DNA from: Coriobacteriales bacterium
GTDB lineage: Bacteria > Actinomycetota > Coriobacteriia > Anaerosomatales > JACRBU01
NCBI GenBank assembly: GCA_016213085.1
Contig: JACRBU010000064.1
Coordinates: 1 to 34,262 of the forward strand
Direction of reading: 5' to 3'
DNA length: 34,262 bases
This document shows positions 1 to 34,262 of the stretch, piece after piece. Every line of letters starts with the position of its first letter. Position 1 is the first letter of the stretch. Under the pieces are notes generated by a model that did not search any database, was not told the DNA's origin, and was given only the letters and a program-made list of their open reading frames with translations. The translations under genes and the position numbers were made by a program.

Positions 1-987
1 GTGAAGCTGCACTTCGGCGAGAAGGGCAACACCGGCTTCGTCCAGCCGATCTTCCTGCGCGAGGTCGTAGCGCGCATCAAGGAACAGGGCGGCAAGCCGT
101 TCCTGACCGACAGCAACACGCTCTATCGCGGGGCTCGCGGCAACGCGGTCGATCACCTGCAGACCGCCATCCAGAACGGGTTCGGATACGCGACGGTGGA
201 AGCCCCCGTCGTGATCGCAGACGGGATCGACGGGCGCGACGGCGTCGACGTGCCGATCGAGGGAGGCAGGCATTTCGACTGCGTGCGCCTCGGTGCGGCC
301 GTCGTGCATGCTGATGCGATGGTCGTCGTGACGCACGTGAAGGGGCACGAGGCCACCGGAATCGGCGGAGCGCTCAAGAACGTCGGGATGGGCTCGGGCA
401 CGCGGGCTGCGAAGCAGCGGATGCACTCCGACCTCAAGCCCGAGGTCACCGATGAGAAGTGCACCGCCTGCGCTCGCTGCATCAAGTCCTGCCCCGTCGA
501 GGCGATCTCGGCGATCGGGCCGGACCGGGTGGCGGTGATCGACTACGAACTCTGCTACGGGTGCGGCGAGTGTGTCGCCGCGTGCCCGCACGGAGCGATC
601 GGCATCCAGTGGAAGACCGAGCCCGAGGCGATCCAACAGAAGATCGTCGAACACGTCGCCGGTGCGCTCGCGAACAAGGCCGAAAAGACCATCTTCCTCT
701 CGTTCGTCACCAACGTCTCACCCGACTGCGATTGCTGGCACTTCAGCGACGCTGCCGTGGTGCGCGACATCGGGGTGCTCGCTTCGACCGACATCGTCGC
801 CATCGACCAGGCCGCCCACGACCTCGTGACCGCCGCCGAAGGGATTCCCGGCACGCGCGGTGAGGGGCTTTCGGCGGGCGAGGACAAGTTCAAGGCGATC
901 ACCGGCATCGACGGCACGGTCGCGATGGCGTACGCACAGAGCATGGGTCTGGGTACGACGGAATACGAACTGAAGACCCTGGAATAG
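1..987 (+). CDS. DUF362 domain protein with two 4Fe-4S clusters (5' end missing)
   Basis: This protein belongs to the DUF362 family and carries an inserted bacterial ferredoxin module. The visible part is 328 residues. Two cluster motifs of the CxxCxxCxxxC type are present, with cysteines at residues 154, 157, 160, 164 and 185, 188, 191, 195. That predicts two [4Fe-4S] clusters and an electron-transfer role in the cytoplasm; the substrate is unknown. The window opens inside the gene. The first codons read VKLHFGEKGNTGF, which in this family normally lies about 40 residues after the true start, so the GTG at position 1 is probably an internal valine codon. The gene ends with TAG just 46 bp before the next gene on the same strand, which starts a separate membrane-protein group. 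Family assignment is firm, physiological role is not. Confidence 0.85.
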   Translation: MKLHFGEKGNTGFVQPIFLREVVARIKEQGGKPFLTDSNTLYRGARGNAVDHLQTAIQNGFGYATVEAPVVIADGIDGRDGVDVPIEGGRHFDCVRLGAAVVHADAMVVVTHVKGHEATGIGGALKNVGMGSGTRAAKQRMHSDLKPEVTDEKCTACARCIKSCPVEAISAIGPDRVAVIDYELCYGCGECVAACPHGAIGIQWKTEPEAIQQKIVEHVAGALANKAEKTIFLSFVTNVSPDCDCWHFSDAAVVRDIGVLASTDIVAIDQAAHDLVTAAEGIPGTRGEGLSAGEDKFKAITGIDGTVAMAYAQSMGLGTTEYELKTLE

Positions 988-1033
988 CCGAAGCACTTCG
1001 GTCTGCTCGAACCGTCCGAGGGGGTACGGCGAC

Positions 1034-2248
1034 ATGCAATACGGCGAGATCATCAAGAGCGCATGGCGCATCACCTGGCGATACAAGAACCTCTGGTGGC
1101 TCGGCTTGTTCGCGGGCGCAGGCGGGACGTCGGCGAATTTCAATTCGAACTACAACTCGTCCAACTTCTCGCCCAGCGGCGGGACGTCCGAGCCGTTTCC
1201 GACCGATGCCCTCGCCGAGTTCGGCGACTTCGTGGCCAGGTTCTGGCCGTTCATCGTCGCCGGTGTGCTCCTGCTCCTCATGATCTGGCTCGTCTTCCTG
1301 ATCCTTCAGGTGGCGGCGACCGGAGGCCTCATCACCCAGGTCGACGCCGCGGAGCGCGGCGCGCCGAAGGTCTCGGCGCTCACGGGGTGGGGCGACGGCT
1401 TCCATCGGTTCTGGCCGCTCGCGATCCTCGGGTTCCTCGTCGCGTTGCCCACTCTGGTGGTCTTGCTGCTCGTCTCGCTGGCCCTGTTCGCGGTCGTCGC
1501 GGTCCCGCTCTACGCGGGAGGGCAGCCCTCGTGGGCCGGGCTGATCGGCGTTCTTGCCATCTTCGTCCTGCTGGTCATCGTGCTCATCCCGGTCAACCTC
1601 GTCCTGGGCGTGCTCGGCACGATCGGCCAGCGAGGCATCATGCTCGCCGGTCAGGGGCCGTGGGAATCGCTCCTCGATGCATGGCGCATGGTGCGCACGC
1701 GCTTCAAGGACGTGGCACTCACGTGGCTGATCCTGCTCGGCATCGCGATCGGCTTCGGCATCGCGATGGCGATCGTGATCCTGGTGCTCGTCGGCGTGAT
1801 CGTCGTCGTGTTCCTCGGCATGGGCCTGGCGGTTCCGCGCGCGACGCCGGTGCTGATCGGGCTCGGCGTCGTGGTGGGGCTCGTCCTCGCCGTGATCTTC
1901 TCGGTCATCAGCGCGGCCTACGCGACGTTCCACTCGGCCGCCTGGACGCTCTTCTGGCGCCGGGCGACCGGTCGTCAGCCCGCTGCGCCGCCGTACCCGG
2001 CAGCGCAGCCGTCGGGCTGGCCGGCTCCACAGGCACCGTACGGACCCCAGCCTGCCGCCCCCTACGGCCCACCGATGGCGCCGATGCCGATGCCCCAGCC
2101 GCCACGGGCGAGTCAAGTGCCGCCTGACGTGCCACCTCCGCCGGTCCCGCCCGCACCGCCGGTCGCGCCGGAGCCACCTGTCGCGCCGCAAGCGCCGGAG
2201 CCGCCGGATGCGCCGTCGGGGGACACCGAGGAAGAGCCGCCTCGGTGA
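1034..2248 (+). CDS. Polytopic membrane protein with proline-rich C-terminal tail
   Basis: Unrecognised integral membrane protein of 404 residues. After an amphipathic start (residues 1-20) there are hydrophobic stretches at roughly 72-97, 128-160, 167-197, 228-262 and 271-300. A hydrophilic tail from about 314 to 404 is dominated by proline and alanine, with PYGP-like repeats. Such tails usually lie in the cytoplasm or cell wall and bind partners, but nothing here identifies one. The ATG is preceded by a GAGGGGG ribosome site. The stop codon overlaps the GTG of the next gene by 4 bp. That gene encodes a related protein: both have an AW..(M/I)R.RFK motif followed by a long hydrophobic stretch (here around residues 216-260). 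The pair therefore looks like a tandem duplication, possibly forming a heteromer. No enzymatic motif is seen. Confidence 0.8.
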   Translation: MQYGEIIKSAWRITWRYKNLWWLGLFAGAGGTSANFNSNYNSSNFSPSGGTSEPFPTDALAEFGDFVARFWPFIVAGVLLLLMIWLVFLILQVAATGGLITQVDAAERGAPKVSALTGWGDGFHRFWPLAILGFLVALPTLVVLLLVSLALFAVVAVPLYAGGQPSWAGLIGVLAIFVLLVIVLIPVNLVLGVLGTIGQRGIMLAGQGPWESLLDAWRMVRTRFKDVALTWLILLGIAIGFGIAMAIVILVLVGVIVVVFLGMGLAVPRATPVLIGLGVVVGLVLAVIFSVISAAYATFHSAAWTLFWRRATGRQPAAPPYPAAQPSGWPAPQAPYGPQPAAPYGPPMAPMPMPQPPRASQVPPDVPPPPVPPAPPVAPEPPVAPQAPEPPDAPSGDTEEEPPR

Positions 2249-3234
2249 ACCGCGTACGATACGGCGCCGTCCTCAACGATGCGTGGCACGGCCTTTGGCA
2301 TCAGTGGGGGCTCTGGAGGTTCCTGCTCATCTACTTCGCCGCGCTGATTCCGGCTCTGATCGTCCCGCTCGCTGGCTTCATCGCGCTGGTCCTTCTCGGC
2401 GCGAGCGCCTGGAACTGGGCAGTGCTCGCGGTTGCCGGCGCCCTGCTCGTCGTCTCGTTCCTCGTTGTCGCCGTCCTCGGCGTTCTGGAGACCGCGGGTG
2501 CGGTGTGGATGGGCAACTTCGCGCTCGAGGGAGGTACGCCGAGGGCGCTCGACGGGTGGCGCCGCTCGCAGACGCCCTTCTGGCGGCTGCTCGGCCTGTA
2601 CGCGGTCGTATGGATCGCCGGGCTCGCGCTCGGCCTGCTCGCCGTGGGCGGCTTCGTCCTGGCGTTGCTGCCCGTGATCCGAGCCGGCGACTCGCCCAGC
2701 GGGAGTGCGGTCGTGGCAATGATCGCGGGCTTTTGCGGGCTCTACGTGGTGATCCTCGTCATGGCCATGGCGGCCACCATCCTTCTGACGCCCTTCCTCT
2801 GGAGCGCCCTTGGCGCGATCATCATCGACCGCGCCGGCCCGCTCGATGCGTTTCGGCAGGGGTGGTGGGCCATCCGGCATCGCTTCAAGGAGTCGGTCCT
2901 CACGGGTCTGATGCTCTTCGGGATCGCGTATGGCTATCAGACGGTGGTCTCGTGGATCACGCAGGGCGTGATGTACATCTTCATCCTCCCGCCGACGATG
3001 ATGGCGTCGGAGGAGCGGCCGCCTGAACCCGTCTTCTTCGTCTCGTTCGCGTTGGGCTTGTTCGTGGTGATGGCGATCACCACGCTCGCGTCCCTGCCGT
3101 CATCTGTCTTCGTGACCGTCGGCTGGGTCTCGTTCTACCGCCAACTCACCGGGCGCACCACGCCCGCGACGATGGCGGCGCCGGTGCCGATGACGCCCCA
3201 CGCACCCGCGACCCCGGCGGTGAGCGATGCCTGA
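2245..3234 (+). CDS. Polytopic membrane protein, paralogue of the upstream gene
   Basis: A 329-residue membrane protein starting at GTG inside the stop of the preceding gene (GTGA overlap), so the two are translationally coupled. Hydrophobic stretches lie at about 24-55, 58-85, 113-145, 155-192, 216-250 and 263-297. The motif GWWAIRHRFKESVLTGLMLF near residue 206 matches AWRMVRTRFKDVALTWLILL in the upstream protein, which shows that the two are paralogues. The C-terminus again ends in a short Ala/Pro/Thr-rich tail (305-329), but far shorter than the neighbour's. The last 8 bp overlap the start of rsmI, so the three genes form one transcription unit. Function is unknown; a membrane scaffold or transporter-like role is possible, but no motif supports either. 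Confidence 0.8.
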   Translation: MNRVRYGAVLNDAWHGLWHQWGLWRFLLIYFAALIPALIVPLAGFIALVLLGASAWNWAVLAVAGALLVVSFLVVAVLGVLETAGAVWMGNFALEGGTPRALDGWRRSQTPFWRLLGLYAVVWIAGLALGLLAVGGFVLALLPVIRAGDSPSGSAVVAMIAGFCGLYVVILVMAMAATILLTPFLWSALGAIIIDRAGPLDAFRQGWWAIRHRFKESVLTGLMLFGIAYGYQTVVSWITQGVMYIFILPPTMMASEERPPEPVFFVSFALGLFVVMAITTLASLPSSVFVTVGWVSFYRQLTGRTTPATMAAPVPMTPHAPATPAVSDA

Positions 3235-4066
3235 CGGGGGGCGGCTTCTCGTGGTCGCCACGCCGATCGGCAACCTCGGCGACATCACGCTGAGGGCGCT
3301 CGACGCGCTGCGTGAGGCGCGCGTGATCGCGGCCGAGGACACGCGCGTCACCCGCAAGCTCCTCACTCGCTACGAGATCTCGACCCCGCTCGAACGCTTC
3401 GACGAGCACGTCGCCAGGCGCCGCGCTCCCGAGCTCGTCGCTCGCATGCTCGAGGGCGACGCGATCGCGCTTGTCTCCGACGCGGGCACGCCCGGCATCT
3501 CCGACCCGGGCGAGCAGCTCGTCGACGCCGCGCTCGAGGCGGGTGTCTCCGTCGAGGTGCTGCCAGGTCCTTCGGCGATCGTGACCGCGCTCGTCGCGAG
3601 CGGGTTGCCGACGCACGCGTTCTACTTCGGAGGCTTCCTGCCGCGCAAGGCCGGCGAGCGGACCCGGTACCTCGAATCGCTCGTGGCGCTCGATGCGACG
3701 CTCGTGTTCTACGAATCGCCGAAACGCGCGGCCGCGACGCTCGCCGCACTGGCCGAAGCCCTGCCGGGACGTCGCGCGGCGCTCGCTCGCGAGCTGACGA
3801 AGCTGCACGAAGAGGTCGTGCGCGCGCCCATCGCCGAACTCGCGGCGCGGATCGGCGCGCGCGAGGAGCTCAAGGGCGAGGTCGTGTTGCTCGTCGGACC
3901 GCGGACCGCCGACTTCATCCCCGAAGCGCCCGCCGACGATGTTATCCGCGCGCGACTGGCCACCCTCGAGGCTTCGGGTATCCGCAGAAGCGAGGCGGTC
4001 AAGCAGGTCGCGGTCGAATTCGGCGTCGCGCGCAAACGCGTGTACGAGCTCGCGCACGGCGAGTGA
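3227..4066 (+). CDS. rsmI: 16S rRNA (cytidine-1402-2'-O)-methyltransferase RsmI
   Basis: RsmI uses S-adenosylmethionine to methylate the 2'-OH of C1402 in the decoding centre of 16S rRNA. The 279-residue length is typical. Recognisable SAM-dependent tetrapyrrole-methylase-fold motifs are ATPIGNLGDITLRAL at residues 11-25, AEDTR at 36-40, the glycine-rich SDAGTPGISDPG at 84-95, PGPSA at 113-117 and FLPRK at 137-141. The ATG lies 8 bp inside the end of the preceding membrane-protein gene, so translation is coupled. In Bacillus the orthologue yabC also sits directly beside abrB, and the same neighbour follows here on the opposite strand. A strong hairpin downstream ends the unit. Confidence 0.95.
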   Translation: MPDGGRLLVVATPIGNLGDITLRALDALREARVIAAEDTRVTRKLLTRYEISTPLERFDEHVARRRAPELVARMLEGDAIALVSDAGTPGISDPGEQLVDAALEAGVSVEVLPGPSAIVTALVASGLPTHAFYFGGFLPRKAGERTRYLESLVALDATLVFYESPKRAAATLAALAEALPGRRAALARELTKLHEEVVRAPIAELAARIGAREELKGEVVLLVGPRTADFIPEAPADDVIRARLATLEASGIRRSEAVKQVAVEFGVARKRVYELAHGE

Positions 4067-4102
4067 CTCGGCGCCCCGACCGTCACCCGCTCGAAACGCA
4101 GG

Positions 4103-4135
4103 AACGCCCGCGCGGCGCACGTGCCGGCGGGCGTT
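4103..4135. terminator. Hairpin between convergent rsmI and AbrB-family gene
   Basis: AACGCCCGC at 4103-4111 pairs perfectly with GCGGGCGTT at 4127-4135. An inner CGGC/GCCG stem extends the structure around a small loop, with one bulged G. It lies between two convergent genes and could stop transcription from both sides. No long T tract follows on either strand, so intrinsic termination is likely but not certain. Confidence 0.6.
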
Positions 4136-4162
4136 GCGGATTCGAGATCGTGCTTGGCCGGG

Positions 4163-4411
4163 CTACTTCTTGCCCTTGACCGCGTCGACGCAATCCAGGC
4201 AGACCGGGCGTCCCTTGACCTTCGTGACGTCAGTGTCCGTTGCCCCGCAGATCGCGCACGCGTCCTTGTGCTTCTGCAGGATGATGCGGTCGCCCTCCAC
4301 GAAGATCGCCATGGGGTCCTTCACCTTGATGCCCAGCGTTCTGCGGAGCTCCATGGGGATGACGATGCGGCCAAGGTCGTCGACCCGGCGTACGATTCCA
4401 GTGTCGTGCAT
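4163..4411 (-). CDS. AbrB/SpoVT-family regulator with C-terminal four-cysteine zinc motif
   Basis: An 82-residue protein whose first 47 residues form an AbrB/MazE-type swapped-hairpin DNA-binding domain: GIVRRVDDLGRIVIPMELRR, then the LGI and AIFVEGDRIIL segments. Proteins of this family bind DNA as dimers or tetramers and act as transition-state regulators. The C-terminal third contains Cys52, Cys55, Cys71 and Cys74, two CxxC pairs that look like a small zinc knuckle. A conserved cysteine-bearing tail is known in AbrB itself for oligomerisation, but a paired CxxC is less usual. The ATG is preceded by GGAAGGGG at good spacing. The gene is divergent from metG; the shared 200-bp region holds two inverted repeats that could be binding sites, possibly for this protein. 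Position beside rsmI and metG matches abrB in Bacillus. Confidence 0.88.
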   Translation of the reverse strand: MHDTGIVRRVDDLGRIVIPMELRRTLGIKVKDPMAIFVEGDRIILQKHKDACAICGATDTDVTKVKGRPVCLDCVDAVKGKK

Positions 4412-4452
4412 CGTGACGCCCCTTCCGTGAGCCCGGCGGCGCGCGCCGGAAA

Positions 4453-4495
4453 CGGCGGTTCATCGGCGAGCAAAGCGAGTCCGTTGGAACCGCCG
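4453..4495. repeat. Inverted repeat upstream of AbrB-family gene (CGGCGGTTC arms)
   Basis: CGGCGGTTC at 4453-4461 is the exact reverse complement of GAACCGCCG at 4487-4495, with 25 bases between. It sits about 40 bp upstream of the AbrB-family start on the minus strand. It may be an operator or an mRNA leader hairpin; the sequence alone cannot distinguish these. Confidence 0.45.
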
Positions 4496-4497
4496 CC

Positions 4498-4525
4498 TTC
4501 TATGGCGGCAACGTCCGCCATAGAA
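4498..4525. repeat. Perfect 11-bp inverted repeat in the AbrB/metG intergenic region
   Basis: TTCTATGGCGG at 4498-4508 and CCGCCATAGAA at 4515-4525 are perfect reverse complements separated by six bases. The element is about 85 bp from either start codon. A TATCAT resembling a -10 box follows at 4531-4536 toward metG, but no good -35 is present. An operator for one of the divergent genes is plausible; a terminator is unlikely, since no gene ends here. Confidence 0.5.
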
Positions 4526-4611
4526 ACGGTTATCATCTGCCGAGAATCTGCAGGAAGAAACTCGTGGGGTACCGCTTCCAGTATTACCCTTGACCTGGGA
4601 GAGCCGAAACA

Positions 4612-6180
4612 ATGGCCGACCGTTCGTTCTACCTGACCACACCGATCTACTACGTGAACTCGGTCCCGCATCTCGGCACCGCGTACACCACGATCGCCGC
4701 GGACGCACTCGCTCGCTACCGACGACTAGTCGGAGACGACGTCTACTTTCTTACGGGACTCGACGAGCACGGCCAGAAGGTGGCCCAAGCGGCCGAGACC
4801 AACGGCATGTCCCCCCAGGAATGGGTCGACTCGATCGCTCCCAAGTTCGAGGATACCTGGGAGCTTCTGGATATCACAAATGACGACTTCATCCGCACCA
4901 CCGAGCCCCGGCACGAACGTGCCGCGAGCCATCTGCTCGAGGTCCTCAAGGAGAACGGCGATCTCTACCAGGGGCACTACGAGGGCTGGTACTGCCTGCC
5001 CGACGAGACCTTCTACACGCAGGAGCAGCTCGGCGAGGGCAAGTGTTGCCCCTCGTGCGGACGCGAGGTCCAGTTCATCCGCGAAGACAACTGGTTCTTC
5101 CGCCTTTCGGCGTATCAGGACCGCCTGCTCGAGCACTACGCGGCGCATCCCGAGTTCATCCAGCCGGAGACGCGTCGCAACGAGGTCGTCTCGTTCGTGC
5201 AGAGTGGCCTGAAGGACCTCTCCGTCAGCCGGACCGCGTTCACGTGGGGCATCCCGCTTCCCTGGGACCCCGATCACGTCATGTACGTCTGGTTCGATGC
5301 GCTGATCAACTACATCTCGGCGGTCGGCTACGGCGATCCCGCCAAGGCCGACGAGTTCGCCCGCCGCTGGCCGGCGCAGTTCCACTTCGTGGGCAAGGAC
5401 ATCATCCGCTTCCACTGCGCGATCTGGCCGGCCATGCTGATGGCCGCGGGCCTTGAGCTGCCGCAGACCGTCTTCGCCCACGGCTTCCTGCTCACCAAGG
5501 GCGAGAAGATGAGCAAGTCCAAGGGCAACGTCATGGCCCCGGCCGAACTGGTCGAGCGCTTCGGCGTCGATGCGTACCGCTACTACTTCCTGCGCGATGT
5601 GCAGTTCGGCACCGACGGCTCGATCTCGCTCGAGAGCATGGTCCAGCGCTTCAACGGCGACCTTGCCAACGACTGGGGCAACCTCTGCAGCCGCCTGTTC
5701 TCGATGACCCGGAAGTACTTCGACGGCATCGTGCCGCAGCCCGTCGAGGCACCGGTCCTCCACGAGTTCGATGACGCGTTCCGTGGCATCGCCGAAGGGC
5801 TTCCCGCAGCGTATGAGCGGGCGATGTCACGACTCGACTACGCCGCCGCGCTCGAGTCGGCCTGGGAGCTGATCAAGGCGACGAACCGCTACATCGAGGA
5901 CAACGCCCCCTGGAATCTCGCCAAGGCCGAGGAGACGCGCGAGCGGCTCCAGACGGTGATCTACAACGCGCTCGAGGCGGTGCGTATCGCGGCGCTGTTC
6001 ACGGCGCCGGTCATGCCGCGCACCTCCGCCGAAGTCTGGCGGCGCCTCTCCCTCGGCGACATCCACGCGACGACCGATCTCGCGACCGAGTCCGCCTGGG
6101 GTCGCCTTCCCGTGGGCAACGTCGTGGAGAAGGGCGAGCCGCTCTTCATGCGCATCGTCGAGGAGGAAGACGCGGGCTGA
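4612..6180 (+). CDS. metG: Methionyl-tRNA synthetase
   Basis: MetG charges tRNA-Met with methionine using ATP, in the cytoplasm; it supplies both elongator and initiator tRNA, and an initiator tRNA gene lies at the right end of this window. The class I signatures are visible: the HIGH-type motif PHLGTAYT at residues 19-26 and the KMSKS loop at 299-303. A short zinc-knuckle insertion includes CPSC at 146-149. The protein has 522 residues and ends after the anticodon-binding helical domain, so it lacks the EMAP-type C-terminal tRNA-binding domain of longer homologues such as that of Bacillus. The ATG follows GGGAGAG by eight bases. Its TGA overlaps the ATG of tatD by one base, as metS and yabD are adjacent in Bacillus. 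Confidence 0.96.
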   Translation: MADRSFYLTTPIYYVNSVPHLGTAYTTIAADALARYRRLVGDDVYFLTGLDEHGQKVAQAAETNGMSPQEWVDSIAPKFEDTWELLDITNDDFIRTTEPRHERAASHLLEVLKENGDLYQGHYEGWYCLPDETFYTQEQLGEGKCCPSCGREVQFIREDNWFFRLSAYQDRLLEHYAAHPEFIQPETRRNEVVSFVQSGLKDLSVSRTAFTWGIPLPWDPDHVMYVWFDALINYISAVGYGDPAKADEFARRWPAQFHFVGKDIIRFHCAIWPAMLMAAGLELPQTVFAHGFLLTKGEKMSKSKGNVMAPAELVERFGVDAYRYYFLRDVQFGTDGSISLESMVQRFNGDLANDWGNLCSRLFSMTRKYFDGIVPQPVEAPVLHEFDDAFRGIAEGLPAAYERAMSRLDYAAALESAWELIKATNRYIEDNAPWNLAKAEETRERLQTVIYNALEAVRIAALFTAPVMPRTSAEVWRRLSLGDIHATTDLATESAWGRLPVGNVVEKGEPLFMRIVEEEDAG

Positions 6181-7049
6181 TGGCCGAGGACCGCCAGCGC
6201 ATGCCGGAGTTCGGAGCGAAGCCGGCCGAGCGCGTCGAGCTTCCCGCGCTCGGCGCCGAGACCGCGGACACCCACGCGCATCTCGACATGCTCGACGATC
6301 CTGTGGGCGCGCTTCGCAACGCAGCTGCCGCTGATGTGACCTTCGTCGCGACCGTCGTCGACCTCACCGAAAAGCCCGAGGTCACGCTCGACGATCTCGG
6401 CGGATGGCTCGACGCCGCGGGGGCCGGCGCGCCTGAGGTCGGCCTCATCGTCGGCGTGCACCCGCACAACGCTCGTCACTGGAGCCCCCTGCTCGAAGAG
6501 CGGCTGCGCGCCATCGTCGCGAGTGACGACCGCGTCATCGGCCTCGGCGAGCTCGGCCTCGACTACCACTACGAGCACTCGTCTCGCGAGGACCAGCGCG
6601 CCATGTTCGCACGTCAGCTCGAGCTCGCGCACGAGTTCGGGCTGCCCGTGACGGTGCACCTGCGCGAAGCGCACGACGAAGGCCTCGGGATCCTCGACGA
6701 CGCTGGCGTGCCTACCGCAGGCGCCATCATCCACTGCTTCACCGAGGACGCCGAGACCGCCGAGAGGTTCCTCGCCCTCGGCGACAACGTCTACGTCTCG
6801 TTCGCGGGACCGGTCACCTTCAAGAAGGCCGAGCAGATCCGCGACGCCGCGCGCGTCGTCCCGCTCGACCGCCTGCTCTCCGAGACCGACTGCCCCTTCC
6901 TCGCGCCAGCCCCGTATCGAGGGCGCCCGAACGAACCCGCATACGTCACGCTCAACGTCGCCGCGATCGCCCGGGCCCGCGGGGACGCTCCCGCCGAGGT
7001 CGCCGCCGCGACGCTCGCCAACGCCCGGCGCATCTTCGGGAGGTCATGA
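6180..7049 (+). CDS. tatD: TatD-family metal-dependent hydrolase
   Basis: A 289-residue TIM-barrel amidohydrolase of the TatD family; characterised members are metal-dependent DNA 3'-5' exonucleases. The metal ligands can be traced: THAHLD at residues 31-36 (His32, His34), Glu124 in GELGLDYHY, His160, His185 in IIHCF and Asp237 in ETDCPF. Residues 1-28 are an N-terminal extension compared with most TatD proteins, which begin close to the first DTHAHL motif; the chosen ATG shares one base with the metG stop. An internal start cannot be excluded, but no in-frame ATG/GTG with a good ribosome site is apparent before the motif. Equivalent to yabD downstream of metS in Bacillus. Confidence 0.92.
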   Translation: MAEDRQRMPEFGAKPAERVELPALGAETADTHAHLDMLDDPVGALRNAAAADVTFVATVVDLTEKPEVTLDDLGGWLDAAGAGAPEVGLIVGVHPHNARHWSPLLEERLRAIVASDDRVIGLGELGLDYHYEHSSREDQRAMFARQLELAHEFGLPVTVHLREAHDEGLGILDDAGVPTAGAIIHCFTEDAETAERFLALGDNVYVSFAGPVTFKKAEQIRDAARVVPLDRLLSETDCPFLAPAPYRGRPNEPAYVTLNVAAIARARGDAPAEVAAATLANARRIFGRS

Positions 7050-7050
7050 G

Positions 7051-7653
7051 TTGCTTGACCAGAGTCCACTCGTGCTGTGCATCGCCGGAAGCCCCCGCCG
7101 AAGGGGCAATTCCGAGAAGCTGCTCGACGAGTGCATGAAGGGCGTCCGTGCAGCCGGCGGCGAGCCGGTCAAGCTCGTGGCGTCGGAGACCGGCGTCCGG
7201 ATGTGCCAGGGCTGCAACGCATGCTCCATCTCGGGCGAGTGCGTGATCCGGGATTCGATGGCCGAGGTTTACGCGGCCATCGACACCGCAGACGCGATCG
7301 TGGTCGCGTCACCGATCTTCTTCGCTACCGTTCCGGCGGCGCTCAAGATCGTCATGGACCGCCTGCAGCCGTACTGGGCCCGCCGCTACGTGCTGAAGGA
7401 GCCCGAGCGCTCATCGAAGCGGCCGGGGGCCATCATCGTGGCCGCTGCCGGCGGTGCGAACCCCTACGGAGCCGCCTGCGCTATCAAGCCGATCCGCTCG
7501 GTGCTCGGTGTCCTCGACGTCGACGTGCTCGACGTCCTCGAGGTCTTCGGCGTGGATTCGCCGAGCGATATCGGCCGACATCCCGAGGAGCTGGAGAAGG
7601 CTCGCGCCATCGGCGAAGCGGTCGCTCGGGCGGCCGTCGAGGGGCCCGCCTAG
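7051..7653 (+). CDS. Flavodoxin-fold NAD(P)H-dependent oxidoreductase, iron-sulfur flavoprotein-like
   Basis: A 200-residue flavodoxin-like fold protein. The FMN phosphate loop is seen as AGSPRRRGNSEKLL at residues 12-25, and ASPIFFATVPAALK further on is typical of NADPH-dependent FMN reductases. Cys52, Cys55, Cys58 and Cys64 form a compact CxxCxxCx5C motif like that of the archaeal and clostridial iron-sulfur flavoproteins (Isf), which hold one [4Fe-4S] cluster next to FMN and reduce O2, H2O2 or quinones in anaerobes. The TTG start at 7051 is chosen because GGGAGG lies seven bases upstream and the only nearby ATG is out of frame. It follows tatD by one base, so it belongs to the metG-tatD unit. 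No counterpart occurs at this point in Bacillus. Confidence 0.85.
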   Translation: MLDQSPLVLCIAGSPRRRGNSEKLLDECMKGVRAAGGEPVKLVASETGVRMCQGCNACSISGECVIRDSMAEVYAAIDTADAIVVASPIFFATVPAALKIVMDRLQPYWARRYVLKEPERSSKRPGAIIVAAAGGANPYGAACAIKPIRSVLGVLDVDVLDVLEVFGVDSPSDIGRHPEELEKARAIGEAVARAAVEGPA

Positions 7654-7760
7654 GACGCCGCGAAACCCCCGCGCAAGGCCCGCGCACACCCCCCGATCCA
7701 CGTGCGGATGAGGGACACGCGCGGCGGCGTTGTCAAATCGATACATAGCGACCTGCGCGT

Positions 7761-7790
7761 TTGTGCGGTGTCAGACGATGTGCCTACAAT
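7761..7790 (+). promoter_or_regulatory. Sigma-70-type promoter for the G5/3D cell-wall gene
   Basis: TTGTGC at 7761-7766 and TACAAT at 7785-7790 are separated by 18 bases, a reasonable vegetative promoter. Transcription would start near 7797, leaving a leader of about 60 nt with an AGAGGGG ribosome site before the GTG at 7859. The rest of the 205-bp gap shows no gene. Confidence 0.6.
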
Positions 7791-7858
7791 CGTGGCCCGC
7801 TCTCGTTGAGGGGACGTAACGCGGACGTTGCTCCGCTGTTGATTTAGAGGGGTTCTCA

Positions 7859-8887
7859 GTGAGGAGACGGCCGGGCCGCCCGGCGCGATCCCAGAAGACC
7901 CAGCACATAGTCGCAGCCTTCATTCCAGCACTCATCGTCGTACTGAGCGTTACCGGGTTCGTGTGGGCGCATAAGCCGGTCGAAGTGGTCGTTGACGGCC
8001 GTTCGACCGACCTCAGGACGCAGGCGCGCGACGTCGCTGGCGTCCTCGCTGAGCTGGGCGTTTCCACTGATTCCGACGATCTCGTCACCCCTGCGCCCGA
8101 GACCCGGATCACACCAGGCATGAGCGTGATCGTGCGACACGCCGTCCCGGTCACCGTCGCCATGCGCGGAGAGATGACGCAGCTCTCCGTCATCGGCAAG
8201 ACGGTGGCAGACGCCCTCACCGCGGCGGGCATCGATCCGTCCGCCCACCTCGCCGTCACGCCGACGCTGACAACCCCGCTCGAGGCCGGTATGACGATCA
8301 CGGCCCCTGACGCATTCGTTCGCGTCGAGCAGCAGCGCCGGAGCCTCCCCTTCCGCACCGTCGTCCGCAACGACCCCATGCGTCCGATCGGGCAGCGCGC
8401 GGTCGTCTCGAAGGGCGAGCGCGGCACCGAGCTTCGCGTCTGGCGCGTCATCGTGACCGGCGGCAAGCCGGGGGAGCGGATGCTCACCGCAACGAGCGTC
8501 GTAGAGCCGCCCAAGCCCCGCGTCGTCGCGGTCGGCACCGCAGGCACGATCGCTCAGCTCGTGCGAGTCTCGCGCGCCCAGACCGCGTCGGGCACCCCGC
8601 CCCAGGGCGGCCGCCGCATCGAGATGCTCTGCACGGGCTACACCGCGGGCGAGGCGGGCGTGAACCACACGACAGCCACGGGTGACAGGGTCGGGCATGG
8701 CATCATCGCGACCGACCCCGACGTCATCCCCATGGGGACGCGCCTCTACGTCCCCGGCTACGGCTACGGTGTCGCGGCCGACGTCGGCGGTGCCATCGAT
8801 GGCAACCACCTCGATCTGTACTTCGACTCCTTCGACGAGATGGACGCGTGGGGGAGCCGTACGCTCACCGTCGTCGTCCTCGACTAG
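7859..8887 (+). CDS. YabE-like cell-wall protein with DUF348, G5 and 3D domains
   Basis: A secreted or membrane-anchored cell-wall protein of 342 residues. A basic N-terminus (MRRRPGRPARSQK) leads into one hydrophobic segment at about 17-36. Two ubiquitin-like DUF348 repeats follow (about 40-95 and 97-152), then a G5 domain (about 155-230), then a C-terminal 3D domain. The three aspartates of the last domain appear in ATDPDVIPMGT (Asp286), AADVGG (Asp308) and HLDLYF (Asp319). This architecture is that of Bacillus YabE and of Rpf/Sps-type muralytic proteins; the 3D fold is related to the lytic transglycosylase MltA, so peptidoglycan remodelling is likely. The GTG start is supported by AGAGGGG eight to ten bases upstream. 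It sits directly before rsmA, as yabE does in Bacillus except that rnmV is missing between them. Confidence 0.9.
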   Translation: MRRRPGRPARSQKTQHIVAAFIPALIVVLSVTGFVWAHKPVEVVVDGRSTDLRTQARDVAGVLAELGVSTDSDDLVTPAPETRITPGMSVIVRHAVPVTVAMRGEMTQLSVIGKTVADALTAAGIDPSAHLAVTPTLTTPLEAGMTITAPDAFVRVEQQRRSLPFRTVVRNDPMRPIGQRAVVSKGERGTELRVWRVIVTGGKPGERMLTATSVVEPPKPRVVAVGTAGTIAQLVRVSRAQTASGTPPQGGRRIEMLCTGYTAGEAGVNHTTATGDRVGHGIIATDPDVIPMGTRLYVPGYGYGVAADVGGAIDGNHLDLYFDSFDEMDAWGSRTLTVVVLD

Positions 8888-8888
8888 C

Positions 8889-9758
8889 GTGCCTCACTCG
8901 CGTCTGGCATCCCCCTCGGCGACTCGCGCCGTCATGGAGGCGCACGGCCTTGCGACGCGCAAGAACCTGGGCCAGCACTTCCTGATAGATGACAACGTGA
9001 TCGGCCGCGTCCTCGCGCTGGCGGACCTGGCGGGGGACGAGACCGTTCTCGAGGTCGGCCCGGGCATCGGTACGCTGACCGTGGCGCTCTGCAAGCATGC
9101 CGGCGCGGTGGTTGCCGTCGAGCGAGACCGTGGTCTCGTACCCGCGCTCGAGGAGACCACTGCCGACTGTCCGCGGTTCGCACTCGTGATGGCCGACGCG
9201 GCACGGGTGAGCGCCGAGGCCGTGAGCGAGCCGTTCGGGCCGCCCGTCGCGCTCGTCGCCAACCTGCCGTACCAAGTGGCCGCAACGGTCGTGCTTCGCT
9301 TCTTCGAGATCCTGTCTTCACTGGAGCAAGCGACCGTCATGGTTCAGGCCGAGGTTGCCGATCGCATGGCTGCTCAACCGGGGTCCAAGGACTACGGGGC
9401 CTACACCGTGAAGTTGCGGCTCTATGCGCGCCCGACCGGCAAGTTCCCGGTGGCCCGAGGCTGCTTCCTGCCGCCTCCTCGGGTCGATTCGACCGTGATC
9501 CGCCTCGACAGGGAGGCCCCTCTCGGCGAACGGGGCCTGCTCGAAGCCGCCGCGGAGGTTGCTGATGCGGCGTTCGCGCAGCGGCGCAAGACCATCCGGA
9601 ACTCGCTCAGAGCAGTCCTCGGGAGGTCCGAGGAGGATGTCGACGCAGCGCTGGAAGCGACTGGAATCGACGGTCGCGAGCGGGCAGAAGTCCTCGAGCC
9701 GGAGCGCTTCGTCGAGCTCGCGAAGGCCTTCGCCGCGCTCGACCGAGAGGGCGAGTAG
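8889..9758 (+). CDS. rsmA: 16S rRNA (adenine-1518/1519-N6)-dimethyltransferase RsmA
   Basis: RsmA (KsgA) dimethylates A1518 and A1519 in helix 45 of 16S rRNA late in 30S assembly. From the GTG at 8889 the protein has 289 residues. Motifs are KNLGQHFLID at residues 25-34, the SAM loop VGPGIGTLT at 56-64, the acidic Glu78 and Asp103, and the catalytic NLPY at 125-128. The GTG, two bases after the upstream stop, is preferred because the extra segment SATRAVMEAHG aligns with the N-terminal helix of Bacillus KsgA; the ATG at 8934 is an alternative. No clear ribosome site precedes either, which suggests coupling to the upstream stop. The next gene is veg, as in Bacillus. Confidence 0.93.
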   Translation: MPHSRLASPSATRAVMEAHGLATRKNLGQHFLIDDNVIGRVLALADLAGDETVLEVGPGIGTLTVALCKHAGAVVAVERDRGLVPALEETTADCPRFALVMADAARVSAEAVSEPFGPPVALVANLPYQVAATVVLRFFEILSSLEQATVMVQAEVADRMAAQPGSKDYGAYTVKLRLYARPTGKFPVARGCFLPPPRVDSTVIRLDREAPLGERGLLEAAAEVADAAFAQRRKTIRNSLRAVLGRSEEDVDAALEATGIDGRERAEVLEPERFVELAKAFAALDREGE

Positions 9759-9866
9759 CGGCCGCAGGAATAGGTCGTTCGGCCTATGGGGAGCGTTGAG
9801 CTGGGGTTCTTAGCACCGACGGCGTGCTCAGTCAAGTCCATGCTGGTAAACGGCAGCGTTTCACGC

Positions 9867-9872
9867 TATACT
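9867..9872 (+). promoter_or_regulatory. -10 box upstream of veg
   Basis: TATACT at 9867-9872 lies 30 bp before the veg start codon. The sequence 17 bases further upstream (TGGTAA) is a poor -35. The segment between rsmA and this point also contains a small hairpin, ATAGGTC/GGCCTAT at 9770-9787, that may separate the two transcripts. Confidence 0.45.
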
Positions 9873-9901
9873 CCGTGCCTGGAGCGAAGGAGGTATGTGC
9901 A

Positions 9902-10183
9902 TTGGACCTTGGACGTCAGGTCGAGGTTGTCGGCCGTATTCGTTCGGATCTAGAGGAACTGACCGGAACAAAGATGCGCCTCAAGGCCAACATGGGCCGG
10001 TCGAAGATCATCGAACGCGAGGGGATCTTGGAACAGACTCACCCAAGCCTCTTCGTGGTCAAGGTTCAGGAGAAGCGCGAACGCACTGCCCGGGTTTCCT
10101 ACAGCTACGTCGACGTCCTCACGGGCACCGTCGAGCTGTCCCACCCGGATAGCGGCGAGAGCCTTCTCCCCTGGTTGAACTAG
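9902..10183 (+). CDS. veg: Veg family protein
   Basis: A 93-residue protein of the Veg family (DUF1021), known from Bacillus, where veg is strongly transcribed and its product influences biofilm matrix genes and early spore outgrowth. The family core is clear: LTGTKMRLKANMGRSKIIER, then GILEQTHPSLFVV and ARVSYSYVDVLTGTVEL. The start is taken as TTG at 9902 because a perfect AAGGAGG sits eight bases upstream at 9887-9893. The ATG at 9895 is in another frame and gives an unrelated peptide. An in-frame extension upstream to 9824 is open but overlaps the likely promoter. Followed by a strong terminator, so veg is probably transcribed alone. Position between rsmA and ispE is the same as in Bacillus. 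The molecular activity of Veg is unknown. Confidence 0.9.
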   Translation: MDLGRQVEVVGRIRSDLEELTGTKMRLKANMGRSKIIEREGILEQTHPSLFVVKVQEKRERTARVSYSYVDVLTGTVELSHPDSGESLLPWLN

Positions 10184-10197
10184 CGGATACTGCACGC

Positions 10198-10242
10198 AAA
10201 ACGCTCAGAGCGCGGGACGAATGTCCCGCGCTCTTGCGTTTT
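10198..10242 (+). terminator. Strong intrinsic terminator of veg
   Basis: AGAGCGCGGGAC at 10207-10218 pairs perfectly with GTCCCGCGCTCT at 10223-10234 around a GAAT loop. Outer AAAACGC/GCGTTTT extends the stem and ends in a T run. It begins 15 bases after the veg stop. Confidence 0.88.
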
Positions 10243-10287
10243 CGGGGACAATCGGAACACGACCGGCGAACCATAGGAGTCGATTGA

Positions 10288-11169
10288 ATGCGCGTCACCG
10301 TCCTCGCGCCCGCAAAGGTGAACCTCTTCCTGGGTGTCGGCGAGCGACGCGATGACGGCTACCACGAGGTCGCGACGGTCCTGCAGACGCTCGCGCTCGC
10401 GGACGAGATCACGCTCGAGATTTCCGACACCCCCCGCCTGACGAGCGACACCGACCTCGGCATCGCTCCCGAAGACAACCTCGCGATGCGAGCGGTCGCA
10501 GCACTCGCCGAGGCGGTCGGCCGCGATGCCGACCTCTCGATCGAGCTGCGAAAGTCGATCCCTGCCGGCGCCGGCCTGGGCGGGGGAAGCAGCGACGCGG
10601 CAGCGGCGCTCATGGGCGCGGCGCACCTCTGGTGCCAGAGCCAAGGAGATCCGCTGATCGCTGAGGTCGCGGCGTCGATCGGCGCGGACGTGCCGTTCTT
10701 TCTCGAGGGCGGGGCCGCGCTCTACCGGAATCGGGGGGACGTGCTCGACCGCAGACTGGAATCAGCGCGCGCAAGCGTACTGCTCGTGAAGCCCGACGCG
10801 TCCGTCCCGACCGCAGAGGCCTACGCCGCCTTCGACGCTGATCCGCGCCCCGCAGGGAGCCCCGCGGGCGTCATCGGCGCCCTCGAGATGCGAGACGCAC
10901 GCGCTCTGGGCCTCGCGCTTCGCAACAACCTCGCGCCTGCCGCCGAATCGCTCGTTGGTGAGGTGGGCGTCGCGCTAGCATGGTGTCGCGACCAGGCCGG
11001 CGTCCTCGGAGCCGAAGTCTCGGGCAGCGGATCGGCGGTCTTCGCGCTCTTCGCGGAAGACGATCTCGCCGAGCACGCCGCACGCGTGGCCAAGGCCTCG
11101 TTCGGCTGGTGGACTACGGCGACGGCGACCAGCGCGCATGGCGCACGACTCGTGGAGGGTGGCTGGTGA
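10288..11169 (+). CDS. ispE: 4-diphosphocytidyl-2-C-methyl-D-erythritol kinase IspE
   Basis: IspE phosphorylates CDP-methylerythritol at the 2-hydroxyl with ATP, the fourth step of the non-mevalonate isoprenoid pathway. The 293-residue protein shows the GHMP-kinase order: APAKVNLFLGV at residues 7-17 with the substrate-binding lysine 10, and the glycine-rich ATP loop PAGAGLGGGSSDAAAAL at 92-108, followed by GADVPFF and a C-terminal GSGSAVFALF loop. The ATG is preceded by AGGAG at suitable distance. The stop overlaps by 4 bp (GTGA) the start of a MobA-like nucleotidyltransferase gene. In Bacillus ispE likewise follows veg (with sspF between). Confidence 0.96.
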   Translation: MRVTVLAPAKVNLFLGVGERRDDGYHEVATVLQTLALADEITLEISDTPRLTSDTDLGIAPEDNLAMRAVAALAEAVGRDADLSIELRKSIPAGAGLGGGSSDAAAALMGAAHLWCQSQGDPLIAEVAASIGADVPFFLEGGAALYRNRGDVLDRRLESARASVLLVKPDASVPTAEAYAAFDADPRPAGSPAGVIGALEMRDARALGLALRNNLAPAAESLVGEVGVALAWCRDQAGVLGAEVSGSGSAVFALFAEDDLAEHAARVAKASFGWWTTATATSAHGARLVEGGW

Positions 11170-11933
11170 GCGGCAGAGTCGACGCAGTCGTACTCGGTGG
11201 TGGCGATGGCGAGGCCATCGTCCCCGGCGTCCCCTTCAAAGGGATGGTCGAGGTTGCCGGCAAGCCGATGCTGCAATGGGTCGTCGAGGCGATGTCACAG
11301 GCCGAATCTGTCGTGCAGACGGCGCTCGTCGTGCCCACGCGCGCAGGCGTCGGCGAGTGGGCGAAGCGCGACGGCCGCCTGCCCGTGCTCTCGGACGCGT
11401 CGTTCATCGACAACGCGCTCGCCGGCGTTCACGCTCTCTCGGGCGAGCGTCCGCTCATCATCGCCACCGGCGACATCCCGGCGATCACCCCGGAGGCGAT
11501 CGACGACTTCGTCGCCCAGGCGATGGCCAAACGCGTCGACCTCGCCTATCCGCTCGTGCGCAAAGAAGACATGCTCAGCCAGTTCCCAGGGTCCGAGCGC
11601 ACCTTCGTTCCCATCGACGGAGGACCGATCACCGGCGGCAACATCATCTTCGCGCGCCCGGAGCTCATCGAGGCCAACGCCGTGCTCGCCCAGAAGCTCT
11701 TCGAGACTCGCAAGAGCGTCGTCCAGTGGGCGATGATCATCGGCCCGATGTTCGTGGCCCGACTCGTCGCCGGCAACCTCAAGCCGGTCGACGTCGAGAA
11801 GAAGATGGCGAAGATCACCGGCGGCAGTTGCGCCGCCATCTACACCGATTACGCGTCGATCGGCGCCGATATCGACAAGCCTTGGGACCTCCCCATCGCC
11901 GCCGCGGCGCTCCAAGCACGGGAGATGGCGTGA
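11166..11933 (+). CDS. MobA-like NTP transferase domain protein
   Basis: A 255-residue nucleotidyltransferase-fold protein. The N-terminal signature is AVVLGGGDGE at residues 7-16, followed by a lysine (Lys25) and AGKPML at 31-36; the metal-binding aspartate is probably Asp103 in ATGDIPAITPE. This is the layout of MobA, IspD and sugar nucleotidyltransferases, so it probably joins an NTP to a small phosphorylated substrate. The substrate cannot be read from the sequence. Overlap by 4 bp with ispE suggests a linked role, yet it does not look like IspD itself. It occupies the place that purR-yabJ take in Bacillus between ispE and spoVG. The GTG start is fixed by the overlap. Confidence 0.85.
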   Translation: MSGRVDAVVLGGGDGEAIVPGVPFKGMVEVAGKPMLQWVVEAMSQAESVVQTALVVPTRAGVGEWAKRDGRLPVLSDASFIDNALAGVHALSGERPLIIATGDIPAITPEAIDDFVAQAMAKRVDLAYPLVRKEDMLSQFPGSERTFVPIDGGPITGGNIIFARPELIEANAVLAQKLFETRKSVVQWAMIIGPMFVARLVAGNLKPVDVEKKMAKITGGSCAAIYTDYASIGADIDKPWDLPIAAAALQAREMA

Positions 11934-12126
11934 GCACCGACCGGCTGCGAAGGGGTTCGGGCCGCTCGCTGGGAACTTCGGCGCGCCGACCGACGTTTCG
12001 TGACTCGGCGGTTACACTTACTTCCAGTCGGCGGTAGGATAAACAGGACGGGCGCAGAAGTGTGCCTGTGGAGAGCCGCAATACGGCCGGTCTTGGGGGG
12101 TCGGCCTCCTGCAGCGAGGGGGAGTC

Positions 12127-12429
12127 ATGGAGATTACCAAGGTGACGCTGCGCCCAGTCGCCATGAACAAGGTGTGCGCGATTGCGAGCATCGTGATCGA
12201 CGACTGCTTCGTCGTCCACGACCTGCGAGTCGTGAACGGCGACAAGGGGCTGTTCGTCGCCATGCCGTCGCGGAAGCTCCCGAACGGGGACTTCCGTGAC
12301 ATCTGCCATCCGATCAACACGGATGCCCGGTCGCTGCTCCAAAGCAAAGTACTCGAGCAGTTCCAAGCCGAGGGCGGCGTCGACGCGTTTGCCAACGCCG
12401 CCCCCGACGCTGCGGCCACCATCGTCTAG
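12127..12429 (+). CDS. spoVG: SpoVG family RNA/DNA-binding regulator
   Basis: A 100-residue SpoVG. The family core is clear: MEITKVTLRPV at the start, AIASIVID, then VVHDLRVVNGDKGLFVAMPS and GDFRDICHPINTDAR. SpoVG proteins of Bacillus, Staphylococcus and Borrelia bind nucleic acids and tune septation, envelope and virulence genes; presence here in an apparently non-sporulating lineage shows the broader role. GAGGGGGAG just upstream is a strong ribosome site. About 190 bp separate it from the preceding gene; TACACT at 12013-12018 could be a -10 box but no convincing -35 was found. Downstream come hairpins and then tRNA-Gln and glmU, as spoVG-gcaD in Bacillus. Confidence 0.95.
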   Translation: MEITKVTLRPVAMNKVCAIASIVIDDCFVVHDLRVVNGDKGLFVAMPSRKLPNGDFRDICHPINTDARSLLQSKVLEQFQAEGGVDAFANAAPDAAATIV

Positions 12430-12503
12430 CCCCGTCGGTTTCCTTCGGTGGGCCACCCCCGATCGGCGCCGGCCCATCCTCAGGCGTTCCACGCCCGTTC
12501 GTG

Positions 12504-12573
12504 GCCAGGATTGAGCGGCGCCGCAGGCGTCCGCTCGAATCCTGGCGCCGATGGCAGCGCAGTCTGCCATCGG
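12504..12573. terminator. Two back-to-back hairpins after spoVG
   Basis: The first hairpin pairs a 15-base arm at 12504-12518 with 12531-12546, complementary throughout except for one bulged G. The second pairs CCGATGGCAG at 12548-12557 with CTGCCATCGG at 12564-12573 around a six-base loop. A weaker TGGGCC/GGCCCA stem lies before them at 12449-12476. None has a T run, so they may be Rho-assisted or roadblock terminators that insulate spoVG from the tRNA promoter. Confidence 0.5.
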
Positions 12574-12577
12574 CCGG

Positions 12578-12606
12578 TTGACCCTTATCCGGGCACTACC
12601 TACACT
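12578..12606 (+). promoter_or_regulatory. Promoter of tRNA-Gln
   Basis: TTGACC at 12578-12583 and TACACT at 12601-12606 are spaced by exactly 17 bases, a near-consensus vegetative promoter. Transcription would begin about seven bases before the mature 5' end of the tRNA at 12621. Confidence 0.75.
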
Positions 12607-12620
12607 GCAGAGCGTTTCGA

Positions 12621-12694
12621 TGGGGCATCGTCTAATGGCAGGACTCGGGATTTTGGTTCCCGCTATCCAGGTTCGAATCCTGGTGCCCCAGCCA
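12621..12694 (+). tRNA. tRNA-Gln (anticodon TTG)
   Basis: A complete cloverleaf. The acceptor arm TGGGGCA (12621-12627) pairs with TGCCCCA (12684-12690), followed by discriminator G and an encoded CCA. The anticodon stem CGGGA/TCCCG encloses the loop TTTTGGT, giving anticodon TTG at 12653-12655, which reads CAA (and CAG by wobble). The T arm CCAGG TTCGAAT CCTGG is canonical. Confidence 0.96.
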
Positions 12695-12752
12695 CGCATC
12701 CTCGCTTGCCGGGCCTCATGTCCGGCCAGGCGATTCCGGGAGGCAACATCGC

Positions 12753-14126
12753 ATGAACTCCGTAGCGCTCATCCTTGCAGCCGGCGAGGGCACCCGCATG
12801 AAGTCCGCCTTGCCCAAGGTCGCCCACCGCATCCTCGGACAACCGATGATCCGCTACGTCGTTGATGCCGCGCGTGAAGCGGGGGTCTCCCGAGCGGTCG
12901 CCATCACCGGTCATCGTGCCGAGATCGTCGAGGCGCTCCTCGAGGGAGTGACCTGCGTACGTCAGGAACAGCAGCTCGGCACGGGTCACGCGGTCGAATG
13001 AGCACGCGAGGCGCTTCGGGACTTCGACGGCTCGCTCGTGGTGCTCTCCGGCGACACGCCGCTGCTGCGTCCGGAAACGATCCGCGGGTTGATGGCGATG
13101 CGCGAGACGAGCGGCGCTTCGGCGGTCGTTCTCACGGCGCACATGGGCGATCCCACCGGCTACGGCCGCATCGTCCGTGGTCGCGACGGCGAGTTGGCTG
13201 CGATCGTCGAGCAGAAGGACGCCAACGACGAGCAGCAGCGCATCAACGAGGTGAACACCGGCACCTACTGCTTCGATGCGCGTTCCCTCTTCGCGCACCT
13301 CGACCGCCTCGAGAACGCGAACGCGCAGGGCGAGTACTACCTCACCGACGTCATCGAGATCCTCGTGAACGAGGGCCTGACCGTCGGGGCGATGTCGACC
13401 GACGAGCCTGCCGAGACCGTCGGCGTGAACTCGCGCATCCAGCTCGCCGAGGCGACGAAGATCCTGCAGATGCGCATCAACACCCGCTGGATGCTCGACG
13501 GCGTGACGATGACCGATCCCGATCTCGTCTGGATCGGCCCGGACGTGCAGATCGGATCGGACGTCGAGCTCCTGCCGATGACGATGCTCATGGGGACCAC
13601 GACCGTCGGCGATCGAGCGCTCGTCGGGCCGAACACACGCGCGACCGATTCGGACATCCGTGCGGACGCCGTGGTCGACAGCTCGGTGCTCATCGAAGCG
13701 CAGGTCGGCGAGGGCGCCTCGGTCGGCCCGGTCTCATACCTGCGCCCCGGAGCGGTGCTCGAGGCGAAAGCGAAGGCCGGCGCCTGCGTCGAGATCAAGA
13801 ACTCGACCGTCGGTGAGGGGAGCAAGGTGCCGCATCTGAGCTACATCGGCGATGCCACCATCGGCCGCGACGTGAACATCGGAGCGGGCTCGATCACGTG
13901 CAACTACGACGGCGTCCGCAAGCATCCGACCACCATCGGCGACGGTGCGTTCATCGGCTCTGATACCATGCTCGTGGCGCCCGTGGAGATCGGGGCGGGC
14001 GCTGTTACTGCAGCTGCCAGCGCGATCACGCGTGACGTGCCTGCCGGCGCGCTCGGCGTGGAGCGCAGCGAGCAGCGGACCGTCGAGGGCTGGGCCGAAC
14101 GCCGAAACTCCGAGGAGGACGGCTGA
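12753..14126 (+). pseudogene. glmU: GlmU with an in-frame TGA at codon 83
   Basis: GlmU is the bifunctional enzyme that acetylates glucosamine-1-phosphate and then couples it to UTP, giving UDP-GlcNAc for peptidoglycan. The reading frame is intact over 458 codons, close to the family length of about 456, except for a TGA at 12999-13001. Before it lie [11 protein letters not shown] (residues 6-16) and the UTP-binding QLGTGHAV; directly after it the same frame continues with AREALRDFDG and VVLSGDTPLL, so no frameshift is involved. The C-terminal left-handed beta-helix is complete, with GAGSITCNYDG and a normal end. The ATG follows GGGAGG. If the stop is real, only a short N-terminal fragment and possibly an acetyltransferase part started at an internal codon (for example GTG 13038) would be made. 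One base change from TGC, TGG, CGA or GGA explains the stop; sequencing error, recent mutation or readthrough remain open. Confidence 0.85.
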
Positions 14127-14162
14127 CGCTCGCAATCAGGCGTGTAAGGAGCGAGCCGTACG

Positions 14163-15122
14163 ATGACTGAAGCCAAGCGGATGATGGTGTTCGCGGGGAG
14201 CAACAACCCCGAGCTTGCCGAGGGCGTGGCGCGACACCTCGGTGTCGAGCTCGGCAACGTCAAGATCCGTGAGTTCGCCAACGGAGAGATCTACGTCCGG
14301 TACCTCGAGTCAGTTCGAGGAGCCGACGTCTTCCTCATCCAGTCGATCTGCAAGCCCGTGAACGACGCGCTCATGGAGCTGCTGATCATGGCCGACGCCG
14401 CCAAGCGTGCTTCGGCACGGACGATCACGGCGGTCATCAGCCACTACGGGTACGCCCGGCAGGACAAGAAGAGCGCGTCGCGCGAGCCGATCACCGCGAA
14501 GCTCGTGGCCGACCTGCTCACGAGCGCCGGGGTCAATCGTGTCATCACGATGGACCTGCACCAGGGTCAGATCCAAGGCTTCTTCGACCAGCCGGTGAAC
14601 CACCTGACCGCGCTGCCCATCCTCGCCGACTACTTCGTCGGCATGGAGCTCGAGGACCTCGTGGTCGTCTCCCCGGACGTCGGCCGAGTGAAGGTCGCGA
14701 AGAAGTTCGCCGACATGCTCAACGGCGGGCTCGCCATCATGCACAAGGGCCGCCCGGAGCACAACGTTGCCGAGATCACGCACGTCATCGGCGAGGTCGA
14801 AGGCAAGAACTGCATCATCATCGACGACATGATCGACACCGCCGGTTCGATCACCGAAGGCGCGAAGTCTCTCGAGAAGAAGGGCGCGAAGGGAATCTGG
14901 GTCACCGCGACCCACGGCATCTTCTCGCCGCCCGCCTACGAACGCGTCGATTCGGCGCCGGTCAACGAGGTCGTCGTCACCAACACGGTGCCGGTGCCCG
15001 AGGAGCGTCGCCACAGCAAGATCCGCGTACTCTCCGTCGCTCCGCTGTTCGCCCACGCGGTGCAAAACGTGTTCAACGACGAGTCGGTCTCTGAGCTCTT
15101 CGACCCCGACTTCCAGCTGTAA
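14163..15122 (+). CDS. prs: Ribose-phosphate pyrophosphokinase (PRPP synthetase)
   Basis: Prs transfers pyrophosphate from ATP to ribose-5-phosphate, making PRPP for nucleotide, histidine, tryptophan and NAD synthesis. The 319-residue protein has the class I pattern: FANGEIYVR near residue 38, the flexible catalytic loop YARQDKKSASREPI at 97-110, DLHQGQIQGFFD at 131-142, and the PRPP-binding loop IIIDDMIDTAGSI at 218-230. The start ATG follows AAGGAG. It lies 36 bp after glmU and 57 bp before rplY/ctc, exactly the gcaD-prs-ctc arrangement of Bacillus, and is probably cotranscribed with both. Confidence 0.97.
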   Translation: MTEAKRMMVFAGSNNPELAEGVARHLGVELGNVKIREFANGEIYVRYLESVRGADVFLIQSICKPVNDALMELLIMADAAKRASARTITAVISHYGYARQDKKSASREPITAKLVADLLTSAGVNRVITMDLHQGQIQGFFDQPVNHLTALPILADYFVGMELEDLVVVSPDVGRVKVAKKFADMLNGGLAIMHKGRPEHNVAEITHVIGEVEGKNCIIIDDMIDTAGSITEGAKSLEKKGAKGIWVTATHGIFSPPAYERVDSAPVNEVVVTNTVPVPEERRHSKIRVLSVAPLFAHAVQNVFNDESVSELFDPDFQL

Positions 15123-15179
15123 GGCAGGCGATTTGCTCGCGGTACACCGCGGCACGCCCCCGAAAGGAGCAACCACCAG

Positions 15180-15827
15180 ATGTCCGAAGCAATCATCCTG
15201 AAGGCCGACATGCGCGAGACGATCGGCCACGCGAACCGCAAGCTCGCTGGCGAAGGCGTGATCCCGGCTGTCCTCTACGGTGCCGGGCGTGAGCCGATGT
15301 CGATCTCGGTCAGCCGCCACGACTTCGAGCTCTACATGTCGCACCACGGTGCCGCCGGTGTCATGCAGCTCGAGCTTGCGGGCGAGAAGAAGCCCGTCAA
15401 CGCGCTGATCAAGGACGTCCAGCACGCACCCGTGAAGGGCAACGTCGTCCACATCGACTTCCTCGCGGTTCGCATGGACGTCGCGATCGCATCGGTCGCA
15501 CCGCTGAACTTCATCAATGATCCGGTCGGCGTTCGTGAAGGCGGCGTTCTCACGGTGGCGCTCCACGAGGTCAACCTCGAAGCCCTGCCCTCCGATCTTC
15601 CCGAGTCGATCGACGTCGACGTCGCCGAACTCCAGATCGGCGAGTCGCTCCATATCAGCGACATCACGCCTCCCGCCGGCGTCACGCTCCTCGACGATGC
15701 CGAGACGGTCATCGCTTCGGTCACTCCGCCGACGGTCGCTGTCGAGGAAGAGGTCGCCGAAGAGATCGAGGGCGAGGAAGCTCAGCCGGAGGTCATCGGC
15801 GAGAAGGCCGAAGAGTCCGAGGAGTAG
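15180..15827 (+). CDS. rplY: 50S ribosomal protein bL25, CTC/TL5 type
   Basis: The long form of bL25 (215 residues), which binds 5S rRNA; in Bacillus the orthologue Ctc is a general-stress protein. The N-terminal L25 domain covers about residues 5-95, including ANRKLAGEGVIPAVLYGAG and the HIDFLAV strand. The TL5-type C-terminal domain follows to about 185, and the protein ends in a glutamate-rich tail from about 186. A clear AAAGGAG precedes the ATG. The small CGCGG/CCGCG hairpin at 15139-15152 between prs and this gene is too weak to be called a terminator. Nine bases separate the stop from pth. Confidence 0.95.
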   Translation: MSEAIILKADMRETIGHANRKLAGEGVIPAVLYGAGREPMSISVSRHDFELYMSHHGAAGVMQLELAGEKKPVNALIKDVQHAPVKGNVVHIDFLAVRMDVAIASVAPLNFINDPVGVREGGVLTVALHEVNLEALPSDLPESIDVDVAELQIGESLHISDITPPAGVTLLDDAETVIASVTPPTVAVEEEVAEEIEGEEAQPEVIGEKAEESEE

Positions 15828-15836
15828 CTGCTTCGC

Positions 15837-16403
15837 ATGACGCGCATGATCGTGGGGCTCGGCAATCCGGGCCCCGAATACGCGCTTACCCGCCACAACG
15901 CGGGGTTCCTCGCGCTCGACCTGCTCGGTGAGAACCTGCGCGCCACCTACTGGAAGGACCAGGGTGGGGCGAAGGTCGCCGTTGTGGACGTCGGCGGCGA
16001 GGACCTCGTGTTGGCCAAGCCGATGACGTTCATGAACCTCTCGGGGAGCGCTGTCGCCAAGCTCGCGGAGGCCTACGAGGTCGCGCCGGACGACATCATC
16101 ATCATCCACGACGACATCGACCTTCAGCCGGGTTCGGTGCGGGTCAAGCGCGGTGGGGGCCACGGCGGGCACAACGGCCTGCGGTCGATCCACGACAAGA
16201 TGAAGACCGACGCCTACTTGCGCGTGCGCATCGGGGTCGGCCGCCCGCGGGGTCGCAAGGACCCGGCGGACTGGGTGCTCGAGCCGATGCGAGGCGCCGA
16301 CCTCGAAGAGCTCGAGGCTTCGATTCCCGACGCAGCCCAAGCGACGATGCACGTGCTCGAGCACGGTGTCGACTCGGCGATGCAGGAGTTCAACGCCGGC
16401 TAG
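15837..16403 (+). CDS. pth: Peptidyl-tRNA hydrolase
   Basis: Pth releases the peptide from peptidyl-tRNAs that drop off stalled ribosomes. The 188-residue protein shows GLGNPGPEY at residues 7-15 (Asn10), the catalytic His20 in TRHNAGF, Asn67 in KPMTFMNLSG, Asp92/93 in HDDIDL and Asn113 in GGHGGHNGLRS. The ATG at 15837 is used because it is closest to the GAGGAG in the end of rplY; an ATG three codons later is possible. It ends the glmU-prs-rplY-pth group, as spoVC does in Bacillus, and converges with the M23 hydrolase gene with only 12 bp between. Confidence 0.96.
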   Translation: MTRMIVGLGNPGPEYALTRHNAGFLALDLLGENLRATYWKDQGGAKVAVVDVGGEDLVLAKPMTFMNLSGSAVAKLAEAYEVAPDDIIIIHDDIDLQPGSVRVKRGGGHGGHNGLRSIHDKMKTDAYLRVRIGVGRPRGRKDPADWVLEPMRGADLEELEASIPDAAQATMHVLEHGVDSAMQEFNAG

Positions 16404-16415
16404 GCGCGGCGGCCC

Positions 16416-17615
16416 CTAGAAGTAGTTCCGGGGGTTGCGCGAGTCGCCGTTCACGCGCACCTCGAAGTGCAGGTGCGGGCCGGTCGAAAACCCCGTCGAG
16501 CCGACGGATGCGATCCGCTGGCCCTTGCCGACCTTCTCGCCGCTCGAGACGCTGAAGCTCTTCAGGTGGTTGTACGTCGTGACGACGCCCTCACCGTGGT
16601 CGACCCACACCCGGTTGCCGTAGCCGCCGCCCCAGCCGCTCTCGGCCTTGATGACGGTTCCCGAATCTGCAGCGAGTACGGCCGCCCCGGACGCCGCCGA
16701 GATGTCGAGGCCGTGGTGGAACTTCTTCTTCCCGAAGATCGGATGCGTCCGCCAGCCGTATTCGGACGAGACGCTGCCTCCGGGCACGGGAAACACCATC
16801 GAGCCCGAGTGCTTGCCGGAGCCCTTCGGCCGCGATCCGAGTTCGGAGGCGATCCGCGCAGCTTCGGCCTCTTCCTCCTCGGCGAACTTGCGGTACCGTG
16901 CCGCGTTCGCCTTGCTCTCGGCCATCATCGACGACTTGGCGTTGAAGATGGATTGCTGCTCGGCTACGCGGGCCTCGCGCACCGCCTGCATCTCGCGGAG
17001 CTCTGAAGCGACGGCCTCGGCTTCCTTGCGCTTGATCGAGACCGCGTCGAGGTCGCGGTCGAGCTGGACTTGGTCGCGCTCGAGGGAGCCCTTGGTGTCC
17101 TCGAGATCGCCAGCGAGCGTCTGGTTCGACCTGATGACGCGGCTGACGAGTTCGGTGCGCGCGATCAGGTCGCCGAAGTCGTCGGAGCCGAGCACGAGCT
17201 GGATGTAGTACCACTCGCCGTTCTTGTACGTGGTGGCCATGCGCGCGGCGAGAAGAGTCTGCTGCTTCTTGAGCTCGCGGGTCGTGCGCTCGATCTGCGC
17301 TTCTGTGCGCTCGATGTCCCGGCGCAGCTTCTGGACCTCTTTGCGCAGTCGATCCACGCGCGCCTGCGCCTTGGCGATAGAGGGGTCGAGGTCGTCGACG
17401 TCGGCCTGGAGATCGTCGATCTTGTCGTCGAGCTTCGAGGCTTCCTTGGCGAGCTTGGTCGCCTTCGCGTCGGCGGCGCGAGCCTTCGCGCGAGCGGCGT
17501 CGGCACTGCCGAGACGCTTGTCGACGTCAGCCTGCGTGGCGGCGCGCGCGGGGACGGCCGTGACGAGGAGGAGCGCTGTGAGGAGCGCGAGGAGATATGC
17601 GCGGCTGCGATGCAC
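16416..17615 (-). CDS. Secreted M23 peptidoglycan hydrolase with coiled coil (EnvC-like)
   Basis: A 399-residue murein endopeptidase. A signal peptide (about residues 1-25, ending ARAAT) leads into a long charged coiled coil at about 28-260, then a complete M23 (lysostaphin/LytM) domain. The zinc and catalytic residues are present: His300 and Asp304 in HHGLD, His350 in TTYNH, and HLHFE with His381 and His383. Enzymes built this way (EnvC, NlpD, CwlO-like proteins) are kept in check by the coil and activated at the septum, often by FtsEX; no ftsEX is visible here. Residues 129-164 contain a YKNG...LGSDDFGDLI..T..V block that recurs in the NlpC/P60 gene at 28874. The start is GTG at 17615 with GGGGGAA upstream and a good promoter at 17679-17706. 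It is divergent from nfnA. Confidence 0.92.
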   Translation of the reverse strand: MHRSRAYLLALLTALLLVTAVPARAATQADVDKRLGSADAARAKARAADAKATKLAKEASKLDDKIDDLQADVDDLDPSIAKAQARVDRLRKEVQKLRRDIERTEAQIERTTRELKKQQTLLAARMATTYKNGEWYYIQLVLGSDDFGDLIARTELVSRVIRSNQTLAGDLEDTKGSLERDQVQLDRDLDAVSIKRKEAEAVASELREMQAVREARVAEQQSIFNAKSSMMAESKANAARYRKFAEEEEAEAARIASELGSRPKGSGKHSGSMVFPVPGGSVSSEYGWRTHPIFGKKKFHHGLDISAASGAAVLAADSGTVIKAESGWGGGYGNRVWVDHGEGVVTTYNHLKSFSVSSGEKVGKGQRIASVGSTGFSTGPHLHFEVRVNGDSRNPRNYF

Positions 17616-17678
17616 TAGTTCGATTCCCCCGGGGTGCTGCGAATAGGTACTGGTCCTCCGAAGGGGCGCTTCGGGCCG

Positions 17679-17706
17679 ATGATACCACCCCCCAGGGTAT
17701 ATTCAA
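17679..17706 (-). promoter_or_regulatory. Promoter of the M23 hydrolase gene
   Basis: Read on the minus strand, TTGAAT (17706-17701) and TATCAT (17684-17679) are 16 bases apart. The predicted start near 17672 gives a leader of about 57 nt that contains a small CCGAAG/CTTCGG hairpin (17658-17674 region) just at its 5' end. Confidence 0.6.
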
Positions 17707-17839
17707 ACGCGGTCATTCCCCGGCTCAGAACAGCCGTTCGCCGCCGGAAGCTAACCGTCTGGGAGGCCACAGTGCCGGGCGTGCTTCAACCGATATACTT
17801 CTGTTCACTTTCTGTGCTCCGCTGCCTGGGAGGCACACC

Positions 17840-18679
17840 CTGTTCCGGATAGTCCACAAACGCCAGCTTTCCGACGCCGTCTTCGAGATGGGCGTCGAGG
17901 CGCCGCGCATCGCCCGCAAGGTCAAGGCGGGCCAGTTCCTGGTGCTCAGAGTGGCCGAAGGCGGCGAGCGCATCCCGCTCACGTTCTCCGATTGGTCCGC
18001 TGAAGAAGGCTGGATCCGCTTCATCTTCATGCGCGTCGGCAAGACGACGCACGAGCTCTCGCACCTCGAGGTCGGGGACTCGATCGCCGATGTGGCCGGC
18101 CCGCTCGGACAGCCGACGCATGTGGGCGACCTCGGCCGGGTCGCGGTCGTCGGTGGCGGCGTGGGTGCGGCCGTCGCGTACTCGGTCGCGCGTGCGATGG
18201 CCGAGGCGGGTGACGAGGTCACCGTTATCCTCGGCGCACGCACGGCGGACCTTCTCGTGCTCGAAGAGGAACTGCGCGCGCTTCCGATCAAGGAGCTCGT
18301 CGTCATGACCGACGACGGCTCTGTCGGGCGAGGCGGCCTCGTGACCGCGCCCCTCAAGGAGCTCTGCGAATCCGGCGCGATCGACAATGCGTTCGCCGTC
18401 GGACCCGCGATCATGATGAAGTTCTGCGCCGCGACGACCGCCGAATTCGACGTGCCGACGATCGTCTCGCTCAACCCGATCATGGTGGATGGCACGGGGA
18501 TGTGCGGCGCGTGTCGCGTGACCGTCGGCGGCGAGACGAAGTTCGGCTGCGTCGATGGCCCGGACTTCGACGGACACGCGGTCAACTTCGAGGAGCTTCT
18601 CACGCGCCAGCGGATCTACACGGACGACGAGCGCGTCGCCGATGCCGAGTACTCGCGAGGATGCCAGTGCCAGGTGTAG
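17840..18679 (+). CDS. nfnA: NfnA-type FAD/NAD-binding subunit (sulfide/dihydroorotate dehydrogenase-like)
   Basis: This is the small subunit of an NADH-dependent reduced ferredoxin:NADP+ oxidoreductase (NfnAB, also called SudB), a soluble electron-bifurcating complex of anaerobes. The 279-residue protein has an FAD-binding barrel (IPLTFSD at 45-51, PLG at 88-90), an NAD-binding fold (VAVVGGGVGAAVAYSVA at 101-117) and a C-terminal [2Fe-2S] site with Asp217, Cys222, Cys225 and Cys237 in the DGTGMCGAC and FGCVDG segments; an Asp ligand is a known feature of NfnA. Homologues begin M-F-(R/K)-I-V; here that methionine position is a CTG at 17840, with GGGAGG six bases upstream, and no ATG, GTG or TTG is in frame nearby. 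CTG is therefore called as the start. It overlaps nfnB by 19 bp. A TATACT at 17794-17799 may be its -10 box. Confidence 0.88.
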   Translation: MFRIVHKRQLSDAVFEMGVEAPRIARKVKAGQFLVLRVAEGGERIPLTFSDWSAEEGWIRFIFMRVGKTTHELSHLEVGDSIADVAGPLGQPTHVGDLGRVAVVGGGVGAAVAYSVARAMAEAGDEVTVILGARTADLLVLEEELRALPIKELVVMTDDGSVGRGGLVTAPLKELCESGAIDNAFAVGPAIMMKFCAATTAEFDVPTIVSLNPIMVDGTGMCGACRVTVGGETKFGCVDGPDFDGHAVNFEELLTRQRIYTDDERVADAEYSRGCQCQV

Positions 18680-20133
18680 CCGAAAACCAGCCCGCCGAGA
18701 AGCCTCGCCACAAGCCCTCTCGCGCGCCGCGCACGCCTATGCCCGAGCGCGAGGCCGCCGAGCGCGCCACTGACTTCGACGAGGTCGCTATCGGCTACTC
18801 CCAAGACGACGCCATCGCGGAGGCGATGCGCTGCCTGCAGTGCCGCAACCCGACCTGTATCGACGGCTGCCCGGTCAACATCGACATCAAGTCGTTCATC
18901 GGCCACATCATCGAGGGCAACTGGGCCGACGGCGTCGCGGTGCTCAAGGAGCGCAACGCCCTGCCCGCGGTCTGCGGGCGCGTGTGCCCGCAGGAAGAGC
19001 AGTGCGAGGCTGCGTGCGTGCTCGCCAAGAAGGGCGAGCCGGTCGCCATCGGCCGACTCGAGCGCTACCTCGGCGATTTCGACCTCGCGTGCGACATCGA
19101 GTCCCGCTGCGTGCCGGAGCTCGCTCCCTCAAGCGGTTTCCGCGTCGCCGTGGTCGGCTCGGGTCCTGCGGGACTTGCCGCCGCTGGTGAGCTCGCTCGC
19201 CTCGGCCATGCGGTCACCATCTTCGAATCGCTTCATGCGCCCGGTGGCGTGCTCTCCTACGGCATCCCCGAGTTCCGCCTTCCGAAGTCGATCGTCAACG
19301 CCGAGATCGAGATGCTCGAGACCGCGGGCGTCGAGATCGTGCTCGACTCGGTCATCGGCCAGATCGAGACCGTCGAGGAGCTCATGGCGCCATCGGAGAA
19401 GGGCGGCTCGGGCTACGACGCGGTCTTCCTGGGACTCGGCGCCGGGCTGCCGGTCTTCATGGGCATCCCGGGCGAGAACCTCAACGGCGTGTATTCGGCC
19501 AACGAGTTCCTCACGCGCGTGAACCTGATGCGCGCATTCGACTTCCCCCATGCTGACACGCCGGTCTGGCGCGGTCGCAAGGTCGCCGTCGTCGGTGGTG
19601 GCAACGTGGCGATGGACGCCGCGCGCACCGCCAAGCGCCTCGGCGCCGAGGAGGTCTTCCTCGTGTACCGCCGGACTGAGGACGAGATGCCCGCGCGTCG
19701 CGAAGAGGTCCACCATGCGCGCGAGGAGGGCATCGAGTTCAAGATGCTCTGCTCGCCAAGCGAGATCACCGGAAGAGAAGGTTGGGTCACCGGTCTCGTC
19801 GCCACACGCATGGAGCTCGGGGAGGCCGACGACAGCGGCCGGCGCTCGCCGGTGTGCGTGCTCGGCTCGGAGTTCCCGATCGAGTGCGACACCGTGATAA
19901 TGGCTGTCGGCACGCGGGCGAACCCGATGCTCGATCGCGCGGCGCCCGACATCGAGACGACGCGCCGCGGCTACATCTTGACCGACGAAGAGGGTGCGAC
20001 GAGCGTCCCCGGCGTGTTCGCCGGCGGCGACATCGTGACCGGCGCGGCCACCGTCATCCTCGCGATGGGCGCCGGTAAGCGGTCGGCGAGGGCCATCGAT
20101 GCCTGGCTGCGCGAGGGCAAGCCCGGCGCCTAG
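18661..20133 (+). CDS. nfnB: NfnB-type subunit (NADPH-dependent glutamate synthase small-subunit family)
   Basis: The large partner of NfnA, in the GltD-like family. From the ATG at 18661 it has 490 residues. The N-terminal helical domain holds two [4Fe-4S] clusters, with cysteines 58, 61, 66, 70 (CLQCRNPTCIDGC) and 105, 109, 115, 119 (CGRVCPQEEQCEAAC). The FAD fold follows with VAVVGSGPAGLAAAGELA at 162-179, then the NADP fold with VAVVGGGNVAMDAARTA at 308-324 and YRR, which reads the 2'-phosphate. The complex links NADPH, NADH and ferredoxin pools. GltA/GltD annotations are common for this family, but pairing with nfnA favours NfnB. The ATG touches a GAGG; GTG at 18667 gives better spacing and is an alternative start. 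Confidence 0.9.
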   Translation: MPVPGVAENQPAEKPRHKPSRAPRTPMPEREAAERATDFDEVAIGYSQDDAIAEAMRCLQCRNPTCIDGCPVNIDIKSFIGHIIEGNWADGVAVLKERNALPAVCGRVCPQEEQCEAACVLAKKGEPVAIGRLERYLGDFDLACDIESRCVPELAPSSGFRVAVVGSGPAGLAAAGELARLGHAVTIFESLHAPGGVLSYGIPEFRLPKSIVNAEIEMLETAGVEIVLDSVIGQIETVEELMAPSEKGGSGYDAVFLGLGAGLPVFMGIPGENLNGVYSANEFLTRVNLMRAFDFPHADTPVWRGRKVAVVGGGNVAMDAARTAKRLGAEEVFLVYRRTEDEMPARREEVHHAREEGIEFKMLCSPSEITGREGWVTGLVATRMELGEADDSGRRSPVCVLGSEFPIECDTVIMAVGTRANPMLDRAAPDIETTRRGYILTDEEGATSVPGVFAGGDIVTGAATVILAMGAGKRSARAIDAWLREGKPGA

Positions 20134-20245
20134 CCCCGTGCGCCCTCGCGCCCGAATCGCCGGTCAGGCCGCCTTTTCGGCAGGGAATCTCCGCTCGCGT
20201 CTGCCTTTCGCGTAGCTCGGGTACAATCCGCTCGGGGTAGGACGA

Positions 20246-20263
20246 ACGCGCGTATTTGCGCGT
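20246..20263. repeat. Short palindrome upstream of the LytTR regulator
   Basis: ACGCGC (20246-20251) and GCGCGT (20258-20263) are exact reverse complements around GTATTT. It lies 90 bp before the regulator start, just ahead of the direct repeats. Confidence 0.3.
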
Positions 20264-20302
20264 CTGTCGGTTCGAGAATCCGTCTGTTCGGCGAGATACA
20301 AT
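20261..20302 (+). promoter_or_regulatory. 20-bp-spaced direct repeats and -10 box before the LytTR regulator
   Basis: CGTCTGT occurs at 20261-20267 and again at 20281-20287, with TCG-rich flanks that also match in part. TACAAT, a good -10 box, follows at 20297-20302. Spacing of about two helical turns directly upstream of a -10 element is what LytTR-type regulators use, so autoregulation is plausible; the repeats do not match a known LytTR consensus. The remaining 220-bp gap contains a second TACAAT at 20222-20227 and no gene. Confidence 0.35.
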
Positions 20303-20353
20303 GTGCGAACGGTACGGATTCGGTGGGGGTTCGGACAATCGGGGGAGGGGCCG

Positions 20354-21100
20354 TTGAGCGACGAGCCGATCAAAGCGCTCGTGGTCGACGACGATCCCGA
20401 GATCGTCGAGATGGTCCAGCGGGGCTTGGGCGCCGAAGGCATGCGCGTTCTCGGCGCGAGTGACGGTGCCGAAGGGCTGTCGGTGCTCTCCCGCGAGCGG
20501 GTCGACGTGGTGGTCCTCGACATCATAATGCCGAAGGTCGATGGCTGGATGATGCTCATGGACATCCGCAACGACCCGGGCCTCGAAGACATCCCAGTCA
20601 GCATGCTGACGCAAAAGAACCAGGACCTGGCCCGAATCCTCGCGTTCAAGCAAGGCGTTCAGCAGTACGTCACCAAGCCGTTCAACCTGACCGAGCTCGC
20701 CGCTCGAGTCGAGGGCCTCGCGAACTGGCACCGCAAGCACGCCACGGCGCACACGCCGCCCGAACAGGACTTCCGGAAGATCGCGGTGCGTAAGGGCGGG
20801 CGCACGGTTCTGCTCGCGATCGAGGACATCGTGTTCCTGTCCGCGCGCAACAAGTCGACGTACGCGCACACCTTCGAGAACCAGTACCTCGTGGACACGA
20901 GCCTCGGCGACCTCGAGGACCGCTTGTCGCGCGAGGGATTCGTGCGCGTCCACCGCAGCTACGTCGTCAATCTCGACAAGATCCGCGAGATCTTGCGCGA
21001 AGAAGGGGCGTATGTCGTGGTCGCCGGCGATCGAGACGAGACGCACATCCCCGTCGCCCGCCGCCAGGTGCGCACCTTCCGCGAGGCTGTCGGGATCTAG
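20354..21100 (+). CDS. LytTR-family response regulator
   Basis: A 248-residue two-domain regulator. The receiver domain (about 6-122) has the acidic pair Asp12/Asp13 in VVDDDPE, the phospho-acceptor Asp56 in VVVLDIIMP, the switch threonine 86 in MLTQ and Lys108 in TKPF. The C-terminal LytTR domain (about 140-245) has the typical IEDIVFLSARNKSTYAHT and FVRVHRSYVVNLDKI segments and binds DNA through a beta-rich fold. TTG at 20354 is chosen as start since GGGGGAGGGG sits just before it and the receiver fold begins right after. No histidine kinase gene adjoins, so it is an orphan in this window. Targets are unknown; LytTR regulators often control cell-surface genes. Confidence 0.88.
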   Translation: MSDEPIKALVVDDDPEIVEMVQRGLGAEGMRVLGASDGAEGLSVLSRERVDVVVLDIIMPKVDGWMMLMDIRNDPGLEDIPVSMLTQKNQDLARILAFKQGVQQYVTKPFNLTELAARVEGLANWHRKHATAHTPPEQDFRKIAVRKGGRTVLLAIEDIVFLSARNKSTYAHTFENQYLVDTSLGDLEDRLSREGFVRVHRSYVVNLDKIREILREEGAYVVVAGDRDETHIPVARRQVRTFREAVGI

Positions 21101-21134
21101 ACCGCCGTCAATCCCGAACGTCCGTACAGCGCGG

Positions 21135-22499
21135 CTAGTTCCTTAGCGACTGCAGGGGCGCAGGAAGACGTCCGCCGCGGCGCGCGAACACCGTTCCGGC
21201 GTACTGGTTCACGGGCATCACCGGCGCTTCGCCGAGCAGCCCGCCGTAGCTCACGCGGTCGCCGACGCTCTTGCCGACCGCTGGGATGATGCGCGAGGCG
21301 GTCGTCTTCGAGTTCACGACGCCGATCGCGCACTCGTCGGCGATGATGCCGACCAGCGTCTCGACGGTCGTGTCGCCGGGGACCGCGATCATGTCGAGAC
21401 CGACCGAGCAGACCGCCGTCATCGCCTCGAGCTTCTCGATCGTGAGCGCGCCCTGCTCGGCCGCGCGGATCATCCCGGCGTCCTCCGAGACCGGGATGAA
21501 GGCGCCGGAGAGCCCGCCGATCGAGCTCGTGCCCATCGCCCCGCCCTTCTTGACCGCGTCGTTGAGGAGCGCGAGCGCTGCGGTGGAGCCCGGTCCGCCC
21601 GCCATGCCTACGCCGATCGCCTCGAGGATCTCGGCCACCGAATCGCCTTCGGCAGGTGTCGGGGCGAGCGAGAGGTCGACGATGCCCATCTGGACGCCGA
21701 GTCGCCGCGATGCCTCGCCCGCAACGAGTTCGCCGGCGCGCGTGATCTTGAAGGAGGTCGTCTTGATGGCCTCGGCGACCGTCGTCAGGTCTGCGTCGTC
21801 GGGCAGCGAGGAGACGACGGCGCGCACGACGCCGGGGCCCGAGATGCCGACGTTGATGACCTCGCTCGCCTCGCCAGGTCCATGGATCGCGCCGGCCATG
21901 AAGGGGTTGTCCTCGACCATGTTGGCGAACACGACAAGCTTGGCGGCACCGATCGAGTCGTTCTCCGCGGTCAGCTCGGCGGTCTGTTTGATCGCCTCGG
22001 CCATCGTGAGGACGGCGTCCATGTTGATGCCGGCACGTGTGCTCGCGACGTTGACCGAGGCGCAGACGCGCTGCGTAGAGGCGAGCGCGCTCGGGATCGA
22101 CGCCATGAGTTTCACGTCGCCATCGGTGGTGCCCTTCTGCACGAGAGCCGAGAAGCCGCCGATGAAGTCGACGCCGACCTCCTTCGCGGCACGGTCGAGC
22201 GCGAGGGCGAGGGCGGAGACGTCGTACGCGTTGACGGAGGACGCGAGCTGGGCGATGGGGGTCACCGAGATGCGCTTGTTCACGATGGGGATGCCGTACT
22301 CGCGCTCGAGCGCTTCGGCGGTGGGAACGAGGCGCTCGGCTGCGGTGGTCACGCGGTCGTAGATGTTGCGCGCGACGACGTCGAGGTCCGGGTCGGCGCA
22401 GCACGACAGCGACAGCCCCATCGTGACGGTGCGGATATCGAGGCTCTGCTGCATGACCATCGTCAGAGTCTCGACGACCTCATCGGGCTCAAAGCGCAC
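21135..22499 (-). CDS. PFL-like UPF0210 (DUF711) family protein
   Basis: A 454-residue cytoplasmic protein of UPF0210. The family resembles the pyruvate formate-lyase/ribonucleotide reductase barrel but has no assigned reaction. Recognisable parts are [18 protein letters not shown] near residue 69, [20 protein letters not shown] and a C-terminal GSIGG-like [15 protein letters not shown] segment. The GTG start has GAGGAGG five bases upstream. It follows the ACT-domain gene by 57 bp on the same strand; the ACT (UPF0237) plus UPF0210 pair is a conserved two-gene unit in many Firmicutes and other anaerobes, so the small protein probably senses a ligand for the large one. It converges with the LytTR regulator gene across a 34-bp gap with no evident terminator. 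Confidence 0.9.
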
Positions 22500-22556
22500 G
22501 GTTCCTCCTCGGTTGGTGAAGCTAGGCGACGCGGCCTGGGCCGCAGGTGTGGAGCG

Positions 22557-22832
22557 CTAGATACGGTGCATGTAGCGGAACACGTCCTCGCGCTGGAGGG
22601 TGATCTGCATGCCGAGGTCCTGCGCGACCGTGTCGAGGCGCGACTGGACCTCCTCGAACGGCGTCTTCTCCTCGTCGACGGTCACGAGCATCGTCATCGA
22701 GAAGATGCCGGAGATGATCGTCTGCCGGATGTCCTCGATGTTGACGCTCGCTTCGGCAAGCGCGTTCGAGATCGCGGCGACGATGCCGACGCGGTCTTCG
22801 CCGAGCACCGACAGGATCGCCGGGGTCTTCAT
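22557..22832 (-). CDS. ACT domain protein, UPF0237 family
   Basis: A 91-residue single ACT domain: [20 protein letters not shown], then [23 protein letters not shown] domains bind amino acids or other small ligands and usually act as allosteric modules. The ATG at 22832 is chosen because CGAGGAGG lies seven bases upstream; a longer open frame upstream has no family similarity. It is the first gene of a two-gene unit with the UPF0210 protein and is divergent from the DUF951 gene, with 122 bp between the starts. Function unknown; the pairing suggests regulation of the UPF0210 enzyme-like partner. Confidence 0.92.
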
Positions 22833-22954
22833 GGGGGTGCCTCCTCGCGATGGTCGCGCGTCCGGGCGGACGCTACACTCGTTATACCGCACGCTCCGAG
22901 GGACCTTCGGGGTTCCCGCGTGCAGCGGACATCATAGCCGAGGAGGAGGCGCGC

Positions 22955-23170
22955 GTGGCGGTACCGATCGTTCCGGTCAAAGTCGGCGACGTCGTTCGCC
23001 TCAAGAAGCCCCACCCGTGCGGTACCAACGAGTGGGAGATCGATCGGATCGGTGCGGACATCGGCCTGAAGTGCCAGGGGTGCGGACGTCGGGTCATGCT
23101 CCCGCGCTCCGAGTTCGACCGACGGTTTCGCGGCTTCATCCGTCGCGCCGACGAATCGCGGGAGGCGTAG
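22955..23170 (+). CDS. DUF951 family small protein (YyzM-like)
   Basis: A 71-residue DUF951 protein. The family fingerprint is complete: [21 protein letters not shown], then [19 protein letters not shown]. Cysteines of PHPCG and KCQGCG could hold a zinc ion. The role is unknown; in Firmicutes the gene usually lies near rpsF/ssb or ychF. The GTG at 22955 follows GAGGAGGAGG and places the start just before the conserved fold; longer upstream reading adds residues without similarity. A perfect 7-bp hairpin (AGGCGTA/TACGCCT, 23163-23183) overlaps the stop codon but lacks a T run. Confidence 0.9.
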
Positions 23171-23223
23171 GGGCGCTACGCCTGAGCTGGGTTCCGATCT
23201 GAGGTTGGCCTGCGGACGCCGGT

Positions 23224-24303
23224 CTACCCCGGGAAGGGCTCGAGCCCCGCGTCGTCGGGGAGCCGAAGCCCTTTGTAGTCCCCGCGCGTCGTGTCGTTGA
23301 GCTGCATGTGCACGTGATTGCCGCCGTCGTCGGTGTATTCATCAAGCTGCGAGTTGATGACCCCCGAGATCTTGCGGATCTTCGCGATCCGAGTGACGCC
23401 GGCCTCGACCCGCTGCCCTGGCTTGATCTTCAGGTCATCGACGTGGATCAGGACGACATCGACATCGGGATCGTCGTCGGGCTGGATGTGGATCTCCCAG
23501 TCGGCGAGCCGGCCGTAGAGCTTGTAGTGGCGGATGCGCCGTACCTTCCCCGTGACGGGAGCGTAGACTACGGCGCCGGGTTTGCCGCCGACGTCGACCG
23601 CCGAGTCCGGCTTGCCCGGCCGATCTCTCCACATCCGAAGGCAGCACCCGCTGAGCTTCGCGCTGTCGCCCTTGCCCTTGATGGTGCGCTTGCCGGTCGA
23701 CTTCGTGCGCTTGACCTTGTCCGAGTCGGCGACCTTCAGGTCGGTCGTCATGTGCAGCGCGTAGTCGCGCGCGGCCTGATGAAAGCCGATCTCTGTGATC
23801 GCTGTCGGTCCGACCGGCACGTGAAGGTCGAGGCCGCGGTAGCTCGCGAAGATCGGGGTCGGGTCGGGCCCGGGCTTGATGATCGGTTTGGCGAGCTTGA
23901 CGAGGTCTTCCTGGGTCGTCGTGCTCAGCCATGAGCCGGAGAGCAGGCCCTTCGATGGCCGCGCCGCGGCTTTCGTCGGCGGCTCGGCGGTGAGCAGGCG
24001 GACGACGGCGATCCCGCCCCCCACGAGGAGGACGAGCGCGAGAACGGCAGCGCCGGCGATGGCCAGTGCCGTCTGCTGCCGCTGGCGTCGGATCTGGCGC
24101 TGCTCTCGACGCTTGCGTCCGTGGTGCATAAGGGACTCATCGCGCTCGGCGTCGTCGGACCGCTTGGCGCCGAGCGAGCGCAACGCCTCGCTGCCGAGCG
24201 CCGACCGCACCGGGCGCACGCCCGTGGCGTCGCCGGATGGCTGGCTCGACGGCGCTTCCGCGGACGACGGGGCGCCCGGATCTTCGGGAAAGCGCTCGGT
24301 CAC
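23224..24303 (-). CDS. Membrane-anchored M23-like protein with degenerate first zinc motif
   Basis: A 359-residue protein with a charged cytoplasmic N-terminus (1-78), one membrane helix at about 79-103, and an extracellular part. Residues about 233-340 have the M23 layout: KPGAVVYAPVTGKV resembles the first beta strands of LytM domains, LIHVDDL the middle His (His287), and HVHMQ the last His-x-His (His330, His332). The first zinc motif HxxxD is replaced by DSAVD (Asp233, Asp237), so the first metal ligand is not a histidine. It may be inactive and act as a binding or activator protein, as known for degenerate LytM factors. GTG start overlaps the capA-like stop by 4 bp (GTGA), so it is translated with that gene. 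Confidence 0.75.
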   Translation of the reverse strand: MTERFPEDPGAPSSAEAPSSQPSGDATGVRPVRSALGSEALRSLGAKRSDDAERDESLMHHGRKRREQRQIRRQRQQTALAIAGAAVLALVLLVGGGIAVVRLLTAEPPTKAAARPSKGLLSGSWLSTTTQEDLVKLAKPIIKPGPDPTPIFASYRGLDLHVPVGPTAITEIGFHQAARDYALHMTTDLKVADSDKVKRTKSTGKRTIKGKGDSAKLSGCCLRMWRDRPGKPDSAVDVGGKPGAVVYAPVTGKVRRIRHYKLYGRLADWEIHIQPDDDPDVDVVLIHVDDLKIKPGQRVEAGVTRIAKIRKISGVINSQLDEYTDDGGNHVHMQLNDTTRGDYKGLRLPDDAGLEPFPG

Positions 24304-25538
24304 GGACGCACCCTCGCCTCGTCGCCCTTGATCTTCACGGTGGTGTCGAACGGCTTCGAGATCTCGCGCAAGCGGGCGAGGATCGACTTCGCCTCGTCGC
24401 CCTCGACGTACTCGGGCCTGCCCATGTCGTCGAGGTACACCGGCACGGCACGCGCGTTCGTGACGCCGTCGGGGCCGAGTTTGGCGTGCAGGATGAAGGA
24501 CTCACCCGTCTTCTGCGTGTAGTGATCGAACACGAAGTCGCCGAGGGAGTAGGCGATGAGGCGGCGCTTGTAGAACTCCACGCCCTGGATGACGTGCGGG
24601 TGATGGGCGAGCACCATGTCGGCGCCGGCATCGACCGCGGCGCGCGCCCACTCGGTCTGCTCGTCGTCGGCATAGTCCTCGTTTTCGACACCCCAGTGGA
24701 ACGACACGATGACGTAGTCGTGGTCCTTCCTCGCGGCCTTGATCGCAGCCATGGTGCGTTCGCGGTCCTGCTTGCCGCTCGCCATGCCCGCTCTGTCCGG
24801 CTGCGCGATGAACTCGTCGGGGACGATGTGGCTGAACGCGAGGTACGCGACCTTGGCGCCGTCGCGCTCGTAGGTCGCGGGACGCCAGGCGGCGTCGCGG
24901 TCCATGCCTGCGCCTGCGGGAGCGATGCCCGCCATCTTCAGTGTCTGGAGCGAGTCGCGAAGGGCGTCCGGTCCGTAATCCATCACGTGATCGTTGGCGA
25001 GGGAGACGAAGTCGAAGCCCGCGCTCGTCAGCCCCTGGATCGCTCGCGGGTCGCCCCGGAACGTGGTGTCCTTGTCGGCCGGCTCTCCCCGGTCCGAGAT
25101 GATGCTCTCGAGGTTGCCGACGGTGACATCGGCCTTCGCGAGGTCATCGGCGACACCGGTGAACGGGGCCTCGCCGCCTTCCGCCTCGATGAGGTCTGAG
25201 ACGTTGCGATCGAAGAGCAGGTCGCCGACCGCTGCGACCGTGAGCGTGGCGGGGCGGCTCTCGTCGACGTTGGCGGCGGCCTTGGCCTTCTTGGATTTGG
25301 TCGCCGCCTTCTTCGGCGCGGCTACCTTCGATGCGGTGGCGGCGGCCTTGGCCCTACCGGAGCGCGACTCGGCGGCGGCTCCGCCGATCGCCCACAGGCG
25401 CCAGCCGACGAGGGCGACAAGAAGGGTCGCGAGAACGGCCCCGATCAGCAGGCTGCGACGCCTCCCGCGGGATTCGCGTCGACGCCCCACGAAACGAGAG
25501 GAGCGGCGATCGAGAGTCTGGAGAGTGGATTTGCGCAT
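24300..25538 (-). CDS. CapA-family (PGA_cap) metallophosphoesterase-like protein
   Basis: A 412-residue membrane-anchored protein of the CapA/PgsA family, named for polyglutamate capsule synthesis but also widespread in capsule-free species. After a very basic N-terminus (1-28) there is a membrane helix at about 29-52 and an Ala/Lys-rich linker. The calcineurin-like fold shows VAAVGDLLFDR (101-111), GNLES (141-145), LANDHVMDYG (180-189; the usual form is ANNH), SFHWGVE, HHPHV and YSLGDF. The ATG at 25538 is used since TATACT at 25573-25578 (minus strand) is a likely -10 box; a longer frame from 25595 would start before it. The GGAGAG ribosome site is only one base from the ATG, so start assignment is tentative. 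Coupled by 4 bp to the M23-like gene. Confidence 0.85.
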   Translation of the reverse strand: MRKSTLQTLDRRSSRFVGRRRESRGRRRSLLIGAVLATLLVALVGWRLWAIGGAAAESRSGRAKAAATASKVAAPKKAATKSKKAKAAANVDESRPATLTVAAVGDLLFDRNVSDLIEAEGGEAPFTGVADDLAKADVTVGNLESIISDRGEPADKDTTFRGDPRAIQGLTSAGFDFVSLANDHVMDYGPDALRDSLQTLKMAGIAPAGAGMDRDAAWRPATYERDGAKVAYLAFSHIVPDEFIAQPDRAGMASGKQDRERTMAAIKAARKDHDYVIVSFHWGVENEDYADDEQTEWARAAVDAGADMVLAHHPHVIQGVEFYKRRLIAYSLGDFVFDHYTQKTGESFILHAKLGPDGVTNARAVPVYLDDMGRPEYVEGDEAKSILARLREISKPFDTTVKIKGDEARVRP

Positions 25539-25932
25539 ACTCTCCGATCGGACCAGGGGCAAAACACGAAACAGTATAGCCGCCCCGTGGGTCATGCGCA
25601 GAACGTCGCTGGTCAGCGCGGTGCGGCTCGGGCGTTCGCGGAGGGAGAGCGAGCGACATGCCCATTAGGTCATTCGGCCACGTTGAGTCGGGGCCGGCGC
25701 ACGCCGATACCTTCAGTGGTTGGTGCTGCGGCGAGTCCCCCGACGGGCTGTCGCGAGCACCCGGAAGCGGCTCGCAAGAGGTGGTTCTCCACCAGCCGAT
25801 CTGGCTTCCAGAACAAAGGTCCCGGTGCGACAAGAGCGCCGGGACCTTGGCTTTGCGAGGGCGCCGCGGATGCGAGCCAAACGCGCGGCGGCGAGCTCGG
25901 CTGAGCGCTCGAGCACGCGGGCGGCCTGCGCG
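25539..25932. other. Gene-free stretch between tldE and the capA-like gene
   Basis: About 390 bp without a supported gene. It contains the likely -10 box of the capA-like gene at 25573-25578 and the terminator of tldD-tldE at 25816-25848. Several short open frames cross it on both strands, but none has a ribosome site or recognisable family similarity. Nothing else was recognised. Confidence 0.5.
25816..25848 (-). terminator. Terminator of the tldD-tldE unit
   Basis: AAGGTCCCGG at 25816-25825 pairs perfectly with CCGGGACCTT at 25839-25848. Read on the minus strand, the stem is followed by TTGTTCT. It lies 85 bp after the tldE stop. Confidence 0.7.
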
Positions 25933-27276
25933 CTACCCGGTCTGGCCGGTCATCGCGAAGCGCTCGATCAGCAGTGCCGGAACGAGTGTCGAGCTCTCCT
26001 CCGAACCGACGTGCCGACGTGCCGACGTGATGCCCTTCACGCGTGCGAGGGCTTCGATCGCTCCCTGAGTGAAGCGCAGGTTCTTCAGCGGCCGGCCGAG
26101 CTTGCCGTTCTCGATGGCGAAGGTGCCATCGCGAGTCATCCCCGTGAGCGTCACCGTCTTCGGGTCTTCGATGTTGGTGTAGTGGAAGCGGGTGACGTAG
26201 ACGCCGCGGTCCACGGCGGCGATCAGCTCGTCGATCGTCGCGTCGCCTGGCGCCATCTGCAGGTCGAGCGGCAGGGGGCCGAAGGAGTTCGGCGCAGGGA
26301 GGGCTCCGCCCGAGTTCGGCATCGAGAGCCTGGCTGCCCAGTACGAGTCCGTGATCGGCTCTCCGACACGTCCGGCGTCGATGAGTACCGCGCGTTTCTT
26401 CGGCATCCCCTCGTAGTCGAACGTGAGTCCGATGGCCTCGGGGTCGAGGGCATCGTCGATGATCGTGATCGACTCGCTCATCACCCGCTCGCCGACGCGT
26501 CCCGCCATGAAGGAGCGGTCCTCGGCGATCGCCTTGGCGGAGAAGCCCGTGTACGCGAGGAAGTTCACGATGTCGGACACCGCTTCAGGCGCGAGGACGA
26601 CGGTGTACTCGCCCGGGTCGAGGTCGCCAGGCTCCTTCGAGCGGACCGCGATGTCGGCCGCCTCCGCGCCGATCGCGGCGAATTCGAACAGCTCGGGGCT
26701 CGCGCCGATGAACGACGCCCATCCGGTGCCGCTCGGCTCGCCGGTCGACAGCACCGTGCCGCCGGCGCCCGTGATCGTCATGCCGACGTCGACGCCGCGG
26801 GAGCTCGCGATCGCGATCGCATGTTCGGCCGCGCGTATGGTGCCCGCAGCTACGAGCCCTCGAGTGCGCGAGGCCTCCACGATCGCGCCGACCGCGTCTG
26901 CGCGCTGTTCCGGCCCGAAGGAGCGAGCCGCCTGCCGCGCCCGGTCCACGATCTCGACGGGCTCCGGGGCGGGCAGGCCAGGGAAGTCAGGGTCCTCGGC
27001 GGAGGCGCGAGCGATCGCGATCGCCGAGTTCGCCGCAGCGCGCAGCGAGCCGTCGTCAAGGCGGTTCGTGGACGCCACGCCGACGCGCTTGCCGACAACC
27101 GCTCGGATGCTGACGACCGAATCGTCGGTGGCGACGTTCTGGTGGATGCGGTTGTCAGCGAAGCGCGTGAGCGCGCTGGTCTCGGCTCCGACGAGCGCCT
27201 CGGCTTCGTCAGCTGCAGCGGTCATCTCGACGGCACGCCGGGCGAGTTCTCGCGCCTGGTCCGCGGTCATGCTCAT
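25933..27276 (-). CDS. tldE: TldE/PmbA-family protein (metalloprotease partner)
   Basis: A 447-residue TldE (PmbA). TldD and TldE form a heterodimeric protease that processes unstructured peptides such as microcin B17 precursor and the CcdA antitoxin; TldE itself lacks the metal-binding HExxxH. Typical segments are ALTRFADNRIHQN, IASSRGVDVG near the centre and TFDYEGMPKKRAVLID, with GTFAIENGKLGRPLKNLRFT near the C-terminus. ATG at 27276 overlaps the tldD stop by 4 bp (ATGA) and follows a GGTGGGGGTGGG stretch; a longer upstream frame would run deep into tldD. No modified-peptide precursor is seen nearby, so a housekeeping proteolysis role is the simplest reading. Confidence 0.92.
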   Translation of the reverse strand: MSMTADQARELARRAVEMTAAADEAEALVGAETSALTRFADNRIHQNVATDDSVVSIRAVVGKRVGVASTNRLDDGSLRAAANSAIAIARASAEDPDFPGLPAPEPVEIVDRARQAARSFGPEQRADAVGAIVEASRTRGLVAAGTIRAAEHAIAIASSRGVDVGMTITGAGGTVLSTGEPSGTGWASFIGASPELFEFAAIGAEAADIAVRSKEPGDLDPGEYTVVLAPEAVSDIVNFLAYTGFSAKAIAEDRSFMAGRVGERVMSESITIIDDALDPEAIGLTFDYEGMPKKRAVLIDAGRVGEPITDSYWAARLSMPNSGGALPAPNSFGPLPLDLQMAPGDATIDELIAAVDRGVYVTRFHYTNIEDPKTVTLTGMTRDGTFAIENGKLGRPLKNLRFTQGAIEALARVKGITSARRHVGSEESSTLVPALLIERFAMTGQTG

Positions 27277-28715
27277 CGTCCCACCCCCACCTGCACGCCT
27301 CGGAACCGGGTCGGCGCTGCTCCGTGCGCGACGTGCGCTACCTGCATCGGCTCGCCCTTTCCGCAGTTGGCCAGGCCCCAGACCTCCCAGTGGTCGGCGG
27401 AGCACACGGCGTCACAGCTGTTCCAGAACTGGGGGGTGATGCCGGTGTAGTTGGGCCGTCTGATCATCCTGCCGAGCTTTCCGCCCTTGATCTCCCACCC
27501 GATCTCGCATCCGAACTGGAAGTTCAGACGCTTGTCATCGATCGACCAGGAGTTGTTCGTCTCGATATACAGCCCATCGTCGGTGTCTGCGATCAGGTCG
27601 TCGAAGGTCCACGTGCCGGGTTCGAGCGAGACGGTGGTCATGCGGATGAGCGGGATGCGGTTCCAGCCGTCGGCACGCATGGCACCGTTGCTCGTGCGGC
27701 CGATGGCGGTCGCGCTCTCGCGACTCGAAAGGAAGCCGGTGAGCAGCCCCTCGCGGATGAGGAAGTCGCGCTGGGCGGGCACGCCCTCGTCGTCGTAGCC
27801 GAAGCTGCCGAGCGACTCGGGGATCGTGGCGTCCGCGGTGACGTTCACGTGCTCGGAACCATAGCGCAGCTCGTCCAGGTCGCCGAGCGCGACCCACGAC
27901 GTGCCCGCGAAGGCCGCCTCGTCCCCGAGGACGCGATCGAGCTCGAGGGGGTGACCGATGGACTCGTGAACCTGCAAGCCGACCTGGCTTCCGCCGATGA
28001 TCAGATCGGTGGTCGTGCTCGGACAGGGCGCTGCGGACATGAGCGCAACCGCCTCTTCTGCCACTCGCGTCGCATTGCCTACAAGGTCGAGACCGGTCAC
28101 GTACGCCCATCCCGCCTGGCGCCAGCCTCCGCCGTGGGAGTTCGGGTAGGAGCGCGTGAGCACCTCGCCTTCGCCGATAGCGTAGGCGGCGATGCCCGCG
28201 CCCGACTCCGTCCACGACTGCTCGACGAAGGACCCGTCGAGCAAGCCGAGCCACTTGCGATAGCGATTAGCGCCGATGTGCGCCTTCGTGAGCGCGACGC
28301 CCTCCACGGCCCGCATGGCCTCGTCGGCGGAGAGGGCGACAGCGAGCTTGTCTTCAAGGGCGACGGTGAACGGGTCGATCTCGCAGCCCCCCGACCACGT
28401 ACCGACGACCGGCTCGAGCTCCGAGAGGGCCACAGGGATGCCGGCGACGCGCGCCGAGGCTCGTGCGATCGCCACCGCTTGCCTGGCGGTCTCGGCCGCA
28501 GTGGCCTCGCTGACCTCGCGCGTGGCAGCGAAGCCCCACGCACCGTCAGCGACCACGCGCACGCCGAGCCCGAAGCTCGCGCGGGACTCAATGGCCTCCA
28601 CGACCCCGTAGCCGACCGCGATCTCCTCGGTCAGCGCGACGACCACGCGCGCGTCGGCATACGACACTCCTGCGGTTCTTGCGGCTTCGAGGGCGGCCTC
28701 TATGACGTCTCTCAC
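27273..28715 (-). CDS. tldD: TldD-family zinc metalloprotease
   Basis: A 480-residue TldD, the catalytic half of the TldD/TldE protease. The HExxxH motif is HESIGH at residues 250-255 (His250, Glu251, His255), in the family context GLQVHESIGHPLELDRVLG. Other family parts are GLGVRVVADGAWGFAAT near residue 49 and the C-terminal NFQFGCEIGWEIKGGKLGRM. The start is GTG at 28715 with GAAAGGG six bases upstream. It heads a two-gene unit with tldE. About 60 bp upstream lie 11-bp-phased direct repeats that look like an OmpR/PhoB-type site. Confidence 0.94.
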   Translation of the reverse strand: MRDVIEAALEAARTAGVSYADARVVVALTEEIAVGYGVVEAIESRASFGLGVRVVADGAWGFAATREVSEATAAETARQAVAIARASARVAGIPVALSELEPVVGTWSGGCEIDPFTVALEDKLAVALSADEAMRAVEGVALTKAHIGANRYRKWLGLLDGSFVEQSWTESGAGIAAYAIGEGEVLTRSYPNSHGGGWRQAGWAYVTGLDLVGNATRVAEEAVALMSAAPCPSTTTDLIIGGSQVGLQVHESIGHPLELDRVLGDEAAFAGTSWVALGDLDELRYGSEHVNVTADATIPESLGSFGYDDEGVPAQRDFLIREGLLTGFLSSRESATAIGRTSNGAMRADGWNRIPLIRMTTVSLEPGTWTFDDLIADTDDGLYIETNNSWSIDDKRLNFQFGCEIGWEIKGGKLGRMIRRPNYTGITPQFWNSCDAVCSADHWEVWGLANCGKGEPMQVAHVAHGAAPTRFRGVQVGVGR

Positions 28716-28775
28716 TAGCGACCCTTTCGTCGGTCGGAGGTGCTGGCAGTCAGTGGACCACAGAAGTCGGGCGGA

Positions 28776-28796
28776 ATCCTTACCGGATTCTTACCG
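28776..28796. promoter_or_regulatory. 11-bp-phased direct repeats upstream of tldD
   Basis: ATCCTTACCG (28776-28785) is followed one helical turn later by ATTCTTACCG (28787-28796), and a further ACCGG comes at 28796-28800 area. Two near-identical units in 11-bp phase are typical of OmpR/PhoB winged-helix regulators. The site is 60-80 bp upstream of the tldD start codon. Identity of the regulator is unknown. Confidence 0.4.
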
Positions 28797-28828
28797 AACC
28801 GGTCGATTACGTCCCAGAATGCACGAAA

Positions 28829-28846
28829 GCCGCCTGGAGCGGCGGC
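28829..28846 (-). terminator. Terminator of the NlpC/P60 gene
   Basis: GCCGCC (28829-28834) pairs with GGCGGC (28841-28846), extended by AA/TT on the outside. On the minus strand it is followed by TTTCGTGCATT. It starts 28 bp after the stop of the NlpC/P60 gene. Confidence 0.6.
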
Positions 28847-28873
28847 CTTCGATGGATGCGTGATTCAGGTGCG

Positions 28874-30181
28874 CTAGTTGGCCGGGACTTCCTTCAGCGC
28901 TTCGGCGGTGGACTTCTTGGCCCCCATGATCGGAGCCGTGCGCGGCTTCCAGTCGTAGCGGCGAGCGCCTGCGAAGTCGCCACGGTCCGAGAGGACCGAG
29001 ATCTTGATGAAGTCACCGGTCCGCGGCGCGTGGATGAAGTAGCCGCCGCCGATGTACATGCCGACGTGGTGGATCGGGCTCCCGAAGAACACGGCGTCGC
29101 CGGGCTCCAGATCGTTGTAGGCGACCTTCTTGCCCAGCAGGAACTGGCTGCCGGAGTAGTGCGGCAGGGTCACGCCGTGCTGCTTGAAGACGTAGAGCAT
29201 GAGACCGGAGCAGTCCATGCCGCTTGGCGACTCGCCGCCCCACAGGTACGGGATACCGTGGTATGCGAGGGCGGTCTCGACCGGCGTGCCCGGGATGACC
29301 TCGATGCCCTTGGCGTTCGCGCCGGCGAGGATGTCCTTGAAGAGCTTCTGCTCCTCGGCTGCGCGACGAGCTGCCTCGCTGTCGAGCATCTTGAGCAGGT
29401 CGCTCTGCACGGACGCCATCATCTCTTGGCGCTCGGTTATGCGGAGCATGACCTCGATCTTGCGGGCCCGGAGCTCGAACTCAAGCGCTTCGGCTTCGCT
29501 TTCAGCGGACTGCAGAGCGGCGACCTGCTGCTCCACGAGGCCCTTCTGACCGCGAAGCGACTGGGCGATCTCGGCGTCACGAACGCCGATGGTGTTGAGG
29601 AACTTGACGCGCTGGACGAGTTCGCCGATCGAGTCGGAACCGAGCAGGACCTCGGCCCACGCGAGCGTGCCGTTCTGGTAGATCGAGCGGGCGCGGGTGG
29701 CGAGGACGTCCTGCTGCAGCGAGTACGCCTTCTTGGCCTTGCCGAGGTCGTCTTCGGCGACCTCAACGCGCTTGCGCGTGGCGTCGAGGCGGTCTGTGGC
29801 CTGGTTGTAGGACTCGGCCGCGAGCGCCAGCTCACGATCGAGTTCCTCCAGCTGCAAGGTGAAGGCGTCGAGCTCGGCCTGCTTGGCGGCCAGCTTGTCG
29901 CGGAAGGACTTCGTCTTGTCGTCGACACCAGCGCCGCCGAGCTCTGAATTCGTGTCGGCGGGGGTGCGAGCGGGAGCGGAAGACTTCTTGGTCGTCGACT
30001 TCTTCGTGCTCTTCTTGGTGGTCTTCGTCGGGGTCGACGGCTTTGTGGAAGGAGCCGGAGACGGCGTGGCTTCCGTGCTGACAGGCGCAGCGTACGCAGG
30101 AACAGCCGCTGCGATCAGCAGCGACGCGGCTACGATCAAGGCGCATGCTCGCCGAGTAGTCTCTGCGAGTCTGCTCGTCAT
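28874..30181 (-). CDS. Secreted NlpC/P60 peptidoglycan endopeptidase with coiled coil
   Basis: A 435-residue secreted hydrolase. A signal peptide (1-31, ending AYAAP) is followed by a Pro/Ser/Thr/Lys-rich linker (33-75), a coiled coil (about 88-285) and an NlpC/P60 domain. The catalytic triad is Cys324 in MDCSGL, His372 in HHVGMYIG and His384 in FIHAPR. Such enzymes cut gamma-D-Glu-diaminopimelate bonds in stem peptides. The coil carries a YQNG...LLGSDSIGELVQR..FL block at 168-196 that resembles the M23 protein at 16416, suggesting the same control module on two different hydrolases (PcsB/CwlO/RipC-like layout). ATG at 30181 is preceded by GAGAGGAA; an extended -10 box lies 79 bp upstream. 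Confidence 0.93.
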   Translation of the reverse strand: MTSRLAETTRRACALIVAASLLIAAAVPAYAAPVSTEATPSPAPSTKPSTPTKTTKKSTKKSTTKKSSAPARTPADTNSELGGAGVDDKTKSFRDKLAAKQAELDAFTLQLEELDRELALAAESYNQATDRLDATRKRVEVAEDDLGKAKKAYSLQQDVLATRARSIYQNGTLAWAEVLLGSDSIGELVQRVKFLNTIGVRDAEIAQSLRGQKGLVEQQVAALQSAESEAEALEFELRARKIEVMLRITERQEMMASVQSDLLKMLDSEAARRAAEEQKLFKDILAGANAKGIEVIPGTPVETALAYHGIPYLWGGESPSGMDCSGLMLYVFKQHGVTLPHYSGSQFLLGKKVAYNDLEPGDAVFFGSPIHHVGMYIGGGYFIHAPRTGDFIKISVLSDRGDFAGARRYDWKPRTAPIMGAKKSTAEALKEVPAN

Positions 30182-30259
30182 GCAATTCCTCTCGTTGCCG
30201 GTGGGAGCCAAGTGGGTGCTCTTTCTGTACCCCTTGGTTCTGACCGGGCCCGAAACGTT

Positions 30260-30268
30260 ATCTTACCA
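30260..30268 (-). promoter_or_regulatory. Extended -10 promoter element of the NlpC/P60 gene
   Basis: On the minus strand TGG (30268-30266) directly precedes TAAGAT (30265-30260), an extended -10 arrangement that can work without a good -35; the -35 region here is poor. It would give a leader of about 70 nt. No riboswitch core was recognised in the leader. Confidence 0.45.
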
Positions 30269-30327
30269 CATTCCCGCTGGTAGCGGGTTCGCGGGCTCTG
30301 AGAATCCACCCGCCTCGGTACACGTGC

Positions 30328-30365
30328 AGAGAAAAGCAACCCCCATGCCGGGGTCGGCTTTCTCT
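30328..30365. terminator. Long imperfect hairpin after the integrase gene
   Basis: AGAGAAA (30328-30334) pairs with TTTCTCT (30359-30365), with GC and CCCC/GGGG inner stems and small internal loops. It lies 31 bp after the integrase stop on the minus strand. Runs of A and T on the two arms would allow termination in either direction. Confidence 0.65.
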
Positions 30366-30395
30366 ATAGAGACTATCGGGCATATGTCTCCGATT

Positions 30396-31385
30396 CTAAA
30401 GGCACCGCAGGTCATCGGCGTGTGGTGTTTCTGTGGAGTTACCTGTGACCTGCCGCGACGCGGCCCCCGACAGTTCCACACGCGCTCTAGCTGCGGAAAG
30501 CCGATCGGCCGCTGTCGTCAGGGAATCGGTCGTGTGCAGGTAGCGCATCGCCGTCTGCATCTGCCGCCATCCGTGGATGTCCATGACCTCTCGCACGGTG
30601 GCGCCGGAAGCAAGGTAGAGCGACGCGCAGGTGTGCCGAAGGTCGTGGAAGCGCGTACCCGGCGGGACGCCCGCACGCGCGCAGGCCGGTTTGAACACGC
30701 GTCGGCGGAAGTCGTCCGGGTCGATGGGGCGTCCCGAGGGCTGAGGGAAGACGAGGTCATCTGCCGAAGGCGGGCAGCGGGGGCGCCACGCCAGCAACAC
30801 GTCGACGATGTGCGCGGGTAGCGGGACCTCGCGGTCGTGCCCGGTCTTGGTGGATCGCTGCATCCTGGTTCGGTAGTAGGTCTTGTTCACGCGTGCCAGG
30901 CGCGTGCCGAAGTCGATGTCCGACCAGGTCAGAGCCCTGATCTCGCCGAGACGCATGCCGGTGTAGGCGGCCGTGGCGACGAACGCGCGGTACTGCGGCG
31001 GAATCTCGGCGATGAGGCGCTCGAGGTCGGCGAGCGAGAGGATTCTGCGCTCGTCTGCGGCAGGGACGGATGAATCGAACCAAGGGCTCGGATCGCGGGA
31101 GAGCGAGCCCATGCGATGGTGCCAGCGGAGGCAGGCGCGCAGGGGGACGAGGACGTTGCTGAGGCGCTTCGGCTGGATGCCGGAGCGAGAGAGCGCGACG
31201 ACGACGGATGCGATCGCGGTGCCGTCGATCGCGACGAGCGAGACTCCGGCAAGCGCGGGGCCGAGGTGTCTTCGGTAGATGCTCTCGTAGTCGGCGAGCG
31301 TGGAGGCGCGAAGCGGCCGGGCGCTGCAGCAGCGGTAGGCGAGCCAGGCGGCCCAGGCGTCGGCGAATGTGGTTGGAGGCGACAT
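30396..31385 (-). CDS. Tyrosine recombinase/integrase
   Basis: A 329-residue site-specific recombinase of the phage-integrase family. The N-terminal SAM-like DNA-binding domain spans about 1-100. In the catalytic domain the active-site residues are Arg145 in TGMRLGE, Lys180 in STKTGHDREVPL, His247 and Arg250 in HDLRH, His271 in IHGWRQ and the nucleophile Tyr282 in MRYLHTT. All are present, so the enzyme should be active. ATG at 31385 is the most likely start: the N-terminal domain begins there, although no ribosome site is seen; longer upstream reading runs into the divergent ATPase gene. It marks the left side of a probable accessory block. The cognate attachment site was not found. Confidence 0.88.
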   Translation of the reverse strand: MSPPTTFADAWAAWLAYRCCSARPLRASTLADYESIYRRHLGPALAGVSLVAIDGTAIASVVVALSRSGIQPKRLSNVLVPLRACLRWHHRMGSLSRDPSPWFDSSVPAADERRILSLADLERLIAEIPPQYRAFVATAAYTGMRLGEIRALTWSDIDFGTRLARVNKTYYRTRMQRSTKTGHDREVPLPAHIVDVLLAWRPRCPPSADDLVFPQPSGRPIDPDDFRRRVFKPACARAGVPPGTRFHDLRHTCASLYLASGATVREVMDIHGWRQMQTAMRYLHTTDSLTTAADRLSAARARVELSGAASRQVTGNSTETPHADDLRCL

Positions 31386-31408
31386 GGGGCGAGCGTGGCC
31401 GAGGAGGC

Positions 31409-31429
31409 TTACCGGAATGTGACCGGAAT
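31409..31429. repeat. 11-bp-phased ACCGGAAT direct repeats before the integrase
   Basis: ACCGGAAT occurs at 31411-31418 and 31422-31429, in 11-bp phase, 26 bp upstream of the integrase start. It could be an arm-type integrase site, an operator, or chance. The core resembles the ACCGGATT repeats upstream of tldD. Confidence 0.4.
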
Positions 31430-31446
31430 CCCGAGAGCGTAGCGGG

Positions 31447-31476
31447 TTGACTCGCCTCGCTGCTGCGCGGTACAAA
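31447..31476 (+). promoter_or_regulatory. Promoter of the DUF4143 ATPase gene
   Basis: TTGACT at 31447-31452 and TACAAA at 31471-31476 are separated by 18 bases. The -10 box is the first half of the left arm of the palindrome at 31471-31502, so occupancy of that site would block initiation. Predicted start is near 31483. Confidence 0.6.
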
Positions 31477-31502
31477 ATGTTCAATATCCTGAACATTTTG
31501 TA
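31471..31502. promoter_or_regulatory. Perfect 13-bp-arm palindrome, likely operator
   Basis: TACAAAATGTTCA at 31471-31483 is the exact reverse complement of TGAACATTTTGTA at 31490-31502, with ATATCC between. It overlaps the -10 box and predicted transcription start and ends 13 bases before the ATG at 31516. It is AT-rich in a GC-rich genome, which also marks it as a functional site. A homodimeric repressor is expected; the ATPase itself, through its winged-helix part, is one candidate. Confidence 0.7.
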
Positions 31503-31515
31503 GAACGTCTGGTAG

Positions 31516-32712
31516 ATGCCCGTATTCGAGCGACACATCGCCAGGATCTTGCGGGCTCGTCTCCACGAGCCGCGACGATTCATGCAAGTTGTGCAAGGGC
31601 CTCGGCAGGTCGGGACGACCACGGCGGTGCGCCAAGTACTGGCCTCGCTGCGGATTCCTTCCATCTACGTGTCCGCGGACATGCCAGAGGCGCAGGGTCG
31701 TCGCTGGTTGACGGAGGCATGGGACGAGGCGCGTTCGATTCACGACCAGACGGGCGGACCGGTTGTTCTGGCTCTCGATGAGGCCCAGAAGCTTCCGAAG
31801 TGGACGAGCTGGGTCAAGTACCTTTGGGACCAAGATGCGTGGGACAAGCGGGACATCCGTGTCGTGCTGCTCGGATCCTCGCCGCTTCTGATCGGCCGCG
31901 GGTTGAGCGAGAGCATGGCGGGCCGGTTCGAGATCATCAGGGCGTCGCACTGGACGTGGCCCGAATGCCGCGACGCCTTCGGGTGGGATCTCGAAACGTT
32001 CATCTTCTTCGGGGGGTACCCCGGTGCGGCGACGCTCGTCGGTGATGAGGCGAGGTGGCGCGAGTATGTGAAGGAGACCGCGATCGAGACGAGCGTCTCG
32101 CGCGATCTGCTGCACATGACCCGCATTGACAAACCTGCGGTGCTCCGACGGCTGATCTACCTCGCGGCGGAGTACTCGGGGCGGGAGCTGAGCTTCCGCA
32201 AGATACTCGGACAGCTCGATGACGTCGGGAACGCGACGACCGTCGCGCACTACCTCGATTTGCTGGAGGGGGTCGGTCTCGCGTCGGGTCTGCAGAAGTA
32301 CGCGGGTGAGCCTTTTCGCTCGCGAGCGTCGACTCCCAAGCTGATGGTTCACAACACAGCGCTTATGAGCGTCATGTCGGGGAGGTCATTCGCCGAGGCG
32401 CGAGCCGACGGTGCCTGGTGGGGGCGCCTTGTGGAGAGCTGCGTAGGCGCCCACCTCCTAGCGCAACAGCGGCGGTGGCCCGGTGACGCGGTCTTCTACT
32501 GGAGAGACCGAAGCGACGAGGTCGACTTCGTCTTGAGGTCCGGAAGTCGGCTGATCGCAGTCGAGGTGAAGTCCGGGGCGCACGCCGGGTCGAAGAGGGG
32601 TCTCGAGGCGTTCGACCGACGGTTCGGCGGCGATGTTACGCCACTCGTGGTGGGGACCGGCGGGTTGAGCATGCAGGAGTTCTTGGAGAGCGTCATCGTG
32701 CCGCTGGACTGA
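31516..32712 (+). CDS. AAA-family ATPase with DUF4143 domain, altered Walker A
   Basis: A 398-residue protein of the AAA_14/DUF4143 group, common in bacterial and archaeal accessory regions and of unknown role. Residues 28-36 read GPRQVGTTT: the Walker A lysine expected at position 34 is threonine. Walker B is intact (LALDEAQK, Asp88 and Glu89), as is a sensor-like RVVLLGSS at 115-122. A winged-helix segment lies at about 205-260. The C-terminal part has a PD-(D/E)xK-like set: Asp337 in DEVDF and Glu350-x-Lys352 in VEVKSG, suggesting a nuclease-related fold. No clear ribosome site precedes the ATG. It is divergent from the integrase and sits behind the 31471-31502 palindrome. It could be part of a mobile-element or defence function, but there is no direct support. 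Confidence 0.85.
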   Translation: MPVFERHIARILRARLHEPRRFMQVVQGPRQVGTTTAVRQVLASLRIPSIYVSADMPEAQGRRWLTEAWDEARSIHDQTGGPVVLALDEAQKLPKWTSWVKYLWDQDAWDKRDIRVVLLGSSPLLIGRGLSESMAGRFEIIRASHWTWPECRDAFGWDLETFIFFGGYPGAATLVGDEARWREYVKETAIETSVSRDLLHMTRIDKPAVLRRLIYLAAEYSGRELSFRKILGQLDDVGNATTVAHYLDLLEGVGLASGLQKYAGEPFRSRASTPKLMVHNTALMSVMSGRSFAEARADGAWWGRLVESCVGAHLLAQQRRWPGDAVFYWRDRSDEVDFVLRSGSRLIAVEVKSGAHAGSKRGLEAFDRRFGGDVTPLVVGTGGLSMQEFLESVIVPLD

Positions 32713-32775
32713 GAGTGGGTGCTGGGGCAGTAGGTGCTGGGCTGACATTGTCAGGATTCGAAAGTCACGTGGGTG

Positions 32776-32804
32776 TTGAAGCGCGATCTAAAGTCCACTA
32801 GAGT
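32776..32804 (+). promoter_or_regulatory. Promoter of the wHTH-MNT/HEPN unit
   Basis: TTGAAG at 32776-32781 and TAGAGT at 32799-32804 are 17 bases apart. The -10 lies within the palindrome at 32794-32807. Initiation about seven bases further would fall at or next to the ATG at 32811, so the mRNA may be leaderless; there is indeed no ribosome site. Confidence 0.5.
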
Positions 32805-32807
32805 GGA
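32794..32807. promoter_or_regulatory. 14-bp palindrome, likely operator of the MNT/HEPN unit
   Basis: TCCACTAGAGTGGA is a perfect palindrome ending three bases before the ATG at 32811 and covering the -10 box. The first protein has an N-terminal winged helix, so autorepression is the natural reading. Confidence 0.65.
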
Positions 32808-32834
32808 TATATGTCCAACCATGATGAACATATA
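32808..32834. repeat. Inverted repeat across the MNT start codon
   Basis: TATATGT (32808-32814) and ACATATA (32828-32834) are exact reverse complements spaced by 13 bases and enclose the start codon. This could be a second binding site next to the palindrome, or a weak mRNA hairpin at the 5' end. Confidence 0.4.
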
Positions 32835-33377
32835 GTCAGCCAGATGGAACTTACGTTCCGCCTGACGGACACGCCGACCGCCCAGGAATCCGTGCTTGCC
32901 TTCCTGCTCGACGCGGCCGGCGATCAATTCACCGAGGTGGAACTACGCAGGATATTCGATCTGCCGAAGTCGACGCTGCACTTGTCGCTCTCGAACTTGG
33001 TCGAAGGGGGACTCGTGGTTCGAGAGAACGTGGGCCGTACCGGCGTATACTCCGTCGACACTTCTGATCCGCTTGTTCGGACCCTGAAGCTTGCCAGGGC
33101 CATCGCGGCCGTACAGAGAGTGATCAAGCCGCTCAAAGAGCGACTGGATCTCGTGGTCCTCTTCGGGAGTGCCTCACGCGGCGAGAATCGGGCAACCAGC
33201 GATGTCGATGTTCTCGTCATCGCTCAGGACCGCGATTACGTCGAGGCAGAACTGGCGCGCCACCAATGGCTCCAGCCCGTGGTGATGACGCCGGCCGAGC
33301 ATATGACGTTGATCGCCGAGGGTGGGACGTTCGCCAAGGAAACCGCTGGCGGGCTCACGATCTTGGAGCGCACATGA
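32811..33377 (+). CDS. Winged-helix/MNT nucleotidyltransferase fusion, antitoxin-like
   Basis: A 188-residue fusion. Residues about 25-85 form a winged helix-turn-helix (FTEVELRRIFDLPKSTLHLS is the helix pair, GVYSVD the wing). Residues about 105-180 are a minimal nucleotidyltransferase (MNT) domain with LFGSASRGENRATSDVDVLV: Gly119-Ser120 and the metal ligands Asp131 and Asp133. In characterised HEPN/MNT pairs the MNT protein neutralises the HEPN toxin by adding AMP to it; a fused DNA-binding domain would add autoregulation. The ATG overlaps none of the upstream genes and lies directly after an operator-like palindrome. The stop overlaps the HEPN start by 4 bp (ATGA). Codon choice looks more AT-rich than in the housekeeping block, which hints at acquisition. 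Confidence 0.88.
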   Translation: MSNHDEHIVSQMELTFRLTDTPTAQESVLAFLLDAAGDQFTEVELRRIFDLPKSTLHLSLSNLVEGGLVVRENVGRTGVYSVDTSDPLVRTLKLARAIAAVQRVIKPLKERLDLVVLFGSASRGENRATSDVDVLVIAQDRDYVEAELARHQWLQPVVMTPAEHMTLIAEGGTFAKETAGGLTILERT

Positions 33378-33844
33378 GCGAGTTGGACAAATGCATCAAG
33401 CGCGGGGGCCTGTCACGCTTCGACCGCATTGCCCCGGACGTCGTCGAGAACGAACTGGCGTCAGCCCGTGAGGATCTTTCCGACGCTGAGTTCGTCTTCG
33501 GCAACGAGATGTGGAAGCGAACCACGGTTACCGCGTATTACGCGATGTTCCATTCCGCAAGAGCCCTGGTGCTTCAGCGCGGATTTGCCGAGAAGAGCCA
33601 CTACTGCCTTCTCGTGGCATTCCGGGCCTTCTATGGGGATGACGAGACTGGACGTGAACTGGCGCGAGGCATCGAGCGCGCCCGCGTCCTGCGACAGAAC
33701 GCCGACTACCACGCGGACTTCTCTCCTGAGGCGGCAGCGGCTGTGCTGCAGGTGGCTCAGCGGTTTCTCGCCTTTGCCGAGAGCCACCACGGTGCCGGCA
33801 CTGCTGAAGGCTCGGTCGGCGAGGTGGAGCCGACTGATGACTGA
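33374..33844 (+). CDS. HEPN domain protein, toxin-like
   Basis: A 156-residue all-helical HEPN protein. The conserved helix WKRTTVTAYYAMFHSARALV is at 48-67, and an R-x5-H element is RQNADYH (Arg107 to His113), within the RX4-6H range that forms the RNase site of HEPN toxins. In the Shewanella HEPN/MNT pair the motif is RX4HXY and its tyrosine is AMPylated; here a tyrosine (Tyr112) lies just before the histidine instead, so the modified residue may differ. The last 25 residues are a hydrophilic tail. ATG at 33374 is fixed by the 4-bp overlap with the MNT gene. The MNT-HEPN order and coupling agree with a toxin-antitoxin unit; activity is unproven. Confidence 0.87.
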   Translation: MSELDKCIKRGGLSRFDRIAPDVVENELASAREDLSDAEFVFGNEMWKRTTVTAYYAMFHSARALVLQRGFAEKSHYCLLVAFRAFYGDDETGRELARGIERARVLRQNADYHADFSPEAAAAVLQVAQRFLAFAESHHGAGTAEGSVGEVEPTDD

Positions 33845-33973
33845 ACTTGACGAGGGGTACCGCGAGGGGCGGCTCCTCGGGCGCGAACGCCTGACGGCGC
33901 TCTTGTCGACGTGGTTGCGCTCGCCGAAGCGGGTATGTTACCTTTCGTGTCCGCGCTGAGAGGCGCGCAGCAT

Positions 33974-34050
<77 letters not shown>

Positions 34051-34062
34051 AGGAGTCTCTGG

Positions 34063-34080
34063 GCCGTCCGAAAGGGCGGC
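34063..34080 (+). terminator. GAAA-loop hairpin after tRNA-Met
   Basis: GCCGTCC (34063-34069) pairs with GGGCGGC (34074-34080), with one G-T pair, around a GAAA loop. A short GGTTTT follows 7 bases later. It may help 3' processing or termination. Confidence 0.5.
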
Positions 34081-34094
34081 TCACTGGTTTTCGC

Positions 34095-34130
34095 AGGTCA
34101 GACACGGTAAGGGTGTCTGGCCTGTTTTTG
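34095..34130 (+). terminator. Intrinsic terminator of the tRNA-Met transcript
   Basis: An 11-bp stem, AGGTCAGACAC (34095-34105) with GTGTCTGGCCT (34113-34123), has loop GGTAAGG and is followed by GTTTTTGTT. The remaining 130 bases to the end of the window show no gene. Confidence 0.85.
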
Positions 34131-34262
34131 TTGTCAAGGGACCTCTCGCGTTGGTCTAACTCACACCTCGCGGAGCTTCCATCTCGATGCTCGACTGCGT
34201 GAGTCTGCCTCTCGAGGGGAGACAGCAGTGTGGCAGCGACTATGATGGGTGGGCCCCTAGAA

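Follow-up and report, generated by a model that had tools for sequence, protein, structure and literature searches.

Helix-turn-helix proteins that regulate their own genes are a long-known theme of defence and mobile loci, with the C proteins of restriction-modification systems and the autorepressors of toxin-antitoxin loci as examples. According to the accessible part of one report, RptR is a repressor of a phage defence island and controls restriction-modification systems (PMC12255303). The available passages of a second paper describe PDC-S01 as an ATPase fused to the PD-(D/E)XK superfamily and place it fourth by frequency among prokaryotic defences; most PDCs still await experimental validation (PMC12988326). 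In the literature found, DUF4143 is represented by the Thermus gene TT_P0211, whose level rises 6.6-fold only if Argonaute and a plasmid are both present, and COG1373 receives a single mention per paper. Our search returned no paper on a DUF4143 operator or on DUF4143 function; subscription papers and preprints lay outside it, and absence is thus unproven. Within that scope, the statement in the original prediction that autoregulated DUF4143 ATPases are uncharacterised still stands, as no published DUF4143 regulatory site was found.

The window, i.e. the whole stretch of 34,262 nucleotides analysed here from a Coriobacteriales bacterium, contains a DUF4143 ATPase gene (product P0001) preceded by a perfect dyad (Table 1). 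We consider it likely, with good confidence, that the dyad is the operator of this gene and is read by the winged helix of the ATPase itself, and that binding is most likely repressive. This reading is made without binding or expression data.

Table 1. Positions of the dyad, its half-sites and the surrounding features in the window
Feature	Position	Strand	Basis or remark
Divergent tyrosine recombinase (integrase)	30396..31385	-	Start read from sequence, 85 bp from dyad
Probable -35 hexamer TTGACT	31447..31452	+	Read by eye; scanner gave no call
Perfect dyad, probable operator of DUF4143 ATPase gene	31471..31502	.	13-bp arms, 6-bp centre
Probable -10 hexamer TACAAA, within left arm	31471..31476	+	18-nt spacer; read by eye, inference
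Left core half-site TGTTCA	31478..31483	- (TGAACA on minus)	Fits family T-G-A-[GA]-[TC]-A, N6-centred register
Right core half-site TGAACA	31490..31495	+	Followed by TTTTGT, cf. Bacteroidales homologues L097, L108, L115
AAA_14 + DUF4143 ATPase P0001, 398 aa, PADLOC PDC-S01 type	31516..32712	+	Pfam, PADLOC, model, alignment
Helix-turn-helix segment of P0001, codons 224-252	32185..32271	+	Covarying R228, V237, A240, T241, T242

The dyad reads TACAAAATGTTCA-ATATCC-TGAACATTTTGTA. Its 13-nt arms are 100% complementary around a loop of 6, as had been predicted, and it ends 13 bp ahead of the ATPase start codon (ATG at 31516). With loops up to 12 considered, no other perfect dyad in the window is as long. 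None of 20 block-shuffles keeping the local composition contained an arm of 13 or more, and the dyad has a G+C content of 25% versus 68% and 59% in the 100 bp on either side and 67% in the window. These values bear out the original prediction that the palindrome is unlikely by chance and contrasts with its surroundings. Neither the window nor the 2.19-Mb genome (ca. 90% complete) has a further copy at up to three mismatches, and the looser core TRYTCA-N6-TGARYA has its single genome-wide occurrence at the dyad locus. Other perfect dyads in the window, with arms of 11-12 bp, are located at 4498-4525, 10207-10234, and 12547-12574.

The dyad had been placed exactly on the ATPase promoter, overlapping the -10 box. 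The -35 and -10 hexamers are readable by eye, but a consensus promoter scanner, which requires T at the last -10 position, called no promoter at this site; the placement is therefore likely, yet unproven, and the promoter is weak by consensus. In the homologues, TTGA[CT][AT] is enriched 18-19 bp ahead of the plus-strand half-site, or 40-41 bp ahead of it, which is one 22-bp repeat more; with this spacing the -10 element falls inside the half-site. Owing to its distance of 85 bp from the integrase start, the dyad could influence the divergent gene too. No terminator was found near the dyad.

We collected homologues within the same class, on 80 genome contigs spread over many phyla, on viral contigs, and in plasmid and phage records. 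The site count covers 114 of them, mostly with at least 42% identity, from Gammaproteobacteria, Chloroflexi, Nitrospirae, Acidobacteria, Verrucomicrobia, Bacteroidetes, Actinobacteria, and others. Some lie on records called plasmids, and many on large chromosomal contigs. Nearly all homologues read have short A+T-rich half-sites right ahead of the start codon. Phased half-sites (TGA[AG]NA), spaced alternately by 12 and 10 bp or repeated directly at 22 bp, occur within 100 bp ahead of the start codon in 82 of the 114 homologues. Phased pairs were seen in 0-1 of ca. 110 loci in each of six control regions, and in 0.45 on average after shuffling. A fair comparison is the one with the control regions, as both the window dyad and the loci read first had served to derive the pattern. 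Without any sequence being assumed, exact 8-bp direct repeats were present at 22 bp in 47 loci and at 21 bp in 12, and at any other spacing between 9 and 33 in at most two loci each.

The commonest layout across most phyla is TACTCA-N6-TGAGTA-N4-TACTCA-N6-TGAGTA; many Bacteroidales instead have 22-bp direct repeats, e.g. TTTGAACATTTTGTAA or TTTGAGAATTTTG. Judged by its letters, the window dyad is an array of the same type, with the half-site TGAACA followed by TTTTGT. Hence, the search for the same dyad at other DUF4143 genes, put forward as a check of the original prediction, has a divided outcome: the exact letters are not kept, but the array architecture is. The last half-site overlaps the start codon in L038 (ATGAGTAAA), and L044, L055, L061, L066, and L071 share this register, so that operator and first codons have letters in common.

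An all-against-all comparison of 575 flanking ORFs identified no general conserved neighbour gene, and on this ground an external conserved regulator was rejected. Only two families recur in the flanks: further DUF4143 ATPases, at 10 loci, and a large P-loop gene confined to one ten-locus subclade. This gene of ca. 1000 aa follows the ATPase gene in L059, L062, L076, L078, L086, L087, L091, L099, L100, and L118. In L100 it spans 3665-6637 with a stop/start overlap with the ATPase gene, and has no Pfam or PADLOC match. A two-gene system with the ATPase as regulator is possible in this subclade.

P0001 matches the PADLOC profile PDLC04791 of the phage-defence candidate PDC-S01 (COG1373/DUF4143) with an E value of 5e-156. 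Its predicted structure (pLDDT 93.5) consists of an AAA+ core, a helix-turn-helix region, and a C-terminal α/β domain. The model places the winged helix at ca. residues 205-260; it includes helices 227-233 and 240-252, and the strand after them is possibly the wing. When folded by itself, the winged helix gave only a poor prediction (pLDDT 58), which was excluded from the evidence. The C-terminal EVDFV...AVEVKSG reads as the signature of PD-(D/E)XK enzymes, whose residues D337, E350, and K352 are present by sequence and alignment. The best fold match in the PDB is Orc1/Cdc6 on origin DNA (2qby, E 2e-7), with a low TM score of 0.32. The Walker A motif reads GPRQVGTTT and carries K34T (codon 34 at 31615-31617). 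The lysine is kept in 128 of 129 homologues, P0001 being the only exception. The substitution may be genuine, a sign of early decay, or an artefact of sequencing, and the missing lysine leaves the ATPase activity of the window copy in doubt. The PDC-S01 membership rests on the profile match and stands despite K34T; an anti-phage activity is only putative.

The spelling of the half-site follows the protein tree of the ATPases. We then scored how half-site bases covary with 390 protein columns, using APC correction for column background. The best columns for half-site positions 0, 1, 2, 3, and 4 are 241, 237, 241, 240, and 228, respectively; all five fall in the winged helix (residues 222-262), versus at most three of five in 300 clade-preserving swaps and 300 full shuffles. 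Specifically, C4 accompanies R or K at 228 in 29 of 29 cases, versus 5 of 94 with other residues, where T4 mostly takes its place. C0 accompanies K, R, or Q at 237 in all 17 cases, versus 2 of 111 otherwise, and the rule for K/R237 as read by eye is C at position 0 plus T at position 1. A3 goes with A240 in 7 of 9. Two refinements came later: K228 acts like R228, and A/S241 tends toward C at position 2. The exceptions are V240 with G3, A240 with G3 (L006, L041, and L239), and T228 with C4 in five Bacteroidales proteins. Pooled over four rules, ca. 16 independent tree contrasts point in the rule direction and none against it. The contrast for each rule alone is borderline (median p ca. 0.06-0.25), so the weight rests on the pooled result, and the four rules, counted as separate in the pooling, are only approximately so.

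The held-out set, restricted to Actinomycetota, comprised 23 more homologues of the class and 16 of the phylum, and was read after the first three rules had been noted. R228 went with C4 in 8 of 8, and K228 did so in L242. A240 went with A3 in two of three (G200 and G116b, not L239), and K/R237 with C0T1 in five of six, the exception being L230, which combines K237 with TGAGTA-type sites. Proteins with T, N, Q, S, or H at 228 had T4, apart from the near-duplicates G170b and G179 (T228, mixed TGAGCA/TGAGTA arrays), the degenerate G083b, and the mixed L241. The half-site of L247, a divergent partial match, was unreadable. The A/S241 rule was framed on G074b (TGCGCA) and afterwards satisfied by L242 (S241, TGCGCA). 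G116b agrees with the window protein at the five residues (R, V, A, T, and T) and also has the half-site TGAACA. As half-sites of the held-out loci, like those of the divergent ones, were called by eye, this test is strong but not blind.

The array architecture at homologues, the absence of a general neighbour, and the residue-base matching together indicate that the ATPase very probably binds its own operator, an inference from comparative evidence alone. Self-regulation through the winged helix, as first proposed, is accordingly supported by the arrays and by the covariation of the recognition helix. Direct binding is inferred from this covariation, and repression from position only; the benefit of repression and any role of ATP are inferences as well. 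The winged helix in the DUF4143 region would be the part with which ATPase subunits grip the half-sites (TGAACA at this locus), and the bound half-sites would share one DNA face and be separated by roughly one helical turn. Binding would most likely block transcription, since the dyad covers the probable -10 and start-point region and nearly reaches the start codon. Such a block may keep a potentially dangerous ATPase/nuclease-like protein scarce. The nucleotide state is the obvious candidate for relieving repression, to which the K34T copy of the window may be unresponsive.

The main rival also has the ATPase on the array, not mainly for transcription control: the array would serve storage or assembly of a protein released or activated on infection, or a sensing role, or would be a target of the nuclease. 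The fusion of an AAA+ module to a PD-(D/E)XK-like domain, the ordered oligomers suggested by multi-site 22-bp arrays, and Orc1/Cdc6 on origin DNA as top solved fold match all speak for it. We nevertheless judge it unlikely, because the arrays sit on core promoters and reach into start codons (ATGAGTAAA in L038 and L066), which is the logic of an operator. Far less probable is an unlinked or neighbouring host repressor as the reader of the dyad. Perfect dyads are typical targets of many repressors, and the downstream gene at 32811-33377 has a MarR-like helix-turn-helix and a nucleotidyltransferase domain; the site, however, is single-copy in the genome, its spelling tracks winged-helix residues of the ATPase, and the same architecture recurs without a generally conserved neighbour in so many phyla that a single host regulator is implausible.

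Two further readings of the dyad retain next to no credibility. Its 13-bp arms around a 6-bp centre resemble known core sites of tyrosine recombinases, and the integrase starts close by, so the dyad could be such a site. This was rejected, as no second copy exists in the ca. 90% complete genome at up to three mismatches, the integrase is not conserved beside other arrays, and relatives have direct-repeat arrays. An attenuator or stability element in the 5' leader was likewise rejected: a transcript spanning the dyad would form a hairpin with a 13-bp stem and a 6-nt loop, but the direct repeats of Bacteroidales fold no hairpin, the spacing tracks the DNA helical turn, and neither a terminator nor an Rfam match was found.

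Autoregulation by the ATPase may not be limited to the P0001 subfamily. The other three DUF4143 genes of the window genome are distant, and one or more private dyads directly precede each. At L134, L135, and L137 (contigs C196, C50, and C25), these are ACCTTGCATTTCG..CGAAAATGCAAGGT, ACCATGAAAATCC..GGATTTTCATGGT, and two copies of TACCCTT-N6-AAGGGTA, respectively. The best upstream dyad scored at least 10 in 11 of 35 distant DUF4143 genes versus 3 of 208 control segments. Private dyads thus probably extend beyond the subfamily in other spellings, which is less certain. A genome of the same order (G026) has 14 DUF4143 matches (loci L185, L204, and L213-L222).

Downstream of the ATPase gene, the window has at 32811-33844 a helix-turn-helix/nucleotidyltransferase gene and an overlapping HEPN gene, with a PADLOC match to PDC-M05A and a weak one to PDC-M05B. 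The integrase and a tRNA-Met (33974-34050) are nearby, and together they look like a small defence island.

By the available passages on PDC-S01, few candidate defence genes are as widespread in bacteria and archaea as DUF4143/PDC-S01. The family-wide operator and the residue-to-base code give it a testable activity, i.e. sequence-specific binding at its own promoters. The arrays are ready DNA ligands for structure work, and R228T (C4 to T4) and A240T (A3 to G3) are the predicted specificity-switch mutants. The three paralogues of genome G116 each have a different half-site, which offers a way to explain what keeps paralogues apart. A bolder idea, offered tentatively and with low confidence, is that the very common PDC-S01/DUF4143 family consists of AAA+ proteins that bind DNA sequence-specifically, with a readable winged-helix code and a private 22-bp-phased array at each gene copy. 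Promoter occupancy would then be part of sensing invasion, and release or titration from the promoter would turn the ATPase/nuclease on.

Compared with known systems, P0001 resembles PDC-S01 along nearly all of its own length; it differs in K34T, and the accessible passages on PDC-S01 are silent on operators and regulation. In the portion of the RptR report available, defence genes are similarly under transcriptional control, but by a separate repressor, whereas in the DUF4143 case the regulator would be the ATPase. AAA+ proteins with a winged helix on repeated DNA sites are also found in Orc1/Cdc6 and the iteron-binding initiators, and the 22-bp direct repeats recall iterons. In contrast to these, DUF4143 genes are mostly single genes with promoter sites, no replication genes are conserved beside them, and the fold similarity is weak. 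C proteins and toxin-antitoxin autorepressors share with this locus the gene-private dyad on the own promoter, but they are small dedicated regulators, unlike the predicted ATPase/nuclease-like binder at DUF4143. What is new is the binder, a predicted AAA+/nuclease-like defence candidate, together with its private arrays across phyla and a legible recognition code.
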